The translations under genes were made by a program, and so were the position numbers. A stretch of 64,000 nucleotides of DNA from Mycolicibacterium sp. YH-1. GTDB lineage: Bacteria > Actinomycetota > Actinomycetes > Mycobacteriales > Mycobacteriaceae. How positions within the stretch are numbered: the first letter of the stretch is position 1; every line of letters starts with the position of its first letter. The DNA lies in assembly GCF_022557175.1 (NCBI RefSeq), contig NZ_CP092915.1, forward strand, positions 3,410,001 to 3,474,000, in the 5' to 3' direction. The notes below the pieces were generated by a model. The model was not told the origin of the DNA. It saw only the letters and a program-made list of their open reading frames with translations, and did not search any database. Positions 1 to 64,000 of this stretch are shown here, piece by piece.

Positions 1-1
1 G

Positions 2-1420
2 CGATTGACGTTCGGTCTTGCCGATGGTCAGGGTCACGCACTGGCTCCGACCGATCTGGCGGGCACGGCGAGGATGTCGGTGGCGCTGGTACCCGACGGT
101 GGAGCACCCATACCGCTTGTCGAGTCCGCGCCGAAGTCCGATATCGCCAAACCGGTCGACGCCAACTTGACCGACGTCAAACCCGGCCGTGCCGAGTTGC
201 GGATGTCGCTCGTCGTCACCACCGCGCCGGCCACCGGTCGCAATGGTGAACAGATCGCGCCAGGCACGATGTTGTCGCCGCAGAATGTCGAGGTCCCGAT
301 CCAGATCCTGCCCAAGGCGAATCTGCCCAGCCCCGGTAGCCGTATCGACTTCGGCACCATGGAGGGGGTCAAAGGGGCGACGGCGTTGTTACCGATCACC
401 GGGCCGGGCTGCGCGTGGATCTCGCCTTCTGAAGTAGCCAAAGTCAGAGCGACGCCCGACGGCGTCGGTGCCCCGCACTTCAGCTCCGACGCCAGCAGTC
501 CTGACAACTGCTTGAAGGTGCAGGCGGGTCAGACCGTGAACCTGCCGGTCACACTGCGTACCGACCATGACGGCCACGGCGGACTCGACGGCAGTATTGG
601 GGTACACGTCGCCGCGCTTGCCGACCCGGACGGCCCACAGGTGATTGACGTGCCGTTCTTCGCCTCCCTGACCCATCCCTTGAGCACCACGAACTTTCTG
701 GTGGTGCTGATCGCCGCCATACTGCTCGGACCGGGCATACCACTCGCCCTGCTATACGCCGCCAAGTGGCGGGTGAGCAGAATACCGCCGAAACCTCTGC
801 TGGCTGAGCGCATTCCGGTGGTAGTGAACGACGACGTTGTCCAGCGTGACGGCGCACCGTTCGCAATGGCCGATACCGACCTGGTGCACCCCGTGCCAGG
901 CCTGGCGCGCGCCACCCGCAGATTGAGCGTGCTCGGCACGACGTTGATCGCGACGACCGGCAGAAGCCCGTTCGGCAGTGGACATGTTCGCGTAGAGGCC
1001 GACGGCCGCATCAGCACTGGATCCGCGCTTCCCGGCACCGACCGCAGCGGCCTGCACGCCGTGTTGCCACTGGCGGTGCACAACAACTGGGTGGTCCTGC
1101 ACGACCCCGACGGGCCTGCCGGTGAGGCGGAGGTGCTGCTGCTGGTCGGCGGGCGCACCGACAACGCTGCCCGTCAGCGTATCTACGACGATGTGGCCCG
1201 CAGGCTTCCCGAGCTCTTGGCTGCACTGCGGCTGCGTGCGGTCGAAGCCGGTGTGGCTCCACCGCACGACCCAACGTCGCACTCATCACCGTTCGGTGAA
1301 ACGGCCGCAGCGGCAACGCAAGCCGATCCGTTCGGTGCCGATGTGACCGCGATGTCCCCAGCCATCCCGCGGTGGCGGTCCGATCCCGATCCGTTCGACC
1401 CGTTTGATGGAGGACCCTGA
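2..1420 (+). CDS. membrane-anchored Ig-like protein of tubulin/vWA/GTPase cluster (5' partial)
   Basis: The reading frame is open at the left edge, so the N-terminus lies outside the window. The visible part has an extracytoplasmic, beta-rich region of about 225 residues containing two cysteines. A hydrophobic segment (visible residues about 229-255, from TTNFLVVLIAAILLG) follows, ending in positive residues. The cytoplasmic tail of about 210 residues closes with a low-complexity DPFDPFDGGP end. Its stop overlaps the next start (TGATG), so the two genes are translationally coupled, and a GGAGGA ribosome site lies inside its 3' end. By analogy with similar actinobacterial clusters the missing N-terminus may hold a secreted vWA domain. 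That is inference; no MIDAS is visible here. It could serve as the transmembrane link between an external adhesion module and the cytoplasmic tubulin-like protein. Confidence 0.75.
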   Translation, partial: RLTFGLADGQGHALAPTDLAGTARMSVALVPDGGAPIPLVESAPKSDIAKPVDANLTDVKPGRAELRMSLVVTTAPATGRNGEQIAPGTMLSPQNVEVPIQILPKANLPSPGSRIDFGTMEGVKGATALLPITGPGCAWISPSEVAKVRATPDGVGAPHFSSDASSPDNCLKVQAGQTVNLPVTLRTDHDGHGGLDGSIGVHVAALADPDGPQVIDVPFFASLTHPLSTTNFLVVLIAAILLGPGIPLALLYAAKWRVSRIPPKPLLAERIPVVVNDDVVQRDGAPFAMADTDLVHPVPGLARATRRLSVLGTTLIATTGRSPFGSGHVRVEADGRISTGSALPGTDRSGLHAVLPLAVHNNWVVLHDPDGPAGEAEVLLLVGGRTDNAARQRIYDDVARRLPELLAALRLRAVEAGVAPPHDPTSHSSPFGETAAAATQADPFGADVTAMSPAIPRWRSDPDPFDPFDGGP

Positions 1421-4400
1421 TGCGACGATTCTTGGTAGTGGGTTGTGGTGGTTCGGGTGGCGCGACGCTGTCCTACATGATGGACCAGCTGCGCTCCGAA
1501 CTGCACACCGCAGGCGTCGACAAGCTGATTGCCGGTTGGCAATTCGTTCACATCGATGTGCCCAGCGCGGCAGATCCCGGCCCGGACGGGTTGGCGAACG
1601 TGGCCATGCAGGGTGGCACGTACGTCGGGTGTGGCCCGCGGGGGAGCAGCTACTCGATTCTCGACGGCGCGCTTTCGGCGCGGCTCGCCGCAGGAACCGC
1701 ACTGGACGCCATCGCGACGTGGGCGCCGCGCCAGCCGGATCAGGTGACCAATCCGATCTCGGCGGGTGCCGGCCAGTACCGGGCGATCGGGCGAATGATC
1801 ACGCTCAGCAAGGCCGGTGAGATCCGCAGCAAGCTGCAGTCGGCCACCGATGAGCTCTTCCGCGTGGAGACCATGTCACAGATGGCGTCGCTGGATGTCC
1901 CCGGAATGGGGCGGTTCGACCCGAACCAGCCGCCACTCGTGTTGGTGGTGTCTTCGATGGCCGGCGGTGCAGGTGCGTCGATGGCACTCGATGTGTGCCG
2001 GCTGCTGACCATGGTGTCGGGCGTCGACGTGAAGCTGATGGGCGTCTTCATGGTCACCCCGGACATCTTCGAGTCGCTGCCGCCGAGTGCGCGAATCGGG
2101 GTGCGGGCCAACGCTCTCGCGATGCTCGGTGAGATCGTCGCCTCTCAGTCCGGGGCGGCGCGGGACCACGATGTGCGCATCCTGCGCGCGCTCGGACACC
2201 AGCACGGTGACGGTGAGCCGATCCCGTTCGCCAGGGTGTTTCCGGTGGGCCGCTACGTCGGGGCCGACCGGACCCAGTTCGGCGACGGCTCGCAGTTCGC
2301 GGTCTATCGCGGGCTCGGCCGTGGCCTGGCCGGGCTGATGATGAGCGGCAGCGCCAGCGATCAGTTCGTCTCGTACGACCTGGGCAACACCGCATCCCCG
2401 GCCGGTGACAAGGATCTGTTGGGTTGGGGTATATCGGTGTGGGACCCGCTGCCGTGGGGCACCTATGGGTTCTCCTCGCTGTCGATGGGCCGTGACCGCT
2501 ACGCCGAGTACGCGGCACAGCGGCTGGCTCGCAGCAGCGCGGACAAGCTGCTGCGCGGCCACTTGCAGCCAGGCAACCCCGCCTCGGGTAACGAGCAACT
2601 CGAGTCGTTGTTGTCCAGCCAGTGGGACGCAATCTGCACCGGCCTGGGTCTGCCGTCCGCGGTGGGCGACGAGGACAGCCGGGTCACCATGCTCGGCACC
2701 TGGGTCGCCAACACCGCGTTCTCGCCAGAGGTGGTCGGCTCGACGGTGAGTGGGCTGGTGGACCGTCAGTTGCGCGGCTACCTGCCACATCCCGAGGGGA
2801 TGAGCGCCGAGCAGTGGGTGCCGATGTTCCGCCAGGCGATCGCGAACCGCCGCGACGCGCTGACGACCGCGTGCACCGAGGCCGCCTACGACATGGCGTT
2901 CGGCTGGCACCGCGACTTCGCAAGACGGCTCGAGCAGACGGTGATCGAGGCCGTCTCGACGCTGGGTCTGCCGTACACGCGGGCGCTGGTCGACCGGGTA
3001 CGCCACCACATCGACGACGTGTTGACCGGTGTCCTAACCCAGCTCGGGACGATGGGTCCTGCCGAGATCGCCGCCCTGCCCGCACACGTCGAGACGGCTC
3101 TTGGCGGGCTGAGGGGCGTGCTGTCCAACACCGATCAGGTGTTGGCGACGGCACTCGAGGGCTTCCACGCCGGCGTGCGCCGCCAGCTCTATGCCTCGGC
3201 ATCCGCGCGCATCGCCGATGTGATGCGCGTGATGGGCACCGAACTGCTGATTCCCCTGCGTCATGCGCTCGGCGAGGCGTTGGTGACGCTCGAGCAGGCA
3301 AGTGTCGAGCCGCCAACGGACATCGGCTTGGCAAGGCTGGCGACCGACCAGTACGCGGCGTGGCCTGCCGACTCGGACGAATTGGTACCTGGCCGTTTCG
3401 CCGAGGCGAACAATGAGGTGCTGCTGATCAATTCGTCCGCGTTCAAGGCCCGTTATGAATCGGATCTCGTCAAGGCGGTGGTTGGTTCGCAAGGGCTGAT
3501 ACCGTTCGCAACCTCGGTGGACAGAGCCACCACCGGTGTCATCGCCGGCCAGTGGGACACCACCGGCGGGGTGTCCGCCCCCGAGGGGCTGCTGGAGCGC
3601 ACCTCCACGTGGACGACCCGGGCATTGGGCACCGACCCCGAGACCGGCCGGACACGCGTGCCGTCGATGGCGCAGTTCGATGTGCACACCCGCCCCGCGG
3701 AGCTTCTGGCTCGGGCGCGGCAGTACGTCGACCGACCGGGTGAGTCCTTCTACGAGTTCTGCAAGGTTTCGCTACGAGATTTCGTGCAGGGCATGGGCGC
3801 ATCGGAGTCCGAACTGTCTGCCCGCAGACACGACATCGCGGGCAAGTTCGCGGAGGCGTTGTCGCTCGCGCGCCCGCTGGCCAGCGTGAACGACCAGGCC
3901 ATGCAACGGGTACATCCCGGCCAGCAGGTCGAGTACCGCTACAAGTTCTCCGACATCCCGTTCGCGGGCCAGCCCGTCGCAGCGGCACTGGAGGACGCGC
4001 TGGCATCCAATCCGCGAATCGACAGCGCCACGAAGGAGAACTTCGCCCGGTCGCTGTCGGACGAGGACGGTGTAACCCGCGTCGACATCTTCGGCTCGTA
4101 CCCGAACTACTCGCCATTGGCCTTCGACTCGGTACTCGTACCCGCCGCACAGGAGTGGGCATCGATGGCTAGCCCTGGGAGGGCGGGGTTCTGGCGCTTC
4201 CGGCGGTCCCGCCCGCTGCCTGCGTCGCTGCCGATGACCGACGCCGAACGCCGCACCATGACCGGGGGCTGGTTCGTGGGACAGATCATCGGACGCATCC
4301 AGATTCCCGCGCCTCCATATACGGAACCAGTGCGCATCTACGACGGTGATGCGGGCCGGTGGCTGAGCTTCCCCAATCCGTTGTTGACCCCGCCTTCGGA

Positions 4401-4950
4401 GTACAAGGCCAGCTATGACTGGCTACCTGCGGTGCTCGAGTCGATCCTGTTGGCGATAGCTCAGTCGCACGAACCGCCGTTGATGTCCTCGCTGCGGCCC
4501 TACCAGGTGCTGCGGGAGCTTTTCGACGCAAACTCGCAGGCTCCGGCCAGCGGAATTCTGCAGTTGTCGGCGGTACACCTGCTCCGAGACTTCGTCGTGA
4601 CGGGTTCGTCAGGGCCCGGCCTGATCTCCCGGGTGACACCGGTCGCGGCCGCATCGACACCCGCCGAACGCATCAGCGCCGCCACAACCTGGTTGGGTCG
4701 GGTTCGCGACACCGCCGCCCAATACCTGCCTGCCGGTACTCCCGGCGCCGACCCCAACGGTACGTTCACGACGATCTCTGGCCGTGCAAAGGCGACAAAC
4801 ACGCCGATCTTCCGCGATATGGCGCCCGACGTGTTCTGGGCGACCGAGAGCCTGATCAAGACGCTGCAGCGGATCTTGACTCTCGGCGACGACGACGATG
4901 AGCCGACCGCCGACGATCAGGTCGTGCTGTCCCGAGGGGTGATGTTCTAG
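1420..4950 (+). CDS. tubulin/FtsZ-like domain protein (large)
   Basis: This 1176-residue protein opens with a glycine-rich nucleotide-binding loop (VVGCGGSGG, residues 6-14), as in FtsZ/tubulin N-termini. At residues 181-187 it carries AGGAGAS after a hydrophobic strand (LVLVVSSM), the position and form of the tubulin signature loop (GGGTGSG-like). The rest is a long, largely alpha-helical extension with no recognised catalytic motif, much longer than FtsZ or tubulin. It fits the family annotated as tubulin-like in actinobacteria (Pfam Tubulin_2 type). It is coupled to the genes on both sides (1-base overlap upstream, 2-base gap downstream). It probably binds GTP and may polymerise or act as a scaffold; this is inferred from the fold only. 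The T7-loop catalytic acid could not be located with confidence. Confidence 0.8.
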   Translation: MRRFLVVGCGGSGGATLSYMMDQLRSELHTAGVDKLIAGWQFVHIDVPSAADPGPDGLANVAMQGGTYVGCGPRGSSYSILDGALSARLAAGTALDAIATWAPRQPDQVTNPISAGAGQYRAIGRMITLSKAGEIRSKLQSATDELFRVETMSQMASLDVPGMGRFDPNQPPLVLVVSSMAGGAGASMALDVCRLLTMVSGVDVKLMGVFMVTPDIFESLPPSARIGVRANALAMLGEIVASQSGAARDHDVRILRALGHQHGDGEPIPFARVFPVGRYVGADRTQFGDGSQFAVYRGLGRGLAGLMMSGSASDQFVSYDLGNTASPAGDKDLLGWGISVWDPLPWGTYGFSSLSMGRDRYAEYAAQRLARSSADKLLRGHLQPGNPASGNEQLESLLSSQWDAICTGLGLPSAVGDEDSRVTMLGTWVANTAFSPEVVGSTVSGLVDRQLRGYLPHPEGMSAEQWVPMFRQAIANRRDALTTACTEAAYDMAFGWHRDFARRLEQTVIEAVSTLGLPYTRALVDRVRHHIDDVLTGVLTQLGTMGPAEIAALPAHVETALGGLRGVLSNTDQVLATALEGFHAGVRRQLYASASARIADVMRVMGTELLIPLRHALGEALVTLEQASVEPPTDIGLARLATDQYAAWPADSDELVPGRFAEANNEVLLINSSAFKARYESDLVKAVVGSQGLIPFATSVDRATTGVIAGQWDTTGGVSAPEGLLERTSTWTTRALGTDPETGRTRVPSMAQFDVHTRPAELLARARQYVDRPGESFYEFCKVSLRDFVQGMGASESELSARRHDIAGKFAEALSLARPLASVNDQAMQRVHPGQQVEYRYKFSDIPFAGQPVAAALEDALASNPRIDSATKENFARSLSDEDGVTRVDIFGSYPNYSPLAFDSVLVPAAQEWASMASPGRAGFWRFRRSRPLPASLPMTDAERRTMTGGWFVGQIIGRIQIPAPPYTEPVRIYDGDAGRWLSFPNPLLTPPSEYKASYDWLPAVLESILLAIAQSHEPPLMSSLRPYQVLRELFDANSQAPASGILQLSAVHLLRDFVVTGSSGPGLISRVTPVAAASTPAERISAATTWLGRVRDTAAQYLPAGTPGADPNGTFTTISGRAKATNTPIFRDMAPDVFWATESLIKTLQRILTLGDDDDEPTADDQVVLSRGVMF

Positions 4951-4952
4951 CG

Positions 4953-7571
4953 ATGACTGCCTCGGCCCGTCTCCCGGCGCTGATTGTCCTGCTTGCACCT
5001 CGAGCCTCCACCGAGGAGATTCTCGCCGTGCTCGCCGACTACAGCGCGGCCGGAATGCTGACCGCGTTCGCGTGGATCGATGCAAACGAGGTGGGCCGCA
5101 GCTCGGTCCCGACAACACTGGTGCGGGACGGGACTTCTGAGGTGGTCTCGCTGCAGCGACTGCTGACAGGGAAGCGCTACGGCCGGGTCCGGCTCGCGGT
5201 GCTGGTGCCAGTGCAGGCGCATGCGATGGACCGAGTGCCACTCGCGGCCGAGCAGGCGGTGGAGCGGTTGGTGCGGAGCGCCTCGGTGGGCGCGGAGGTC
5301 ACCCTGCTGCGGCTGTTGCTGACCGGCTCGGCCGACGCCGGGTCGGCTTATGAGGATCAACCGCTGGTGCTGGAGGGGTGGCACAACCTGCTGATCGTGC
5401 CGGAGGACGCCCCGTCGCCTGAATTGGGATCGGTGATCATCGACCCGCTTGACGATCCCTTTGAGCTGGCCCGCCATGTCGCCCCGGTGATCTGCGGGAC
5501 CGCCGGGATGTGGACCGGCATCGAGGCCACTCCGTTCGACACCGTCGAGATCGTGCCCGGCCAGACCGTGCGCGCGGTGCGCGGCTTCTACCGCGAGCTC
5601 GACTCGGCCGAAGTGGAGGACCAGCTGCGCGCACAGCTGTTCGGCGGGGCCGGCCAGCTGCCGTTGCCCAACGGGGGGCCTGTACCGGTGGTCTACATCG
5701 ACGACGCGGAGCTCGCCGCGCGGAAGATGGCGCGAGCGCTGTGGACCAAACGCCGCGACGTCCTGCGCGGACCTCGGATCCCGTTGGAAAGCCCAGCTCC
5801 ACAGACGATTTCCATCTGGGAGGCGCTGAAGATGTTCTTGCGCTTTCTCGGTATGGCACTGCGCCGCGCGCCGTCGGCTTGGATGTCGTCGATGCTCGGA
5901 TCGGTGTCTTCCGCGGTCGCCGCGACCGTGCAGAGCACGATGTTCGGGCGCACCGGCTCGGCGTTCGCGGTTGTCGCCGACACTCAAGTCGCCGGCTGGG
6001 AGCAGCTCGGCAGCAGCGCTGAGGCGATGAGCACCGAGCTGCTTGGTGGGGTAGAGGACGGCCACCTGGCCCGACGCGATCTGAGTTCGCTCTGGACCGA
6101 CTTCATCAACGGCGCAATCACTTTGGCTGATGGCGGTCGCCGCGATGCCGGGCTCGAACCGGTGAGCGTCGGTGCCGGGGTAGGGGTGGTTCGCAGAAGC
6201 GCGGATGTGGTGCCCGGCGCCTCGGAGAGGTTCTCGGCGATCCCTGCGTCGCTAGCAGCGGTGATCGGAATGGACTCGGTGGAACCTGTCGACGTACTGG
6301 CCGCGACGGACCTGCGGGACCGGCTGGAACGTGCCTACGCCGACCAGGCCGCGGGAGTCGAGGCCCGCCACGCCGCTGCGGAGTTGGAGCGCTGGCAGGA
6401 GGTCGTCTCCAAGAGCTACGCATGGCAGACGGCAGCGATACTCGCCGACTTCATGGGCCGGGCTCGCGCAGAGGTGACCACGCTGGTGGAGCAGATCCGT
6501 GCCGCGTCCATCACCCAGTCGATCGACGAGCGGCTCCGGCGGCGGCAGCAAGCAATTGCCTTGTCTCTCAAGACCTTCGGCTGGGCGCTGTTCGTTGCGT
6601 TGGGGGTGATGGCGATTGCCGCCGCAGTCGGCTGGTTGAGCTGGTCGTTCACGTTGACGTGTGGCGGTGCGCTGATGGCGACATACGTGTTGGTGGCGTT
6701 GGCGATGTTCGTGGTGGCCCAGCGCGACATGTTTGCCGAGATGAACTCGCGCAAGTCTGCGCTCAGCCAGCTCGAGGCGATGCAGACCAATGTGCGTTCG
6801 GCGCTGGATGACCTGAGTCGACTGTCGATGGCATATGGGCAGCTGCTTTCGTGGTGCAGGGCTTCCGGTGCGTTCTTGCGTGCCCCCTTCGGCGCGGTCG
6901 TCCCTGCCACCGGCGCGCGCACGATGCTGATCCAGGGCCTGCCCCGCTCGACGCAGGTGGCGGTGGCGGCGCACGGCGACGATCACGGCGATACGACGCA
7001 CCGAATCCAACAGCGGCTGTACCGGCTTGGCTGGCTGACGCGCCCGTGGGAGCAGCTGCTCGCCGCGGTGGCCGCTGACGTGCGGACCGGGCAGGCCGAT
7101 GTGCTTGCCATGCCCGGGGCGGGCAGCGGTTCGGCGCTGGATCACTGGTCGCGTGCGCTCGCCAAGGGACAGGTGGCGCCCAGTGGGGCCGAAGTCCTTT
7201 GGCGTCGAGTGCAGCAGCTCTTCGATGACCCTGCCGTTGGCATCGGAGAGGGGTTGGTCGACACGGTCGTGCAAGCCGACGGCGCGCGGGTGTCGGCCGC
7301 CGAGTTCGGCGACGGGATGATCGAACGCCATACAGGACGGGGGGCTCCGTTCGACGCGTCGCTGTTCACTCACGCTGCACAAACTGCCAGCAGTTCCGCG
7401 GTGGCGATCGATGAGGGGATGGTGGTACGGCGCGGACTCGGGTACCGCGCTGCGGTGATCCAGGCCAGTGAGGGTTTGCCGTCCTACGACTTCGCCGTGT
7501 TCGCTCTGCCGCAGACGATGTCGTCTGTTGACAATGAATCGCCGCCGGGCTCTGGTGATCTGGTCTTCTAA
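4953..7571 (+). CDS. two-helix membrane protein of the tubulin-like cluster
   Basis: This is an 872-residue protein of unknown family. The N-terminal half has alternating hydrophobic strands and helices (for example ALIVLLAPRAS at the start) that may form an alpha/beta domain. A charged helical stretch around residues 470-540 could be coiled coil. It is followed by two adjacent hydrophobic segments at roughly 543-563 and 568-590 (LFVALGVMAIAAAVGWL, then MATYVLVALAMFVVA). The rest is about 280 residues, again soluble. No signal peptide is seen, so both ends are probably cytoplasmic with a membrane hairpin between. The start ATG lies 2 bases after the tubulin-like gene stop, which supports co-translation. 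It may anchor the tubulin-like protein to the membrane; no function can be assigned from motifs. Confidence 0.75.
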   Translation: MTASARLPALIVLLAPRASTEEILAVLADYSAAGMLTAFAWIDANEVGRSSVPTTLVRDGTSEVVSLQRLLTGKRYGRVRLAVLVPVQAHAMDRVPLAAEQAVERLVRSASVGAEVTLLRLLLTGSADAGSAYEDQPLVLEGWHNLLIVPEDAPSPELGSVIIDPLDDPFELARHVAPVICGTAGMWTGIEATPFDTVEIVPGQTVRAVRGFYRELDSAEVEDQLRAQLFGGAGQLPLPNGGPVPVVYIDDAELAARKMARALWTKRRDVLRGPRIPLESPAPQTISIWEALKMFLRFLGMALRRAPSAWMSSMLGSVSSAVAATVQSTMFGRTGSAFAVVADTQVAGWEQLGSSAEAMSTELLGGVEDGHLARRDLSSLWTDFINGAITLADGGRRDAGLEPVSVGAGVGVVRRSADVVPGASERFSAIPASLAAVIGMDSVEPVDVLAATDLRDRLERAYADQAAGVEARHAAAELERWQEVVSKSYAWQTAAILADFMGRARAEVTTLVEQIRAASITQSIDERLRRRQQAIALSLKTFGWALFVALGVMAIAAAVGWLSWSFTLTCGGALMATYVLVALAMFVVAQRDMFAEMNSRKSALSQLEAMQTNVRSALDDLSRLSMAYGQLLSWCRASGAFLRAPFGAVVPATGARTMLIQGLPRSTQVAVAAHGDDHGDTTHRIQQRLYRLGWLTRPWEQLLAAVAADVRTGQADVLAMPGAGSGSALDHWSRALAKGQVAPSGAEVLWRRVQQLFDDPAVGIGEGLVDTVVQADGARVSAAEFGDGMIERHTGRGAPFDASLFTHAAQTASSSAVAIDEGMVVRRGLGYRAAVIQASEGLPSYDFAVFALPQTMSSVDNESPPGSGDLVF

Positions 7572-7573
7572 CG

Positions 7574-9520
7574 ATGTCCGAGCCAAACGCGATCGAAAGC
7601 GATGACAACGATCCCCGCTTGGCGGGGCTGCTGGCATGGCGCCAACAGCTGATCGCGTCGGGCGCGGTGTCGGCACAGGCCTTCAAAGAGGCGCATGTGA
7701 GGATGGTGCTGCGGTCCGGCCGCACCGACGCCGAACAGATCCGGATGATGCTGCCCGATCCGGTGGGCGAGCACGCCGACGCGATGGCGCTAGTGCTCGC
7801 CGAGGTTCCCGGCGACGGTGCTCCGGTGCGCTCAGGCGAAATATCGTTTGCCCCAGAGGAATTCGCCCACTACACGCCCATCGGCCAGGGTGGCGCCCCA
7901 GCGCCGATCGCGCTGCGGCGCGGCGGCGACGGAGTTCTCGAACTCTCGTGGCCAACGTACGAGGCGCCGATCGTCGTGTATCGCGTGGTCAGCAGCGAGG
8001 AGGAGGCGTCGTACTCCCCGGATCGGGCACACATGGTGGCCGCCACCATCTCAGCGGAGGCCGTGGACGAACGCGAGGCAGCCGCCGCCGTGCGTCACTA
8101 CCAGGTATGGGTCAACGCGGGCACCACGCGCGAGGAGGCCCTTGCTGCACAACCACGTCTGCACGCGACTGGACTGGTGGTGGCTGGAGTGTGCGGGATG
8201 GCGGTGCGGGATGACTTCGGTCGCGTGATCGGGCAGTGGACTGTCTTTCCTGGCGTACGGACGGTGCACGTCGAACGAATCCCGTTCGACGAGTCCGCCC
8301 TGGGTGGACCGCACTATCGCATTCTGGCGGGTGAGGAGAACCTCGGGGGATTCGTCGACTCCGAAGCCGAAGGCGGGCGCCGGTACATATATCGGGCCCG
8401 TTGCGAGGTGATCGTCGACGGAGTCGGCCGCCTCTCGGAGGCCACCGAGGCAGAGGTCGCCGTCACGACTCTGCTCATCCCTGTTGCCGACCTCTCGCTG
8501 ACCGTGCGTGCCAGCGACCCGGTAACAGTCGACCTGGCGTGGACGCCACCACCCGGAGGACGGGTCGCGATATTCCGCACCGCAGTCGGCCCCCGAGCGG
8601 GCGCGGAAGCAGACGAGATGCCCGAGACGGCGATGGAGCAGGCTGGCCTGCATCCCGAACACCGGCTGACGCACCCGGTCTCACAGGAAGTGGATGCGCA
8701 CGCTCGCCCGCGGGCGGTGATAACCGGCGTGCCGTGGCCGCACGACTGGAGCCGCGCCTACTTCACCCCGGTGACGTTGGTGGGCGGGCGGGCCAGACTC
8801 GGCAAGACGGCGTCGATTGTGCGAACCGCGCCGATCCGCGACGTCGCGCTCATCGAGTACTGCAACAAGCAGGTGCTGACATTCGGATGGCCGGATGGCG
8901 CGGCGGCCGTCATCGTCCATCTGGCAGGTAAGGCGCACGATCCTCGCACCGGGCTGAGCGGTCGCTCCTACGAGATCACGCTGGAGGACTACGAGCGATA
9001 CGGCGGCATGCAGTTCACCGGTGAGTTGCCTCCGGGCGGCTGCTCGCTGCACCTCGCCGCTGTCGCCTTCTCGGCGGGTCGGCGTGTCCTCGGAGATGTC
9101 ACCAGCATCATCTACGACGGACTGCTACGCCTGTGGTATTCGGTGCAGATCGGACGGGACTCGGCAGGTTGGCCGATGACCGCTGCCCTGGCGGTGCGGG
9201 CCGAAGTGGACGTCAGGGGTTCACCGCCGTTCGTGCTCGTGCACAATCCTGACCGGATTCCACTGAGCGTCAACGATGGTCAGCCAGTCGATGTTGCCCC
9301 GGTGAACGAGCGGGGAGAGTACGTCTCACCGCCATCGAAGGAGATCCGATACTCGTCGATAACCGCGTACGGCTGCGGCGAACTGTGGGTGGGTGATGTC
9401 CGTTACCGCACGGGATGGATCCGGCTATTCGCCAATCTCGGCGACCCGAAGCGGCTGCGCCGGCTGGCGTTGCTCGATCCGCCGGTGTCGACGTTGCGAC
9501 TGACAGGATCGCCGATCTGA
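7574..9520 (+). CDS. FN3-like repeat protein of the tubulin-like cluster
   Basis: This is a 648-residue protein without signal peptide or membrane helix. The first 75 residues are helical and acidic. After that, beta-sandwich units recur with the fibronectin type III-like rhythm (LELSW...IVVYRV near residues 125-140, VTVDLAWTPPPGGRVAIFR near 315-335, LTFGWPDGAAAVIVHLAG near 435-455). These units suggest several tandem FN3-like domains used for protein binding. The start ATG follows the previous stop by 2 bases, and the gene ends in a TGATG overlap with the next start. In a cytoplasmic protein, FN3-like units next to vWA and tubulin-like proteins suggest a scaffold role. I do not recognise a catalytic motif. 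Confidence 0.75.
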   Translation: MSEPNAIESDDNDPRLAGLLAWRQQLIASGAVSAQAFKEAHVRMVLRSGRTDAEQIRMMLPDPVGEHADAMALVLAEVPGDGAPVRSGEISFAPEEFAHYTPIGQGGAPAPIALRRGGDGVLELSWPTYEAPIVVYRVVSSEEEASYSPDRAHMVAATISAEAVDEREAAAAVRHYQVWVNAGTTREEALAAQPRLHATGLVVAGVCGMAVRDDFGRVIGQWTVFPGVRTVHVERIPFDESALGGPHYRILAGEENLGGFVDSEAEGGRRYIYRARCEVIVDGVGRLSEATEAEVAVTTLLIPVADLSLTVRASDPVTVDLAWTPPPGGRVAIFRTAVGPRAGAEADEMPETAMEQAGLHPEHRLTHPVSQEVDAHARPRAVITGVPWPHDWSRAYFTPVTLVGGRARLGKTASIVRTAPIRDVALIEYCNKQVLTFGWPDGAAAVIVHLAGKAHDPRTGLSGRSYEITLEDYERYGGMQFTGELPPGGCSLHLAAVAFSAGRRVLGDVTSIIYDGLLRLWYSVQIGRDSAGWPMTAALAVRAEVDVRGSPPFVLVHNPDRIPLSVNDGQPVDVAPVNERGEYVSPPSKEIRYSSITAYGCGELWVGDVRYRTGWIRLFANLGDPKRLRRLALLDPPVSTLRLTGSPI

Positions 9521-10449
9521 TGCCGATCTATGTGTTGGGCCCCCGCAACCGCTCCGTGGAGATTCCGGACCAGGCGCTGACAGTGTCGGTCAGCGGCTCT
9601 GTTCGGGGCGCCTCGCTGGTGATACGCGCGAGCGACGACCAGGTGACGATGCAACCCAATTCGCACCTGGCTGTGTTGCCGCGGGTGAGCGGACCGGTAT
9701 CGGTCACCGTCGTCCCCGCCGCAGGGGCAACCCTCTTCGCGCCGGGAACCCAAGTCAGCCTCGCCATCGGACACGACACCGCCACCGACCTCGACCCGGT
9801 GCAGGTGCTATTCGATCCTGTTGATGTGACCGGCGATTCGGCCGTGGAGCTGGCCAGGCTCATCCCGCACGGTGCTGGGGTCCTGGTCTCGGCCGCAGCG
9901 GGCGTGGACACCCCGATGAGTCCGTTGGGGTCAGCGGCACGCACGTCGGCGCGGAGAGTCCTTGACGGCAAGCGCCGCGCGGCTCGCGGCCCTGTGCTGG
10001 TGGCGCTGGACACGTCGGCCTCGATGCTGGCCACGTTCGCAGGCGGCGGGGCCGCTGCTGCCGTCGATGTCATCGTCGGTGTCGCCGCCGCCGTCGGGAT
10101 CAACGACGTATCGGCGATATTCGTCGGTGCCGAACCCGTCCCGGTGATGTGTGGCACGGCCGCCCAGCTAGCCGCGGCGGTCAGCCATGCCACACCGCGA
10201 TGGAGCGCAGGCGCGCGCTGGTCGCTCCTGCCACACACCAGCGGCCGCATTGTTGCGTGCACCGACTTTCCGACCCGAATCACAGTGCAGCGGTGCGTCG
10301 TTATGGCACTCACCGAGAGCCCACTACTCGACAAACGCTGCGTACGCATGTCACCCCCGCCCCCCGGGCTGCAGAGTGACATCGAGCTGCTCGCGAACTC
10401 GTCCGAGCTGGATAGGATCACATCGTCACTGGTGCGTGCGTTGCGATGA
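9520..10449 (+). CDS. vWA-domain protein with intact MIDAS motif
   Basis: The start is set at the ATG overlapping the upstream stop (TGATG), giving 309 residues. A longer frame reaching back to 9415 would overlap the previous gene by more than 100 bases. Residues 1-150 are beta-rich and may form a sandwich domain. Residues 158-170 read VLVALDTSASML, a classic metal-ion-dependent adhesion site: D164, S166 and S168 form DxSxS. A later strand with an acidic residue (GRIVACTDFP, about residues 242-251) is a candidate for another MIDAS ligand. No signal peptide is seen, so it is cytoplasmic. vWA domains with a MIDAS bind partner proteins through a divalent metal. The gene overlaps the GTPase gene by 4 bases (ATGA), which argues for a joint complex. 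Confidence 0.8.
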   Translation: MPIYVLGPRNRSVEIPDQALTVSVSGSVRGASLVIRASDDQVTMQPNSHLAVLPRVSGPVSVTVVPAAGATLFAPGTQVSLAIGHDTATDLDPVQVLFDPVDVTGDSAVELARLIPHGAGVLVSAAAGVDTPMSPLGSAARTSARRVLDGKRRAARGPVLVALDTSASMLATFAGGGAAAAVDVIVGVAAAVGINDVSAIFVGAEPVPVMCGTAAQLAAAVSHATPRWSAGARWSLLPHTSGRIVACTDFPTRITVQRCVVMALTESPLLDKRCVRMSPPPPGLQSDIELLANSSELDRITSSLVRALR

Positions 10450-11603
10450 ACAAGTGCCCGCGGTGCTTCTCCGATTTGCACGACGACCAGTACGCGTGGT
10501 CGGTGTCGCCGCTCGCCGGCGGGCAACGGTACATCGATCCAGTGGCCTCCGCATTCGCCGGCGCCGACTCTGAGTCCGGACCGATCTACAGCGTGACCAG
10601 ACCCCCGGGCTTCCGCGGCCCGCTGCTGTCGGTCTCCGATGCCGAGGCGGGATTGGCGGCACCAGTGGTGGAGATTTGTCCGGTATGCCACTTCGTACTG
10701 CCCGACGGGTGGCGACAAGGCCATGCCATCTGCATCGCCATGGCCGGAACCCCGTCCACCGGCAAGAGCACCTACCTGGCGGTGTTGATCAGGCAGATGC
10801 AGATGCTGTGCGAAGGCCTCGGTGTCTCGATGGAGCCCGCCACCCGGGTCAGTGCCGACGCGTATGCGTTGAACTACGAGCAGCCGCTCTACGACCTGCG
10901 CGGCATGGTTCCGCCGACGCCGACGTTCCAGATCCAGGCACCCAACCAGCGCCTTCCATTGATATTCAGCTTTGGTATCCGCGATGGGGTACGACGATTT
11001 CTGGTCATCCGTGACATCGCCGGTGAGGACCTGGAGTCCGGTGACATGCAGTCACCGCAGTTCCGGTACTTCGCCAACGCCGACGCCGTGTTCTTCATGT
11101 TCGATCCGATACGGGTCAAGGACATTCGCGATCAGCTGCAGGATCTGCTGCCCGCCCAGTCCTACAGCGCAGGAGACCCCCGGGCGCTGCTGAGCAACGT
11201 ACTGCTCGCCATCGGTGCGGGCCGGCCGAGGCTCGCGGTCGTCCTCTCGAAGTTCGACGCATTGCGAGCGCTCGGTGAGGTGGAGGGATCGGAGTGGAGC
11301 CAGATCATGTCGAATGCCGGCGCCGCGTACCTGCGAGAAAACTCGGCGGCCACCCACTACGACGACAACGACGGAGAGCTGTTGCACGAGGAGGTGCGCA
11401 GCCTGCTACTCCGACTGCATGCGAGGTCGATCGTCACCGCGATCGAAAGCCATTCCGCTGCGATGCAATTGACGTACCGCTACTTTGTCGTCTCGGCGCT
11501 GGGGCAGCCGCACGCGGGTGACCGGGTGAGTTCTCGGGGTATCACGCCCTTTCGCTGTACCGATCCGCTGCGATGGATAACGTCATCGGTCGGCGTGTTG
11601 TAG
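10446..11603 (+). CDS. zinc-ribbon P-loop GTPase (TRAFAC/double-GTPase-like)
   Basis: This 385-residue protein begins with a split zinc ribbon: CPRC at residues 4-7 and CPVC about 75 residues later. A P-loop follows at residues 101-109 (GTPSTGKST). Switch/Walker B is at D190-I-A-G193 (DxxG form). A G4-like SKFD element is preceded by a hydrophobic strand (LAVVLSKFDALR), which suggests guanine rather than adenine specificity. The size and zinc ribbon resemble the GTPases paired with vWA proteins in bacterial conflict-type systems described by comparative genomics; that relation is inferred. It is the last gene of the coupled cluster and overlaps the vWA gene by ATGA. It probably acts as the nucleotide-controlled switch of the system. 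Confidence 0.82.
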   Translation: MNKCPRCFSDLHDDQYAWSVSPLAGGQRYIDPVASAFAGADSESGPIYSVTRPPGFRGPLLSVSDAEAGLAAPVVEICPVCHFVLPDGWRQGHAICIAMAGTPSTGKSTYLAVLIRQMQMLCEGLGVSMEPATRVSADAYALNYEQPLYDLRGMVPPTPTFQIQAPNQRLPLIFSFGIRDGVRRFLVIRDIAGEDLESGDMQSPQFRYFANADAVFFMFDPIRVKDIRDQLQDLLPAQSYSAGDPRALLSNVLLAIGAGRPRLAVVLSKFDALRALGEVEGSEWSQIMSNAGAAYLRENSAATHYDDNDGELLHEEVRSLLLRLHARSIVTAIESHSAAMQLTYRYFVVSALGQPHAGDRVSSRGITPFRCTDPLRWITSSVGVL

Positions 11604-11619
11604 GCATCTGTGCAAGGCG

Positions 11620-12006
11620 TCACGGCCAGATGTCGGGATGCAGCGATTCTCCCTCGCGCGCGCGTCGCGGCTCGAGCCGACTGTCGTCGCCCGGTGCCTC
11701 GTGCATGGCATGTTCGGGCGGCCAGATGTCCGGATGCAACTGCACTACGTCATCCGTGGGTTCCGGTGCAGTGCTGGGGGCCTCATCGTCCGGCGGAGTG
11801 ACGTCCAACCGGGGCGACGGTGCGATCTCCACATCCTGTTGGGCATCCTCTCTCTCGTAGTGACGCAGTCCGTCGACGAGAAGCAGCACGAGGCCAACTG
11901 CGCTGACCCAGATGGCGATCCACCCCGAGACAATGCTTCCGAACACGATGGCTACAACCAGCGCCAGCAGCGCGATGACGGCGATACCGAACACGATGAA
12001 CACCAT
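11620..12006 (-). CDS. small two-helix membrane protein with repeated HPDIWP motif
   Basis: The start chosen is the ATG at 12006, preceded by a strong GGAGGGGG ribosome site; a longer frame from 12147 has no such site. The 128-residue product opens with two hydrophobic segments (VFIVFGIAVIALLALVVAIV and GWIAIWVSAVGLVLLLV). An acidic, proline-rich cytoplasmic tail follows. That tail contains LHPDIWP twice, once mid-tail and once as the final seven residues. The repeated aromatic motif looks like a docking peptide, but no partner is known. The gene is convergent with the GTPase gene, 16 bases away, so it is not part of that operon. Its function is not recognised. Confidence 0.7.
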   Translation of the reverse strand: MVFIVFGIAVIALLALVVAIVFGSIVSGWIAIWVSAVGLVLLLVDGLRHYEREDAQQDVEIAPSPRLDVTPPDDEAPSTAPEPTDDVVQLHPDIWPPEHAMHEAPGDDSRLEPRRAREGESLHPDIWP

Positions 12007-12098
12007 CGGGCACCCCCTCCGCTGTGCGGAACCGCAGAACTCCATTGTGTTCACGCGACGGTTCTGACACAACCCGCGCGGTGGTGCCCTGACGTCGG

Positions 12099-14333
12099 TC
12101 AGCGCGCGGTGGCGGCTTCGATCCTGGCTGGCACGTGCTTGTGCCATGGTGTCCCGGCATACGCGTCACGCCAACCCGTTGACGTCAGAGCGTTCGGCGC
12201 GACACCCGGCGTGTGTGAGTGCCCCTCTGCGTCAACGTGGTCCAAGCCGTAGCCGTTGGGCAGCGACACGTGGCCCGGCAACATCACGTCGGTCACCTCA
12301 ACGGTGGCCACCGCTGAACCCCCAGCGGTGGTGACTCGCGCCCGACCGCCGTCGACCAGGCCCAACATGGCAGCGTCGGTGCTGCTGATCCGTAGCGCCC
12401 CGTCGGTGTCGCGCTTGCGCCAGGACGGGTCCCGCAGGATGTCGTTGGCGGTGTAGGCGCGGCGCTCGCCGGCCGAGAGGACCATCGGGAACTCGCCCGT
12501 GGTCAGGACCGACGCCGCGGTACGAAGCGCCGCGACCTCGGCCAACATATCGGGCATCTCGAGCGCGATGCGGCGATCGGCGTGCGTGATCAACGCGAAG
12601 TCGTCCTCATACTCGTGCTCGGTGAACATCACGCCGGAACGACTGTTCAGAATGGCCTCGAACAGCGCGTTACCGTCGGCATGCCCGGCGCGCTGCACCG
12701 CGGCGGGGTACGTCATCGCCGCCTTCTGGGCTAGTCCCCACAGCGCCGCCGCTCCCGCAAGCCCGTCGGGAAGGCTCGGCCCCAGCGTCTCGTAGAGCAC
12801 GAACGGAAGCACCCGACCCAGTGCCGGGTTGCCGCTGACCGCGACGAGGAAGGCCTCGGTGTACGCCTCCAGACCGCGCTCGGCAGCGGCGCGCAGCGGT
12901 CGGAGCTCCTCGTCGCTGACGACGCCGAGGGCACGGACCAGCCGGGCCCAGATCTCCGGCTCGGCGAGGGTTCCCGGTAACGGGTCAAGCACGGGGTGCC
13001 GGAGGTGGAAGGTGTTGTGCGGGAACTCGAGATTGAAGAATGTCGCCTCGGGCTTCTCGAACTGGCTCGCCGCGGGAAGGACGTAGTCGGCGAGGCGCGC
13101 CGTCTCGGTCATCGCGACATCGATGACCACCAATAGCTCCAGCGATTGCAGCGCTTCACGCACGGCCGCCGAATCTGCCACCGAATGGGCCGGATTGCTG
13201 CTCTCGACGATCATCGCGCGGAAACGGTCCGGGTGGTCCGTGAGGATCTCCTGCGGCACAACATTGCTCGGGACCAGTCCCGCGATGATGGGCGCCCCCG
13301 TGACGGGTGTTCGTCCGACACCTCCGCTGCTGAACAGCGGCGCGAACGACGAGTGGAGGTGCTGTCCACCGCGTTTGGCGAAGTTCCCGGTGAGGATCCA
13401 CAGCATCTTGTTGAGGTAAGAGCACACCGTGCTGTTGGGCGCCTGCTGGATGCCCAGATCCTCGAACACCGACACGCTGGCGGCGGCGGCGATCCGGCGG
13501 GCGGCGGCCCGAATCAACTCCTCCCCGACACCGCACTCCCGCGCGTAGTCCGCGATGGGCACCTCACGCAGCACGGCGCGCACGGCATCCGCGCCCGTCA
13601 CGTGCGCGTCCAGGAACGCCTCATCGCACAGGTTCTCGGTCACCAGCACCGCGGCGAGGGCGGCAAGACACCACGCGTCGGTGCCGGGCCGCACACGCAG
13701 GTGGAAGTCCGCCAGCTTCGCCGTGTCGGTGATGACCGGGTCGATGACAATCATGGACCGGCGCGGGTCCTTCGCGATCTCGTTGAGCACCACCCTCGCG
13801 CGGGGGAAGCTCTGCGACATCCAGGGGTTCTTGCCGACGAAGACCGACACCTCGGCATGCTCGAACTCACCCCGCGTGTGCCCACCGTAGAGGTGAGAGT
13901 CCACGAGGAACTCGCCAGTCTTCTCCTGGGCCAACGCATTCGAGCGGTAGCGGGATCCGATCGCCTTGAGGAACGCGCCGCTGTAAGCACCGCCGAGGTG
14001 GTTACCCTGACCGCCGCCGCCGTAATAGAAGATCTTGTCGCCGCCGTGCTCATCGCGGATTCTACTGAACCCCGCGGCGATCTCGGCGATCGCTGTGTCC
14101 CAGTCGATCTCCTCATATGTGCCGTCATCGCGACGACGCAGCGGCGACGTCAGACGGTTGCGGTTGTTCTGGTAGTGGTCGATCCGCAACGCCTTGTTGC
14201 AGGTGTAACCCTGCGACGCGGGATGGTCCTTGTCGCCGCGAATCTTGGCGATGGAGCGGTCCTCAATCTGAACGATGATCCCGCAGTTGCACTCACACAG
14301 GATGCACGCGGTCGGAAGCCAGTCAGTGGTCAT
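12099..14333 (-). CDS. molybdopterin oxidoreductase (bis-MGD family, formate dehydrogenase-like)
   Basis: This 744-residue protein has an N-terminal 4Fe-4S motif with C10, C13, C17 and C45, typical of the DMSO-reductase superfamily. The molybdopterin domains follow, with recognisable segments such as IDWDTAIAEIA and, at the C-terminus, the dinucleotide-binding domain (VSLPNGYG). No Tat signal precedes the cluster, so it is cytoplasmic. In the stretch where the molybdenum ligand usually lies (after YRSNALAQE) I see no cysteine, so the ligand is uncertain. The gene overlaps the upstream TetR gene by 4 bases. This pairing matches the M. tuberculosis Rv0196-Rv0197 arrangement as I remember it. 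The substrate is unknown; formate or another small oxidisable compound is possible. Confidence 0.85.
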   Translation of the reverse strand: MTTDWLPTACILCECNCGIIVQIEDRSIAKIRGDKDHPASQGYTCNKALRIDHYQNNRNRLTSPLRRRDDGTYEEIDWDTAIAEIAAGFSRIRDEHGGDKIFYYGGGGQGNHLGGAYSGAFLKAIGSRYRSNALAQEKTGEFLVDSHLYGGHTRGEFEHAEVSVFVGKNPWMSQSFPRARVVLNEIAKDPRRSMIVIDPVITDTAKLADFHLRVRPGTDAWCLAALAAVLVTENLCDEAFLDAHVTGADAVRAVLREVPIADYARECGVGEELIRAAARRIAAAASVSVFEDLGIQQAPNSTVCSYLNKMLWILTGNFAKRGGQHLHSSFAPLFSSGGVGRTPVTGAPIIAGLVPSNVVPQEILTDHPDRFRAMIVESSNPAHSVADSAAVREALQSLELLVVIDVAMTETARLADYVLPAASQFEKPEATFFNLEFPHNTFHLRHPVLDPLPGTLAEPEIWARLVRALGVVSDEELRPLRAAAERGLEAYTEAFLVAVSGNPALGRVLPFVLYETLGPSLPDGLAGAAALWGLAQKAAMTYPAAVQRAGHADGNALFEAILNSRSGVMFTEHEYEDDFALITHADRRIALEMPDMLAEVAALRTAASVLTTGEFPMVLSAGERRAYTANDILRDPSWRKRDTDGALRISSTDAAMLGLVDGGRARVTTAGGSAVATVEVTDVMLPGHVSLPNGYGLDHVDAEGHSHTPGVAPNALTSTGWRDAYAGTPWHKHVPARIEAATAR

Positions 14334-14893
14334 TGTCGGGACTCCTTGAACTCTGCCGCCACTGTGGCGCGCAGATGCCGGTGGACGATCTCGAGGGGTT
14401 TGACGTCATGAGTGGAGCGGGCGACGACGATCGCGCCCTCGATCGATGACATGAACAGCATCGCGAGCTCGTCGGCGCGGTCCGTCGCGACACCGTCGTG
14501 TGTCAGCCGGTCGGCGATCAGGCCCGTCCACCGGGTGAACGCGGCTGCGGCACGCTCGATGACCTCGGGGTTGTCTGCTTCCACCGCGACGGCGACGACG
14601 GGGCAGCCGGCCCGGTAGTCGGACTCCACCAGCTGCGTCCGGAACCCGTCTACGATGTGGTCGATCGCCTCGAGACTGCTTGCGGCACTCGCGATTCGGT
14701 TTGACGTGAAGTCTGCGGCATAGTCGACGGCCTCGCACAGCAGCTGCGTCCGGCCACCGGGGAAGTAGTGGTAGGCCGACCCGCGGGGCGCGCCGCTGTG
14801 TTCGAGAACATCGGCGATCGCCGTCGAGTGGGCGCCGCGTTCGCGGATCAGCAGCGCTGTCGAGATGACCATCCGTTCGCGGGGCGTGACCAC
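14330..14893 (-). CDS. TetR family regulator of the molybdopterin oxidoreductase
   Basis: This 187-residue protein has an N-terminal helix-turn-helix (TAIADVLEHSGAPRGSAYHYF, typical TetR recognition helix) and an all-helical ligand domain. The start GTG at 14893 has GAAGGGA about 8 bases upstream. It is transcribed first and overlaps the oxidoreductase gene by 4 bases, so it is probably an autoregulated repressor of that two-gene operon. An inverted repeat upstream (14919-14940) is a good candidate operator. The inducer is unknown. It resembles Rv0196 by position and family; that relation is from memory. Confidence 0.88.
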   Translation of the reverse strand: MVTPRERMVISTALLIRERGAHSTAIADVLEHSGAPRGSAYHYFPGGRTQLLCEAVDYAADFTSNRIASAASSLEAIDHIVDGFRTQLVESDYRAGCPVVAVAVEADNPEVIERAAAAFTRWTGLIADRLTHDGVATDRADELAMLFMSSIEGAIVVARSTHDVKPLEIVHRHLRATVAAEFKESRQ

Positions 14894-14918
14894 GTCGAGA
14901 ATCCCTTCGCCGGTCGAC

Positions 14919-14940
14919 TATGTATGTCACCTTACATAAT
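14919..14940. promoter_or_regulatory. candidate TetR operator
   Basis: On the plus strand TATGT (14923-14927) and ACATA (14934-14938) form an inverted repeat with a 6-base spacer. A second pairing is TATGTA (14919-14924) with TACATA (14933-14938). The site lies 26-47 bases upstream of the TetR start in an AT-rich patch unlike its surroundings, as expected for an autoregulatory operator overlapping the promoter. Confidence 0.55.
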
Positions 14941-14966
14941 CGACGGTCGAATGGCGCCCCAAAGCG

Positions 14967-15008
14967 ACGAAATGGCTGCGTGAACCGAGGTTCACGCAGC
15001 CATTTCGT
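14967..15008. terminator. 19-bp perfect hairpin, intrinsic terminator-like
   Basis: The arm 14967-14985 is exactly complementary to 14990-15008, with a 4-base CGAG loop. It sits between the 3' end of the nitronate monooxygenase gene (15033, minus) and the promoter of the TetR gene. No long T run follows, which is usual for mycobacterial terminators. Confidence 0.7.
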
Positions 15009-15032
15009 GGGTCTCGACTGCAGGGGAGCGGG

Positions 15033-16166
15033 CTAGGTGCTGGCTGCCTCGTTGAGGTCGTTCAGCGTGGTCGTCGCCTCGAGGTACTCCTGTACCCATC
15101 GCTCGATCACGGCGGAGGTCTTCTCGACCTTATGGAATTGACCGACGACCTGGCCAACCGGGTTGAACGCGACGTCGACCGTCTCGTCGGGGTACTTGTG
15201 CGTCGCGGAGACGGCGAGTCCCGAGACCATGAACTGAAGCGGCATGCCGAGCGGCTTCGGGTTGTCCGGGTTCTCCCAGGCGTCGGTCCAGTCATTGCGC
15301 AGCATGCGGGCCGGCTTGCCGGTGAACGAGCGGCTGCGCACGGTGTCGCGACTGCCGGCCTTGATGTACGCGGCCTGCTGCGCCTGGGTGTTCTCGGCCT
15401 CCTCCACCATGAGCCACTGCGAACCCGTCCACGCGCCCTGGGCGCCGAGTGCCAAAGCCGCGGCAATCTGCTGTCCGCTGCCGATACCACCCGCGGCGAG
15501 CACCGGAATGGGTGCGACCTCCTTGACCACCTGGGGCCACAGCACGATGGAGCCGACCTCGCCTGCGTGCCCGCCGGCCTCGCCACCTTGGGCGATGATG
15601 ATGTCGACGCCTGCGTCGGCGTGCTTTCGCGCCTGGCTCGGCGACCCGCACAGCGCGGCGACCTTGCGGCCCTCAGCGTGGATGTGCTCGATCATGTCGA
15701 CGGGGGGAGTGCCGAGTGCGTTGGCGATCAGCGTCATCTTGGGGTGCTTGAGGGCGATCTCGACCTGCGGGGTGGCCGTCGCCTCGGTCCAGCCGAGCAG
15801 GCGCAACGTGCTCTCGTTGTCCTCCGCGGTGAGCGGCACACCGTGATCGAGGAGGATCTTCTTGGCGAAGTCGAGGTGCTCCTGGGGCACCATGTCCGCG
15901 AGCATCTTGCCCAACTCGTCGGCGGACAGGTTCGAGTCCATGCCCTCGTACTTGTTGGGGACGACGATATCGACGCCGTAGTTGTGGTCACCGATGTGCT
16001 CATCGATCCAGTTCAGCTCGATCTCGAGCTGCTCGGGGGTGAAGCCGACCGCGCCGAGCACGCCGAAGCCGCCGGCCTTGCTGACGGCTACCACGACGTC
16101 ACGGCAGTGCGTGAAGGCGAAAATCGGAAACTCGATGCCGAGTTGATCGCAGAGGGAAGTATGCAT
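15033..16166 (-). CDS. nitronate monooxygenase / 2-nitropropane dioxygenase-like flavoprotein
   Basis: The start is the ATG at 16166, 7 bases after AGGAG, giving 377 residues; the frame stays open much further upstream but without family similarity. The protein begins with the family's LCDQLGIEFPIF-type opening. It has FMN-barrel segments AGGFGVLGAVG and DIIIAQGGEAGGHAG, then ASAGGIGSGQQIAAAL-like phosphate-binding glycines (VLAAGGIGSG). These enzymes oxidise nitronates with FMN and oxygen. Some mycobacterial relatives (Rv1533/Rv1894c type, from memory) have no proven substrate. The gene is monocistronic, ends in a strong hairpin, and carries a KstR-like operator upstream, which suggests induction during sterol growth. 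Confidence 0.88.
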   Translation of the reverse strand: MHTSLCDQLGIEFPIFAFTHCRDVVVAVSKAGGFGVLGAVGFTPEQLEIELNWIDEHIGDHNYGVDIVVPNKYEGMDSNLSADELGKMLADMVPQEHLDFAKKILLDHGVPLTAEDNESTLRLLGWTEATATPQVEIALKHPKMTLIANALGTPPVDMIEHIHAEGRKVAALCGSPSQARKHADAGVDIIIAQGGEAGGHAGEVGSIVLWPQVVKEVAPIPVLAAGGIGSGQQIAAALALGAQGAWTGSQWLMVEEAENTQAQQAAYIKAGSRDTVRSRSFTGKPARMLRNDWTDAWENPDNPKPLGMPLQFMVSGLAVSATHKYPDETVDVAFNPVGQVVGQFHKVEKTSAVIERWVQEYLEATTTLNDLNEAAST

Positions 16167-16202
16167 GCCAGCTCCTAGGTGGGGCGTCAGCGACGGGAAA
16201 AG

Positions 16203-16216
16203 TGAAACGTGTTCTA
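16203..16216. promoter_or_regulatory. KstR-like operator
   Basis: TGAAACGTGTTCTA fits TnnAACnnGTTnnA at every fixed position; the opposite strand reads TAGAACACGTTTCA. It lies 37 bases upstream of the nitronate monooxygenase start. KstR is the mycobacterial repressor of cholesterol catabolism. Confidence 0.65.
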
Positions 16217-16349
16217 GTTTAGTAGACCACGTGCGACTCGGGAACAGATGACGCCGTCCCGCCGGTGAGTGTCGACACTCGACACCGGCAGGTAAGCCCA
16301 CTACCGTTTTTGCGATCGTCGCTAGCCAGATGATCGTGTCGCCGAAGGA

Positions 16350-17003
16350 ATGCAGGCCGTGATGCATTGGCTCAACCACTCGCTCGTTGTCTCCTCGGAC
16401 TACCGCATCCCCGACCCTGACCGGGTGGCGCCGCTTCTCGAGCGACGGCAGGACATGCTCGCCGAACTGGGCGCACACCACGTGCTGGTGTACACGTCGA
16501 CCAGCGACCCGGAGCGGGTGATGGTGATCATGGCCATCCACACGCGTGACACCGTGCTCGAACTCCTGCGGTCGCGGGTGTTCTTCGACTGGTTCGACGC
16601 CGTCGGAGTCGAGGACATTCCCGCGCTGTTCGCGGGTGAGGTGGTCGACAGCGTCGACCTGGTCGGCGAGACCAACCCCTCCGCGCCGGAGACCATGGTT
16701 TCGGTTGTCACGCCCATCGAGGACATCACCGCGCTGATCGCGCACATTCACGCCACGCTCGATGACCTGCGGGCGGCCGGAGTGCGAAATCTCTTGGTGT
16801 TCAGCGCCTTTGACAACCCTCATGAAGCCATGATGGTGTTCCGGATCGACGATGAGAGCCATGCCCGACACTGGCTGCGCGACACCGACCTGTCCTCGGA
16901 GTGGTTGGGCAAGGCCGGCATCGGGGCTTACCCACCGGTGTTCGTCGGCAGGTTGCGGCGGGTACTGCAGATCGCCGAGCGGGACTCAACGGGCGGGTCC
17001 TGA
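16350..17003 (+). CDS. conserved hypothetical with internal domain duplication
   Basis: The protein has up to 217 residues; GTG 16359 or ATG 16362 may be the true start, since AAGGA lies directly against ATG 16350 but about 9 bases from 16359. It is made of two similar halves of about 90 residues. Each half has a helix followed by a strand (HHVLVYTS / RNLLVFSA), then DPERVMVIM / NPHEAMMVF, and a C-terminal PALFAGEV / PPVFVGRL. This looks like a duplicated ferredoxin-like (dimeric alpha-beta barrel) fold. No signal peptide or catalytic motif is seen. The stop overlaps the Bfd-like ferredoxin start, so the two are probably co-translated. A redox or small-ligand role is possible but not shown. 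Confidence 0.75.
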   Translation: MQAVMHWLNHSLVVSSDYRIPDPDRVAPLLERRQDMLAELGAHHVLVYTSTSDPERVMVIMAIHTRDTVLELLRSRVFFDWFDAVGVEDIPALFAGEVVDSVDLVGETNPSAPETMVSVVTPIEDITALIAHIHATLDDLRAAGVRNLLVFSAFDNPHEAMMVFRIDDESHARHWLRDTDLSSEWLGKAGIGAYPPVFVGRLRRVLQIAERDSTGGS

Positions 17004-17185
17004 TGTATGTGTGCCTGTGCGCGGGCATCACCAACCAAGCCGTCGCCGACGCCGTGTGCGCAGGCGCACGGACGTCCAAGGACATAGCCGATGCGTGCGG
17101 CGCCGGTTCGGAGTGCGGCAGGTGCCGGCGCACCGTGCGCGCGATCATCGACGCCCAAACAGCCGCCGACCGCCCCGCCCGGTGA
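17003..17185 (+). CDS. bacterioferritin-associated ferredoxin-like [2Fe-2S] protein
   Basis: The 60-residue protein starts at the ATG within TGATG, overlapping the upstream stop. Cysteines at 4, 6, 38 and 41 give the Bfd pattern C-x-C ... C-x2-C, and the fold motif (ITNQAVADAVCAGARTSKD) matches Fer2_BFD domains. Such ferredoxins donate electrons to release iron from bacterioferritin, or form the BFD domain of larger enzymes. No bacterioferritin gene is nearby. Its 3' end overlaps the convergent HAD phosphatase gene by 41 bases. Confidence 0.82.
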   Translation: MYVCLCAGITNQAVADAVCAGARTSKDIADACGAGSECGRCRRTVRAIIDAQTAADRPAR

Positions 17186-17891
17186 GGTTCAGTACCGGCC
17201 AACCGAGCCTGCCCGCCTCGGCGGCCAGCCCGGACCGGGGGTTGACCGGCCGGGGCAGACCCACCTCGCGCATCAGCGCAATGTCCTCATCGCCGTCGGC
17301 GTAGAAGTAGCTCCGCTGCAGGGTCACGTCGTTGTCCGCGCAGAAGTGACGCACAGCCGAGGCCTTGCGTGCGCCCCACACGATGGGCACCACGATCCCG
17401 CCGGTCAGCAGGCCCCGGTCGTCGACGGCGAACTGGTTGCAGATGACGTGCTCGATGCCCAGGTGGCGGGCGACGGGCTCGACATGCATGGTGAGCGCGG
17501 ACGAACTGAGCGCCACCGTGTGGCCGCGCTCCTGGTGGGCGGCAACGATGTCCCGCATCACATCGAAGACTCGGTCCTCGATGTGACTCCGGAACAGGTA
17601 CTCGCCGGTTTCCGCGAGCTCGTCGGCCGACTCTCCGCGCAGATATCCCGCTGCACGAACGATGAGCCGCTCGAACTCCATGCGTCCGAGCCGGTACCGC
17701 AGGGCCGCCTCGATCACCCCGAGCATCTCGCCGATTCCGGCCTGACGTCTGCGGATGCGGTGCCCGGCGTGCACGGTCGCGGTGAATCCGGGCACCAACG
17801 TACCGTCGAGGTCGAAGAACGCTCCGACCGCGGCATCTGATGGGCTCGCCGCGATCTGCGACAGGTGTTCTTGCGGGGTCATCTCCTCCAT
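17145..17891 (-). CDS. HAD-IB family hydrolase (SerB-like)
   Basis: This 248-residue protein has the HAD motif I D27-L-D29-G-T and motif II in LSSSALTMHVEP. Motif III Lys is in WGARKASAV and motif IV is DGDEDIALM. The helical cap between motifs I and II fits subfamily IB (phosphoserine-phosphatase-like). It lacks the acyltransferase domain fused to some mycobacterial homologues. The substrate is probably a small phosphomonoester. Its 3' end overlaps the Bfd-like gene on the opposite strand by 41 bases, so both coding ends are read in opposite directions. Confidence 0.85.
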   Translation of the reverse strand: MEEMTPQEHLSQIAASPSDAAVGAFFDLDGTLVPGFTATVHAGHRIRRRQAGIGEMLGVIEAALRYRLGRMEFERLIVRAAGYLRGESADELAETGEYLFRSHIEDRVFDVMRDIVAAHQERGHTVALSSSALTMHVEPVARHLGIEHVICNQFAVDDRGLLTGGIVVPIVWGARKASAVRHFCADNDVTLQRSYFYADGDEDIALMREVGLPRPVNPRSGLAAEAGRLGWPVLNLTGRGGRRLFGRR

Positions 17892-18104
17892 TGGAGCATC
17901 GAGGCCCGACGTTCGCCGCCGCGACCGTGGCCGAACCGTGGCCGATGAGTGTCGTTTGGCGGCCGATCAACGCTTTGGCGCCTCCATCGGCTAGGTTCGA
18001 GACCGGCAGTTTTTGTTCTTGCCAGGTTCAGCCTGAAGCCTCGCGAGCATGAAAGTGGTGCCGATATCGCAGCCAGCGGTGCGGCCGAAAAGGAAAGTTG
18101 GGCA

Positions 18105-18497
18105 TTGGACGAACAACGCGAAGCAGCGGCCGCGGAAGCGACCTCCTCGTCGGCATCGACGTGTGAGGTCAGCGAGCGGCGTGTTGGTGAGGTGGCCGTG
18201 GTCGCCCCCGCAGGAGTGGTCGACATGCTGACCGCCCCGCAACTCGAGGCGGCGATCCGTGCGGCCGTGGCGACGAAGCCGACGGCACTGGTCGTAGACC
18301 TGACCGCGGTCGAGTTCCTGGCCTCAGCAGGTATGGGTGTGATCGTCGCGACTCATGACGAGGTCGGTTCGACCACCAACTTCTGTGTCGTCGCCGAGGG
18401 TCCGGCCACCAGCCGACCCCTCAAACTGGTGGGAATCGCGGATATCGTGCCGCTGTACGCCACGCTCGATGAGGCACTCGCCGCACTGCAGTCATAA
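18105..18497 (+). CDS. anti-anti-sigma factor (STAS domain)
   Basis: The start TTG at 18105 follows AAAGGAAAG by about 8 bases and gives 130 residues; an in-frame extension to 17949 adds unlikely sequence. The STAS core runs from VGEVAVVAPAGVVDMLTAPQLE to the end. The phosphorylatable serine is S74 in EFLASAGMG. Proteins like this (RsfA/RsfB type in mycobacteria) bind an anti-sigma kinase when unphosphorylated. The next gene downstream encodes such a kinase-fold protein. No sigma factor gene is in the neighbourhood, so the partner sigma factor is encoded elsewhere. Confidence 0.82.
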   Translation: MDEQREAAAAEATSSSASTCEVSERRVGEVAVVAPAGVVDMLTAPQLEAAIRAAVATKPTALVVDLTAVEFLASAGMGVIVATHDEVGSTTNFCVVAEGPATSRPLKLVGIADIVPLYATLDEALAALQS

Positions 18498-18552
18498 ATC
18501 CAGCTGCGCGACACGCTTACAGCGCACGCCAATCGGGTAGGCAACCGCTGCC

Positions 18553-19005
18553 ATGATCTATTCAATGCCCATCACCGACGTCGCAGACGCTGAGCGCTTC
18601 GAGCGGATCGGCGTCATCGCGGACGCACGCGCGGCCACACAGACGCGACGTGCGTTCGCCTCCTGGCTGGGACACTTCTTCGATCTCGATGCCGCGCGGT
18701 TCAACGACCTCGTCCTGGCCGTCTATGAGGCGCTCGCCAACAGTGCCGAATTCGCGTACGTGGGCACGGACGGCGCGGGCACCATGGACATCCAGGCGCG
18801 CTATGACCCGGCGAAGTTCAAGCTGGTCGTCACCGTGTCCGACCACGGCGCGTGGCGCAGTACGCAATCACCTCGAAGTCTCAGTCGCGGGCGGGGCCTT
18901 CCGCTGATCGCGGCGCTATCGGACCACGCGTCGATCGATACCACCGACGAGGGCACCCGCGTCCACATGGAGTGGAGCGACGTGGGTCTCCGCGCCGCCA
19001 GCTAG
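18553..19005 (+). CDS. RsbW-like anti-sigma factor / HATPase_c protein
   Basis: This 150-residue GHKL ATPase fold has an N box (VYEALANSAEFAY), a G1-type DHGAW and a glycine-rich GRGLPLIAAL. The layout is that of serine-kinase anti-sigma factors (HATPase_c_2). It lies 55 bases after the STAS antagonist gene on the same strand, so the two should form a partner-switching pair. The start could be ATG 18553 or ATG 18565; no clear ribosome site decides. The 3' end overlaps the convergent reductase gene by 4 bases. Confidence 0.82.
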   Translation: MIYSMPITDVADAERFERIGVIADARAATQTRRAFASWLGHFFDLDAARFNDLVLAVYEALANSAEFAYVGTDGAGTMDIQARYDPAKFKLVVTVSDHGAWRSTQSPRSLSRGRGLPLIAALSDHASIDTTDEGTRVHMEWSDVGLRAAS

Positions 19006-20078
19006 GCGCCCGAGTAGACACCCCTGCCGGTGACCAGCGGCAGATCAAGGGTGGTGCGGATACCGGGCGCGGCGGCGATGACGTCCGGAATCGCGTTCAC
19101 GATCCGTCCCGCAGCAGCAAGGATCGCCGCGTAGTTGTGGTCGCCGTTGCGACTGGTTGGGCAGACGTCCACCACGTACGACGGTTCACCGACGATCTCG
19201 ACGCGGTAGGAGCCACCCTCCTGCGCCGGCTGGGCCCAGTCTGGGCGGAGGTCACCGCGCAGGCGGGTCACGTGCTCCACCACGATCACCGGCTCACCCT
19301 TGACCAGCCCCTCGATCTGAAAGCGCAGCGCCGCGACCGTTCCCTTGGCGATCCGCCCCACGGCGACGTCGAGGTCCTCGGGCGCGGGTTCCTGTTCCAC
19401 GGAGTCCCGAATCTCGTCGACCTCGACGCCGAGGCCCGCCGCGAGCGCCCGGATGGCCGTGCCCCAGGCGATGCTGAGCACACCAGGCTGGAACAGCATC
19501 GGGAAGTCACCGATCTGATTGCCGAAGCCCATGACGTCGAACATCACCGTCGCACCGTCGTAGGTGGCGTAGTCGGCGATCTCCATGGTGCGGATCTGCT
19601 GGATGCTCTGGCACGTGCCGGCCAGCGCAAAGGGCACCAGGTCGGTCATGAAGCCGGGGTCGACGCCGGTGATGAACACACTCGAATCGCCTTGGCGTGC
19701 AGACGCCTCGACGCGTTCGATGTACTTGTCCGGGATGACCTGCCACGGGTACTGGAGGACCCCGGGAGCCGAGCCGACGACGTCGATACCCGCCTCGAGA
19801 AAACACCTGATGTCGGCCATGGCCGCGGGCAGGCGGACATCGCCCATGGCGCAGTACACGACGCAGTCGGGTTTGGCCGCCACGATGGCGTCGAGGTCGT
19901 TGACGGCGCGTACGCCGGTGGAGATCTCGAGGCCCGCGAGATCGCCCGCGTCCTTGCCCACCTTCGCCTCAGATGACACCCAGACGCCCGTCAGCTCGAA
20001 GCGGGAATCGGTCACCAATTGCCGTAACGCGAGGCTGCCACAATTGCCGGTGCCGATGAGTGCGACGCGGATCGCCAT
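19002..20078 (-). CDS. dihydrodipicolinate reductase-like NAD(P)-dependent oxidoreductase
   Basis: This 358-residue protein has an N-terminal Rossmann nucleotide-binding motif (VALIGTGNCGSLAL, GxGxxG). A central C-terminal domain of the DapB/2,4-diaminopentanoate-dehydrogenase type follows. A strong AGGAGGAGG ribosome site precedes the ATG. A close mycobacterial relative is, from memory, Rv0926c. It is divergent from an SDR gene, with a KstR-like box between them, so it may act on sterol-derived intermediates. The substrate is unknown. Confidence 0.75.
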   Translation of the reverse strand: MAIRVALIGTGNCGSLALRQLVTDSRFELTGVWVSSEAKVGKDAGDLAGLEISTGVRAVNDLDAIVAAKPDCVVYCAMGDVRLPAAMADIRCFLEAGIDVVGSAPGVLQYPWQVIPDKYIERVEASARQGDSSVFITGVDPGFMTDLVPFALAGTCQSIQQIRTMEIADYATYDGATVMFDVMGFGNQIGDFPMLFQPGVLSIAWGTAIRALAAGLGVEVDEIRDSVEQEPAPEDLDVAVGRIAKGTVAALRFQIEGLVKGEPVIVVEHVTRLRGDLRPDWAQPAQEGGSYRVEIVGEPSYVVDVCPTSRNGDHNYAAILAAAGRIVNAIPDVIAAAPGIRTTLDLPLVTGRGVYSGA

Positions 20079-20130
20079 ACGTTGCCTCCTCCTAGGGATG
20101 AAACGCAGTATGCGTGCTGAGCCACTGAAT

Positions 20131-20144
20131 TGGAACAGGTTCTA
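20131..20144. promoter_or_regulatory. KstR-like operator between divergent genes
   Basis: TGGAACAGGTTCTA matches TnnAACnnGTTnnA exactly; the opposite strand reads TAGAACCTGTTCCA. It overlaps the expected -35 region of the SDR gene, whose -10 TAGCCT (20162-20167) would give a start of transcription at or next to the ATG (leaderless). The same site can serve the reductase gene on the other strand. Confidence 0.65.
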
Positions 20145-20175
20145 GTCTCGATTCCGTACGGTAGCCTGACGCCCC

Positions 20176-20919
20176 ATGGGACGGGTAGACGGAAAAGTCG
20201 TACTGATCAGCGGTGGCGCACGCGGTATGGGCGAGGCTCACGCCCGAATGCTGGTGGCCGAGGGAGCGAAGGTCGTCATTGGCGACATCCTCGATGAGCC
20301 GGGCCAGGCGCTGGCCGACGATCTCGGTGACGCCGCCCGCTATGTCCACCTCGACGTCACCGACGCCGAGCAGTGGGACGCCGCGGTCAAGGTTGCCGTC
20401 GACGCGTTCGGTGGTCTGACCGCGCTGGTCAACAACGCCGGAATCGTCGCGTTGGGCAAGATCGGCAAGTTCGACATGGCCAAGTGGCAGAACGTGATCG
20501 ACGTCAACCTCACCGGCACGATGCTTGGCATGCAGGCCGTCGTCGAGCAGCTCAAGGCAGCTGGCCACGGCTCGATCATCAACGTGTCCTCGATTGAGGG
20601 CCTGCGTGGCGCGCCGATGGTGCATCCCTACGTGGCGTCCAAGTGGGCCGTGCGCGGCCTGAGCAAGTCCGCGGCGATCGAGCTCGGACCTGACAACATC
20701 CGGGTGAACTCGATCCACCCCGGCTTCATTCGGACGCCGATGACCAAGCACTTTCCCGACGATATGGTCACCGCGCCGCTGCGCCGCCCCGGGCGCTCAG
20801 AGGAGGTCGCCACGTTCGTGGTGTTCCTGGTCAGTGACGAGTCGTCGTTCTCCACCGGCGCCGAGTTCGTGATGGACGGCGGCCTCGTCACCGACGTACC
20901 GCACCGGGACCTCCTCTAG
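20176..20919 (+). CDS. short-chain dehydrogenase, 3-alpha/20-beta-hydroxysteroid dehydrogenase type (FabG3-like)
   Basis: This 247-residue classical SDR has the cofactor motif GGARGMG (residues 13-19), NNAG, catalytic S139, and Y152-x3-K156 (YVASK). Stretches such as GDILDEPG, ARYVHLDVT, SIINVSSIEG and RVNSIHPG closely resemble mycobacterial FabG3 (Rv2002), which reduces 20-ketosteroids. The KstR-like operator and the likely leaderless promoter fit a sterol-linked role. Steroid specificity is inferred from similarity and has not been shown for this protein. Confidence 0.85.
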   Translation: MGRVDGKVVLISGGARGMGEAHARMLVAEGAKVVIGDILDEPGQALADDLGDAARYVHLDVTDAEQWDAAVKVAVDAFGGLTALVNNAGIVALGKIGKFDMAKWQNVIDVNLTGTMLGMQAVVEQLKAAGHGSIINVSSIEGLRGAPMVHPYVASKWAVRGLSKSAAIELGPDNIRVNSIHPGFIRTPMTKHFPDDMVTAPLRRPGRSEEVATFVVFLVSDESSFSTGAEFVMDGGLVTDVPHRDLL

Positions 20920-20928
20920 CGAAACCCG

Positions 20929-21768
20929 CTAACGCGCTGCCCCGACGGTGGTGATCGCATTCACCACCGTCGTCGGCGCGTCCAGCGCGACGAAGGTGCG
21001 TGCGCCCGGCACCTCGACCATCGTCACGTTCGGGAAGAGCGCCGCGAGCCGCCGGCCGAGCGCGGGTGTGAAGCTGCGGTCCGCTTGACCCCAGACCACG
21101 CTCACGGGCTTGTCGAACCGGTGCAGCCGGGTGGCGACGTCGGTGAGATCCGTTGCGCGGACGCCTCGTAACAGGGTGGCGAGGTTCTGCGCGATGCGAC
21201 GGTCGGAGACGCACGGCCTGATCCAGGCCGCGGTGAGGTCGTCGTTGCGTTCCAGCAGCAGGCCATAGCCCAGCGGTGAGTGGCGCAGCGCCGGAATCCG
21301 CATGGGGCCGGCGAGCGCCTTGATCGACCGAGGCCCGCGCATCGTTGCGAAGACGACGTTGAACGGGAACGGCGGGAACTTGTCGAAGGCGTCGCAGTTG
21401 GTCAGGACCAGTCTTCCGATGCGGTCCGGGTGAGCGTCGATCAGCAACTGGCAGAGCCCGCCGCCGGTGTCGTTGCCAACTAGGGTGACGTCATCGAGGT
21501 TCAGCGCGACGATGAAATCGTGCACCAGTTCGGCCACCGCCACGGGAGTACGTAGTACGGGGTCATCGACCGGGACGGTGTGCGAGCCGAGCGGCAGGTC
21601 GGGCAGGACGCAGCGATATCCGTTGCGCGCCAAATCTTCTGCCACCCGGGTCCACAGCCGATGGTCGACGAGGATGCCGTGCACGAACACCACCGGAGGA
21701 TGAGGGGAGTCCGAAGGGCCCAACACGCGGTACTCGATTGTCGCGCCCTGCACTGTCACTTGCGACAT
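20929..21768 (-). CDS. alpha/beta hydrolase with GNDTG nucleophile elbow
   Basis: The start is the ATG at 21768 with AAGGG upstream, giving 279 residues; an upstream in-frame ATG would overlap the TetR promoter. An oxyanion HG motif (VHGILVDHRLW) is followed by the nucleophile elbow V-G-N-D-T-G-G. The Asp nucleophile links it to haloalkane dehalogenase/epoxide hydrolase-type enzymes. The acid is likely in WGQADRSF. At the position where the catalytic histidine normally stands (GxGHF) the protein reads GARTFVALD, so the usual His is absent. It is divergent from a TetR gene with a palindrome between them and is probably regulated by it. Confidence 0.82.
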   Translation of the reverse strand: MSQVTVQGATIEYRVLGPSDSPHPPVVFVHGILVDHRLWTRVAEDLARNGYRCVLPDLPLGSHTVPVDDPVLRTPVAVAELVHDFIVALNLDDVTLVGNDTGGGLCQLLIDAHPDRIGRLVLTNCDAFDKFPPFPFNVVFATMRGPRSIKALAGPMRIPALRHSPLGYGLLLERNDDLTAAWIRPCVSDRRIAQNLATLLRGVRATDLTDVATRLHRFDKPVSVVWGQADRSFTPALGRRLAALFPNVTMVEVPGARTFVALDAPTTVVNAITTVGAAR

Positions 21769-21791
21769 CTCAGCTACCCTTCTCTCAAACT

Positions 21792-21806
21792 TACGAACAC
21801 TTCGTA
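21792..21806. promoter_or_regulatory. candidate TetR operator
   Basis: TACGAACACTTCGTA is a perfect 6+3+6 inverted repeat midway between the divergent alpha/beta hydrolase and TetR genes. GTATGAAAGT occurs as a direct repeat at 21804-21813 and from 21826, the second copy covering the TetR start codon. Confidence 0.6.
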
Positions 21807-21827
21807 TGAAAGTTACGTGCACGCTGT

Positions 21828-22460
21828 ATGAAAGTCAACGGCCAGCAGACTGCCCCCTCGGCACCGCGTCGCACACAGGCACAGCGCACCGCCGCGACGC
21901 GGGCCCTGCTGTTGGCGGCTGGACGCGAACTCTTCGCCACGCAGGGCTACGCCGCGGTCTCCACGCAGGCCATCGTCGATGCCGCGGGCGTGACGCGCGG
22001 GGCGCTGTATCACCAGTTCGGGGACAAAACGGGTTTATTCTCCGAGGTCTACGAGCAGGTCGAACAGGACATCGTCGCGGCAATCTCGGCGCGGATCGCC
22101 GCCGCGGGTCCCACCGACCAACTCGAGGCCATGCGCGTGGGGGCGCGACTGTTCCTGGAGGAGTGCTCGGCCCCCGGTGTGCAACGCATCGTGCTGATCG
22201 ATGCGCCGTCGGTGCTCGGCTGGCAGCGGTGGCGCGAGGTGGGGGAGAAGTACGGCCTGGGTGTGATCGAGGCGATGCTGGCCCAGGCCATCTCCGACGG
22301 GGTCATCCCCGAACAGCCGCTGCGCCCCACCGCACACGTGCTGCTTGGGGCGCTGGACGAGGCGGCGCTGTTCGTCGCGCGCGCCGATGACGCCGATGCG
22401 GCGCTGCGCCAGATGTACTCGGTGTGCGACCGGATGATCAGCGGGATCGCAGGCACCTGA
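21828..22460 (+). CDS. TetR family transcriptional regulator
   Basis: This 210-residue protein has the helix-turn-helix VSTQAIVDAAGVTRGALYHQF near residues 44-64 and the following FGDKTGLF motif. The C-terminal domain matches the TetR_C type seen in AcrR-like proteins. It is divergent from the alpha/beta hydrolase gene, and the palindrome at 21792-21806 is its likely operator. It probably represses the hydrolase and itself. The inducer is unknown. Confidence 0.88.
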   Translation: MKVNGQQTAPSAPRRTQAQRTAATRALLLAAGRELFATQGYAAVSTQAIVDAAGVTRGALYHQFGDKTGLFSEVYEQVEQDIVAAISARIAAAGPTDQLEAMRVGARLFLEECSAPGVQRIVLIDAPSVLGWQRWREVGEKYGLGVIEAMLAQAISDGVIPEQPLRPTAHVLLGALDEAALFVARADDADAALRQMYSVCDRMISGIAGT

Positions 22461-22560
22461 CGCGCCGCCGCGCATCCCTGGGCAGAATGGGAGCCCAAAC
22501 CCCGCGCATCGCGCGATCCACCCAAGCCCGACCAGAGGGAGACGCGCCATCGCGACCGAG

Positions 22561-25326
22561 ATGCGCCGCACCGTCGTGCTGGGCGTCGCCATCTCTCTGC
22601 TGCTGTTGGTCGTCTGCGCCGGCGACATTCCACGCTTCTCCGGCCCGGAGCAGGCCTCGGCGCAGATCGAACTCGCCGACGGCTGGAGTCTCGCCTCGGC
22701 ACGCGACGTCACTGCGGACGGTGCGGACGTGTCCCGGCCGGACTACCAGGACTCGGCGTGGCACCAGGTGCCCAGCATGCCCGCGACGGTATTGGCGGCC
22801 CTGCAGGACGACGGCACCTACCCCAACCTGTACTACGGCAAGAACCTGCTCGAGGAGGTTCCGCAGGACCTCTATCTGCAGGACTGGTGGTACCGCACCA
22901 CATTCGAGGCGCCGGCGGGCCACAGCACCTACCAGCTGAGCTTCCCAGGCATCAACTACCGCGCCCAGATCTGGCTCAACGGGCACCTCGTGGCCGACGG
23001 CGACCAGGTGGTGGGCATGTATGTCGAGCATGACCTCGACGTGACGCCATGGATCGAGCCGGGACGGCGGAACACGCTGGCCGTCAAGGTGACACCGGAG
23101 CGCGCCATCCAGGACGTCGACGGTGTGGAACTCGCCGACAGCTGGTTCGACTGGATCAACTGGAACTATCTGGGATATCAGGGGGCCGACAAGAACCCGG
23201 CGAACGGTAACTCCTTCGTCGCCGATCGGAATGCGGGTATCTGGAAACCGGTCTACCTGAGGATGTCTGGACCCGTGGCGATCGCGGACGCCACGGTCAA
23301 CACCGAACTGCCGCTGCCTGCCACCGACTCGGCCCGGCTGCACGTGTTCACCCGGCTGCAGAACTTCTCCACCGACCGCGTGCGTGGAGTGCTGCGGGCC
23401 ACCATCACCCGGCCGGGCCGCGACACGGTCCGGGTGGAACAGCCGGTGTCTCTCGCGCCCGGCGACGATCGTGAAGTCGGCTTCAGCCCAGACGAGTTCG
23501 ACGATCTGACGTTGTCGAACCCCGACCTGTGGTGGCCGTACACGATGGGTGAGCCCAACCTGTATGACCTGCGCCTGGAGTTCCGTCAGTACAACCGCTC
23601 GGTGGATGAGTCGACCCTGCGCTTCGGCGTCCGCACCGTGTCGCAGTTCCGCGACGCCCAGGACCAGTTTCCCGAGCTGGGCCGCGGAGGCAACTTCTAT
23701 CTCCAGGTCAATGGACGCGACTTCCTGGTTCGCGGCGCGACGTACACACCCGACCTGCTCTACGACTACGACCCCGACCGCGAGGACGCCATCCTGGGCT
23801 ACACCCGCGACCTCGGCCTCAACATGATTCGACTCGAGTCGAAGATCCCCACCGAACGCTTCGTACAGACCGCCGACGAGCTCGGCATCCCGCTGATGGT
23901 GGGTTGGATGTGCTGCAACCAGTGGGAGAAGTGGCCGCAGTGGGATGCCGAGGATCTCGCGGTCGCCAAGGACAGTCTGCGGTCACAGATTGCGATGTTG
24001 CGATCGCACGCTTCGGCATTCGTGTGGGCCAACGCCAGCGATGGACGCCCGCCCCCGCCGGTCATGGACGCCTACCACGGAATTCTGCGAGATCTCCACT
24101 GGCAGAACGCCGTCGTTGACAGCGTGTCGTCCTACACCACAGATGAAACGGGTGAACGTCTGTGGGACGGGATCCACATGGCCGGGCCGTACACGTGGCG
24201 GCCGCCGACGTACTGGTTCAGCGGCCGGTACCGTGCGGCCCGCGGCGCCTCGGCCGAACAGGGCGACAACGAGCACATACCGCCGTTGGCGAGCCTCAAG
24301 CAGTTCATCCCGCCGGACAAGCTGTGGCCCATCAACGACTACTGGTACTTCCACGCCGGGTCCAACCCGGGTAACGCCGCGCTGCGCAGCATCCAGCGGG
24401 CTATCAACCGACGATACGGCTACTCCAGCGGCGCGGAGGAGTTCACCCGCAAAGCCCAACTCGCGCATTATGAGTCGACACGGGCCCAGTTCGAGTCTTT
24501 CGCCGCCCTGGGCTGGGCGGATCACAAGATGACGCTCTATTGGATGCTCAACAACCACTGGCCGTCGTTCTTCGGCAACGTATTCGACTACTACCTGCGC
24601 CCCGGCGGCGCGTACTACGGCGCGAAGAAGGGACTGCGACCGCTCTCGGTGGTCTTCGACTCGTACGCCACCGGCGACCACGACGTCGCCAACGTCACCG
24701 CGGTGAATCAGAGCCCCAGCACCGCAACGGGTCTACGTGTCCGCGTCCGCGCCTACGACCTGCAGGGCAAGGTGCGAGACGATCGCACCAGCGGGCCTCT
24801 CACAGTGCCATCGGGTGGCACCGCACCGGCCATAACGTTGCCACGGCTGGCGCGCGACGCGCAGGTCTACTTCGTCCGCTGCCAACTGCTCGATGACGCG
24901 GGCAATGTCATCACCGAGAACGTCTACTGGCAGTCGCAACGCGACGACGATGTCGGAGACCCGAACGAGGACTTCGCCTTCGAGCTACGACAGGAGAGCT
25001 GGGCCGATATGACTCCGCTCAACCACATGGCCCGCGTACGGCTCGGCGTGACCGCTCAACGCAGCGCGAACGGCGCGGGACAGAACACCGTGACAATCCG
25101 CCTGACCAACCCCACCACCAAGGTCGCGTTCTTCCAACGCGCAGAGGTAACTGCAACCCGCGACGGTGATGAGATCCTGCCGATCGAGTACAGCGATAAC
25201 TACGTGTCGGTCTTTCCCGGCGAGACGGTCGAGCTGAGGGCCGTCGTGCCGAGCCCGCAGGTGACGGCGAACTGGGTGCGGGTGGCGGGCTACAACTCGG
25301 CTCCGGTGCTTGTGCCGGTCACCTAG
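22561..25326 (+). CDS. secreted glycoside hydrolase family 2, exo-beta-D-glucosaminidase-like
   Basis: The 921-residue protein opens with a signal peptide (RRTVVLGVAISLLLLVVCAG); its LVVC end is not a proper lipobox. The order is GH2 sugar-binding domain (about 45-230), Ig-like domain (about 240-345), TIM barrel (about 370-690) and C-terminal beta domains. In the barrel D494 (ANASDGRP) and E566 (SAEQGDNEHIPP) fit the acid/base and nucleophile. Their spacing of 72 residues equals that of D469/E541 in the Amycolatopsis exo-chitosanase CsxA. It would remove glucosamine from chitosan-like chains outside the cell. The ribosome site AGAGGGAGA is rather far from the ATG. Confidence 0.85.
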   Translation: MRRTVVLGVAISLLLLVVCAGDIPRFSGPEQASAQIELADGWSLASARDVTADGADVSRPDYQDSAWHQVPSMPATVLAALQDDGTYPNLYYGKNLLEEVPQDLYLQDWWYRTTFEAPAGHSTYQLSFPGINYRAQIWLNGHLVADGDQVVGMYVEHDLDVTPWIEPGRRNTLAVKVTPERAIQDVDGVELADSWFDWINWNYLGYQGADKNPANGNSFVADRNAGIWKPVYLRMSGPVAIADATVNTELPLPATDSARLHVFTRLQNFSTDRVRGVLRATITRPGRDTVRVEQPVSLAPGDDREVGFSPDEFDDLTLSNPDLWWPYTMGEPNLYDLRLEFRQYNRSVDESTLRFGVRTVSQFRDAQDQFPELGRGGNFYLQVNGRDFLVRGATYTPDLLYDYDPDREDAILGYTRDLGLNMIRLESKIPTERFVQTADELGIPLMVGWMCCNQWEKWPQWDAEDLAVAKDSLRSQIAMLRSHASAFVWANASDGRPPPPVMDAYHGILRDLHWQNAVVDSVSSYTTDETGERLWDGIHMAGPYTWRPPTYWFSGRYRAARGASAEQGDNEHIPPLASLKQFIPPDKLWPINDYWYFHAGSNPGNAALRSIQRAINRRYGYSSGAEEFTRKAQLAHYESTRAQFESFAALGWADHKMTLYWMLNNHWPSFFGNVFDYYLRPGGAYYGAKKGLRPLSVVFDSYATGDHDVANVTAVNQSPSTATGLRVRVRAYDLQGKVRDDRTSGPLTVPSGGTAPAITLPRLARDAQVYFVRCQLLDDAGNVITENVYWQSQRDDDVGDPNEDFAFELRQESWADMTPLNHMARVRLGVTAQRSANGAGQNTVTIRLTNPTTKVAFFQRAEVTATRDGDEILPIEYSDNYVSVFPGETVELRAVVPSPQVTANWVRVAGYNSAPVLVPVT

Positions 25327-25796
25327 CGCGCCTGGCGTCGAACTCCTGGGCGTAATCGATCTGCACCGATCTCGCCGTCGGCCTGCAGGTCGTCGATCAG
25401 TTTCTCGGCATAACCGACCAGTCCGACGGTGTCGATGTCATGGGGTGTCTCTGGCTGATCGATGGCCTCGGTTGCGCGTCGCAGCAATGCGAGTGCGCCC
25501 TTGCGGTTTCCCCGCTGGACGTGGGTGATCGCCACCGCCAGCTGGGCGAGTCCCTGCCACAGCTCGCGTTCGGCGGGATCAGCCTGCTTCCACATGGCCT
25601 CGAAGACCTCGTGCGCGTGGAATGCCTGTCCACGATCGAGGTAGTCCTGGGCTGCGGTGAGGGCTTCCGGTGGTGTGAAGACCGCGTCGTCTGGGACACG
25701 GGGGACGCCTTGCACCCCTCGCGGCAGCGGTCGGCCCAGTTCGTCTCGGGCTCGCGCGTTGCGCGCACGGCCTGCTTCGTCGCGGTCGCGAGCCAT
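25323..25796 (-). CDS. DUF309 family protein
   Basis: This 157-residue protein has the DUF309 core in its middle: DRGQAFHAHEVFEAMWKQAD, then ERELWQGLAQLAVAITH. The family is small, helical and of unknown role. The first 35 residues are charged and probably disordered. It overlaps the end of the convergent GH2 gene by 4 bases. Confidence 0.8.
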   Translation of the reverse strand: MARDRDEAGRARNARARDELGRPLPRGVQGVPRVPDDAVFTPPEALTAAQDYLDRGQAFHAHEVFEAMWKQADPAERELWQGLAQLAVAITHVQRGNRKGALALLRRATEAIDQPETPHDIDTVGLVGYAEKLIDDLQADGEIGADRLRPGVRRQAR

Positions 25797-25868
25797 TGTT
25801 CCTCCCGTTCAGTCGCATCAAAATGGTGTCGATCATGACAGCGGGTACCTGTTATTCAACGCCATGTC

Positions 25869-27128
25869 TCAACGACCTCGTCGCCGGCCGCGTAGCAGGA
25901 GTGATGACGGGGGCTGCCTGGCAATGTCGTTGCCCCCGCGGAGTCCGGGGAATCCGTGTCGGCGCGCGGACACGGTGACGACGAGAGCTGGAATCAGCAG
26001 AACAAGCGCAGCCCAGGGCAGCGAGGCCGGCCCGACGCCACTGAGGAGGAGGCCGCCAATGATTCCGCCGCCGGCGATGCCGATGTTCCAACAGGTGACC
26101 ACCAGCGACTGCGCGACATCACCGGCCGCCCCGGCGGCCTCCGCGGACGCTGTCTGAAGCAGCGTCGCCGCGCCACCGAATGCGAGGCCCCACACTGCGG
26201 CACTGGCGAAAACAAACCACGGCGTGGCGGCGAGGAGTCCCAGCGCGAGGGCGGCGACGGCAAACAGGGTGCAGCTGGCAATCGTCAGCTGCCGCGGGTA
26301 TCGGTCGATGACGATGCCGGTGAACCAGATACTCAGCAGTGACACGACGCCGAAGGTGAGCAGAACCGCATCAACGCGATCAGCGAGACCGAGCGGTGCG
26401 AGGTAGGGGGCGATGTAGGTGTAGAGGATGTTGTGTGCGAGGACGAAGGTGAGGGTCACGAACAGCACTGCGGCGACGCCGGGGATCACAATGGTGCGGC
26501 GCAGCGGCAGCCGCGCGTCCTCGGTTTGGCCGGGAAAGCCCGGCACGGCCGCGAGCACCCAGCCGATCAGGACCAGGGTCAGCACCGTCATGATCCCGAA
26601 CGTGTGCCGCCAGCCGACGAGCCCCGCGAGGAACGTACCTGCGGGCACACCGACTGACAGCGCGAGCGGAGTGCCGGCCATCGCGATCGCCATGGCCTTG
26701 CCGCGCTGATGCGGAGCAACCATGCGGCGCGCATACCCGGCCAACAGTGCCCAGAGCAGTCCCGCGACGACGCCTGCGACGAAACGTGCGGCCAGGGTCA
26801 GTGCGTAGCTGTTGGAGACGGCGGTAATCGTGTTAGCGATCGCGAATCCCGCTATTGCGAACAGCAGTAGCCGTCGGCGCGCCCAGCCGATGGTCACTGC
26901 GGTGAGCGGCGCCGCGGCGATGGCGGAACCGATCGCGTACACAGTCACCGTCTGCCCGGCCGCAGATTCGGTGACGCCCAGGTCGCCACCCATCGCAGGC
27001 AGGATTCCTGCTGGTAGCGCCTCAGTCATGATCGTGATGAACCCCGCCGCGCCCAGCGCCAGCAGGCCTGCCAGCGGTAGACGGTCAGGACGGGACGCAC
27101 GCTGCGAGGGGTGCGGAATTTGAGTCAT
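25869..27128 (-). CDS. MFS transporter (DHA1-type drug/metabolite efflux)
   Basis: This 419-residue protein has 12 hydrophobic segments. Family landmarks are GFITIMTEALPAGILPAMGG in helix 1 and the GR/PHQRGKAMA loop between helices 4 and 5. The N-terminal half matches AraJ/CmlA-type exporters. It is divergent from a MerR regulator, and a near-perfect 22-bp palindrome covers its promoter. The promoter reads TTGACC with an 18-19 base spacer to TAGACG, the long spacer typical of MerR-activated promoters. Substrate not known. Confidence 0.87.
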   Translation of the reverse strand: MTQIPHPSQRASRPDRLPLAGLLALGAAGFITIMTEALPAGILPAMGGDLGVTESAAGQTVTVYAIGSAIAAAPLTAVTIGWARRRLLLFAIAGFAIANTITAVSNSYALTLAARFVAGVVAGLLWALLAGYARRMVAPHQRGKAMAIAMAGTPLALSVGVPAGTFLAGLVGWRHTFGIMTVLTLVLIGWVLAAVPGFPGQTEDARLPLRRTIVIPGVAAVLFVTLTFVLAHNILYTYIAPYLAPLGLADRVDAVLLTFGVVSLLSIWFTGIVIDRYPRQLTIASCTLFAVAALALGLLAATPWFVFASAAVWGLAFGGAATLLQTASAEAAGAAGDVAQSLVVTCWNIGIAGGGIIGGLLLSGVGPASLPWAALVLLIPALVVTVSARRHGFPGLRGGNDIARQPPSSLLLRGRRRGR

Positions 27129-27144
27129 GACGCCATCGTCTAGG

Positions 27145-27166
27145 TTGACGTTAACGTTAAGGTCAA
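27145..27166. promoter_or_regulatory. MerR-type operator/promoter palindrome
   Basis: A 22-bp inverted repeat has only one mismatched pair: TTGAC at 27145-27149, central TTAACGTTAA at 27151-27160, and GTCAA at 27162-27166. It lies between the divergent MFS and MerR genes and overlaps the -35 and spacer of the MFS promoter. Confidence 0.65.
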
Positions 27167-27193
27167 GCTGTGGGCCACTAGGCGGGAAGTGAG

Positions 27194-27565
27194 GTGCGTC
27201 GCATCAGGATCGGAGAACTCGCAAAGCTGACGGCCACGTCTGCGCGAGCGTTGCGCTACTACGAGGACGAAGGTCTGATCGTTCCCGGCCGCATGGCAAA
27301 CGGGTATCGGGAGTACGACGACTACCTGGTCGACCGGGTCATTCAGATCCGGGGACTGCTCGACTCCGGCTTGCCGACACGAATCATCAAGCAGATCCTC
27401 CCGTGTCTCGACAAGCCTCGCACCATCCACTTCGCCGACGCCACACCCGAGATGCTCACCACCCTGGAGTCCGAACGCGACCGCATGAGCGACCGCATCG
27501 AGTTCCTGACCCGCAACCGCGACGCAATCGATGACTATCTGGAGGCCGTCAAGGCTCTCGCCTGA
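27194..27565 (+). CDS. MerR family regulator
   Basis: This 123-residue protein has the N-terminal winged helix typical of MerR (RIGELAKLTATSARALRYYEDEGLI), then a dimerising coiled coil (LESERDRMSDRIEFLTRNRDAI). The start is GTG 27194 with a GTGAG just upstream. It has only one cysteine (LPCLD), so a thiol-metal sensor role is not evident. A multidrug-type activator of the divergent MFS gene is more likely. It is short, without a separate ligand domain. Confidence 0.85.
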   Translation: MRRIRIGELAKLTATSARALRYYEDEGLIVPGRMANGYREYDDYLVDRVIQIRGLLDSGLPTRIIKQILPCLDKPRTIHFADATPEMLTTLESERDRMSDRIEFLTRNRDAIDDYLEAVKALA

Positions 27566-27643
27566 CACGGATCTCACCTGCTGCGCGAAAGCCTCCGGAT
27601 ATCCTGTCCGCCAACTACATCAGGGGTATCCGACCTTTCGGAC

Positions 27644-27940
27644 ATGAATGTTCGCCGCATTCGGGCCACACGCTCCCTTATTCTGCTCGGCGTCGGCGTG
27701 ATCGCGCTGGACTTCGCAGTCCAGGCTATGCAAGTCACCGGCAGAGCCAAATCGTCCCGCACACAACAGAATTGGCTGGCCGCATCATTGGTAGTTACAT
27801 GGTGTTCTATTCGCTCAGCAGTGCACTCGGAGTAATCTCCGCCACAGTTACCTTCCGTGCCACAGGCTGGGCTGTCGTCAGTGTCCTCGGCTGCCTGCGC
27901 CACGGCAGCCCTCAGCGTATGGATCACCGACCGACTGCGA
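27644..27940 (+). pseudogene. frameshifted remnant of an MFS transporter C-terminus
   Basis: Three reading frames together spell a typical MFS tail. LILLGVGVIALDFAVQAMQVTG is in the frame of 27644, IIGSYMVFYSLSSALGVISA to GWAVVSVLG is in the frame of 27772, and [15 protein letters not shown] is in the frame of 27857. The breaks lie near 27740 and near 27890. The N-terminal two thirds of the transporter are missing. The remnant is co-directional with and just behind the MerR gene, and its end lies antisense to the 3' end of the DedA gene. Confidence 0.6.
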
Positions 27941-28690
27941 GCAGCACCTGTCGCCGAAGCAGGGCCGGGCGGTCGGAACGCAGGGCCGGCGCGCCAGAAG
28001 GGCCCGCAGCACCGACACCGCGATGGGCAGCGCCGACAGCACCGCGATGGCCAACACGACGAACTCCAGGTGGGTGCTGACGAACCCGACGCCGCCGAGA
28101 TGGAAGCCGATCAGTGTCAGCCCGACGCCCCAGGCCGTGGCGCCGATGATGTCGTAGACCAGGAACACGCGGTAGCGCATACCCGACGCGCCGGCGATCA
28201 CCGGGGTGAACGTCCGGACCACGCCGATGAAGTGCCCGATCACGATGGTCTTGCGACCGTGTCGGTCGAAGAACGCATGCGACGTGGCAAGGTAGCGCTT
28301 CTTGAAGAACCGCGCGTCCTCCTTCTTGAACAGCGCGGGCCCCAACCGTCTGCCGATGAGATAGCCGACCTGGCCGCCCACGATGGCGGCCGCGGCGGCA
28401 CAGACGCCCAGGTGCCAGACACTCGCCGGGGCGTTCGGTTGCGCGGCAAGCAGACCCGCGGTGAACAGCAGCGTGTCACCGGGCAGGAACGGGATGAAAA
28501 GGCCGGTCTCGAGGAACACGATGATCACCACGCCGGGGAGCAGCGCCGCCGCGAAGGGGCCGCCGTGGCCCAACCAGTACATCGGGTCCATCACCTCTGG
28601 CAGGGCCAGGACGGCGCTCGTCACGGCCGCCGAACCTAGCGCTGCCACATTGCGGGACGCTGAACGCAACACGTCCACGCCACGCGCCAC
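27878..28690 (-). CDS. DedA family membrane protein
   Basis: This 270-residue protein has the DedA core: [24 protein letters not shown], then [13 protein letters not shown], then [31 protein letters not shown]. DedA proteins act in membrane homeostasis and lipid scrambling or export. The start is GTG 28690, only about 30 bases from the divergent cinA start. The last 35 residues, after ALLARRP, are cysteine-rich and unlike the family. They are read antisense through the MFS remnant, so the original stop may have been lost. Confidence 0.85.
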
Positions 28691-28723
28691 GCATGCGCGG
28701 CGATGGTCGTAGTGTCTGTACCC

Positions 28724-29995
28724 GTGAGTGCACGTGCGGGAATCGTGGTTACCGGAACCGAAGTGCTGACCGGGAGGGTTCAGGATCGCAACGGCCCGTG
28801 GGTCGCCGATCGGCTACTCGAACTTGGCGTCGAACTCGCGCACATCACCATCTGCGGTGACCGTCCCGCCGACATCGAGGCGCAGCTGCGATTCCTGGCG
28901 GCCGAGGGCGTCGACCTCATCGTCACCAGCGGTGGGCTCGGCCCGACCGCCGACGATATGACGGTGGCCACGGTGGCCCGGTTCTGCGGACGCGACCTCG
29001 TCCTCGACAGCGCACTCGAGGAGCGGATCGCCGGCATCCTGCGCAGGCTCATGGGACGTCGCGAGGACGTCGACTTCGATGCGGTGATGGCCGCCAACCG
29101 CAAGCAGGCGATGGTGCCCGAGGGAGCGCAGATCCTCGACCCGGTCGGTACCGCACCGGGTGTCGTGGTGCCGGGCAAGCCGACAGTGGTGGTACTGCCC
29201 GGGCCGCCGCGTGAACTTCAGCCGATGTGGACCGCCGCCATTGCCACACCTGCGGTTACCGATGCGATCGCGGGCCGCACGGAGTATCGACAGGACACCA
29301 TCCGCATGTTCGGGCTGCCCGAGTCGGGTCTCGCCGAGACGCTGCGCATCGGTGAGACCGAGATCGCCGACTTCGACCGGTTGGAGATCACGACGTGTCT
29401 GCGTCGCGGCGAGCTCGAGATCGTCACCCGGTATGAGCCCAGCGCTCACGACGTCTATGCGCGACTGGTGGGGCTACTGCAGAAGCACCACGCCAGGGAG
29501 ATCTACTCAACTGACGGTGCATTGGTCGACGACCAGGTCGCCGCGCTGCTGGCGGGCCGCACGATCGCGACCGCTGAGTCGTGCACCGCGGGTATGCTCG
29601 CCGCCCGATTGACCGACCGCGCCGGCTCCTCGGACTACGTCGCCGGCGGTGTGGTGTCGTACTCGAACGCCGCCAAGGCCGATCTGCTCGGGGTCGATCC
29701 CGATCTCATCGCGGCGCACGGCGCGGTGTCCGAGCCGGTCGCCGAGGCCATGGCCGCGGGTGCGCTGCAGCGGTTCGGAGCCGACACGGCCGTGGCGATC
29801 ACCGGCATCGCAGGTCCCGGTGGGGGAAGCGACGAGAAGCCGGTGGGCACCGTCTGCTTCAGTGTGCGGCTCGGCGACGGTGCGCCGACGACGCGCACAC
29901 TGCTGCTGCCGGGCAACCGATCCGACATTAGAGAGCGGTCCACCACCGTCGCGATGCACATGCTGCGCCGGGCACTGCGTCACGACCCGGACTGA
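28724..29995 (+). CDS. cinA: CinA family competence/damage-inducible protein
   Basis: The N-terminal MoaB-like domain ([21 protein letters not shown], then [13 protein letters not shown]) is followed by the C-terminal nicotinamide-nucleotide amidase domain. That domain has [16 protein letters not shown] and [19 protein letters not shown]. It follows M. tuberculosis CinA (Rv1901) closely in sequence. GTG 28724 is preferred as start: the product then begins VSARAG as in mycobacterial homologues, and a -10 TAGTGT (28710-28715) predicts a leaderless transcript. ATG 28703 is the alternative. CinA deamidates NMN and hydrolyses ADP-ribose-type compounds; mycobacterial CinA has been linked to drug tolerance. 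Confidence 0.92.
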
Positions 29996-29999
29996 TGCG

Positions 30000-30920
30000 G
30001 TGTCGTTCTCGCTCACCGATGCCGAACTCGACGCAGTGCTGGATCAGTTCCCCGCACTCGCGGGTAAGAGGCGGGTGCTCGAGGACCTGTCGGGGGGCCT
30101 GACGAATCGCAACGTCAAGATCACCACGCCCACGGGGATTTTCGTCGCGCGCTGCTGTGACTCCTCGTCGAACCTGCTCGGTATCGACCGTGACAACGAG
30201 TACGCCAACACTCTTGCCGCCGAACAGGCCGGCGTCGGGGCGCCCGTGATCGACTACCGGCCCGATCTCGGCATCCTGCTGATCGGGTTCGTTCCCGGGG
30301 CGACGCTGACCAATGACGACTTCGCCAGGCCCGGCGTCATCGCCAAGGTCGCCGCCGGTTGCCGCGCACTGCACGCCGGACCACGGTTCCGCGACGACTT
30401 CGACATGTTCGTGCGGCAATCCCAGTACCTGAAGGTCGTGCAGGACAACGGCTTCCGACTTCCGGATGACTACCTGAGCTTTGCCGAACAGTTCGAGACC
30501 ATCCGCGTCGCCCTTGGCGGTGACGACACCACCGTCCCATGTAACAACGACTTGTTGGCGGCCAACTTCGTCGAAGACGGTGACCAGGTCTGGGTCATCG
30601 ACTACGAGTACTCGGGCAACAACGACCCGTGCTTCGAATTAGGCAACATCTGGCGCGAATGCCGGCTGTCCCTCGACCAGCTCGAGGAACTGGTGGTCGA
30701 GTACTTCGGACGCAGGACTCGTCACGAAATGGCCCGTGTCCGCCTGCAGGGCACCGTCTCCCAATACGGCTGGACGCTGTGGGGTTGCATCCAGAATGGC
30801 TCCAGCGCACTGGACTTCGACTTCTGGGGCTGGGCAATGGAGCGCTTCGAACTGGCCATGCAGGAGTTCCGTGGGCCCGATTTCAACCGACTGCTCGCCG
30901 ACGTGCGGGCATCGGACTGA
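30000..30920 (+). CDS. choline/aminoglycoside kinase-like phosphotransferase
   Basis: This 306-residue protein of the APH/choline kinase fold starts at GTG 30000, 4 bases after the cinA stop. A strand/P-loop-like LSGGLTNRNVKI precedes the Brenner motif CNNDLLAANF (His replaced by Asn, catalytic Asp kept). The metal-binding segment VIDYEYSGNNDP follows, with ELGNIW, as in choline and ethanolamine kinases. It lies immediately before a dimethylglycine-dehydrogenase-like gene on the same strand, so both may handle choline- or ethanolamine-derived compounds. The substrate is inferred from family only. Confidence 0.78.
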   Translation: MSFSLTDAELDAVLDQFPALAGKRRVLEDLSGGLTNRNVKITTPTGIFVARCCDSSSNLLGIDRDNEYANTLAAEQAGVGAPVIDYRPDLGILLIGFVPGATLTNDDFARPGVIAKVAAGCRALHAGPRFRDDFDMFVRQSQYLKVVQDNGFRLPDDYLSFAEQFETIRVALGGDDTTVPCNNDLLAANFVEDGDQVWVIDYEYSGNNDPCFELGNIWRECRLSLDQLEELVVEYFGRRTRHEMARVRLQGTVSQYGWTLWGCIQNGSSALDFDFWGWAMERFELAMQEFRGPDFNRLLADVRASD

Positions 30921-30929
30921 GAGGACGAT

Positions 30930-33380
30930 ATGGCAGCCCTTCCCGACCGCGCACGAGTGGTGATCGTCGGTGGCGGTGTGATCGGCGCGAGCGTCGCGTA
31001 TCACCTGACCAAGTACGGCCACGCCGACGTCGTGCTGCTCGAGCAGGGACGGTTGTCGTCGGGCACCACGTGGCACGCCGCGGGTCTGGTCGGGCAATTG
31101 CGCGCGTCCGAGAGCGGCACGCGGCTGGTCCAGTACTCGACGCAGCTGTACCGCGATCTCGAGGCCGAGACCGGGCTGACCGCCGGCTACCGCCAGTGCG
31201 GCGGCGTGACGGTGGCGCGTACCGAGGACAGGATGATTCAGCTGCGCCGCACCGCAGCCAATGCCGCGGCATTCGACCTGGAGTGTGAGCTGCTATCGCC
31301 CGCGGAGGCGCTCGAGCACTATCCCGTCATGCGGATCGACGACCTCGTCGGCGCCATCTGGCTGCCCGCCGACGGCAAGGCCAACCCGACCGACCTGACG
31401 GTAGCGCTGGCCAAGGGCGCACGACTGCGTGGGGCGCGAATCCTGGAGCACACCAGGGTGATCGGCGTGCTGACCGCCGATGGCAGGGTCACCGGCGTGC
31501 GCACCGACGCGGGGGACATCGAAGCGGAGATCGTGGTGAACTGCGCCGGACAGTGGGCCAAGCAGGTCGGCGCCATGGCCGGGGTCAACGTGCCACTGCA
31601 CTCCGCCGAGCACTTCTACGTCGTCACCGAGACCATCGAGGGCGTGCACCCGAACATGCCCATCCTGCGCGACCCCGACGGCTACACCTACTTCAAGGAG
31701 GAGGTCGGGGGACTGGTCATCGGCGGGTTCGAGCCGGAGGCCAAACCGTGGGTGAGCCCTGACGCTATCCCTTACCCGTTCGAATTCCAGCTGCTGGAGG
31801 AGGACTGGGACCACTTTCAGATCCTCATGGACAACGCACTGCTGCGAATTCCGGTGTTGGAGGAGACCGGACTCAAGAAGCTCTACAACGGACCGGAGAG
31901 CTTCACCCCGGACAATCAGTTCATCCTCGGTGAGGCGCCCGAGTGCGCCAACTACTTCGTGGCCGCGGGTTTCAACTCGGTCGGTATCGCCTCGGCGGGC
32001 GGAGCGGGTCGGGCGTTGGCCGAGTGGATCGTCAACGGCGCTCCCACCAGTGACCTCACGAGCGTCGACATTCGACGGTTCGCGCCGTTCAACGGCAACA
32101 ACCGGTGGCTACACGACCGGGTGGCCGAGGTGCTGGGCCTGCACTACGAAATCCCCTGGCCCAACCGGGAGATGACCACTGCGCGGCCCTTCCGCCGGTC
32201 ACCCGTCCACCATCTACTGGTGGACGCGAATGCGAACTTCGGCAGCAGGATGGGCTGGGAGCGCGCCAACTTCTTCGCCCCGCAGGGCCACGATCCCGTC
32301 ATCGAGTACTCCTGGGGCAAGCAGAACTGGCTGCCGTGGTCGGCCGCTGAGCAGATCAGCACGCGGACCGCGGTCACCGTGTTCGACCAGACGTCGTTCT
32401 CGAAGTACCTGCTCGTTGGACCCGACGCCGAGGCGGCGCTGCAGTGGCTGTGTACAGCGGATATGGCCGTCGATGTCGGCAGGACGGTCTACACCGGAAT
32501 GCTCAACGCGCGCGGCACCTACGAGTCCGATGTCACCGTGACCCGCACCGCGCACGACGAGTACCTCATTGTCAGCAGCGCGGCGACCACCGAGCGGGAC
32601 AAGGACCACATCCGCAGGAACCTGCCCGACGGCGCCCTCGCGCAACTGGTCGACGCCACCTCGGCGCTGGCGGTGTTCGGTGTCATGGGACCGGCCTCGC
32701 GCGATCTGCTGTCGACGCTCACCGACACTGACCTCGCCGACGAGTCGTTCCCGTTCGGTACTAGCCGGTCGATCAGCCTGGGTCATGCCAGCGTTCGCGC
32801 CACCCGCATCACCTATGTGGGTGAACTCGGATGGGAACTCTACGTTCCCACCGAGTTCGCGGTCGGGGTGTATGAGTCGCTGATGTCCGCAGGCGCCGAG
32901 TTCGGGGTGGCGCGCGGCGGCTACTACGCCATCGAATCGCTGCGGCTGGAAAAGGGGTATCGCGCCTTCGGTCGGGAGCTGACACCCAACGACAACCCCG
33001 TAGAGGCGGGCCTGCTGTTCGCGTGCAAGCTCGACACCGACATCGACTTCCTGGGCCGAACCGCGGTGGAGAGAGCCAGGTCCGACGGCCCACGCCGAAA
33101 GCTTGTCGGTTTCACGGTCGGCTCACCGGAGGCGATGTTGTGGGGTGGCGAACTGGTGCTGCGCGACGGCGCCGTCGCCGGCCAGGTGTCCTCGGCGGCA
33201 TGGGGGGAGACGGCGGGTGCCTGCGTCGGTATGGCCTACGTCCGCTCGCCGGACGGTGCGACGATCGACGCGCAGTGGATCCGCGCCGGCGACTACCAGG
33301 TCAACGTCGGCGGGACGACGTATCCAATCACGGTGTCGCTCAAGCCGATCTACGACCCCGCCAACTCGCGGATCCGCTGA
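30930..33380 (+). CDS. dimethylglycine/sarcosine dehydrogenase-like FAD-GcvT fusion
   Basis: The 816-residue protein has an N-terminal DAO-type FAD fold (VVIVGGGVIGASVAYHL, residues 10-26). Within SSGTTWHAAG, H49 matches the covalent flavin histidine of dimethylglycine dehydrogenase. A second FAD domain follows, then GcvT-type folate-binding domains (about 430-800, e.g. SFSKYLLVGPDAEAALQWL and a GcvT_C end). It would oxidatively demethylate an N-methyl glycine and pass the one-carbon unit to tetrahydrofolate. AGAGGA lies 7 bases before the ATG. It is co-directional with the kinase-like gene, 9 bases downstream. Confidence 0.88.
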   Translation: MAALPDRARVVIVGGGVIGASVAYHLTKYGHADVVLLEQGRLSSGTTWHAAGLVGQLRASESGTRLVQYSTQLYRDLEAETGLTAGYRQCGGVTVARTEDRMIQLRRTAANAAAFDLECELLSPAEALEHYPVMRIDDLVGAIWLPADGKANPTDLTVALAKGARLRGARILEHTRVIGVLTADGRVTGVRTDAGDIEAEIVVNCAGQWAKQVGAMAGVNVPLHSAEHFYVVTETIEGVHPNMPILRDPDGYTYFKEEVGGLVIGGFEPEAKPWVSPDAIPYPFEFQLLEEDWDHFQILMDNALLRIPVLEETGLKKLYNGPESFTPDNQFILGEAPECANYFVAAGFNSVGIASAGGAGRALAEWIVNGAPTSDLTSVDIRRFAPFNGNNRWLHDRVAEVLGLHYEIPWPNREMTTARPFRRSPVHHLLVDANANFGSRMGWERANFFAPQGHDPVIEYSWGKQNWLPWSAAEQISTRTAVTVFDQTSFSKYLLVGPDAEAALQWLCTADMAVDVGRTVYTGMLNARGTYESDVTVTRTAHDEYLIVSSAATTERDKDHIRRNLPDGALAQLVDATSALAVFGVMGPASRDLLSTLTDTDLADESFPFGTSRSISLGHASVRATRITYVGELGWELYVPTEFAVGVYESLMSAGAEFGVARGGYYAIESLRLEKGYRAFGRELTPNDNPVEAGLLFACKLDTDIDFLGRTAVERARSDGPRRKLVGFTVGSPEAMLWGGELVLRDGAVAGQVSSAAWGETAGACVGMAYVRSPDGATIDAQWIRAGDYQVNVGGTTYPITVSLKPIYDPANSRIR

Positions 33381-33404
33381 CAGTCGCCCGCGTTGGTATG
33401 AGGT

Positions 33405-33815
33405 TCAGCCGCCGACTGCGGCAACGTAGGCGACCATGCCCAGGACGAGGGTCAGCGCACACAGCGCGAGCGTCGCGACCGCGAAGGGCCACGCCCGCTT
33501 GCGGCGGACCAATAGGACCACCGTGGCCACCAGGCCCGCCACGCCCATACCGAGCGCGATCAAGAGCGCGGTCCCAACCGCGGTGACCGCACCGTCAATG
33601 CTGCATGTCGCGGGTGGGCAGTGGTCGAGGAACGCCAGTAGGAACAGACCCATCAGCGCAGCGCCCGCCCCCATGAGCGCCGTCACCACGAGCGCGACGA
33701 TGGACACCGCGATATCGGCCGAGGAGCGTTGTGGCTGCGGGACCGGGTGCGGTGGCCAGCTCTGCGACCACTGCGGCGATGGCCCTTCCGGCGGCCAGGG
33801 CGGCTGCGATGTCAC
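33405..33815 (-). CDS. hypothetical membrane protein with proline-rich N-terminus
   Basis: This 136-residue protein has a P/W/Q-rich 30-residue N-terminus. Three to four hydrophobic segments follow (SIVALVVTALMGAGAALMGLF, AVGTALLIALGMGVAGLVATVVLLV, FAVATLALCALTLVLGMVAYV). Two cysteines (DHCPPATC) lie in the loop after the first segment. The family looks like small actinobacterial membrane proteins of unknown function. It ends 4 bases before the alpha/beta hydrolase gene in the direction of the same operon. Confidence 0.65.
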   Translation of the reverse strand: MTSQPPWPPEGPSPQWSQSWPPHPVPQPQRSSADIAVSIVALVVTALMGAGAALMGLFLLAFLDHCPPATCSIDGAVTAVGTALLIALGMGVAGLVATVVLLVRRKRAWPFAVATLALCALTLVLGMVAYVAAVGG

Positions 33816-33819
33816 GGCG

Positions 33820-34737
33820 TCACTTCTCGGCGTCGAGCGCGTCCCACAGATTCATCAGATCGCCAAGGATCACCTCGGCGACGCCGAGCCCACCGAGGTG
33901 GCTCTCACCGGGAAGGGTGTAGAGCTCCGCGTCGGGTAGTAGCGATACGACGTGCTGACCGTGCGCGAACGGCACGATGTGGTCGGCGTCGCCGTGCCAC
34001 CAGTGCACCGGCACCTTGATGTCCGCGAGCCGGAAGCCCCAGTCCTTGGCGAAGACGGCGACGTCGGCGAACGGTGCGGCCAGTTGCTTGCGGCTGCCGT
34101 TGAGCAGATCGTCGAGGAACATCGCGCCGAACTCCGGGCGGACCAGCAGACGCCGGTCGCCTTCGGGGGACACCAGCGCATACGCGTGCAGTGCCAGAGG
34201 GGCTACGGGACGCATCATCTGGACCAGGCCGACCGCCGCAAGCCGCAGCGGCAACCCGATGATGGGAAGCGCGGGCGCCACGCGTGAACCGAACCCCATC
34301 AATCCGCCGCCGATAGCCTCGGGGCCGACCGTGGGTGCGACGCCCCCGAGGACACCGGCCAATAGGACGCGGTCGGGCATCGCCGCTGCGCAGGCCAGGG
34401 TGTAAGGCCCGCCGCCGGAGAGTCCGATCACCGCCATCTTGCCGATCCCGAGCACGTCGGCGATGGTTCGGAGGTCCTCGGCGAAGGCCAGTACGTTGCG
34501 GTACTGGTGAGGTGTCGATGAGCCGATGCCGGGCCGGTCAACACCGATGAGCCGAATGTGCCGCTGCTCGGCGTAGGCACGGGCCTCGACGGGGATCTGC
34601 CTGCGCGCGCCCGGTGTGCCGTGCAGCCAGAACACGGCGCGGCCCTGAGGGTCGCCGAACTCGGCAAACCCGAGTTGGCGATCACCCCCGACCGCGACGT
34701 TGCCCTCCAGCTTGGGGCGTTCGATAGGCATGACCAT
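33820..34737 (-). CDS. alpha/beta hydrolase
   Basis: This 305-residue serine hydrolase fold has an oxyanion motif LHGTPGARRQ and the nucleophile elbow GLSGGG. The acid is in HGDADHIVP and the His is in LPGESHLGG. All members of the triad are present. No signal peptide is seen. It follows the molybdenum hydroxylase FAD subunit gene after 49 bases on the same strand and could be the last gene of that operon. Substrate unknown. Confidence 0.85.
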   Translation of the reverse strand: MVMPIERPKLEGNVAVGGDRQLGFAEFGDPQGRAVFWLHGTPGARRQIPVEARAYAEQRHIRLIGVDRPGIGSSTPHQYRNVLAFAEDLRTIADVLGIGKMAVIGLSGGGPYTLACAAAMPDRVLLAGVLGGVAPTVGPEAIGGGLMGFGSRVAPALPIIGLPLRLAAVGLVQMMRPVAPLALHAYALVSPEGDRRLLVRPEFGAMFLDDLLNGSRKQLAAPFADVAVFAKDWGFRLADIKVPVHWWHGDADHIVPFAHGQHVVSLLPDAELYTLPGESHLGGLGVAEVILGDLMNLWDALDAEK

Positions 34738-34786
34738 GGCTGAAGTCTCGCACGCCGCCTGGTCGCGCCTGCAGGCCTTCGCAGGG

Positions 34787-35776
34787 TCAGACCGGCAAAT
34801 CCGCCGCGACCGTCAACGCCCTGACCACCGCATGCTTGCCGAGGTCGACTTTGAAGCCGTTCTGGCGCAGCGGTCGGGCGCCCGCCAGTGCCAGCCGGGC
34901 CGCACGCCGGAAGACCTCCCGACCTGGCGGTCTGCCGACGAGCGCGGCCTCGGCGTCACCGGTACGCCATGGCATGGCGGCCACCCCGCCAAGGGCCAGC
35001 CCGGCCGACCGGATCACGCCGTCAGTGACCTCGAGACCCACCGCGACCGAGACCAGGGCGAACGCATAACTGTGTCGGTCACGAACCTTCAAGTACCAGC
35101 TGTGGTCGGCATACCTCGAAGGCGGGAGCCCAACCCCGACGATCAGTTCGGCTGGCGCCAAGGTGTTGTCGCGGCCGGGGTCTGCGCCGGGGAGGGTGAA
35201 GAACCGCTGCACCGGAATCACCCGCGCACCGCCGGGGCCCCTGACGTGCACCGTGGCATCGAGGATCGTCAGCGCCACTGCCATGTCCGACGGGTGCACG
35301 GCGACACAGGATCCGTCCGCGCCGAACAGTGCGTGTTCGCGGTTGAAGCCGTCCCGCGCCGCACAGCCCGTCCCGGGTGACCGCTTGTCGCAGGACGGGA
35401 ATCCCGGGTCCATGAAGTAGGGGCAGCGCGTTCGCTGCATCAGGTTTCCGCCGACCGTGGCCATGTTGCGCAGTTGTGTGGTCGCACCGGACAGGATCGC
35501 CTGCGACAACACCGGGTAGCGGGTCCGGATCAACGCGTGGTTGGCGACCGCGGTGTTGGTGGCGCCGGCGCCGATCAGGACACCGCCGTCAGCTGTGGTG
35601 GTGATGTCCGTCAGCCCGAGCCGGCCGATGTCGATCAGCACGTCGGGTGTCTCGACGCCGGTCTTCATCAGGTCCAGCAGATTGGTGCCGCCCGCGTAGT
35701 ACCGACCACCGGTCGTGGCCGCGGTGCGGATCGCATCGTCGACGCTATCGGCGTGACCGAACGCGAACGGCTTCAC
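34787..35776 (-). CDS. molybdenum hydroxylase FAD subunit with 4Fe-4S insert (PaoB/YagS type)
   Basis: The start is GTG 35776, overlapping the upstream stop (GTGA), giving 329 residues. FAD-binding segments are YAGGTNLLDLMK and ATVGGNLMQ. Four cysteines, C118, C129, C138 and C157 (RCPYF, PSCDK, GTGCAA, GSCVAVHP), form the 4Fe-4S insertion found in PaoB and 4-hydroxybenzoyl-CoA reductase beta subunits but not in ordinary xanthine dehydrogenases. The protein passes electrons from molybdenum and 2Fe-2S centres to FAD. The cluster supports an aldehyde oxidoreductase identity for the operon. Confidence 0.88.
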   Translation of the reverse strand: MKPFAFGHADSVDDAIRTAATTGGRYYAGGTNLLDLMKTGVETPDVLIDIGRLGLTDITTTADGGVLIGAGATNTAVANHALIRTRYPVLSQAILSGATTQLRNMATVGGNLMQRTRCPYFMDPGFPSCDKRSPGTGCAARDGFNREHALFGADGSCVAVHPSDMAVALTILDATVHVRGPGGARVIPVQRFFTLPGADPGRDNTLAPAELIVGVGLPPSRYADHSWYLKVRDRHSYAFALVSVAVGLEVTDGVIRSAGLALGGVAAMPWRTGDAEAALVGRPPGREVFRRAARLALAGARPLRQNGFKVDLGKHAVVRALTVAADLPV

Positions 35777-36318
35777 GGCGCGCCTGCCACATCGGCGATC
35801 GCGGCGACGATGTTGGCTTGGGCCCCGCACCGACAGATGTTGCCCGCCATACGTTCCCTGATCTCGTCATGCGTCAGCGCGACCTCGCCCCGCAACGCTG
35901 CACACCGCCCGCGCTCGAACGATGCTGTGGACAGGTCACCTCGAGCGTGCTCGCGCAGCAGTGCCTGCGCTGAGGTCACCTGACCCGAAGTGCAGTAGCC
36001 GCACTGGAATCCGTCGTGTTCGATGAAAGCCCTCTGGATGGGGGACAGGTCGTCAGCGTCGGCTGCTGCCTCAATGGTGCGGACGTCGCGCCCGGTTACT
36101 GACATCGCCAGGGTGAGGCAGCTGAGCACCCGCTCACCGTCGACGGTGACCGTGCAGGCGCCGCACAGTCCGTGATCGCAGCCCTTCTTGGTGCCGGTCA
36201 GGTGCAGTCGTTCGCGAAGCAGGTCCAACAGGGTCTGCCTGACGTCAATGGCGATCCGGCGCCGAACGTCATTGACGACGAGTTCGACTGTGGTGCAGGT
36301 TGACTGTTCCGTACTCAT
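35773..36318 (-). CDS. molybdenum hydroxylase 2Fe-2S subunit (PaoA/YagT-like)
   Basis: This 181-residue protein has the plant-ferredoxin-type 2Fe-2S domain with C47, C52, C55 and C67 (GCDHGLCGAC). A second, alpha-helical 2Fe-2S domain carries C106, C109, C162 and C164 (CGYC, CRCG). It lacks the Tat signal of E. coli PaoA, so the complex is probably cytoplasmic. It overlaps the large-subunit stop by one base and the FAD-subunit start by four, so the subunits are made together. Confidence 0.9.
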   Translation of the reverse strand: MSTEQSTCTTVELVVNDVRRRIAIDVRQTLLDLLRERLHLTGTKKGCDHGLCGACTVTVDGERVLSCLTLAMSVTGRDVRTIEAAADADDLSPIQRAFIEHDGFQCGYCTSGQVTSAQALLREHARGDLSTASFERGRCAALRGEVALTHDEIRERMAGNICRCGAQANIVAAIADVAGAP

Positions 36319-38528
36319 CAGGACACTCCCGTATCGAAGGGGGTCATCAGGGCTTCCACCGTGATGGGAAGGTCACGCAGCCGCCGCCCGGTGGCGTGAT
36401 GTATCGCGTTCGCGATCGCAGCGGGTACACCGCACGTGCCGATCTCACCGATGCCCCGCACCCCGATGGGGTCGAGTGCGAGATCGGGAACGTCGATGAA
36501 GCCGATGTCGAACTCGGGCACGTCGGCATGCGTCGGCAGGTAGTACTCGCCGATGGGTTGTGCAGTGTGCGGGTCGTGGGGCAGCCGTTCCATGAGCGCC
36601 ATGCCCAGGCCGAACAGGATGCCGCCCATCACCTGGTTACGCGCCAGCTTGGGGTTGACCACGCGCCCGCAGTCCATCACCGCGACCCAGCGCGTCACGG
36701 TGGCACGGCCGATGTCCTCATCGACCTCGACCTCGCAGAAGTGGGCGCCGAACGACTGCGACACCGGGCCGTCTGCGGTGGGCCCGGCACTGTCGACGGT
36801 GAAGGTCAGCCGCTCCAGCAGGGCCGTCCCACCCTCGCGGATCAGCTCGATGACGGACGGAGCGTCGACGCCGGCGCGATCACCGAACCACTCGTCGAGC
36901 CGGAGTCGCCACTGGGTACCCGCCGCGTGGACGGCGGATCCCACGGTAGCGGTGGTCTGCGACGCACCGCTGTAGGGCGCATGCGGAAACAGCGAGTCGC
37001 CCGAGTCGAAGGCCACGGCGGCCAGTGGGAGGCCCGCGGCGTCCGCGGCGACCTGACACATCACGGTGCGAACGCCGGTGCCCACCTCATGGGTCGCCGA
37101 TGCGAACCGGACGATCCCGTCGGCGGTCGTTGTGACGCGGCAGGCCGCTGGCATGCGTCTCCCGGGATAGGTGGCAGTGGCCATGCCCCAACCGATCTGA
37201 ACACCGTTCCGTCGCAGACTGCGCGGTTCCATTGGCCGGCTGTGCCAGCCGAAGCGCTCGGCACCCTGCTGGTAGCACTCGCGCAGGTGCTTTCCCGACC
37301 AGGCCCGCCCGCTCGCCTGATCCAGCTCCGGGTCATTGCGCAGACGCAGCGCGACGGGATCCAGGCCGGTCGCGTAGGCCAGTTCGTCCATAGCGACCTC
37401 GAGCGCGAACAGACCGGGGGCCTCGCCGGGCCCGCGCATGAAACATGGTGTGGGGGAGTTGATCCGCGCCACGGTGTGCGATACGGCCAGGCGCGGCGAC
37501 TGGTAGAGGAATCGCGACGAGAGGCCGACGGGTTCGCAGAAGTGCGCGACGGTCGAGGTCTCGGTCAGGGTGTGGTGTTCGGTGCTGACGATGGCACCAC
37601 CGTGCTCGGCCACCAGGGACAGGCGCTGCTCGGTCCTGGGCCGATGCCCGGTCGAGGTGAACATCTGGCCGCGTGTGAGCACCAGTTTGACCGGCTGTCC
37701 GACCTCGCGGGCCGCGACGGCGCACAGCGCCGCGTGCATCCACAGGAAGCTCTTGGACCCGAAGGCGCCGCCCACCAGGGGCGCCAGGACTCTGATGTTG
37801 TGCTCGGGCATGTCCAGGTATGCGGCGAGCGCCGCCCGCTCGCCGGTGATCCACCGGGTGGTGTCGTGCACGGTGAGCAGGTCGCCGTCCCAGTGCGCCG
37901 TGGTCGCGGCCAGTTCGATCGGGTAATGGGCGTTGACCGGGGTGGAGAACCGCGCCGAGACCCGAACACCGTCCGCCGGTTCGCGATCGGGACCGCGGTG
38001 GTCCTGAAGCCTCTCGTCGGCGAGCTTGACGAAGTGGTCGGGTCGGTAGACGCCGTGCCGGACCCACCCGTTTCCGTCGTCGGGCGTAACCGGTTGGGAG
38101 AGCACCTGGCTCGCCGACATGTGCGCGGGCAGGCTCTCGTAGTCGACGTTGATCAGTGAGGCCCCGTGCGTGGCGTTCTCGAGCGTGTCCGCGACGACGA
38201 CGGCGATGTGCTGTCCGACGTGCTGCACGGTGAGGTCGGCCAGCGGCGGCCGGCGTTCCAGCGGCAGGTCATCGCTCATCTCCCGCGGCGGCGGCTTCAG
38301 CGGCGGGCAGTTCAGCGGGGTGATGACACGCAGGACACCAGGTGCCGCGGAGGCGATTCTGGTCACCGCACGCAGCGACTCCGCGAGCACCCGACCGTGC
38401 GGGATCGTGGACTGCACCAGAACGGCATGTGCGACGTTCGGCACCACGACGTCAGCGGTGTAGACCGCTGTGCCGGTGACCTTGTCGTGGCCCTCGACCC
38501 GGCTGACCGGGCGGCCGACCGCCGTCAC
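36318..38528 (-). CDS. molybdenum hydroxylase large subunit (PaoC/YagR-like aldehyde oxidoreductase)
   Basis: The 736-residue protein is the same size as PaoC. It has GGAFGSKSFLW, the substrate/molybdenum segment CFMRGPGEAPGLFALE, and the C-terminal active-site glutamate in RGIGEIGTCGVPAA. It holds the molybdopterin cofactor and would oxidise an aldehyde or N-heterocycle. The start is GTG 38528, overlapping the preceding small gene by 4 bases. No XdhC/PaoD-type cofactor insertion chaperone is seen nearby. The substrate cannot be read from the sequence. Confidence 0.88.
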   Translation of the reverse strand: MTAVGRPVSRVEGHDKVTGTAVYTADVVVPNVAHAVLVQSTIPHGRVLAESLRAVTRIASAAPGVLRVITPLNCPPLKPPPREMSDDLPLERRPPLADLTVQHVGQHIAVVVADTLENATHGASLINVDYESLPAHMSASQVLSQPVTPDDGNGWVRHGVYRPDHFVKLADERLQDHRGPDREPADGVRVSARFSTPVNAHYPIELAATTAHWDGDLLTVHDTTRWITGERAALAAYLDMPEHNIRVLAPLVGGAFGSKSFLWMHAALCAVAAREVGQPVKLVLTRGQMFTSTGHRPRTEQRLSLVAEHGGAIVSTEHHTLTETSTVAHFCEPVGLSSRFLYQSPRLAVSHTVARINSPTPCFMRGPGEAPGLFALEVAMDELAYATGLDPVALRLRNDPELDQASGRAWSGKHLRECYQQGAERFGWHSRPMEPRSLRRNGVQIGWGMATATYPGRRMPAACRVTTTADGIVRFASATHEVGTGVRTVMCQVAADAAGLPLAAVAFDSGDSLFPHAPYSGASQTTATVGSAVHAAGTQWRLRLDEWFGDRAGVDAPSVIELIREGGTALLERLTFTVDSAGPTADGPVSQSFGAHFCEVEVDEDIGRATVTRWVAVMDCGRVVNPKLARNQVMGGILFGLGMALMERLPHDPHTAQPIGEYYLPTHADVPEFDIGFIDVPDLALDPIGVRGIGEIGTCGVPAAIANAIHHATGRRLRDLPITVEALMTPFDTGVS

Positions 38529-38854
38529 GCCGACACGTCGAGGGTTGCGTCCGCGAGCAATTCGTAGCGCAGCTGTCCGATGAAGTCACGAAAGACGGCG
38601 TGGCCCAGCATCTCCGCGGTGGCCAAGCGCCTATCGGGCACCGGGAACGTCGCTGTCCACACCACCAGGACGCGACCGGTCTCGATGACATCGAAAACCT
38701 CGATAGCCGCGGTGTAGCTGAGCGGCTCACCGTCAGTGCCCGGGCTTTGAGCCAAGACACGGTCGCGGTGGGACAACTCGGACAGCGACGCGACGATGGT
38801 CGGCATATCTCCCGACGCCACGTCGAGTTCCCTTCGCCAGCACATGCTTGACAT
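38525..38854 (-). CDS. small hypothetical protein of the molybdenum hydroxylase operon (SRPBCC-like?)
   Basis: The start ATG 38854 has GGGAGAG 5 bases upstream; the product is 109 residues. Pattern: a strand (YTAAIEVFDVIETGRVLVVWTATFPVP) and a C-terminal amphipathic helix (FRDFIGQLRYELL). This suggests a fragmentary helix-grip (polyketide-cyclase/SRPBCC) fold. No catalytic motif. It lies 28 bases after the bicupin gene and overlaps the large-subunit gene by ATGA, so it is likely to be made with the oxidoreductase. Confidence 0.65.
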   Translation of the reverse strand: MSSMCWRRELDVASGDMPTIVASLSELSHRDRVLAQSPGTDGEPLSYTAAIEVFDVIETGRVLVVWTATFPVPDRRLATAEMLGHAVFRDFIGQLRYELLADATLDVSA

Positions 38855-38882
38855 CGGTCTCTCCCGTCCTGCGCCAGTGGTC

Positions 38883-39947
38883 TCAGTGCTCGCCGACGCC
38901 GTGTGCGTCAACCGGATTGCTACGTCCGACGATCAGCGGGTCGGCCGGTGTGAAGGGGAAGTCGGGCAGGTCCTCGACGTGGGTGTTGAACGCAGCTGCC
39001 AGGACCTCGCGAGAGTAGGCACTGGCCGAGGCGCGGTAGCCGATATCGGCTGGGAACGGCTGATCGAAGAAGATCAGGAAGTGCCAGTCGTCCGCGCCGA
39101 CGTTCTCGATGTGGTGCGGGTAGGCCCGCGGGATGAAGTACATGTCCCCGGTGGTGAGATTCCAGGTGTCCAGCGTGCCATCGGGATTCATGACGGTCAT
39201 CCGGGCGTCGCCGTGCTGCACGTAGCCCATCTCGGCGGTCACGGGGTGCCAGTGCGGCTCGCGCATGCCGACCTCGGTGACGCGCAGTGAGTACATCGAG
39301 ATGTCCTTGAGCACCGGCCAGAATTGGTCCCTGGCGAATCGTGCGTTACCGCTGACGTAGTTCAATCCCGGGGCCTGGGCCTCGATATCGAACTTGTGCG
39401 GATCGTTGAAGTACGCGCCGGCCGGGATCTGTGGATCGCCCATGCGGGCGGCCAGTTTGCGATCGGTTGTGCTGCGGCGGATCTTGGCAAGGTCGGCGGC
39501 GGGCAGGTCATAGGTATTTCCCAGCACGGCGTCGGTGAAGGCGCCGAAAGTGGCACCGAGACCGAAGTCCTCGGGGCGCTCGTTGCGGAAGGCGATGATG
39601 AACTCCGCGATGTCGTCGCCGATGTTCTCGATGTGATGCAGGGACCCGGACGCGGCATGGAACATCTGCCCGGCCGTGATGATGAAGGTGGAGAACCGAC
39701 TGCCGTCGTCGAGGACGGACACGAGAGCGGTTCCGGACACGCAATAGGTGAGTTCATTGGCGTTGGCGTGCCAGTGCGGTGTGCGCATCGCGCCGGGGTT
39801 GAGGAGCACCCGCTTGATCGACAGGTTCTTGAGGATCGGAAGGTTGTCGGCGGTCACGCGGCGCATGGAGCCCAGTTCGGACTCCTCGACGACCTCGCCG
39901 TCGAGCAGGGAGGCGGAGTGAGTGTTGCGTGCGAGCGAGAGGGTCAT
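38883..39947 (-). CDS. bicupin (oxalate decarboxylase-like)
   Basis: The start is ATG 39947, after GAGGAGCACGAC; 354 residues. Two cupin units each have the HxH...E and late His metal motif: PHWHANANELTYCV with HHIENIG, and PHWHPVTAEMGYV with HHIENVG. This is the arrangement of OxdC-type manganese bicupins. No signal peptide. It is the first gene of the operon leading into the molybdenum hydroxylase, so its substrate may be related (an acid or aldehyde product), but oxalate activity is not proven. Confidence 0.85.
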   Translation of the reverse strand: MTLSLARNTHSASLLDGEVVEESELGSMRRVTADNLPILKNLSIKRVLLNPGAMRTPHWHANANELTYCVSGTALVSVLDDGSRFSTFIITAGQMFHAASGSLHHIENIGDDIAEFIIAFRNERPEDFGLGATFGAFTDAVLGNTYDLPAADLAKIRRSTTDRKLAARMGDPQIPAGAYFNDPHKFDIEAQAPGLNYVSGNARFARDQFWPVLKDISMYSLRVTEVGMREPHWHPVTAEMGYVQHGDARMTVMNPDGTLDTWNLTTGDMYFIPRAYPHHIENVGADDWHFLIFFDQPFPADIGYRASASAYSREVLAAAFNTHVEDLPDFPFTPADPLIVGRSNPVDAHGVGEH

Positions 39948-40114
39948 GTCGTGCTCCTCGGCGGGGTCGAAGGGCCTTCGGTGATCTGGTGTGGATGACA
40001 CTTCTCTCTCGCCGGCCAGGTGTCGACGGGGCTGTCCGCCATGCCCATGGAGGTTTTCCCTCCATTCGGCCTACCGGCTAGCAGGTAGCTCCGCGGTTGC
40101 GATGAGAGAATCGC

Positions 40115-40771
40115 GTGGTGAATGCCGTACGCGTGGTTGTCGCCGATGACGACGTCCTGCTTCGTGAGGGTGTGACGAGTCTTCTGCAGCGGTCGGGTTT
40201 CGATGTGGTGGGTCAGGCCGGTGACGGGGCTCAACTTCTCGATCTGGTCCGAGAGACCCAGCCCGGGCTGGTCCTTGTTGATATCCGGATGCCGCCGACG
40301 CACAGCACCGAGGGCCTCGACGCGGCGCGGGCGATCCGCGAGGAGTGGCCGGACATCGCCATTCTGGTGCTGTCGGCTCACGTCGACGTCGAGCACGCAA
40401 TGGAGCTGCTCGCCGGGGGCCACTCGATTGGCTACCTGCTGAAGACGCGCGTCACCGACGTCGCCGACTTCATCGAGACAGTCGGGCGTATCGCCAACGG
40501 TGCATCCGTGGTGGATCCGGCGCTGGTGGCCGAGCTGGTGTCGGCGCGGCGCAGAGACGACCCCCTGGCCGCACTGAGTACCCGGGAACGCGAGGTCCTC
40601 GTGCTGATGGCGGAGGGGTTGTCCAATGCCGGAATCGGTCGTCGGATCTGGGTGACCGAGGGAACGGTCGAGAAGCACGTCCGCAGCATTCTGACCAAAC
40701 TTGACCTGCCGGAGACGGGCAATGACCATCGGCGCGTGCGCGCCGTGATCATGTATCTCGACTCGCTCTAG
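40115..40771 (+). CDS. LuxR/NarL-family response regulator
   Basis: This 218-residue protein has a receiver domain with DDD at 11-13, phospho-acceptor D56 (LVLVDIRMPP) and K in YLLKTRV. A LuxR helix-turn-helix follows (LSTREREVLVLMAEGLSNAGIGRRIWVTEGTVEKHV). GTG 40115 or GTG 40118 is the start. With the histidine kinase and stand-alone receiver next door it forms a NarL-type two-component system. Target promoters unknown. Confidence 0.88.
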   Translation: MVNAVRVVVADDDVLLREGVTSLLQRSGFDVVGQAGDGAQLLDLVRETQPGLVLVDIRMPPTHSTEGLDAARAIREEWPDIAILVLSAHVDVEHAMELLAGGHSIGYLLKTRVTDVADFIETVGRIANGASVVDPALVAELVSARRRDDPLAALSTREREVLVLMAEGLSNAGIGRRIWVTEGTVEKHVRSILTKLDLPETGNDHRRVRAVIMYLDSL

Positions 40772-40775
40772 GCAG

Positions 40776-41156
40776 CTACCCGCGCGTGGCCACCAGGTCG
40801 CGAATGGCGTCGGGAGAGAGCGCGAACTTGGGCAGGAAGCCAATCGCCGGGCTAGCCGCGATCATGTCGAGGAAATCCTGCTCGGAATGCGTCGAGATGA
40901 GGATCACCGACGGCGACGGCGTGGTGGCCTGACACAACTGGACGACGAGGTCGAATCCGCTCTCCACGCCGAGGTCGACGTCGACCAGCGTGACATCGGG
41001 GCTCAGTTGCCGGAATCGGGTCAGGGCGTCGGCCCCATTGCTCGCCATACCGACGACCTCGATCCCCGCACGCTCGAGCATCTTGCTCGCGGCATCGCGG
41101 AAGTTGGCGCTGTCATCGACGATCAGGCAGCGCACGTTTGACGTCCCGGAAACCAC
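40776..41156 (-). CDS. stand-alone receiver-domain protein
   Basis: This 126-residue receiver domain has no output domain. It has D14-D15 acid pair, D59 phospho-acceptor (LVDVDLG), a Ser/Thr position in LISTHSE and K in FLPKFAL. The start is GTG 41156, directly against the divergent histidine kinase start. It is convergent with the LuxR regulator, 4 bases apart. It may act as a phosphate sink or a protein-protein signalling partner of the same kinase. Confidence 0.85.
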   Translation of the reverse strand: MVSGTSNVRCLIVDDSANFRDAASKMLERAGIEVVGMASNGADALTRFRQLSPDVTLVDVDLGVESGFDLVVQLCQATTPSPSVILISTHSEQDFLDMIAASPAIGFLPKFALSPDAIRDLVATRG

Positions 41157-42800
41157 ATGGAACGAGTCTCCCAGCTGTTTGATCCGGCGTCATTGAGGCT
41201 AGCTGGAACTCCCACTGGAGCCGACCCACTAGCATCCCGTTGGATGACAGAGCGACCGGTAACCGACGACAGCCGGCGCTCGTTTCGCAGCCGGCTGCTT
41301 GCCCTCGTGTTGAGCCCCACCGCGCGGCCCCTGGGCTGGGGCATCCTCGTCGCGGTCGGTTTCATCGTCGCCGAGGTGATTCTGGTCCTCCAACTCAAGC
41401 GGGTGGCGCCGGAGAACGCGTTCGGCGCGGTGTTCCTGCTCGGCGTGTTGGTGGTCTCGGCGGGGTGGAACTTCGGACTGGCGTTGGCGACGTCCCTGGC
41501 GAGTGCTGCGGTCTATGCGTACTTCCACCTGGAGGGCAGCGACAGCCTGGCGCCCGCGCTGTTCATCTTCCTGCCGCTGGCGCTGCTTGTGAACGTTCTG
41601 GCGGGCCAGGCTCGGCTGCGCGCGACCGAGTCCGAGGAGCGTCGTCGCGAAGCCGATGCCCTCGCCCGCCAGCAGGCGGCGCTGCGCCGGGTGGCCACAC
41701 TTGTCGCAGGAGGTGCCGATCCATCGGCTGTGTATCCGGTTGCGGTCAACGAACTGGCCAGGGGACTGGGTGTCGAGCAGGTCACCCTGACCAGGTTCGA
41801 GCCGGGGGACCAGTGTGTGGTCCTCGCGGCGCACGACGCACCGGGAAAGCCGAAGCTCTCGGTCGGAGAACGGCTTTCACTCGATGGCGACAGCATCACG
41901 GGCCGGGTGCTCCGAACCGGGTTATCGGCCCGGATCGACGATTACACCGACGTCGAGGGTTCCATCGCCACCAGGCTGAGGGGACTTGGGCTGCGTTCCG
42001 GGGTGGGCTGCCCCGTCAACGTCAACGGTGAGCCGAGGTGCGCCCTCATCGTCGGCTCCGCCCACTCGGATGCGCTTCCGGCCGAAACCGAGGCCCGTAT
42101 CGGCGATTTCGCCGATCTGGTGGGTACGGCCATCAACAACGCGGAGACGCGAGCCGAGCTGCAGGCGTCGCGGGCGCGTATCGTCGCTGCCGCCGATCAG
42201 GCTCGCAGGGGCATTGAACGGGACCTGCACGACGGCGCGCAGCAGCGCATCGTCTCGCTCGGTCTCGGACTACGCGCGTTGGAGGCCTCGGTCCCCGACG
42301 ATCAGGTCACAGTGCGCAAGCAGATCGACAACCTGGTCAACGGCATGGCCGACCTGTACACCGAGCTGCAGGACCTCTCGCGCGGCATTCACCCCGCCAT
42401 CCTTTCCAAGGGCGGGCTTGGCCCGGCCGTCAAGACCTTGGCGCGCCGGTCCACGGTGCCCGTCCGACTCAATCTCGCGGTGGATCGAAGGCTGCCCGAA
42501 TCCATCGAGGTGGCGGGCTACTACGTGATCGCGGAGGCCCTCACCAACGTCGTCAAGCATGCCGACGCCACCGAGGTGACGGTTCGCATCGGCTTCGACG
42601 GCGACGACCTGCGACTTGAGGTGTCCGACGACGGTGTTGGCGGTGCCACCTCGGGCGGGGGCAGCGGCCTCATCGGGCTCAGGGACAGGGTGGAGGCGGT
42701 GTCCGGGCAGCTCGACGTGGTGAGCGCCGCGGGTTCGGGAACCACGGTGACGGCACGAATCCCAGTTCCCGCCAATCAGATTGACGGCGCTGCGGGCTAG
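41157..42800 (+). CDS. membrane sensor histidine kinase (DUF4118-type TM, GAF, HisKA_3)
   Basis: This 547-residue protein (ATG 41244 is an alternative start) begins with three or four membrane helices (residues about 60-150) of KdpD/DUF4118 character. A short coiled coil and a GAF domain (about 180-335) follow. A HisKA_3 motif has phospho-H358 in RDLHDGAQQR, and the HATPase domain has NVVKHA, DDGVGG and GSGLIGLRDRVEA. It is the NarL-type partner for the LuxR regulator upstream. A soluble ligand or redox signal is likely sensed by GAF. Confidence 0.88.
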   Translation: MERVSQLFDPASLRLAGTPTGADPLASRWMTERPVTDDSRRSFRSRLLALVLSPTARPLGWGILVAVGFIVAEVILVLQLKRVAPENAFGAVFLLGVLVVSAGWNFGLALATSLASAAVYAYFHLEGSDSLAPALFIFLPLALLVNVLAGQARLRATESEERRREADALARQQAALRRVATLVAGGADPSAVYPVAVNELARGLGVEQVTLTRFEPGDQCVVLAAHDAPGKPKLSVGERLSLDGDSITGRVLRTGLSARIDDYTDVEGSIATRLRGLGLRSGVGCPVNVNGEPRCALIVGSAHSDALPAETEARIGDFADLVGTAINNAETRAELQASRARIVAAADQARRGIERDLHDGAQQRIVSLGLGLRALEASVPDDQVTVRKQIDNLVNGMADLYTELQDLSRGIHPAILSKGGLGPAVKTLARRSTVPVRLNLAVDRRLPESIEVAGYYVIAEALTNVVKHADATEVTVRIGFDGDDLRLEVSDDGVGGATSGGGSGLIGLRDRVEAVSGQLDVVSAAGSGTTVTARIPVPANQIDGAAG

Positions 42801-42868
42801 CGCTGACATCCCAGCGTCGGCGCACGCATCCAACTGGGAAATCCGGCCGACGAGTGCCACCCATTGAC

Positions 42869-42888
42869 ATGCAGCCGATCGGCTGCAT
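42869..42888. promoter_or_regulatory. palindromic operator O1 within ArsR-type promoter
   Basis: ATGCAGCCGATCGGCTGCAT is a perfect 20-bp palindrome. It lies directly after a -35 TTGACA (42864-42869) and covers the spacer up to a weak -10 TAAGGT (42888-42893), where binding would block RNA polymerase. Confidence 0.75.
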
Positions 42889-42897
42889 AAGGTAGAT

Positions 42898-42917
42898 ATG
42901 CAGCCAACCGGCTGCAT
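42898..42917. promoter_or_regulatory. palindromic operator O2 upstream of ArsR-SRPBCC gene
   Basis: ATGCAGCCAACCGGCTGCAT shares both half sites (ATGCAGCC / GGCTGCAT) with O1, with only the four centre bases changed. The centres are 29 bases apart. The site lies between the promoter and the ribosome site AAGGAAG of the ArsR gene. Confidence 0.75.
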
Positions 42918-42938
42918 GTAAGGAAGCGAACGACGCGG

Positions 42939-43715
42939 ATGGACGAGGTCTTCAAGGCGTTGGCAGATCCCAGCCGGCGCCGTCTGCTGGACAGCCTCAA
43001 CGTCCGCGGCGGTCAGAGCCTGCGGGAGTTGTGCACTGGCCTGGCGATGGCCCGGCAATCGGTGAGCAAGCATCTGGCGGTGCTGGAAGGCGCCAACCTG
43101 GTCACGACGACGTGGCGGGGCCGGGAGAAGCTGCACTACCTCAACGCCGAGCCGATCAACGCCATCGCCGATCGGTGGATCAATCAATACGACCAGCCGC
43201 GGGTAAAGGCACTGGCCGACCTGAAGACGGCATTGGAGACAGAGAAGATGAGCGACACTGCGGAATTCGTGTACACGACCTACATCAAGACCACGCCCGA
43301 GAGACTCTGGCGGGCGATCACCGACCCCGTGTTCTCGCGAAACTACATGGGCCACGCGATCGAGTCGGACTGGACGAAGGGTTCCACCTACGCGTGGGTC
43401 GAGGGGGGAGTGCGGATCGAGCATCCCGAACAGGTGATCCTCGAGTCAGACCCCTACCGCCGGCTGGCATTCACCTTCCACACCTTCGTGCCCGAGATCC
43501 GCGAGATCGCACCGAGCCTGACGGAGGCGACCATCGCCGAACTCGCTGCCGAGCGACGCTCGAGGGTGTCCTTCGACCTTGAGCAGGAGGGTGATCAGGT
43601 GAAGCTCACCGTGATTCACGACGATTTCGGTCCAGACAGCATGGTGCGGGGCCTGATCTCGCAGGGTTGGCCGCGCAAGCTCGCCGGTCTCAAGTCGGGG
43701 TTGGAGGAGCGGTGA
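42939..43715 (+). CDS. ArsR-SRPBCC (AHSA1) fusion transcriptional regulator
   Basis: This 258-residue fusion has an ArsR winged helix at residues 1-95 (VFKALADPSRRRLLDSL, then MARQSVSKHLAVLEGANLV). An AHSA1/SRPBCC hydrophobic-ligand domain follows at residues 105-255 (YIKTTPERLWRAITDP). No metal-binding cysteine motif is seen in the ArsR part, so a small organic ligand held in the SRPBCC pocket is the more likely signal. Two palindromes in its own promoter indicate autorepression. It is translationally coupled (GTGA) to the DUF899 gene downstream. Confidence 0.88.
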   Translation: MDEVFKALADPSRRRLLDSLNVRGGQSLRELCTGLAMARQSVSKHLAVLEGANLVTTTWRGREKLHYLNAEPINAIADRWINQYDQPRVKALADLKTALETEKMSDTAEFVYTTYIKTTPERLWRAITDPVFSRNYMGHAIESDWTKGSTYAWVEGGVRIEHPEQVILESDPYRRLAFTFHTFVPEIREIAPSLTEATIAELAAERRSRVSFDLEQEGDQVKLTVIHDDFGPDSMVRGLISQGWPRKLAGLKSGLEER

Positions 43716-44425
43716 AGCCGGCGATCGTCTCGCCGCAGGAGTGGGACGCCGCGCGCCAGGACCTGCTGGTGGGGGAGAAGGAAATGACCAGGGCGCGTGA
43801 CGCGTTGGCTGCTCAACGCCGCCGGATGCCCTGGGTTCGGGTGGAGAAGCCCTACGCGTTCGAGGGGCCGCGGGGCCGGGTGGGCCTGCTGGACCTGTTC
43901 GATGGCCGACGACAGTTGATCGTCTACCGGGCATTCTTCGAACCGGGAGTGTTCGGCTGGCCGGAGCACGCCTGTCGGGGCTGTTCCATGGTCGCCGACC
44001 ATGTCGGGAACCTCGGCCATCTGAATGCGCGGGACACGACGCTGGTCTACGCATCGCGGGCGCCCCAAGCGGCTATCGCAGCGCTGAAGGATCGAATGGG
44101 TTGGCAGATGCCGTGGTTCACCCTCACCGACGACTTCGACACTGACTTCGGGGTCAAGGACTTTCACGGGCACAACGCCTTCATTCGCGATGGCGAGGAC
44201 GTGTTCCGGACGTACTTCGTGGACAACCGTGGTGACGAGGCCATGGGTAGCACGTGGAGCTATCTCGACATCACCGCGCTCGGTCGCCAGGAGAACTGGG
44301 AGGACTCACCCGAGGGTTATCCGCAGACGCCGCCGTACGAGTGGTTGAACTGGCACGACGAGTACGGCACGGACCTGCCTGTGGCGCAGGGGTGGCTGGC
44401 ACAGATCAACGCGCACGTCGACTAG
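43712..44425 (+). CDS. DUF899 thioredoxin-like family protein
   Basis: The start GTG 43712 overlaps the upstream stop; GGAGGA is placed 3-8 bases before. The product has 237 residues with the DUF899 features LIVYRAFFEPGVFGWPEHACRGCSM, then DHVGNLGHLNARDTTLVYASRAP and the terminal EWLNWHDEY. The family has a thioredoxin-like fold; a CxxC-like pair is present (ACRGCS). It is probably controlled by the upstream ArsR-SRPBCC regulator. It overlaps the convergent amidase gene by 4 bases. The substrate is unknown. Confidence 0.85.
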   Translation: MKPAIVSPQEWDAARQDLLVGEKEMTRARDALAAQRRRMPWVRVEKPYAFEGPRGRVGLLDLFDGRRQLIVYRAFFEPGVFGWPEHACRGCSMVADHVGNLGHLNARDTTLVYASRAPQAAIAALKDRMGWQMPWFTLTDDFDTDFGVKDFHGHNAFIRDGEDVFRTYFVDNRGDEAMGSTWSYLDITALGRQENWEDSPEGYPQTPPYEWLNWHDEYGTDLPVAQGWLAQINAHVD

Positions 44426-45882
44426 GCGAGCCATCCCGGAGGGCGTCGATCGATCCACGGCGACGCCTGCTCGAGCTGGCGGGCGAGCTGAAGCAGGATC
44501 GTCTCGTCGGGCGCCATCAACTGCACGCCGATCGGCAGCCCCGTCGCGCTCATCCCGAGCGGTAGCGAGATCGCGGCCCAACCGGTGACGTTGGCGAGCG
44601 CGGTCCAGCCCGTCGTGGCGAACTCCACGTCGAAGAACCCCCTGGTGGTTCCACGCGGCTGATCGAGGAGCGCATATGGCGGTACCAACGTGAGCAACGT
44701 TGGCACCAGCAGCACGTCATGCCCAGACATGCCTGCGACGAAGCGTCGCGTCTGGTCATGCACGGCGTGGATCGCCCTGGCGTATGCCACACCGCTTGTC
44801 TCGAAGCCCTCGCGCACCATCACCCACGTGCTGGCCTCGAACTCGTCCTCGCGGGGTTCGCGACCGAGGTGCCCGGTGGCGAGGGCATGCAGTTCGGCAT
44901 TGCTGACGGTGTGCAGCACCGCAATCGCGTCGGCCACCACGTCCGGATCGATTGTCGGCGCACCGGACGCGACGTGGTGCCCAAGATCGCTCAGCGTCGC
45001 GGCCACCGACTCGACCGCGGCGATGACTTCCGGATGGGTCGGCGACCCCGGGAATGGCGATCCGGTTGTGGTCAGAATCCGCTGTGGCGCAGGGGTTTCC
45101 GACATCGCCTGCAGGAACGGTGACCGCGGCAGCGGTGCCGTGTAGGGATCGCCAGGTGCAGACCCGGTCACGACATCCAACAACGCGGCACTGTCGCGCA
45201 CCGTCCGCGTCAGCACATGCTCGTTGACGAGCCCCTCGAGCCCGTGGCCGCCGCCCGGCGCGAACGATGTTCGGCCCCGGCGCGGCTTGAGTCCGACGAG
45301 CCCGCAGCATGAGGCAGGCACACGGATCGAGCCGGTGCCGTCACCACCGGAGGCCGCGGGCACGACACCGGCGGCGACCGCAGCCGCAGAACCGCCACTG
45401 GACCCGCCGGGGCTGACATCCGGTGACCACGGGTTGACCGTCGGCCCGAACAGGGAGGGTTCGGTGGTGCAGTGGTTTCCCCACTCCGGCGTGTTGGTCT
45501 TGCCGAACACCACCAGACCAGCGTCCAGGTAGCGGTCCACGATCCACGCGGACTCGCCTGCCACGTGGGATCGCAACGCCCGCGAGCCCATCGCCTCGGG
45601 GGCGCCAGCGAGCGACGCCCCGAGATCCTTGAGCAGGAACGGCACCCCGGCCACCGGCCCCGCTGCCGCGTGCCGAAGCACCCCGGACTCGTCGAGCGCA
45701 GTCGCCTGTGCGCGACCCCGCTCGAACAGGTCGGTGATGACGGCATTGAGGGAGCGGGTCGCCTCGACGCGCAGGATCGCCGCGTCGAGCAGATCCGCCG
45801 CCCCCAACTCACCAGCCGCGACGAGCGAGGCCTGGTCGATCGCATCGATGGCCGACAATTCGACGGCCGAGTTCTGATCCAT
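44422..45882 (-). CDS. amidase signature family enzyme
   Basis: This 486-residue amidase has the Ser-cisSer-Lys triad: K85 (FLLKDLG), S161 in [10 protein letters not shown] and S185 in GDGTGSIR. The 24-residue spacing between the serines is the same as in FAAH. The glycine/serine-rich signature is complete. It resembles the mycobacterial AmiA2/AmiB2/AmiC group. No signal peptide, so it is cytosolic. The substrate amide is unknown. The gene is isolated, with a 4-base convergent overlap with DUF899. Confidence 0.88.
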
Positions 45883-45943
45883 TGCCCCAGATCCTGGGGC
45901 CTGCCCCGGCCAACGGCAAGTCGATGCCGTTGGCCGGCGTCAG

Positions 45944-46981
45944 TTAGGCGGGCCGATCCGGTGTATCCGCCGAGGTCTCGGCGGCGGGGGCCGGGGACAC
46001 CTTGGAGGCACCGTTCTTCTTGTCGATCACTCGTGTCTTGTAGAGGCTGGCAACGGTGGTGATCACCAGGGTCACGACGATGACGCCCAGGCTGGCCAGC
46101 GTCGGGATCTCGGGGACCGGCACATGCTCGCCGCCATTGATGAACGGCAGCTCGTTCTCGTGCAACGCGTGCAGGATCAGCTTCACGCCGATGAAGAACA
46201 GGATGAAGGCGAGCCCCTGCGACAGGTAGACCAGCCGCTTGAGCAGATCGCCCAGCAGGAAGTACAGCTGGCGCAGACCCATCAACGCGAACACGTTCGC
46301 GGTGAACACGATGTAGGGCTCCTGGGTGAGCCCGTAGATGGCGGGAATCGAGTCCAGCGCGAACAGCAGATCGGTGGTGCCCAACGCCACGATCACCAGG
46401 AACATGGGCGTCATCAGACGCTTGCCATCCTCCTTGATCCACATCTTGAGCCCATCCCACTTGTCGGTGAGCGTCAGATGCTTGCGGGCGAACCGAATCA
46501 CACCGTTCTCGGCGTCGTCATCGTGTTCGGTGTCGCGGGCCAGCTTGATTGCGGTGTACACCAGGAACGCGCCGAATGCGTAGAAGATCCAGGAGAACTG
46601 GTTGATCGCGACCGCGCCCAGCGCGATGAAGATGCCGCGGAAGATCAGCGCCAGGATGATGCCGATCAGCAGCGCCTGCTGCTGGAACTTCCTGGGCACG
46701 TTGAAGCTCGCCATGATGATCAGGAAGATGAACAGGTTGTCCACCGAGAGGCTGTACTCGGTGAGCCAGCCGGCGAAGAACTCCACCCCGAACTGACTGC
46801 CGTGGAAGTACCAGACCCATATCCCGAACAGCACTGCAAGACCGACATAGAACGTCAGCGCTATCGCGCACTCACGGAATGTGGGTTCGTGAGGCCTGCG
46901 AGCGATGAAGATGATGTCGAATAGCAGCACTGCGAGCGTCACGCCAAGCGTGACGATCCATTCGATCTGGGTAACGTTCAA
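45944..46981 (-). CDS. TerC family membrane protein (manganese exporter-type)
   Basis: The start TTG 46981 lies 6 bases after GGAGG and gives 345 residues; further upstream the frame runs through the riboswitch. It has about nine membrane helices. The acidic signature residues of TerC proteins are present: SVDNLFIF and FALDSIPAI. TerC proteins export or load manganese onto secreted proteins. A cytoplasmic, charged loop follows helix 5 (DTEHDDDAENG). The leader holds a yybP-ykoY-like Mn riboswitch, so expression should rise with manganese. Confidence 0.88.
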   Translation of the reverse strand: MNVTQIEWIVTLGVTLAVLLFDIIFIARRPHEPTFRECAIALTFYVGLAVLFGIWVWYFHGSQFGVEFFAGWLTEYSLSVDNLFIFLIIMASFNVPRKFQQQALLIGIILALIFRGIFIALGAVAINQFSWIFYAFGAFLVYTAIKLARDTEHDDDAENGVIRFARKHLTLTDKWDGLKMWIKEDGKRLMTPMFLVIVALGTTDLLFALDSIPAIYGLTQEPYIVFTANVFALMGLRQLYFLLGDLLKRLVYLSQGLAFILFFIGVKLILHALHENELPFINGGEHVPVPEIPTLASLGVIVVTLVITTVASLYKTRVIDKKNGASKVSPAPAAETSADTPDRPA

Positions 46982-47006
46982 GAGCTTCCTCCGGTCGTCA
47001 AACACG

Positions 47007-47106
47007 GCTGAGGTCTCTGCCGCCGCAGAATGCGGCCCACGGCACCGGCTGTCCAAAGGTGGACAACGTGATGACGACACCGCGGCGAAGGAATACTCCC
47101 CTCAGC
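47007..47106 (-). ncRNA. yybP-ykoY manganese riboswitch (candidate)
   Basis: Read on the minus strand from 47106 the leader begins GCTGAGGGGAGTATTCC and ends GAGACCTCAGC near 47007. GCTGAGG pairs with CCTCAGC to form P1. The conserved GGGGAGTA after P1 and GAGACC before its 3' arm are the yybP-ykoY hallmarks. Internal hairpins (GTCC...GGAC, CCGC...GCGG) support the folded arms. The element ends about 25 bases before the TerC start, next to its ribosome site. The fold was made by eye; a covariance search was not run. Confidence 0.75.
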
Positions 47107-47156
47107 GATCAGTCTGTCAGAGGAACTCGGTCGTGGTGAAATTCGGGCAGCATTGG

Positions 47157-47390
47157 CTACTGCTCCGATGGCTCTGACCTGGAGGGTTTCGGGTTGCCGC
47201 GACTGGCCGCTGATGTGAGCCCCAGCGCGATGAACACGTCGAGCGCCGTGATGAACAGGCCCGCCCAGTACATCCACTTGATGGTCGGATCGGGCTGGGT
47301 GGCGAAGTAGACGATCAGGAAGATCGGACCGACGATGCCACACACGAAGACGAACGCCTGTACGCGTAGGTAGCGCCAGAACGTTTCCAC
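47157..47390 (-). CDS. small hypothetical membrane protein
   Basis: The start is GTG 47390, with GGGAGA 6 bases upstream; ATG 47429 is an alternative without a ribosome site. The product has 77 residues with two membrane segments (FVFVCGIVGPIFLIVYFAT and MYWAGLFITALDVFIALGL). A serine/proline-rich tail ends the protein. Function not known. It lies upstream of the riboswitch/TerC gene on the same strand. Confidence 0.6.
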   Translation of the reverse strand: METFWRYLRVQAFVFVCGIVGPIFLIVYFATQPDPTIKWMYWAGLFITALDVFIALGLTSAASRGNPKPSRSEPSEQ

Positions 47391-47520
47391 GCGATCTCCC
47401 GTCGTAAGCGTCAGCTGAATGGTCCCCATATATTGCCTGCGTGTCCGGGTTCGGGGGCGACAACAGTGGCTAGGCTCCGAACGGCACGCCCCCATGACCC
47501 GCGATACCGAAGAGGTGACC

Positions 47521-47928
47521 GTGAACCTTGACCTGCTGACACCGACCGTAGAGATCGGACTCGTCACGACCGACCTCGACCCGATGGTCGCGTTCTACGA
47601 GGACTTCCTCGGCCTCGAGTTGCAGGGTGAGATTGAGTTCGCCGACGGACGGCAACGGCGATATGCGTTGGGGGCGAGCGTGATCAAGCTGGTCACCTAC
47701 AACACGCCCCCTGCGCAACCGGTGATGCCCGGTGGCGGTAAGGCTCAGGCGGGGATGCGCTACCTCACCATCGGGGTGACCAACCTGCGCGAGACGGCCG
47801 CAAAGATCGAGGCGGCGGGCTATCAGGTCGTGGAACCGCCCACCGAGTTCGAACCGGTCCCCGGGATGGGCTGGATGTTCATCGCCGATCCCGACGGTAA
47901 CTCGATCGAACTGTTCGGGACGCTCTGA
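47521..47928 (+). CDS. VOC family protein (glyoxalase/bleomycin-resistance fold)
   Basis: GTG 47521 follows AGAGG by 5 bases and gives 135 residues (ATG 47494 is an alternative). The protein has two beta-alpha-beta-beta-beta units: VEIGLVTTDLDPMVAFYEDFLGLELQG, then MRYLTIGVTNLRETAAKIEAAG and IADPDGNSIELFG. Metal ligand candidates are the E in SIELFG and the first-half E. It may be a dioxygenase or isomerase; no neighbour suggests a substrate. Confidence 0.82.
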   Translation: MNLDLLTPTVEIGLVTTDLDPMVAFYEDFLGLELQGEIEFADGRQRRYALGASVIKLVTYNTPPAQPVMPGGGKAQAGMRYLTIGVTNLRETAAKIEAAGYQVVEPPTEFEPVPGMGWMFIADPDGNSIELFGTL

Positions 47929-48005
47929 GTCGCGTTCGATGCCGGGGACCGGCGCTCGGGCCAATTAGCATGGGGCTCTGACATTCTCGGCGGTTGATCA
48001 CCGAG

Positions 48006-48032
48006 TTATCCACAGCGGCGTTTTCATCCACA
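48006..48032. promoter_or_regulatory. two DnaA-box-like motifs
   Basis: TTATCCACA (48006-48014) is identical to the DnaA box consensus, and TCATCCACA (48024-48032) differs by one base. They are on the same strand, 18 bases apart, 54-80 bases upstream of the DUF222 gene start. Confidence 0.5.
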
Positions 48033-48077
48033 GATGCCGATTTCGGTGCTGGCGCGTGTCCCGCACTGCGACTATTT

Positions 48078-48093
48078 TCGAATATGTGTTCGA
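48078..48093. promoter_or_regulatory. LexA (SOS) box
   Basis: TCGAATATGTGTTCGA matches the mycobacterial LexA box TCGAACnnnnGTTCGA with one change (C to T). It covers the TATTTT -10 (48073-48078) edge and the predicted start of transcription and translation of the DUF222/HNH gene. Confidence 0.75.
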
Positions 48094-49639
48094 TGAATTC
48101 GTGTCAGTCGCAACCCGGGCCTCTGGTGGTGAGGCCGTGGCAGCGTGGGCGCGGGTCGAGTCCGCGGCCTGTGCACGGCGCCTGAGCGCCATGGTGGCGA
48201 TACTCGACGTCCGCCAGTCCGCCGACGACTCCGCCTCGCGGGAACAGTGGTACTTGGACAACTGGGGAGCGGTCTGCGCCGAGATCGGTGCCGCCCAACA
48301 GATCACCTCCGCGGCGGCGTCGAATCAACTGCTGGTCGCGACATCGCTGCGCGACCGGCTGCCGAGGGTCGCGGCGGCCTTCTCCCAGGGCCAGCTGTCC
48401 TACCAGCTGGTGTCCACCGCGGTGTGGCGTACTGCCCTGATCAAGGATGCCGACGCCTTGCGTGCCGTTGACGCCGATCTGGCTGACGCGCTGACCGACT
48501 GGCCGCCGATGTCGAAGGAAAGGACGGTGGACGCGATCGACGTGTTCGTCGACCGCCACGACCCGCATGCGCTGCGCCGCACGCAGACACGGGCGCGCTC
48601 CCGCGGTGTCGACATCGACGTCGATGACGCCTCCGGTATCGCGACACTGTGGGGCGAGCTGTTCGCCCACGATGCCAAGGCACTGGGCCGGCGTCTCGAT
48701 GGGCTGGCCGACACCGTGTGCGGGCGGGACCCCCGCACCCTCGATCAGCGTCGCGCCGACGCCCTCGGTGCACTGGCCACCGGAGCGGATCGGCTGACCT
48801 GCCTGTGCGATGACCCCGACTGCGCCGCCGCCGCACCGGTCCGCAGTTCGGCAGTGGTCTACGTCATCACCCGCGACGACACCCTCACCGACCAGGGTGA
48901 CGTGACAGCGCGCCAGGACGCCGCTCTCGACGGCGAGCAGCCGCGCATGTTCGACAAGCCTGTGCGCGAACTGACCCTGGCTGAGGCGCTCACCGACACT
49001 GACCCCGGCGAGTTGGCGGCCACCGCACCCGGAGTGATGATCGACGGGCCCGTTCTGGCCGGCCCAATCATCCGCCGCCTGGCCCTGACCGCCGCGATCA
49101 AACACGTCCTGCACCCCGGGACCGCACCTCCGGAACCCCGTTACGTGCCGTCGATGGCACTGGCGGACTTCGTGCGCTGCCGCGACCTGACGTGCCGGTT
49201 CCCGGGCTGCGACGAACCGGCCACTGCCTGCGACCTCGACCACACGATTCCGTACCCTGTCGGGCCCACGTGTGCATCGAACCTGAAGTGCCTGTGCCGA
49301 AAACACCACCTGCTCAAAACCTTCTGGAGCGGTCAAGGCGGCTGGCACGACCGCCAAGACCCCGACGGCGCCGTCATCTGGACCGTGCCTGACGGTCAGA
49401 CCTACCGCACCTGCCCGGGCAGCAGCGTGCTGTTCCCCGAACTGTGCGCCCCGACCGCACCCGTCGCCGCCAGCATCACGCGCATGACGCCGCACGCAAC
49501 GGCCCCGGGTAGCGGGCTCACCATGCCCCGACGCGGCACCTCCCGAGCCCGTGCCCGTGCACATCGCATCGACGATGAACGCCGGCTCAACGAAACCGAC
49601 CCGCAGTGTCAGCCCGCTGGCGCGGCACCACCCTTCTGA
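48086..49639 (+). CDS. DUF222 / HNH endonuclease protein (13E12 family)
   Basis: The product is about 517 residues. DUF222 spans residues 15-330 and the HNH motif follows at about 385-430: RCRDLTCRFPGCDEPATACDLDHTIPYP, then NLKCLCRKHHLLKT. The C-terminus is basic. The start is uncertain. GTG 48086 is preferred because a -10 TATTTT lies 7 bases upstream, implying a leaderless transcript. GTG 48056 and GTG 48101 are alternatives. An SOS box lies over the start, as for 13E12 genes in M. tuberculosis, so induction by DNA damage is expected. Its biochemical role is unknown. Confidence 0.88.
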   Translation: MFDEFVSVATRASGGEAVAAWARVESAACARRLSAMVAILDVRQSADDSASREQWYLDNWGAVCAEIGAAQQITSAAASNQLLVATSLRDRLPRVAAAFSQGQLSYQLVSTAVWRTALIKDADALRAVDADLADALTDWPPMSKERTVDAIDVFVDRHDPHALRRTQTRARSRGVDIDVDDASGIATLWGELFAHDAKALGRRLDGLADTVCGRDPRTLDQRRADALGALATGADRLTCLCDDPDCAAAAPVRSSAVVYVITRDDTLTDQGDVTARQDAALDGEQPRMFDKPVRELTLAEALTDTDPGELAATAPGVMIDGPVLAGPIIRRLALTAAIKHVLHPGTAPPEPRYVPSMALADFVRCRDLTCRFPGCDEPATACDLDHTIPYPVGPTCASNLKCLCRKHHLLKTFWSGQGGWHDRQDPDGAVIWTVPDGQTYRTCPGSSVLFPELCAPTAPVAASITRMTPHATAPGSGLTMPRRGTSRARARAHRIDDERRLNETDPQCQPAGAAPPF

Positions 49640-49811
49640 CCAGTCGTGATCTGCGCTTTTACGCCACGGGCAGAGGCGTATTCTGGACGCACGGGTCGTG
49701 AACGTTGGTCTGCCGTCCAGCACAACGACGACATACCGGCTTCCTGGTACCGCGCGTCAACACCCTGTCTTGTCTCGGAGGCAGCGGCGACGAGCAGGAA
49801 GGAGACCAAAG

Positions 49812-50069
49812 GTGAATTTGAGGAGAACCGCGGCGACAGCAATGATCGCCGGTGCGCTTGGCGCTGCCTCCATTGGACTCGGAACAGGCTTGGCACAGGC
49901 TGATCCCGGTTGGGGTCCGGACATTCCATGGATTCCGGGCCCGGGAGACTGGGTTGACTGGGATCCGGGGGTCAATTGGGGCTCGCCCGGACAGGTCAAG
50001 AAGTGGTGCCCCTGGCAGTCCCCGCCCGGTCACTGGATTGGCGGTCCGCACGGGATTCCGTGCACCTAG
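49812..50069 (+). CDS. small secreted W/P/G-rich protein
   Basis: GTG 49812 follows AAGGAG by 8 bases; the product has 85 residues. A signal peptide (LRRTAATAMIAGALGAASIGLGTGLAQA) is cleaved before DPGWGP. The mature part, about 55 residues, is rich in W, P and G, repeating PG and WDPG-like elements, with two cysteines (KKWCPW and IPCT) that could form a disulfide. It is small, exported and probably mycobacterium-specific, of unknown function. Confidence 0.72.
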   Translation: MNLRRTAATAMIAGALGAASIGLGTGLAQADPGWGPDIPWIPGPGDWVDWDPGVNWGSPGQVKKWCPWQSPPGHWIGGPHGIPCT

Positions 50070-50094
50070 GCGCGAGTCTCCCTGCGACGCTGCA

Positions 50095-50841
50095 CTAACC
50101 GGTAATCACGACCGTTAGCGCGTTGCCGCTGCGTTCCACCTGCATGCCTGCGCGTTTGGCCACCGCCGCCACCTTCGCCGCATCGTCGGGCTCGGACCTG
50201 GAGCTGACGAGTGCACGCGCCAACCGCCCCTTGTGGGCCTTGTTGAAGTGGCTCACCACGACGCGGCTTCCGTCGGGGCGTTCCGACACCACGTCGACCG
50301 TGACTGCACCGGGCACCCGCGCCAGCGCCGCGTACGCGCCGGAGCGCAGATCGACGATCAGTTCATCGAGCGCCAGCGCGGCGAGTACGGGCTCCAGGAC
50401 AGGTTTCCATCGGGCCGCCAAGGACGGCCGACCGGGCAACTTCGACCCGGCCGACAACCGATAGGCGGGAACTGCGTCGTCGGCGCGCAACAACCCGAAC
50501 AGCGCAGAGCCCACCGCCAGTCGCGCTCGCGCCCTCGACGCCGTTGCCCCACTGAGGGATTCGACATCCAGGGCGTCGTAGAGAACGCCGGTGTAGCGAT
50601 TGATCGCGGGCATGGTGCCCGCGGTGAGCAGGGCCGCGTTGCGGTCGATCTCGGCATCTTGGGCCGCCGAGATACCCAGGGCCTTTCGGCAGGTCGGCCG
50701 ATCGGCCGCCAGGGCGACGAGTTCGCCCATCAACTCCGACCGCAGCGTGCCCAACTCTGGCGAGCCCAACGTCTCGAGGCGAAGTGGCGGCCCATCGCCG
50801 CCGTCACGTTTGGTCTCCGAAGGCGGCAGCAGGACGATCAC
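50095..50841 (-). CDS. yaaA: YaaA family peroxide stress protein
   Basis: This 248-residue protein of the UPF0246/YaaA family begins LLPPSETKRDGG, with RYTGVLYDALDV, ALFGLLRADDAVPAYRLSAG and HFNKAHKGRLARAL as family markers. YaaA limits free iron and protects DNA against peroxide in E. coli. The DNA-binding helix-hairpin-like motif region is present. It is monocistronic or first before nothing else; the next minus-strand gene lies 26 bases upstream of its start. Confidence 0.85.
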   Translation of the reverse strand: MIVLLPPSETKRDGGDGPPLRLETLGSPELGTLRSELMGELVALAADRPTCRKALGISAAQDAEIDRNAALLTAGTMPAINRYTGVLYDALDVESLSGATASRARARLAVGSALFGLLRADDAVPAYRLSAGSKLPGRPSLAARWKPVLEPVLAALALDELIVDLRSGAYAALARVPGAVTVDVVSERPDGSRVVVSHFNKAHKGRLARALVSSRSEPDDAAKVAAVAKRAGMQVERSGNALTVVITG

Positions 50842-50867
50842 GGGCGTTGAGGTTAACGGAGTGGGGA

Positions 50868-52004
50868 TCAGCCATGCGCAAGCAGCAGTGGCACGCGCTG
50901 CTCGGCAGACGTCAGCGATCCGTGGTGGCCGATGAGCGAGGACTCGATGGGTTCCACGGTACGGCGCACCATCGCCGCCGAATCCCGGGCGGCCGCCACC
51001 ACGTCACCGATCCGCATGCGCGTCTCATCGGATACCCGTGCGCCGAACCACCCGGCCGCGATCGCCTCGTCCCGCGACACCACCCACGCACGATCCGCGA
51101 GCGTCTCCTGCCACGCGGCGAGGACCGCGTCCGCGGCACCGGCGGCGGTGTAGACGTGGCGGGCGCGGGCCTCACCTCCGATGTCGGCGACACCGTCGAG
51201 CAGCAGGGGAGAGGCGTCGAGGTCGACGACACCGGCCGCGTCGACCGCGACCATGCCGTGATCGGCGACCACGGCGAGCAGACCGCCGGGCGGCAGGGTC
51301 TCCACCACCGACGCGACCAGGCGATCGACCTGCTGCAGCTGCGCGCGCCACGCATCAGACCCCGGGCCGTACAGGTGTCCCAACAGATCGAGGTCGGCGT
51401 GATAGCCGTAGCAGAAGCCGCCATCGGCGACGACGGCGCGCACACTGGCGGCGAGGTCACCGATCGCATGAACACCGACGTAGCGGCCGCCGCGCAGGAC
51501 GGCGCGGGTCAGCCCGGAGTCGGCGAACTTCGCCGCGGAGATCACGCTGACGGCAAACCCGGCCGACGCGGCCCGCTCAAATGTGGTCGGAAGCGGTTGC
51601 ACCCGTTCGGGTTCGACCGTCGCCCGCAGGTCGTCTCCCCACGGGTGGGGCCGCCAGCTCAGAGCGTTGACGACACCGGTTCCGGGCAGCAGGAAGCTGT
51701 ATCCGACGATGCCGTGCTCACCGGACCTGCAGCCGGTGCCGACTGCGGCAAGACCCGCCGCGGTGGTGGACGGAAACCCGACGCTGATCGTCTGCCCCCG
51801 AAGTCCGGCCAGCACAGGTGCGTCGCCGGCGTGGGCGGCCAGCAGCTCGGCGCCGAGCCCGTCGATCAGCAGCACGCAGGCGCCGGAGACGTCACCCGGG
51901 AGCGCGATCGGGCTGGAGAAACCGGGCGCACCCATCGCGGTGAGAACCGCGGGAACCACATCACTGAGGTGCGCGAGATCCGGATCAGGCGACGGCAGCG
52001 TCAT
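50868..52004 (-). CDS. alkaline phosphatase superfamily / type I phosphodiesterase-nucleotide pyrophosphatase
   Basis: The start is ATG 52004, overlapping the methyltransferase stop by ATGA; 378 residues. Metal-site landmarks of the superfamily are LLIDGLGAELL, the nucleophile Thr/Ser stretch VGFPSTTAAGLAAVGTG, HADLDLLGH and VVADHGMV. No signal peptide is seen. It may hydrolyse phosphodiester or pyrophosphate bonds in the cytosol. It is co-translated with a SAM methyltransferase, so both may act on the same substrate. Confidence 0.85.
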   Translation of the reverse strand: MTLPSPDPDLAHLSDVVPAVLTAMGAPGFSSPIALPGDVSGACVLLIDGLGAELLAAHAGDAPVLAGLRGQTISVGFPSTTAAGLAAVGTGCRSGEHGIVGYSFLLPGTGVVNALSWRPHPWGDDLRATVEPERVQPLPTTFERAASAGFAVSVISAAKFADSGLTRAVLRGGRYVGVHAIGDLAASVRAVVADGGFCYGYHADLDLLGHLYGPGSDAWRAQLQQVDRLVASVVETLPPGGLLAVVADHGMVAVDAAGVVDLDASPLLLDGVADIGGEARARHVYTAAGAADAVLAAWQETLADRAWVVSRDEAIAAGWFGARVSDETRMRIGDVVAAARDSAAMVRRTVEPIESSLIGHHGSLTSAEQRVPLLLAHG

Positions 52005-52594
52005 GACCGGCTCCTGGCGTGCACCGTCACCGCGTAGTCGCCTCCGGTGAACGGGTCGCGATTCCAGGTGGACCACCGGGCCACGGGCTGCAGACCCGCG
52101 GCCTCGGCGAGCTCGTCGTAGCGCTGCAGCGACAACCTGTCCGGCAGGATCTGAAAGCCAGCGACCAGAATCCCGCCGTCGACCAACCGCCCCGCGGCCG
52201 CCGCGAGGACGGCCCCCTCTGAGCCCGGGTCGACGAAGATCATCACATTGCCGGCGAGCACAACCAGGTCGAAGCGCTCGTCGGTGACCGCCGCCAGATC
52301 GGCGAGATCGGCCCGCAGCCAGCGGAGTTCGGGGGCCTTGTCGCGGGCGGTCGACAGCATGGCTGGGTCAACGTCGACACCGGTGACGCGGTAACCGCGG
52401 GTCGCCAGCTCGATTGCGACCCGACCCGTCCCGCAACCCGCGTCGAGCACGCGCGTGCCGCCCGCCTCGTGCAGCAGAGCGTCGACGAGGTCAGCCTCAC
52501 CGTGGATGCTGCGGCCCTGTGCGGCCAGCGCTCGCCAGCGAGCGTCGTAATCGTCGCCCCGCGGCGCGTCCGAGTTCTGCCATCGGGTGATCAT
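52001..52594 (-). CDS. class I SAM-dependent methyltransferase
   Basis: This 197-residue Rossmann methyltransferase has motif I DAGCGTG at residues 51-57. Acidic motif II (VTGVDVDPAML) and motif III/IV (FDLVVLAGNV) are present. Small and single-domain, without a substrate-specific domain. It is the first gene of a two-gene unit with the phosphodiesterase. The substrate is not known. Confidence 0.85.
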   Translation of the reverse strand: MITRWQNSDAPRGDDYDARWRALAAQGRSIHGEADLVDALLHEAGGTRVLDAGCGTGRVAIELATRGYRVTGVDVDPAMLSTARDKAPELRWLRADLADLAAVTDERFDLVVLAGNVMIFVDPGSEGAVLAAAAGRLVDGGILVAGFQILPDRLSLQRYDELAEAAGLQPVARWSTWNRDPFTGGDYAVTVHARSRS

Positions 52595-52610
52595 CGCGCC
52601 ATCCTCGCAT

Positions 52611-53051
52611 TCAGCCGGCGAGGATCGCGTCCCCCTTTATCGACACGGTCTTGCGCTCCAGCGGCTCGACTGCCGGACCACTCACGACCGCACCCTCGAG
52701 ATCGAACCGGCTGCCATGGCACGGGCAGACGATATTCGCGTCGATCACCTCCGACACATTGCATCCGCGGTGCGGGCAGACCGACGAGAAGCCGTTGAAA
52801 GTCCCTGCGGTCGGTTGGGTGAGAACGAACTCGTCGACGATGATCCCGGACCCGACGGGCACATCGGACGTCTTCGCCAGCGGGGCGTCGGCGGCCGGTG
52901 AGCCCTCGCCTCCCACTGGGGCCGAACCCGTTGACGACTCGGCGGATTTGTCGTCGGCAGTGGCGCAGCCGGCGAGTGCGGTCGCGGCAAGGCCTAGGCC
53001 CGTACCGACGATCACGGTGCGGCGAGGTTGTCGAATCTCGTCCAGCGGCAT
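52611..53051 (-). CDS. Rieske [2Fe-2S] lipoprotein
   Basis: This 146-residue protein has a twin-arginine-like signal (RQPRRTVIVG) and a lipobox (LAGC, C29). A low-complexity linker and a Rieske domain follow. Cluster ligands are C92-x-H94 and C109-x2-H112, with C97 and C111 available for the disulfide, the form found in high-potential Rieske proteins. It would be exported folded by Tat and anchored in the membrane. It is small and free-standing, not linked to a cytochrome gene; partner unknown. Confidence 0.88.
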   Translation of the reverse strand: MPLDEIRQPRRTVIVGTGLGLAATALAGCATADDKSAESSTGSAPVGGEGSPAADAPLAKTSDVPVGSGIIVDEFVLTQPTAGTFNGFSSVCPHRGCNVSEVIDANIVCPCHGSRFDLEGAVVSGPAVEPLERKTVSIKGDAILAG

Positions 53052-53381
53052 GGAGGCCTCTTTCGTCGTTTGGCTGTGAGCCGATTGTGTACCCGTGCGC
53101 GCGGGGCGGCGCCGTGTTGAAGGAAAGTGATTTCGCTGTACTGGTGCATGTCTTTTCGTCCGGGCAGGCGCTCACCCGAAGCGGCGTTTGCTGGCGAGCG
53201 CCGGTGGCGTCGGGGTCTGCCATACACAGGAATCGCACAGTGTCGCGCTCACCCAAACGACTCCGGCACGCTGCTACCCTGCGATGGCTGCCGGTTGCCT
53301 GGTCGCCCCCGAGGGGTGGACCGCCCGGTGGCGTGACGCAAGGGCGCGAACGAAAAGCTGAAGTGATACGGAAAGAGTGTT
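53052..53381. other. 330-base intergenic region between divergent Rieske and acyltransferase genes
   Basis: No convincing gene is seen. On the plus strand a TACCCT (-10-like) lies near 53273-53280 with no good -35, and GGAAAGAG precedes the acyltransferase GTG. Promoters of both genes are expected here. No clear inverted repeat was noticed. Confidence 0.4.
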
Positions 53382-54626
53382 GTGCGCAGCGGTGAGATCA
53401 AGGCTTTAACCGGCCTGCGGATCGTCGCCGCGGTGTGGGTGGTGCTCTTTCACTTTCGGCCGCTGCTGGGGGAGGCCGCACCGGATTTCGCCGCTGCGCT
53501 GGCTCCGCTGCTTGACGCCGGCGCGCAAGGCGTCGACCTCTTCTTCATCCTCAGTGGATTCGTGCTGACCTGGACGTACCTGGACAGGATGGGCCGTACC
53601 TGGTCCATGCGGGCCACACTTCGGTTCCTGTGGTTGCGCCTGGCTCGGGTGTGGCCGATTTACCTCGTCACACTGCATCTCGCAGCCTTGTGGATCATCT
53701 TCACGCTCAATGTCGGCCATGTGCCATCGGAGAACGTCGACACGTTGACGGCGACGAGCTACATTCGCCAACTGTTCTTGGTCCAGCTGTGGTACCAGCC
53801 GTTCTTCGACGGGACGAGCTGGAACGGCCCTGCCTGGTCGATCAGCGCCGAGTGGCTGGCCTACCTGTTGTTCGCGGGCATCGCCCTGGTGGTGTTCCGG
53901 ATGGCACGGGCGACGCGGGCGCGCGGCCTGCTGCTGCTGGCGTTCGCTGCGTCCCTGCCACCGGTGATGCTGCTTCTGGCCTCCGGCGAGTTCTACACGC
54001 CATGGAGCTGGTTGCCGCGCATCGTCATGCAGTTCACCGCAGGCGCGCTGGCATGTGCCGCTGTCCGCAAGCTCAGACCCACCGACCGCACCCGCCAGGC
54101 CGCCGGCTACGCGTCAATCGTCCTGATCGCCGTGATCGTCGGCGCGCTGTACCACTTCAGCACCCATCCGGTGGCGACGGTTCGGGATGCGGGCGGGCTC
54201 ATCGACGTGTTGTTCCTGCCGCTGGTGGTGGCCCTGTCCATAGGGGCGGGCAGCCTGCCGCGGCTGCTGTCGACGCGGGTGCTGGTCTACCTCGGCCAGA
54301 TCTCGTTCGCCCTCTACATGGTGCACGAACTCATCCACACGGCCTGGACCTGGGCGGCCAAGCAGTTCGAGATCACCCTCACCGGTGGCGCTGGGAAGCT
54401 CATCGTCGTGGGGCTGATCGCGGCGGCCATCGCGTTCTCGAGCCTGATGTATCACCTGGTCGAAGAGCCCGCGCGACGATGGATGCGCCGGATGGTCGAC
54501 GTCAGGGAAGTTGCCGCGGACACCCGCGGCGATGAGGGGAAGGGCCCGTCGAGCGGCGGCAGACTGCATCCGGTCGACACCGCGCACGACACACGATCCG
54601 AGGCCTTGTCGGCCCGCGCCGGATGA
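53382..54626 (+). CDS. membrane acyltransferase (acyltransferase 3 family)
   Basis: The 414-residue integral membrane protein starts at GTG 53382, 4 bases after GGAAAGAG. It has about ten hydrophobic helices. Acyltransferase-3 markers are LTGLRIVAAVWVVLFHFRP with the conserved His in helix 1, FFILSGFVL, and WSISAEWLAYL. It ends with a polar tail rich in G, S and T. It overlaps an SGNH hydrolase gene (ATGA). The pair resembles Rv0517-Rv0518 in M. tuberculosis (from memory). It is likely to acetylate or acylate an envelope glycan together with the SGNH protein. Confidence 0.87.
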   Translation: MRSGEIKALTGLRIVAAVWVVLFHFRPLLGEAAPDFAAALAPLLDAGAQGVDLFFILSGFVLTWTYLDRMGRTWSMRATLRFLWLRLARVWPIYLVTLHLAALWIIFTLNVGHVPSENVDTLTATSYIRQLFLVQLWYQPFFDGTSWNGPAWSISAEWLAYLLFAGIALVVFRMARATRARGLLLLAFAASLPPVMLLLASGEFYTPWSWLPRIVMQFTAGALACAAVRKLRPTDRTRQAAGYASIVLIAVIVGALYHFSTHPVATVRDAGGLIDVLFLPLVVALSIGAGSLPRLLSTRVLVYLGQISFALYMVHELIHTAWTWAAKQFEITLTGGAGKLIVVGLIAAAIAFSSLMYHLVEEPARRWMRRMVDVREVAADTRGDEGKGPSSGGRLHPVDTAHDTRSEALSARAG

Positions 54627-55348
54627 ACTGGAGGATAGCTGTGGGTCGTGTCGCCGCCGCCGTCGTGGCGCTCGTCGTCATCTCCGGTGCGTTGCTCACG
54701 CCGAGTTCGACATCGTCCCAAAACGCGCCGCCGCACCCCGTGCTGCTCACTCGGGAGTCGCCGCTCTACAGCGTGGCGGTGGTGGGTGATTCCTACACCA
54801 CCGGGAGCACCGAGGGGGGCAATGGAGCGCAGGGCTGGACGGCGCTGACCTGGCAGAAGCTCGCACGCCGGGGTCAGGATGTGGATCCGAACGTCGCCGC
54901 CGAGGGGCGCGCGGGTTACGTCGTGCGCGGCTACAACGGCAACGTGTTCGGCGACCTGACACCGCGCGCCGTCACGGCCAACGACGTACTGGTCGTGTTC
55001 TTCGGGTCGCGAAACGACCAGGGGGCCGACCCGTTGGCGCTTGCCGGGATGACGCAGGATGCCTTCGCGCAGGCTCACCGCATCGCTCCGCGGGCGAACC
55101 TGCTGGTGATCGGACCGCCGTGGCCCACCGCCGACGTGCCCCAGGCAGTGCTTCAGATTCGCGACGTCCTGCGCTTCACGGCGAGCATGGCCGGCGCGAC
55201 CTTCGTCGACCCGATCGCCGAGCAGTGGTTCGTTGGCCGCCCTGACCTCATCGGCGCCGACGGCGTACATCCCACCGACGCCGGACACGCCTACATGGCG
55301 GAGAGGATCGCGCCCCTCATCAGCGCGCAGTTGCCGCGCGGGGTGTGA
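54623..55348 (+). CDS. secreted SGNH hydrolase-type esterase/acyltransferase partner
   Basis: The product has 241 residues. A single N-terminal hydrophobic segment (VGRVAAAVVALVVISGALL) serves as signal or anchor. The SGNH fold has block I GDSYT with S57 and block V DGVHPTDAGH, giving the catalytic Asp-His. The block II glycine and the block III-like Asn (FFGSRND) are present. It overlaps the acyltransferase-3 gene by 4 bases. In systems like this the SGNH domain accepts the acyl group outside and transfers it to the glycan. The pairing is inferred to be functional. Confidence 0.85.
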   Translation: MNWRIAVGRVAAAVVALVVISGALLTPSSTSSQNAPPHPVLLTRESPLYSVAVVGDSYTTGSTEGGNGAQGWTALTWQKLARRGQDVDPNVAAEGRAGYVVRGYNGNVFGDLTPRAVTANDVLVVFFGSRNDQGADPLALAGMTQDAFAQAHRIAPRANLLVIGPPWPTADVPQAVLQIRDVLRFTASMAGATFVDPIAEQWFVGRPDLIGADGVHPTDAGHAYMAERIAPLISAQLPRGV

Positions 55349-55364
55349 ATCGGAACCGCGGGTG

Positions 55365-56192
55365 TCAGCCCTGCACGGCCTTGGCGATGGCCACGCATCG
55401 GGTTACCAATGCCGGATCTGGTTCTACGGCAGTCAGCCCTACCATCGCCTCGCGTACGGCACGCACCACCACCCAGTCCCGCGCCCGCTCGTCGTCCAGA
55501 CCTGCGGCGTCCACCACGGCGAAGAATCGTCGGCGGATGCCGCCGCGGGTATCACCGGCGAGGTCGTCCCACCGGTTCCAGAGCATCGGTGCGACCTCGA
55601 AGTGCGGGTCGCCGTTGATCGGGCTGGGACTGATCGACAGCCACGGCTCACGATCGGCGGCCAGGACGTTCGCATAGTGCAGGTCGCCGTGCACGAGCGT
55701 GGCACTGGTAGCGCCGTCCGAGGAGAAGTCCCGTCCGTGCGCAATGGCCTGCTCGACCAACCGGCGAGGGATGGGCGCACTGCGCGGGAGCGCGCTGAGG
55801 TCCTCGGTCCAGCTCGCGACCATGTCGGCGAGGTCGGGCAGCTGCGGCATCGCCGGCACATGGAGCCGCCCGTATAGCGACGCGACAACCTCGCATGCCT
55901 CGATGTCCCAGAGATCGTCGAGGTTCCGGTTGTGCAGCCGCTCCAGCAGCACCGCTCGCCGGTGCGGATCGGCCCGCATCAACAACACCGCACCATTGCC
56001 GCCCCAGCGGCGTAGCGCCAGGTGCTCCAGCGCGGGAGTGGTTGCGGGAAGGGCGATCTTGAGCACGGCGGGCACGCGGTCCGACGTGTGGACGGGCACC
56101 GTCACCGAACCATGGCCATGGGCTACCGGGCCGTCGACCACCAGATCCCAAGCCTCCAGGGTGTCGCTCACCAGCCTGGGTAGGTCGATCAC
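55365..56192 (-). CDS. aminoglycoside phosphotransferase-like (APH(6) type), metal-site Asp missing
   Basis: This 275-residue protein has the fold of streptomycin 6-kinase-like APH(6) proteins. The ATP-binding lysine is K45 in AVLKIALP, and the Brenner motif is H168-G-D170-L-H-Y-A-N175. The metal-binding segment that normally reads IDPKP is I187-S188-P-S190-P here, followed by INGDPHFE. The Asp that binds magnesium is therefore replaced by Ser. Catalytic activity is doubtful. It is divergent from a PPOX gene and lies close behind the SGNH gene on the other strand. Confidence 0.82.
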   Translation of the reverse strand: MIDLPRLVSDTLEAWDLVVDGPVAHGHGSVTVPVHTSDRVPAVLKIALPATTPALEHLALRRWGGNGAVLLMRADPHRRAVLLERLHNRNLDDLWDIEACEVVASLYGRLHVPAMPQLPDLADMVASWTEDLSALPRSAPIPRRLVEQAIAHGRDFSSDGATSATLVHGDLHYANVLAADREPWLSISPSPINGDPHFEVAPMLWNRWDDLAGDTRGGIRRRFFAVVDAAGLDDERARDWVVVRAVREAMVGLTAVEPDPALVTRCVAIAKAVQG

Positions 56193-56254
56193 CGCGTCAT
56201 CGTCGCACCCCGCACCCGCGCGGCGGGAATGGCTGTCAGCCCTGGCACGTTGCG

Positions 56255-56689
56255 ATGGGCATGCCCGAACCCTTTGACCCTCGTGACCTGCTGGCCGAGA
56301 GTGGCCTGGGGGTCCTGGCCACTATCAAGGCCGACGGGATGCCGCAGCTGTCGCCGGTGACGCCGTTCTACGACCGCGACGCCGACGTCGTCTACGTGTC
56401 GATGACCGAAGGGCGCGCCAAGACAGTCAACCTCCGCCGCGATCCGCGGGCCGCCCTCGAGGTCACGAGCCGTGACGGTTGGTCGTGGGCCACCGCCGAG
56501 GGCACGGTGACACTCACCGGGCCCGGCACCGACCCGCATGGTCCCGAGGTCGGGGCGTTGGTGGACTACTACCGGGCCGCGGCCGGTGAGCATCCCGACT
56601 GGGACGAGTACCGATCGGTCATGGTGTCGGACCGCAGAGTCCTGATGAGACTGGCCGTCACCCGCGTGTACGGCGAGCGGATCCGCTGA
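56255..56689 (+). CDS. PPOX-class F420-dependent protein (Rv1155-like)
   Basis: This 144-residue split-barrel flavin/deazaflavin-binding protein has GVLATIKADGMPQLSPVTP, RAKTVNLRRDPRAALEV and DWDEYRSVMVSDRRVLMRL, very similar to mycobacterial Rv1155-type proteins that bind F420. They use F420H2 to reduce quinones or unsaturated compounds. The start is ATG 56255 or ATG 56261. It is divergent from the APH-like gene. Confidence 0.87.
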   Translation: MGMPEPFDPRDLLAESGLGVLATIKADGMPQLSPVTPFYDRDADVVYVSMTEGRAKTVNLRRDPRAALEVTSRDGWSWATAEGTVTLTGPGTDPHGPEVGALVDYYRAAAGEHPDWDEYRSVMVSDRRVLMRLAVTRVYGERIR

Positions 56690-56719
56690 GCCCGCACCGC
56701 GCTCGCACCCCTGGATGGG

Positions 56720-57310
56720 TCAGCGGGGCTGCCGAGGTATCGGTGCGACGCTCAGCGGCGCACGGGTGACTGGTGTGCGGGTGACACCGATCTCGGGTTT
56801 CCCATCGGGCCGCGATGGTCTGGACCGCGGCCACTGTCCATTTCGGTTGGCCGGCGGATTGAGTTTCTCGGCCGTCGGACGCGGCGCCGGGGGAGGCGGC
56901 GGAGCGACCTCGATGGGCTCGCCCCGGCTCATCGGGGGCAGTGGGCTGGCGGGCGCGGGCTCGCCGGTTGGCGACACAGCGGGGGAGTCATCACCCGGAC
57001 TCCGGAGCACACCGATGATGCCCCACGCCGCGACTGCGAGGATCAGAGCCACAGCCAACACCGGGAACAGCCGCCTGGTCTGGTACCAAGGTCGATTCCG
57101 ATAGCCACCCGCCAACGCGCTGATACCTGACAGCACTGTGACATTCGGGTCACCGACTCTCGCCGAACCGAATCCGGGTGGGTAGTCCCGGTCATCGGGC
57201 GCGCGGTCGTGGGAATCGTCACGATCGCCGTCGGGGAGCGGGCGTGGTGTCATCAACGCCTCATCGGCGGCTCGCTGGATGACTCTGCGTTCCGTCATCC
57301 AACCCGTCAT
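56720..57310 (-). CDS. single-pass membrane protein with proline-rich tail
   Basis: The start is ATG 57310 (ATG 57298 is possible); longer frames run antisense through the MenC-like gene. The product has 196 residues. An N-terminal charged cytoplasmic domain (DGDRDDSHDRAPDDRDYPPG) comes before one transmembrane helix (LFPVLAVALILAVAAWGIIGV). A proline-rich outer tail (APPPPPAPRPTAEKL) follows. Mycobacterial in appearance, function unknown. It is divergent from the MenC-like gene. Confidence 0.65.
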   Translation of the reverse strand: MTGWMTERRVIQRAADEALMTPRPLPDGDRDDSHDRAPDDRDYPPGFGSARVGDPNVTVLSGISALAGGYRNRPWYQTRRLFPVLAVALILAVAAWGIIGVLRSPGDDSPAVSPTGEPAPASPLPPMSRGEPIEVAPPPPPAPRPTAEKLNPPANRNGQWPRSRPSRPDGKPEIGVTRTPVTRAPLSVAPIPRQPR

Positions 57311-57386
57311 CGGCTCAGAGTAACCGGCTGTCGCTGAGGCGATGGCAGTCGCTGCTCGCCCATGGGCACTCGCTAAGTTGACGTTG

Positions 57387-58343
57387 ATGAGGACGCTGAT
57401 CGACTTCGCCGCGGCACCCGTGTTCGCGCTCCCCGTGACCGACGGTTCCGGGAGCGTGTTCGAGGGCGTGCTGCTGGAGGGACCACAGGGCTGGGGTGAG
57501 TTCAGTCCGCCCGACGACTGCGCCATCGGCGATCTGCATCGGTGGCTGACGGCGGCGACCGAGCCCGGCACCGTGGGTTGGCCCGACGCGGTGCGCGGCA
57601 GGGTTCCCGTTGCCATCGGCGTGCCGGCGGTCGATCCATCTCGCGCACGCCAGCTGGTGGCCGAATCCGGTTGCCGCAGTGCGGACGTCGCGGTGGGGGC
57701 GGGTGCGATTGCCGACGACATCGCCAGGCTCGAGGCCGTCCGCGACGGTCTCGGCCGGGACGGCGCCATCCGGTTGAACGCCGGCGGCGCATGGGATGTC
57801 GATACCGCGGTCTCGGCCATTGCAGTCCTGGCCAAGGCAGCTGGCGGCATCGAGTACGTCGAGCAGCCGTGCCGCAGCCTGGACGAGTTGGCCGCGGTCC
57901 GCCGACGCGTGACTGTTTCCGTCGCTGTTCCCGCATCGCGTCTGCTCACTGACACGGCACCCGTGGCACCAGCCGACGCCGCCGACGTCGCGGTGCTGGC
58001 CTGCGCCCCGCTGGGCGGTGTGCGGCGGGCGCTGCGCCAGGCCGAGCGGCTCGAGCTGCCCTGCGTGGTGACGTCCGCGGTGGAGACCAGCGTCGGACTG
58101 GCTGCGGGGCTGGCACTCGCTGGGGCGCTGGCCGAATTGCCGTACGCCTACGGGTTCGCCACCGCGGCGCGGCTCGGTGGCGACGTGGTCTCATCCAGCC
58201 GGACGCTGGTCGCCGTCGATGGCCATCTACCGGTCGCGCCGATGCCACCCGCCCCCGACGCCGACGCCCTGGCGCGCTACGCCCTCACCGATCCGACGAG
58301 GATCGCGTGGTGGCGCGAACGCGTGCGCGCTGCGCTTCTGTAG
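57387..58343 (+). CDS. MenC-like enolase-superfamily protein with lost catalytic residues
   Basis: The start is ATG 57387, giving 318 residues in the size range of mycobacterial MenC (o-succinylbenzoate synthase). The global pattern (GPQGWGEFSPPDD, VPVAIGVPAVDP, IEYVEQPCRSLDEL, VVTSAVETSVGLAAGL) is that of actinobacterial MenC. The KxK pair is S98-A-D100, the first metal Asp is N131, the third metal pair (DE) is P182-A183, and the second Lys is A205. Of the metal ligands only E159 remains. The protein keeps the fold but cannot run the dehydration as known. It is probably a pseudoenzyme or has another role. No menD or menB lies nearby. Confidence 0.82.
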   Translation: MRTLIDFAAAPVFALPVTDGSGSVFEGVLLEGPQGWGEFSPPDDCAIGDLHRWLTAATEPGTVGWPDAVRGRVPVAIGVPAVDPSRARQLVAESGCRSADVAVGAGAIADDIARLEAVRDGLGRDGAIRLNAGGAWDVDTAVSAIAVLAKAAGGIEYVEQPCRSLDELAAVRRRVTVSVAVPASRLLTDTAPVAPADAADVAVLACAPLGGVRRALRQAERLELPCVVTSAVETSVGLAAGLALAGALAELPYAYGFATAARLGGDVVSSSRTLVAVDGHLPVAPMPPAPDADALARYALTDPTRIAWWRERVRAALL

Positions 58344-58359
58344 AAGCGCTTCTGTAGAA
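58332..58359. repeat. 14-bp tandem direct repeat at the MenC-like stop
   Basis: GCGCTTCTGTAGAA occurs twice in a row (58332-58345 and 58346-58359). The first copy contains the stop codon of the MenC-like gene; the junction AGAAGCGCTTCT is palindromic. It looks like a recent slippage duplication. Confidence 0.8.
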
Positions 58360-58361
58360 CC

Positions 58362-58658
58362 TCAGCTGCAGTCGGTGCAGATCTGCTGGTTGCCCGACTC
58401 CGTCGCGAGACGGTTGCGGTGGTGCACCAGGAAGCAACGCGAGCACGTGAACTCATCGGCCTGCTTGGGCACGACTCGGACCGTTAGTTCCTCACCGGAC
58501 AGGTCCGCACCGGGCAGGTCGAACATGTCGTCGTCGCCCTCGTCGACGTCGATAACCGCGGTGGCGGCGTCGGTCCGACGGCCAGCCAGCGCCTCCAACG
58601 ATTCGTCGGCGGTGTCTTCGGTCTCGGTCTTACGTGGTGCGTCGTAATCGGTGGCCAA
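58362..58658 (-). CDS. DUF4193 zinc-ribbon protein
   Basis: The 98-residue protein starts with TTG 58658 behind AGAGGA. An acidic, disordered N-terminus (DVDEGDDDMFDLPG) precedes a C-terminal zinc ribbon: C72-S-R-C and C94-T-D-C. DUF4193 proteins are nearly universal in actinobacteria and of unknown function. The gene is convergent with the MenC-like gene, with 18 bases between. Confidence 0.87.
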   Translation of the reverse strand: MATDYDAPRKTETEDTADESLEALAGRRTDAATAVIDVDEGDDDMFDLPGADLSGEELTVRVVPKQADEFTCSRCFLVHHRNRLATESGNQQICTDCS

Positions 58659-58828
58659 GGGAACGTCCTCTCGAGTGTGGAACCGGCGCCATCAGAACGT
58701 TGCGGATGGTGCCGAATGTTCCCGGGACACCTCGACTGAAACTTGACGAAGTGCGACTGGCCGTCGAACCCTACATGTTGTGCGCGATGCCGCGCCCACG
58801 GGCATTCGACGGACCGCCGTCGCGCCGT

Positions 58829-59518
58829 TCAGACGGGCCAAATCTCGCGGCGATAAGCGGCGTCGAAGAACATCCACTCGTAGCGCGACGTCGTCGCGAA
58901 GTGTGCTCGCGCAATCTCCTCCTCGGCGGGACTCAACGTCGATCCGATCCGATCGGTTAGAGCAAGGACCTCGGCGACGGTCGCCGCGAACTCCTCCCCG
59001 CCGTAGCTGTCTATCCAGCGTTGGTAGCGACTGTCCGTCGAACCGCTCTGGGCGAGCGCGGCGCCGACCCTGGCATAGATCCAGTAGCACGGCAGGACCG
59101 CGGCCAGACCCTCGGCGAAGCTGCCACCGTAGGCCGTGGCAAGCAAATAGCTGGTATATGCCCTGGTGGTGGGCGTGACCGGCGCCGCGTTAACTGCCGC
59201 TGAATCCAGACCGATCTCGGGTAGCAGCGAGCCGTGCAGCTCAAGTTCCACGTCGAACACCTCGGCTGCGTGCCGCGCGAACATCGCCGTGTCGGTCAGG
59301 GTGGGGGCCTTGGCGCCGACGATGGCCAGGGCGCGCGCGTAGTCCCGCAGGTAGTGCACGTCCTGGGCGACGTACTGGGCGAATGCGTCAATATCGAGAG
59401 TGCCGTCGCGCAGGCCCGTCACAAAAGGGTGCTCGAGGATTGCGGTGAAGGTCTGGTCAATCTCGTTCCAGAGCCGGGCCGACCATGCCTCATTTGTCGA
59501 TTCGATCACGTGCAGCAT
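58829..59518 (-). CDS. tenA: TenA/thiaminase II family protein
   Basis: The start is ATG 59518, with GCGAGG upstream; 229 residues. An all-helical TenA fold has HPFVTGLRDGTLDIDAF at the N-terminus, the YVAQDVHYLRDYARAL segment, and the catalytic cysteine in AAVLPCYWIYARVG. A C-terminal FWDAAYRREIW-like end (FFDAAYRREIW) closes the active site. TenA hydrolyses thiamin breakdown products to regenerate the pyrimidine. No other thiamin gene is adjacent. Confidence 0.88.
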   Translation of the reverse strand: MLHVIESTNEAWSARLWNEIDQTFTAILEHPFVTGLRDGTLDIDAFAQYVAQDVHYLRDYARALAIVGAKAPTLTDTAMFARHAAEVFDVELELHGSLLPEIGLDSAAVNAAPVTPTTRAYTSYLLATAYGGSFAEGLAAVLPCYWIYARVGAALAQSGSTDSRYQRWIDSYGGEEFAATVAEVLALTDRIGSTLSPAEEEIARAHFATTSRYEWMFFDAAYRREIWPV

Positions 59519-59789
59519 CCTCGCACCCCGTTCATCACAACGGGGAGGCGCCCGAAAGCTCAACGGGTAAAACGTGATTGGGCTCACCATGGGATGGTCA
59601 CCGTTCGGTCACGGTACGGGCAAGTTCCCACTGCCATGGGCCTTATTGACACAGGGGAGTGGCACAATTTGGGGTGCAAGTGACTGATGTGAAGATTGTG
59701 ACCTCACGATGAGGCCCGACGGCACACCAGCCCGACGGCACAGCGCAGTGCCAACCGCAGATGAACGACCGCAGAAGTGGGATTGAAGA
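59519..59789. other. intergenic region between divergent tenA and ripD with promoter and short repeats
   Basis: TTGACA (59646-59651) is a good -35 for ripD, without a clear -10. GCCCGACGGCACA is repeated at 59714-59726 and 59730-59742 (16-base period). An accggttc-like inverted repeat is not convincing. No gene is seen. Confidence 0.45.
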
Positions 59790-60371
59790 ATGAGACGCAT
59801 CTACGCCATCGCGCTCGGCCTGGCCGTACTCCTCGCGACGCCCGGGCTGGCCCACGCGGACAACTACGCGACGCCGGCGCAGCGCCAGCAGGCGATCGAC
59901 ATGGTGATCAAGCGCGCCGTCTCGCAGCAGGGCGTCCCCTTCACCTACGGCGGTGGCGACATCAACGGACCGAGCCTTCCCCCTGTCCGCGAGGAGCCGT
60001 CCGCGACGGGGCTCACCGCGAACAACCCCGATCCACTGTTCCCCAGCCTCCTCACACCTGCGGCACCGGCGGCGCCCGTCGCACCGAAGGTCGCGGGATT
60101 CGACGCCTCCGGTCTGATCGTCTACGCATTCGGTGGCGTGGGCATCAAGATGCCGCGCTCCTCGGGTGAGCAGTACAAGGTCGGCCGCAAGATCCTGCCG
60201 TCGCAGGCGCTGCCCGGTGACCTGATCTTCTACGGGCCCGAGGGCACGCAGAGCGTGACGATGTTCATCGGCAACGGGCAGATGGTCGGGGTCACCGACA
60301 AGGCTGTCACCGTCTCGCCGGTCCGCACCAACGAGATGGCGCCCTATCTGAGCCGCATCATCGAGTGGTGA
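59790..60371 (+). CDS. ripD: non-catalytic NlpC/P60 peptidoglycan-binding protein (RipD-like)
   Basis: This 193-residue protein has a signal peptide (IYAIALGLAVLLATPGLAHA). The NlpC/P60 domain follows (about 35-190). Its catalytic Cys is replaced by A106 (FDASGLIVYAF), and the His position reads Ser (QSVTMFIGNGQM). Loss of both is the mark of RipD (Rv1566c), which binds peptidoglycan without cutting it. It would be exported and act on the wall as a binding factor. Upstream is a long intergenic region with its own promoter. Confidence 0.87.
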   Translation: MRRIYAIALGLAVLLATPGLAHADNYATPAQRQQAIDMVIKRAVSQQGVPFTYGGGDINGPSLPPVREEPSATGLTANNPDPLFPSLLTPAAPAAPVAPKVAGFDASGLIVYAFGGVGIKMPRSSGEQYKVGRKILPSQALPGDLIFYGPEGTQSVTMFIGNGQMVGVTDKAVTVSPVRTNEMAPYLSRIIEW

Positions 60372-60449
60372 TGCCGGTCCCAGGACCGTCCGACCGACGT
60401 TCGGCACCCTGACCGACCGCTGTGGCATCCGACTTGGCAGACTGTCGGC

Positions 60450-60944
60450 ATGGCACAGATCACCTTGCGCGGAAACCCCATCAACACTGTCGGAGAACTG
60501 CCCACCGTCGGATCGCCGGCACCTGGCTTCGCCCTGACCGGAACTGACCTCGGCGAGATCAGCAGCGAGCAGTACCGCGGAAAGTCGGTCGTGCTGAACA
60601 TCTTCCCGTCGGTGGACACGCCGGTGTGCGCCACCAGCGTCCGCACCTTCAACGAGCGCGCCGCCGGGAATGGCGTGGCCGTGGTGTGCGTCTCGAAGGA
60701 TTTGCCGTTCGCGCAGAAGCGATTCTGCGGCGCGGAGGGCATCGAGAACGTCACGACGGCATCGGCGTTCCGCGGCACCTTCGGCGAGGACTACGGCATG
60801 ACGATCGCCGATGGTCCGATGGCGGGTCTACTGGGCCGGGCCGTCGTTGTCATCGGCGCGGACGGCAATGTGGCCTACGCCGAGCTCGTCCCCGAGATCG
60901 GCCAGGAGCCCAACTACGACGCGGCCATCGCTGCTGCGGGCTGA
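60450..60944 (+). CDS. tpx: thiol peroxidase
   Basis: This 164-residue peroxiredoxin has peroxidatic C60 (SVDTPVCATS), resolving C93 (KRFCGAEG) and an extra C80, exactly the cysteine layout of M. tuberculosis Tpx (Rv1932). It reduces hydroperoxides, using thioredoxin as donor. The gene is monocistronic, followed by a strong hairpin terminator. Confidence 0.93.
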   Translation: MAQITLRGNPINTVGELPTVGSPAPGFALTGTDLGEISSEQYRGKSVVLNIFPSVDTPVCATSVRTFNERAAGNGVAVVCVSKDLPFAQKRFCGAEGIENVTTASAFRGTFGEDYGMTIADGPMAGLLGRAVVVIGADGNVAYAELVPEIGQEPNYDAAIAAAG

Positions 60945-60957
60945 CCCCATCTGCTCG

Positions 60958-61000
60958 AGAACGCCCCTCGGCCCGTCTTCACGGCGTCGAGGGGCGTTCT
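60958..61000 (+). terminator. intrinsic terminator-like hairpin after tpx
   Basis: AGAACGCCCCTCG (60958-60970) pairs perfectly with CGAGGGGCGTTCT (60988-61000). The loop is 17 bases and can pair further (GCC...GGC). A run of T does not follow. Confidence 0.7.
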
Positions 61001-61036
61001 GCATTCTGAGGGCACCCGATTGGGTAGGTTCACGAT

Positions 61037-62056
61037 GTGCCCGCTCCGATGAATCGCCAAGTGCTGCTTCGCCGTCGACCCACCGGGGCGGTCGCACCCG
61101 GGGACACTGAGATCGTCGCGTCACCGGCTCCCGAGCCGGCCGACGGCGAGGCGCTGCTGCGGACCACCTACGTGGGGATCGACGCCGCGGTACGGACCTG
61201 GCTGAACGACCAGCCCGGCTACCTCCCGCCGGTGGCACTCGGTGAGGTCATCCGAGCAGCCGGTATCGGCGAGGTCGTGGCGTCCCGCTGCGACGCCTAC
61301 TCAGTCGGCGACATTGTCACGACCCTGACCGGATTCCAGGAGTACGTCATCATCCGGGATGACTTGTTCAGCACGCCGATGCCCGGGCTGACCGACCAGT
61401 TGGCGATCATGTCGGTGTATGGCCCGACCGGCGCCACGGCGTACTTCGGGATGGTCGACATCGGCAAGCCCAAGGAAGGCGAGACCGTCGTGGTCTCGGC
61501 AGCCGCGGGCGCCACGGGGTCAATCGCCGGACAGATCGCCAAGATTCACGGCGCCCGTGTGATCGGCATCGCCGGCGGGCCACAGAAGTGCCGGGCCGTC
61601 GTCGAGGACTTCGGCTTCGACGCGTGTATCGACTACCGCGAGGACGGCCTGGCCGCCAGCCTCAAACAGCACTGTCCGCGCGGCGTCGATGTCTACTTCG
61701 ACAACGTCGGCGGCCCGATCCTCGATGCGGTGCTTGGCCGTCTCGCACCGCGGGCGCGTGTCGTCCTGTGCGGGGTCATCTCCAGCTATCTCACCGGCGA
61801 GCATCCCGGACCGTCGAACTATGTGAACCTGCTGGCGCGAACCGCGTCGATGCAGGGCTTCAATGCCCTCGATCAGTGGGGTCGCTTCGACGAGGCCTTC
61901 ACCGCGCTACGTCAGTGGGAGCAGGACGGCCTGCTGCGGCATCGGCAGACGATCTTCGAGGGTGTCGGGTCATGCGTCGACGCACTCAACGGACTCTTCA
62001 CGGGGGCCAATATCGGCAAGATGCTGGTCGCTGTCGGCGAGCCGACGATTGGCTGA
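61037..62056 (+). CDS. NADP-dependent MDR oxidoreductase (PGR/LTB4DH-like)
   Basis: This 339-residue medium-chain reductase (GTG 61037 or ATG 61049 as start) lacks zinc ligands. The nucleotide-binding AAAGATGSIAGQIAKIHGARVIGIAG and the VYFDNVGGPILDAVL segment are typical of prostaglandin reductase/leukotriene B4 dehydrogenase and curcumin reductase-like enzymes that reduce enones. Its last residues GEPTIG lie in the first unit of a 25-bp tandem repeat; the stop TGA is in that unit. Confidence 0.87.
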   Translation: MPAPMNRQVLLRRRPTGAVAPGDTEIVASPAPEPADGEALLRTTYVGIDAAVRTWLNDQPGYLPPVALGEVIRAAGIGEVVASRCDAYSVGDIVTTLTGFQEYVIIRDDLFSTPMPGLTDQLAIMSVYGPTGATAYFGMVDIGKPKEGETVVVSAAAGATGSIAGQIAKIHGARVIGIAGGPQKCRAVVEDFGFDACIDYREDGLAASLKQHCPRGVDVYFDNVGGPILDAVLGRLAPRARVVLCGVISSYLTGEHPGPSNYVNLLARTASMQGFNALDQWGRFDEAFTALRQWEQDGLLRHRQTIFEGVGSCVDALNGLFTGANIGKMLVAVGEPTIG

Positions 62057-62119
62057 AGTCGGCGAGCCGACGATTGGCTGAAGTCGGCGAGCCGACGATT
62101 GGCTGAAGTCGGCGAGCCG
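62033..62119. repeat. 25-bp tandem repeat, about 3.5 copies, each with a hairpin
   Basis: Identical units begin at 62033, 62058 and 62083, and a partial one at 62108. Each opens with GTCGGCGAGCCGAC, a 6-base inverted repeat with a 2-base loop, and ends ACGATTGGCTGAA. The array covers the end of the MDR gene and fills the gap to the convergent flavoprotein gene at 62122. Confidence 0.92.
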
Positions 62120-62121
62120 CG

Positions 62122-63330
62122 CTACAGCGCGAAGTGGTCCTCGATGGTGCCCAGCCATATCTGCGCCGCGTCGATGGCGACCTTCTCGCTGATGAACGCG
62201 TGCTGTGTACCGGTGTAGATGTCGCGGAACGCCCGCTCCAACCGGCTGCCCTCGCGGATGGAGGTGGTGCCTGCGGCGAGATGGGCCCACTCGGCGCATG
62301 CGCGGGCAACGTCCGTCGCATACACCGCAGCGGCCCGCATGTCGGCACGACCCTGCGGGGTGAGCTCGGCACCGGTCTGCACGCCGGACTCGGCCCGGCC
62401 GTAGGTGTCGAGGACGAGCAATCGCGCCGCGCGCCAACTCATCACGTGATGGGCGAGGCTCTTCTGGAATGTCGGCCGGCTCGCGAGCGCCGCCATATCC
62501 GACATTCGGTACTTGGTGGCGGCAAGTTCCTGGACATCGTCGAGCATGCTCTTGGCGACGCCCAGAGCCCACGCCGCGTGACCGGCGCCGGTCACGGCCA
62601 TCATGCCCATCCGACCGACCGCTGAGGTACCGCGGAGGGGTTCGCGGGTGAACAGCTGAAACGTCCGGTACGCCGGCACGAACAGGTCCGCCACGTTGTA
62701 GTCGTAGGAGCCTGTGCCCTTGAGCCCTTGGACGTGCCAGCCGTCGGTGAAGGTGACCTCATCACGCGGCAGGACGGCGATCATCATCTCGGGGATGCCA
62801 TCGGCGATCCATCGCATCTCGCCGCCTTCCATCGGCAGGAAGCCGGCCGCCACATACGCCGAGTGCGCCGTGCCGGAGCCGAAGTTCCACGCCCCGGTCA
62901 AGCGGTAGCCGCCATCGACAACCACACCTTGGCCATTCGGGGCGAACTGGCCGCCGAGGGTCACGCGATTGCCATTGCGGGTGAACACCTCCTCGAAACC
63001 AGCCTCAGGCAGATAGGTCGCCGCGGCCAGCGACGACGGCATGTTCGCAATACCTGTCCAGCCGAATGACCCGTCCTGCCAAGCCATCTCGATCCACGCC
63101 TCGATCATCTGAGCGAAGGAGGGTTCCGTGCCACCAGCGACCACCGGGTTGAACGATGTCATCAGGCCGCTCGACCACATCGCATCGACGATCGGCGTAG
63201 AGAGTGTGCGAAGACGTTCCGATGCGGCGGCCTCCGCGGCCACGACATCGCGCATCGACCTCGCGAGGTCGACTGGATAGATCTGCGGCGGCGTGGCCGT
63301 CGCGGTGGATGCGTCGGTCGTCACGTCCAC
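62122..63330 (-). CDS. acyl-CoA dehydrogenase-fold flavin monooxygenase (HsaA-like group D)
   Basis: This is an acyl-CoA dehydrogenase-like protein of about 402 residues, of the HsaA/HpaB-type flavin-dependent monooxygenases. Landmarks: FGWTGIANMPSSLAA, GQFAPNGQGVVVDGGYRLTGAWNFGSG, GTGSYDYNVADLFVPAYR and a helical C-terminal domain. The start is uncertain. TTG 63360 would be the -35 TTGACA itself; with a -10 TCTGAT (63336-63331) a leaderless GTG at 63330 or 63324 is more likely. It would need a flavin reductase partner, not seen here. Substrate unknown. Confidence 0.8.
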   Translation of the reverse strand: MDVTTDASTATATPPQIYPVDLARSMRDVVAAEAAASERLRTLSTPIVDAMWSSGLMTSFNPVVAGGTEPSFAQMIEAWIEMAWQDGSFGWTGIANMPSSLAAATYLPEAGFEEVFTRNGNRVTLGGQFAPNGQGVVVDGGYRLTGAWNFGSGTAHSAYVAAGFLPMEGGEMRWIADGIPEMMIAVLPRDEVTFTDGWHVQGLKGTGSYDYNVADLFVPAYRTFQLFTREPLRGTSAVGRMGMMAVTGAGHAAWALGVAKSMLDDVQELAATKYRMSDMAALASRPTFQKSLAHHVMSWRAARLLVLDTYGRAESGVQTGAELTPQGRADMRAAAVYATDVARACAEWAHLAAGTTSIREGSRLERAFRDIYTGTQHAFISEKVAIDAAQIWLGTIEDHFAL

Positions 63331-63389
63331 ATCAGAACCCGCGCGAGTGTCGGGTGTCAACGACTAACTAGACACAAAATCAATTCTGT

Positions 63390-63995
63390 TCACAGATTCG
63401 GCAGCGCCATATCCCAGAACGCCACCTCGTACGACAGGACCTCAGCGATGAGGTCGTCGTGACCATCCGGTGTGGCCAGAGCGCCGAGCGCCTCGACGTA
63501 GCCGGCGAATTCCGGGGTCGTCCAGTGATCGGTGAACTCGGAGAACGGCGATTCCGGGGACGCCGCAACGGTCCAGGCGAGCAGGTACACCCGTTCCAGA
63601 ACCCACAGCGCGGTGATCGCCGCGTCGAAGGGTGCGTTGTCCAGCCGCACGAGCAGGTCCCGGTAGGCGAGCGTGGCGGGAAGCGCCGGTTGTTCGGTGT
63701 CGATGCCTCGCCGCGCGGATTGCACGTCGAACCAGTCCAGCTCCTCGACCAGGGCAACGCACCCACCCGCGAGCGTCGACTGGGCGGATCGTGGTGCCCG
63801 GGCGAGCAATCGCGCCTGGAAGCGCAGGAGGTCCGCGACGAAGACCGCATCCTGGGCCAGCCAGCGGTCGAACGCTGAGTCCGTGATCGTGCCCTCGCGC
63901 ACGGAGTCGAGGAACACATGGTTGGTTGCGGCAGTCCAAAGGGGTTCGAGCACGCAGGCGACGATAGCCGCGTGCGTCGCCCAACTGGCTGGCAC
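63390..63995 (-). CDS. TenA/PqqC-fold protein (possibly 5' incomplete)
   Basis: This is a frame of 201 residues starting at GTG 63995, five bases from the window edge, so the true start may be outside. The helical pattern (LEPLWTAATNHVFLDSVREGTITDSAFDRWLAQDAVFVADLLRF) is that of the TenA/heme-oxygenase fold, with LAWTVAA and FWDMALP near the C-terminus. The TenA catalytic cysteine is not at its place (ALVEELDWFD). It may be a TenA_E-like or unrelated enzyme of the same fold. No neighbour identifies a substrate. Confidence 0.72.
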   Translation of the reverse strand: MPASWATHAAIVACVLEPLWTAATNHVFLDSVREGTITDSAFDRWLAQDAVFVADLLRFQARLLARAPRSAQSTLAGGCVALVEELDWFDVQSARRGIDTEQPALPATLAYRDLLVRLDNAPFDAAITALWVLERVYLLAWTVAASPESPFSEFTDHWTTPEFAGYVEALGALATPDGHDDLIAEVLSYEVAFWDMALPNL

Positions 63996-64000
63996 GTCTA

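Follow-up and report, generated by a model that had tools for sequence, protein, structure and literature searches.

A tubulin-theme DO-GTPase operon without GAP1 and with a changed GTPase P-loop in Mycolicibacterium sp. YH-1

The window analysed here comprises 64,000 nucleotides of the chromosome of Mycolicibacterium sp. YH-1 (NZ_CP092915.1, positions 3,410,001 to 3,474,000). It opens with genes for a vWA-like membrane protein (VWA1), a tubulin-like protein (TUB), a two-helix membrane protein (TM2), an FN3-like repeat protein, a second vWA-like protein (VWA2) and a zinc-ribbon DO-GTPase (Table 1). A preliminary description had presented these as six coupled genes; all six are there, every junction it named is found in the window, and all frames of the operon are open. 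The VWA2 gene most likely starts at 9520 and not at 9415, since the start conserved in the alignment is matched by M36 of the longer reading. The proposed extension past position 1 places the beginning of the operon about 3.2 kb upstream of the window. The added sequence contains the rest of VWA1 and, before it on the same strand, three further genes: one codes for a small protein that has three hydrophobic segments, the other two for membrane proteins that we take to be DUF4190-like. The gaps along this stretch up to VWA1 are 5, 1 and 40 bases.

Table 1. Features of the operon in the window (residue numbers refer to the respective protein)
Feature	Position	Strand	Basis
VWA1, 3' part of the gene for a 907-aa membrane vWA protein	1..1420, gene start ~1.3 kb before the window	+	transmembrane segment 661-689, C-terminal tail
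DPF motifs, residues 877, 898 and 901, predicted cytosolic tail of VWA1	1325..1405	+	sequence; enrichment test
TGATG junction	1418-1422	+	sequence
TUB, 1176-aa tubulin-like protein (FtsZl1 / Tubulin_2)	1420..4950	+	Pfam, alignment, model
TUB T1 glycine loop GCGGSGG, residues 8-14	1441..1461	+	G8, G10, G11, S12, G13 invariant (39 sequences)
TUB T4 loop SMAGGAGAS, residues 179-187	1954..1980	+	S179, A181, G182, G183, G185, A186 invariant (39 sequences)
Mostly helical insertion between the tubulin domains, residues ~385-720	2572..3579, approximate	+	limits inferred from secondary structure
TUB C-terminal peptide, [IV]P[DE]GGxF in relatives	4915..4947	+	alignments; preceded by low-confidence linker
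Junctions of stop, two bases, then ATG	4948-4955 and 7569-7576	+	sequence
TM2, 872-aa two-helix membrane protein, long coiled-coil-like helices	4953..7571	+	
TM2 hydrophobic segments 534-553 and 566-591	6552..6725	+	hydropathy
FN3-like repeat protein, 648 aa	7574..9520	+	fn3 sub-threshold
FN3/VWA2 TGATG junction	9518-9522	+	site of GAP1 in relatives
VWA2, 309-aa vWA-like protein	9520..10449	+	start by alignment
VWA2 MIDAS-like DTSAS	10009..10023	+	S203 invariant, D199 and S201 nearly so (29 sequences)
ATGA junction	10446-10449	+	sequence
Zinc-ribbon DO-GTPase, 385 aa	10446..11603	+	PF19993 match, conserved residues
P-loop GTPSTGKS replacing GARATGKS	10746..10769	+	GTPase alignments

The domain content had largely been read correctly: the tubulin, the vWA protein with DxSxS, the zinc-ribbon GTPase and the membrane proteins all stand, while fn3 stays below threshold (E 0.1). 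The supposed transmembrane Ig-like protein does have its transmembrane segment, yet it is not an entire protein but the end of VWA1, which starts with a signal-like helix and has a vWA-like region with DxSxS. VWA1 scores 20.9 bits against VWA_2, below the cut-off of 27; its relative L046 passes with 30.2. TM2 has no Pfam family over the cut-off, and its N-terminal domain is weakly Ras-like; a dynamin-like (LeoBC) make-up, with a P-loop GTPase domain and a helical stalk, is at most a candidate reading of this protein. Among relatives of the FN3 protein, fn3 is a sub-threshold match in 2 of 30; Pfam finds HRDC in none of the 30, though a diverged copy could escape. VWA2 of the window has no Pfam match, and 10 of 29 relatives are weakly TerF-like. 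The HMM searches that had been suggested place two proteins over the cut-off of 27 bits: TUB with Tubulin_2 (PF13809; 163.1 bits, E 1.4e-47) and the GTPase with DO-GTPase2 (PF19993; 33.6 bits, E 4.2e-8; 32.8 bits in the genome search). The GTPase has the Walker B glutamate and the P-loop GKS/T by which DO-GTPases are recognised: in 22 sequences D190, G193 and E194 of RDIAGED are invariant, as are G106 and K107. For the N-terminal zinc ribbon(s) it has the cysteine pairs C4-x2-C7 and C78-x2-C81; in the same 22 sequences C4 never varies and the other three hardly do. A sequence search for solved structures yielded none for the GTPase.

TUB was suspected to be a tubulin, and the predicted structure of the 1420-4950 product bears this out. 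Its confident model contains both tubulin domains, separated by a large helical insertion. By sequence, solved structures offer just three weak, unrelated chains, and in three alignments TUB is 12-15% identical to CetZ, TubZ and FtsZ. It is about three times longer than these, carries the large insertion and has other operon partners. FtsZ has a linker and a conserved C-terminal peptide, and TUB retains both. Whether TUB forms a membrane-linked polymer is, to our mind, evenly balanced. It could instead work without filaments, sensing GTP at the membrane as a monomer or in a capped form; 'do not form filaments' is one of three options given for FtsZl1 in the accessible part of Makarova and Koonin 2010 (PMC2875224). 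The large insertion inside the fold would suit such a sensor, as would the fact that inspection of the alignment by eye revealed no T7 catalytic loop. The invariant T1 and T4 loops, the two tubulin domains that appear to be present in the model, and the retained linker and C-terminal peptide argue for a polymer, and we regard the sensor as somewhat unlikely.

The arrangement of the cluster is strictly kept. In all 63 retrieved relatives that hold every core gene, the seven-gene core has the identical order on one strand, as expected if the preliminary description had seen a genuine unit, and the arrangement is therefore not due to chance. Loci cut by contig ends were left out of each count needing the missing gene. 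Further limits apply to single sets: one set of relatives is the best 80 of 102, the TUB homologues are the best 120 of 755 matches, row L103 was left out of alignment A3 because of stop codons, and two weak partial matches (E 4.6e-4 and 6.6e-4) were dropped from a count of 14/118, leaving 12. The system occurs patchily: in the genus sample, 36 of the 396 genomes carry it. The tubulin tree mostly tracks bacterial families.

The set of genes is not new to the literature. As far as the accessible text goes, Kaur, Burroughs, Iyer and Aravind (2020, PMC7159879) had already described an actinobacterial operon of similar make-up, as the tubulin theme within the GAP1-N2 DO-GTPase systems; the family to which its tubulin belongs had been introduced as FtsZl1 (PMC2875224). 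That theme and our operon have in common a single tubulin gene with an extra helical part, a zinc-ribbon DO-GTPase, a putative FN3-like protein and a membrane-bound vWA protein with a beta-rich region, all in one operon; N-terminal zinc ribbons are ascribed there to 60% of DO-GTPase members. With its one tubulin and its membrane-bound vWA protein, the cluster is almost certainly a member of this theme. It differs by the lack of GAP1, by the altered P-loop and in that Pfam detects no HRDC, a domain fused to an FNIII protein in those systems, in the 30 FN3 relatives; the main text of PMC7159879, so far as accessible, does not mention TM2, S9 or VWA2. TUB is of the same kind as FtsZl1, according to what PMC2875224 reports of T1/T4 loops, a long helical part and vWA and GTPase neighbours. 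However, its model has a C-terminal tubulin domain beyond the insertion that went undetected in that study, and no OmpA-family or kinase gene, as described for FtsZl1 in the accessible text, was found among the core genes. Our literature search found no experimental work on such a system; the two papers it found are computer surveys.

What is new here is that GAP1, the defining partner of these DO-GTPase systems, is missing from the operon and was not found in the genome. Across 71 loci, the FN3/VWA2 junction, where GAP1 is expected, holds a full GAP1 gene in 66 and a shortened one in 4. In the genus sample, 33 of 34 near-complete tubulin-positive genomes have GAP1-N2, the sole exception being Mycolicibacterium sp. 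YH-1. Whole-genome searches did not find it there; two of the profiles match in C. glutamicum as positive control, one of them also in 33 relatives, while the third search had no positive control of its own. A GAP1 concealed in TM2 or elsewhere was ruled out by Pfam, by running a GAP1 profile over every frame of the extended locus and by the whole-genome search. We hardly doubt that GAP1 is truly lost. The loss is known from one genome.

Of the seven operon proteins compared, only the GTPase exceeds the range of its relatives at conserved positions. It has lost seven nearly invariant residues, more than any mycobacterial copy compared (45 rows with a length of at least 85% of the window protein), and these include the P-loop change from GARATGK to GTPSTGK. 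Among the best 120 of 264 matches, the P-loop change is common to the window GTPase and its nearest homologues, which are 77-88% (GTPATGK) or 68-70% (GAPGTGK) identical. A change common to a clade at such identities must be old, and the gene was kept open. Probably the GTPase changed because GAP1 went. Alternatively, the copy may be decaying, GAP1 having gone by chance and the remainder being about to follow, as might be read from a single deviant among the 34 genomes and a GTPase altered at otherwise conserved sites. The open frames with coupled junctions, the six other proteins within their relatives' range and the old, clade-wide P-loop change render such decay very improbable.

The membrane proteins of the operon have DPF/NPF/DPW tails in common. 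The background for this motif is small: it consists of 9 terminal tails of membrane proteins, none of which has the motif, and 234 disordered stretches of 60 residues, and its reading frames were chosen by length without a gene finder. In some divergent loci (L064, L096, L099-L101) the motif is absent or replaced. TUB and TM2, in turn, have a common C-terminal peptide that covaries: only 0 (ungapped test) and 2 (gapped test) of 5000 permutations matched it. The ungapped test gave 110/5000 for VWA1-TUB and 190/5000 for FN3-VWA2, and the gapped one 36/5000 for TM2-FN3. Since 15 pairs were tested, TUB-TM2 alone is taken as real; the other pairs are the sole control for shared ancestry, and those including the GTPase cover just 7 loci. 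It is an unlikely idea that two short peptide codes run a bacterial tubulin machine: the DPF/NPF/DPW tails would recruit a cytosolic coat, in the way of eukaryotic endocytic adaptors and by convergence with them, the C-terminal peptide would dock TUB and TM2 to one receptor, and the switch would have been freed from GAP1 by the inherited P-loop change.

As to function, the Ter stress system (TerD, TerC, TelA) adjoins the operon in some relatives, and some relatives of VWA2 are weakly reminiscent of TerF. TerD (tellurite-resistance) genes are neighbours in 13 of 61 relatives; the 14 TerD loci fall into about two clades, and the genome of Mycolicibacterium sp. YH-1 has no TerD-family protein. 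A role in stress or defence is a prediction, held with not quite even confidence. The narrower proposal, made for these systems generally by Kaur et al. (PMC7159879, accessible part), is dedicated anti-phage defence with the tubulin as effector. Patchy spread, tight operon and TerD neighbours fit it; ter operons are implicated in inhibiting phages, according to the accessible part of PMC8123226. However, for the six operon proteins encoded in the window, PADLOC defence models gave a lone sub-threshold match (LeoBC, E 0.032) and nothing convincing, and the family-like tubulin tree also disagrees. Relatives of TUB and of TM2 were absent from phage/viral collections. Dedicated defence appears rather doubtful.

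Instead of a conflict system, the complex could also be a housekeeping scaffold at the envelope or pole, with tubulin and GTPase positioning a secretion or cell-wall machine. Among the best 120 of 264 matches, five mycobacterial homologues of the GTPase (P0158, P0179, P0188, P0222, P0241) are named 'ESX-1 scaffolding and assembly p...', a name that brings to mind SaeC of Mycobacterium smegmatis. SaeC is reported to be necessary for polar assembly of ESX-1. The table in the accessible part of PMC8525676 lists it as 'Putative ESX-1 scaffolding and assembly protein SaeC'. The link, however, is by automatic source name, not by sequence, and presence in just 36 of 396 genomes does not befit a general housekeeping part; we consider the scaffold unlikely.

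The best, and rather probable, explanation is that the operon derives from the DO-GTPase system of the actinobacterial tubulin theme and has dispensed with GAP1. From what was computed, i.e., gene content and order, GAP1 absence, residue changes, the modelled tubulin fold and motif statistics, we infer all contacts, polymerisation and function as follows. The extracellular vWA-like domain of VWA1, beside the small three-segment protein and the DUF4190-like pair, would sense an envelope event. The probably cytosolic DPF/NPF/DPW-rich tails would recruit the FN3 repeats, VWA2 and the coiled-coil TM2 to the site. The zinc-ribbon GTPase would act as a timer, allowing TUB to assemble on the membrane or bringing this to an end, and TUB and TM2 would offer the same C-terminal peptide to one common receptor. 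Under stress from chemicals or phages, the assembly may remodel the membrane or guard it. GAP1 would act on the GTPase in most relatives; here, with GAP1 gone, the P-loop-changed GTPase would work without it.

A GAP1-less copy with a changed switch amounts to an experiment, made by nature, on the working of such systems. That GAP1 went and the GTPase alone changed is evidence from evolution for an action of GAP1 on the GTPase, with the P-loop arginine as the suggested place. The motif tails and shared C-terminal peptides offer concrete candidate contacts within the machine. Should the SaeC name be borne out, it would link the system to ESX secretion. Finally, the full tubulin fold predicted for an FtsZl1 revives the idea of filaments, which its discoverers had left open in 2010.

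The operon is an unusual example of a system kind that genome surveys have described before: it is devoid of GAP1, the usual partner protein of DO-GTPase systems, and its GTPase is changed. The preliminary description had read six genes with coupled junctions from this DNA, and all six, with those junctions, were confirmed at the locus. Its first gene is indeed present, but the window shows just the 3' end of it; the complete protein has 907 residues, and its start lies about 1.3 kb before the window. Upstream of the gene of the membrane vWA protein (VWA1), and on the same strand, lie those of S9, a small protein with three hydrophobic segments, and of the membrane proteins S8 and S10, which we take to be DUF4190-like; the gaps are 5, 1 and 40 bases. 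Similar DUF4190-like genes were seen at one or both ends of the operon in mycobacterial relatives. A more distant paralogue of the S8/S10 type (L158), without DPF, is found elsewhere in the genome carrying the window, which measures 7.27 Mb.

Coordinates of features in and around the operon
Feature	Position	Strand
Two DUF4190-like membrane proteins, DPF near the N-terminus	L002 (extended window locus):10764-12156, just before the window	same as operon
Zinc-ribbon DO-GTPase	window 10446-11603	
TerD, TelA and TerC-family cluster, Pseudarthrobacter, upstream of the operon	L077 (fetched locus):465-5826	opposite

In Pfam, the tubulin-like protein (TUB) matches Tubulin_2 with 163 bits (cut-off 27) and the GTPase matches DO-GTPase2 with 33.6 bits (cut-off 27); a genome search yielded a single copy of the latter. 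Among the themes of GAP1-N2 systems, Kaur et al. (2020; PMC7159879) describe in their text one from actinobacteria whose operon combines a single tubulin gene with genes for a zinc-ribbon DO-GTPase, FNIII proteins and a membrane vWA protein. Makarova and Koonin (2010; PMC2875224) named the tubulin family FtsZl1, with vWA and GTPase neighbours. The two-helix membrane protein (TM2), S9 and the small vWA-like protein (VWA2) are unnamed in the passages of either survey consulted; figures and supplements may show them. The structural and motif results appear to reach beyond these two surveys. Experimental work on the system was not found in a literature search by title and beginning of the abstract, most subscription journals being outside its scope.

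The core was defined as S9, VWA1, TUB, TM2, the FN3-like repeat protein (FN3), VWA2 and the GTPase. A scan of named genomes gave 102 relatives, of which the best 80 loci were kept, and 4 more distant loci were added. The best 80 are actinobacterial, including Mycobacterium, Rhodococcus, Gordonia, Williamsia, Nocardia, Propionibacteriaceae, Arthrobacter, Brevibacterium and Corynebacterium. The seven core genes stand in identical order on one strand at all 63 loci where all seven were found. TUB occurs in 36 of 396 sampled genomes of the genus (the window's counted, E up to 1e-50). A quick TUB tree mostly follows bacterial families; the window's TUB falls within Mycobacteriaceae, so its host is a mycobacterium. 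Taken together, this makes the system both coherent and patchy in its spread. TM2 accompanies TUB in 83 of 84 loci. At class level, 6 of 296 sampled genomes have TUB, two of them in the genus. Two Rhodococcus megaplasmids of 1.1 and 1.4 Mb, NZ_CP110470.1 and NZ_CP113952.1, also carry TUB; it had no match in phage and viral collections. Two loci have irregular frames: the tubulin gene of Mycobacterium talmoniae (L084, G583:C821) is split in two, and the FN3 gene of L147 (genome G525) looks broken or misassembled, since it consists of three overlapping frames.

TUB and TM2 end alike, in [IV]P[DE]GGxF-COOH and P..G..F-COOH, and both have F as final residue in 57 of 81 loci. The divergent locus L096 has VMPGEGDF in TUB and VIPGEGEF in TM2, L098 has LDEVF and VPEVF, and in L099 both end in L. 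The two C-termini thus seem to change together. Covariation was tested with 5000 permutations on 24 loci whose TUB sequences share less than 60% identity. The true TUB-TM2 pairs beat every permutation when ungapped (z 4.9) and all but 2 when gapped; of the 14 remaining pairs of proteins, none came as close.

DPF, NPF or DPW is present in the N-terminal tails of S9 and S8/S10 and in the C-terminal tails of VWA1. Hydropathy and the positive-inside rule predict that the tails of S9 and VWA1 face the cytosol. DP[FW] reaches 9.2 (S9) and 13.1 (VWA1) per 1000 tail residues; as background, the window's genome gives 0.10 over 389 reading frames and 0.07 over 234 disordered stretches. The motif is absent from the remainder of VWA1 and depleted in TUB. 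In S8/S10, 34 of 56 frames have it (52 motifs versus 1.3 expected from shuffling). Among divergent representatives the signal is weaker, still high: [DN]P[FW] 7.5 (S9) and 14.2 (VWA1) per 1000 versus 0.36, with DP[FW] in 4 of 20 S9 and 9 of 24 VWA1. Some loci miss the tail motif, and in L098 PW replaces PF in the tails of both S9 and VWA1. The tails resemble eukaryotic adaptor motifs, presumably by convergence.

Of 84 relatives scanned, 14 have TerD genes upstream of S9; among those with at least 4 kb of upstream sequence the count is 13 of 61. These 14 loci are not independent, being confined to about two clades of the tree. As TerD occurs in 58 of 121 sampled genomes of the window's family, with up to 16 matches each, we estimate chance adjacency at about 1% per locus. 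A weak likeness of VWA2 to TerF shows in 10 of 29 members of its family (best E 0.003); the window's own VWA2 has no such likeness, and no TerD was found in its genome. The TUB of Mycolicibacterium sp. 018/SC-01/001 (L086) is the odd mycobacterial one in the quick tree; as it groups with Gordonia/Nocardiaceae and TerD genes flank the operon, horizontal transfer is likely.

What the operon does, we infer. Among the best 120 of 264 GTPase homologues, five (P0158, P0179, P0188, P0222, P0241) have source names beginning "ESX-1 scaffolding and assembly p...", a name also carried by Mycobacterium smegmatis SaeC in the text of PMC8525676. Via such names, DO-GTPases could be linked to ESX-1 assembly, a candidate functional link.

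In relatives, FN3 and VWA2 are separated by a protein in which Pfam identifies GAP1-N2 and GAP1-M domains (seven loci). Where FN3 and VWA2 were both found, GAP1 extends well past the M domain in 66 of 71 loci, consists of N2-M alone in four (L037, L038, L052 and the divergent L096, by a GAP1 profile made in this analysis) and is missing in one, the window, where FN3 joins VWA2 directly at TGATG. Two Pfam profiles and one mycobacterial GAP1 found no match in its genome. GAP1-N2 occurs in 33 of the 36 tubulin-positive genomes of the genus sample; it is missing from the window's, whose completeness is 100%, and from two that are incomplete, at 64% and 79%. Full loss in the window and shortening in L037, L038 and L052 look independent, because their clades are separate in the TUB tree.

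To count departures, each core protein was compared at those positions where conservation among the other sequences reaches at least 93%. In the window's GTPase, 7 of 78 such positions differ; in 23 mycobacterial loci the mean is 0.39 and the maximum 3. The other six core proteins (S9 0, VWA1 0, TUB 1, TM2 2, FN3 1, VWA2 1) do not exceed the maximum of other mycobacteria, which TM2 and VWA2 equal. The P-loop accounts for two of the GTPase's seven changes, GARATGK having become GTPSTGK. GAR stands in 43 of 45 aligned GTPases and in 106 of the best 120 of 264 database homologues, the others having GTP or GAP (13) or GGR (1). The ten most similar of these 120, with 68-99% identity (the first, at 99%, being the window's own cluster), all have GTP or GAP; by this sequence comparison, the P-loop change is inherited by a clade. 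The mycobacterial L037, L038 and L052, with their shortened GAP1, retain GAR. In the text of Kaur et al., a direct GTPase-GAP1 interaction is supposed from co-occurrence (PMC7159879). We infer that GAP1 would act at or near the P-loop of the GTPase, probably via its N2-M part.
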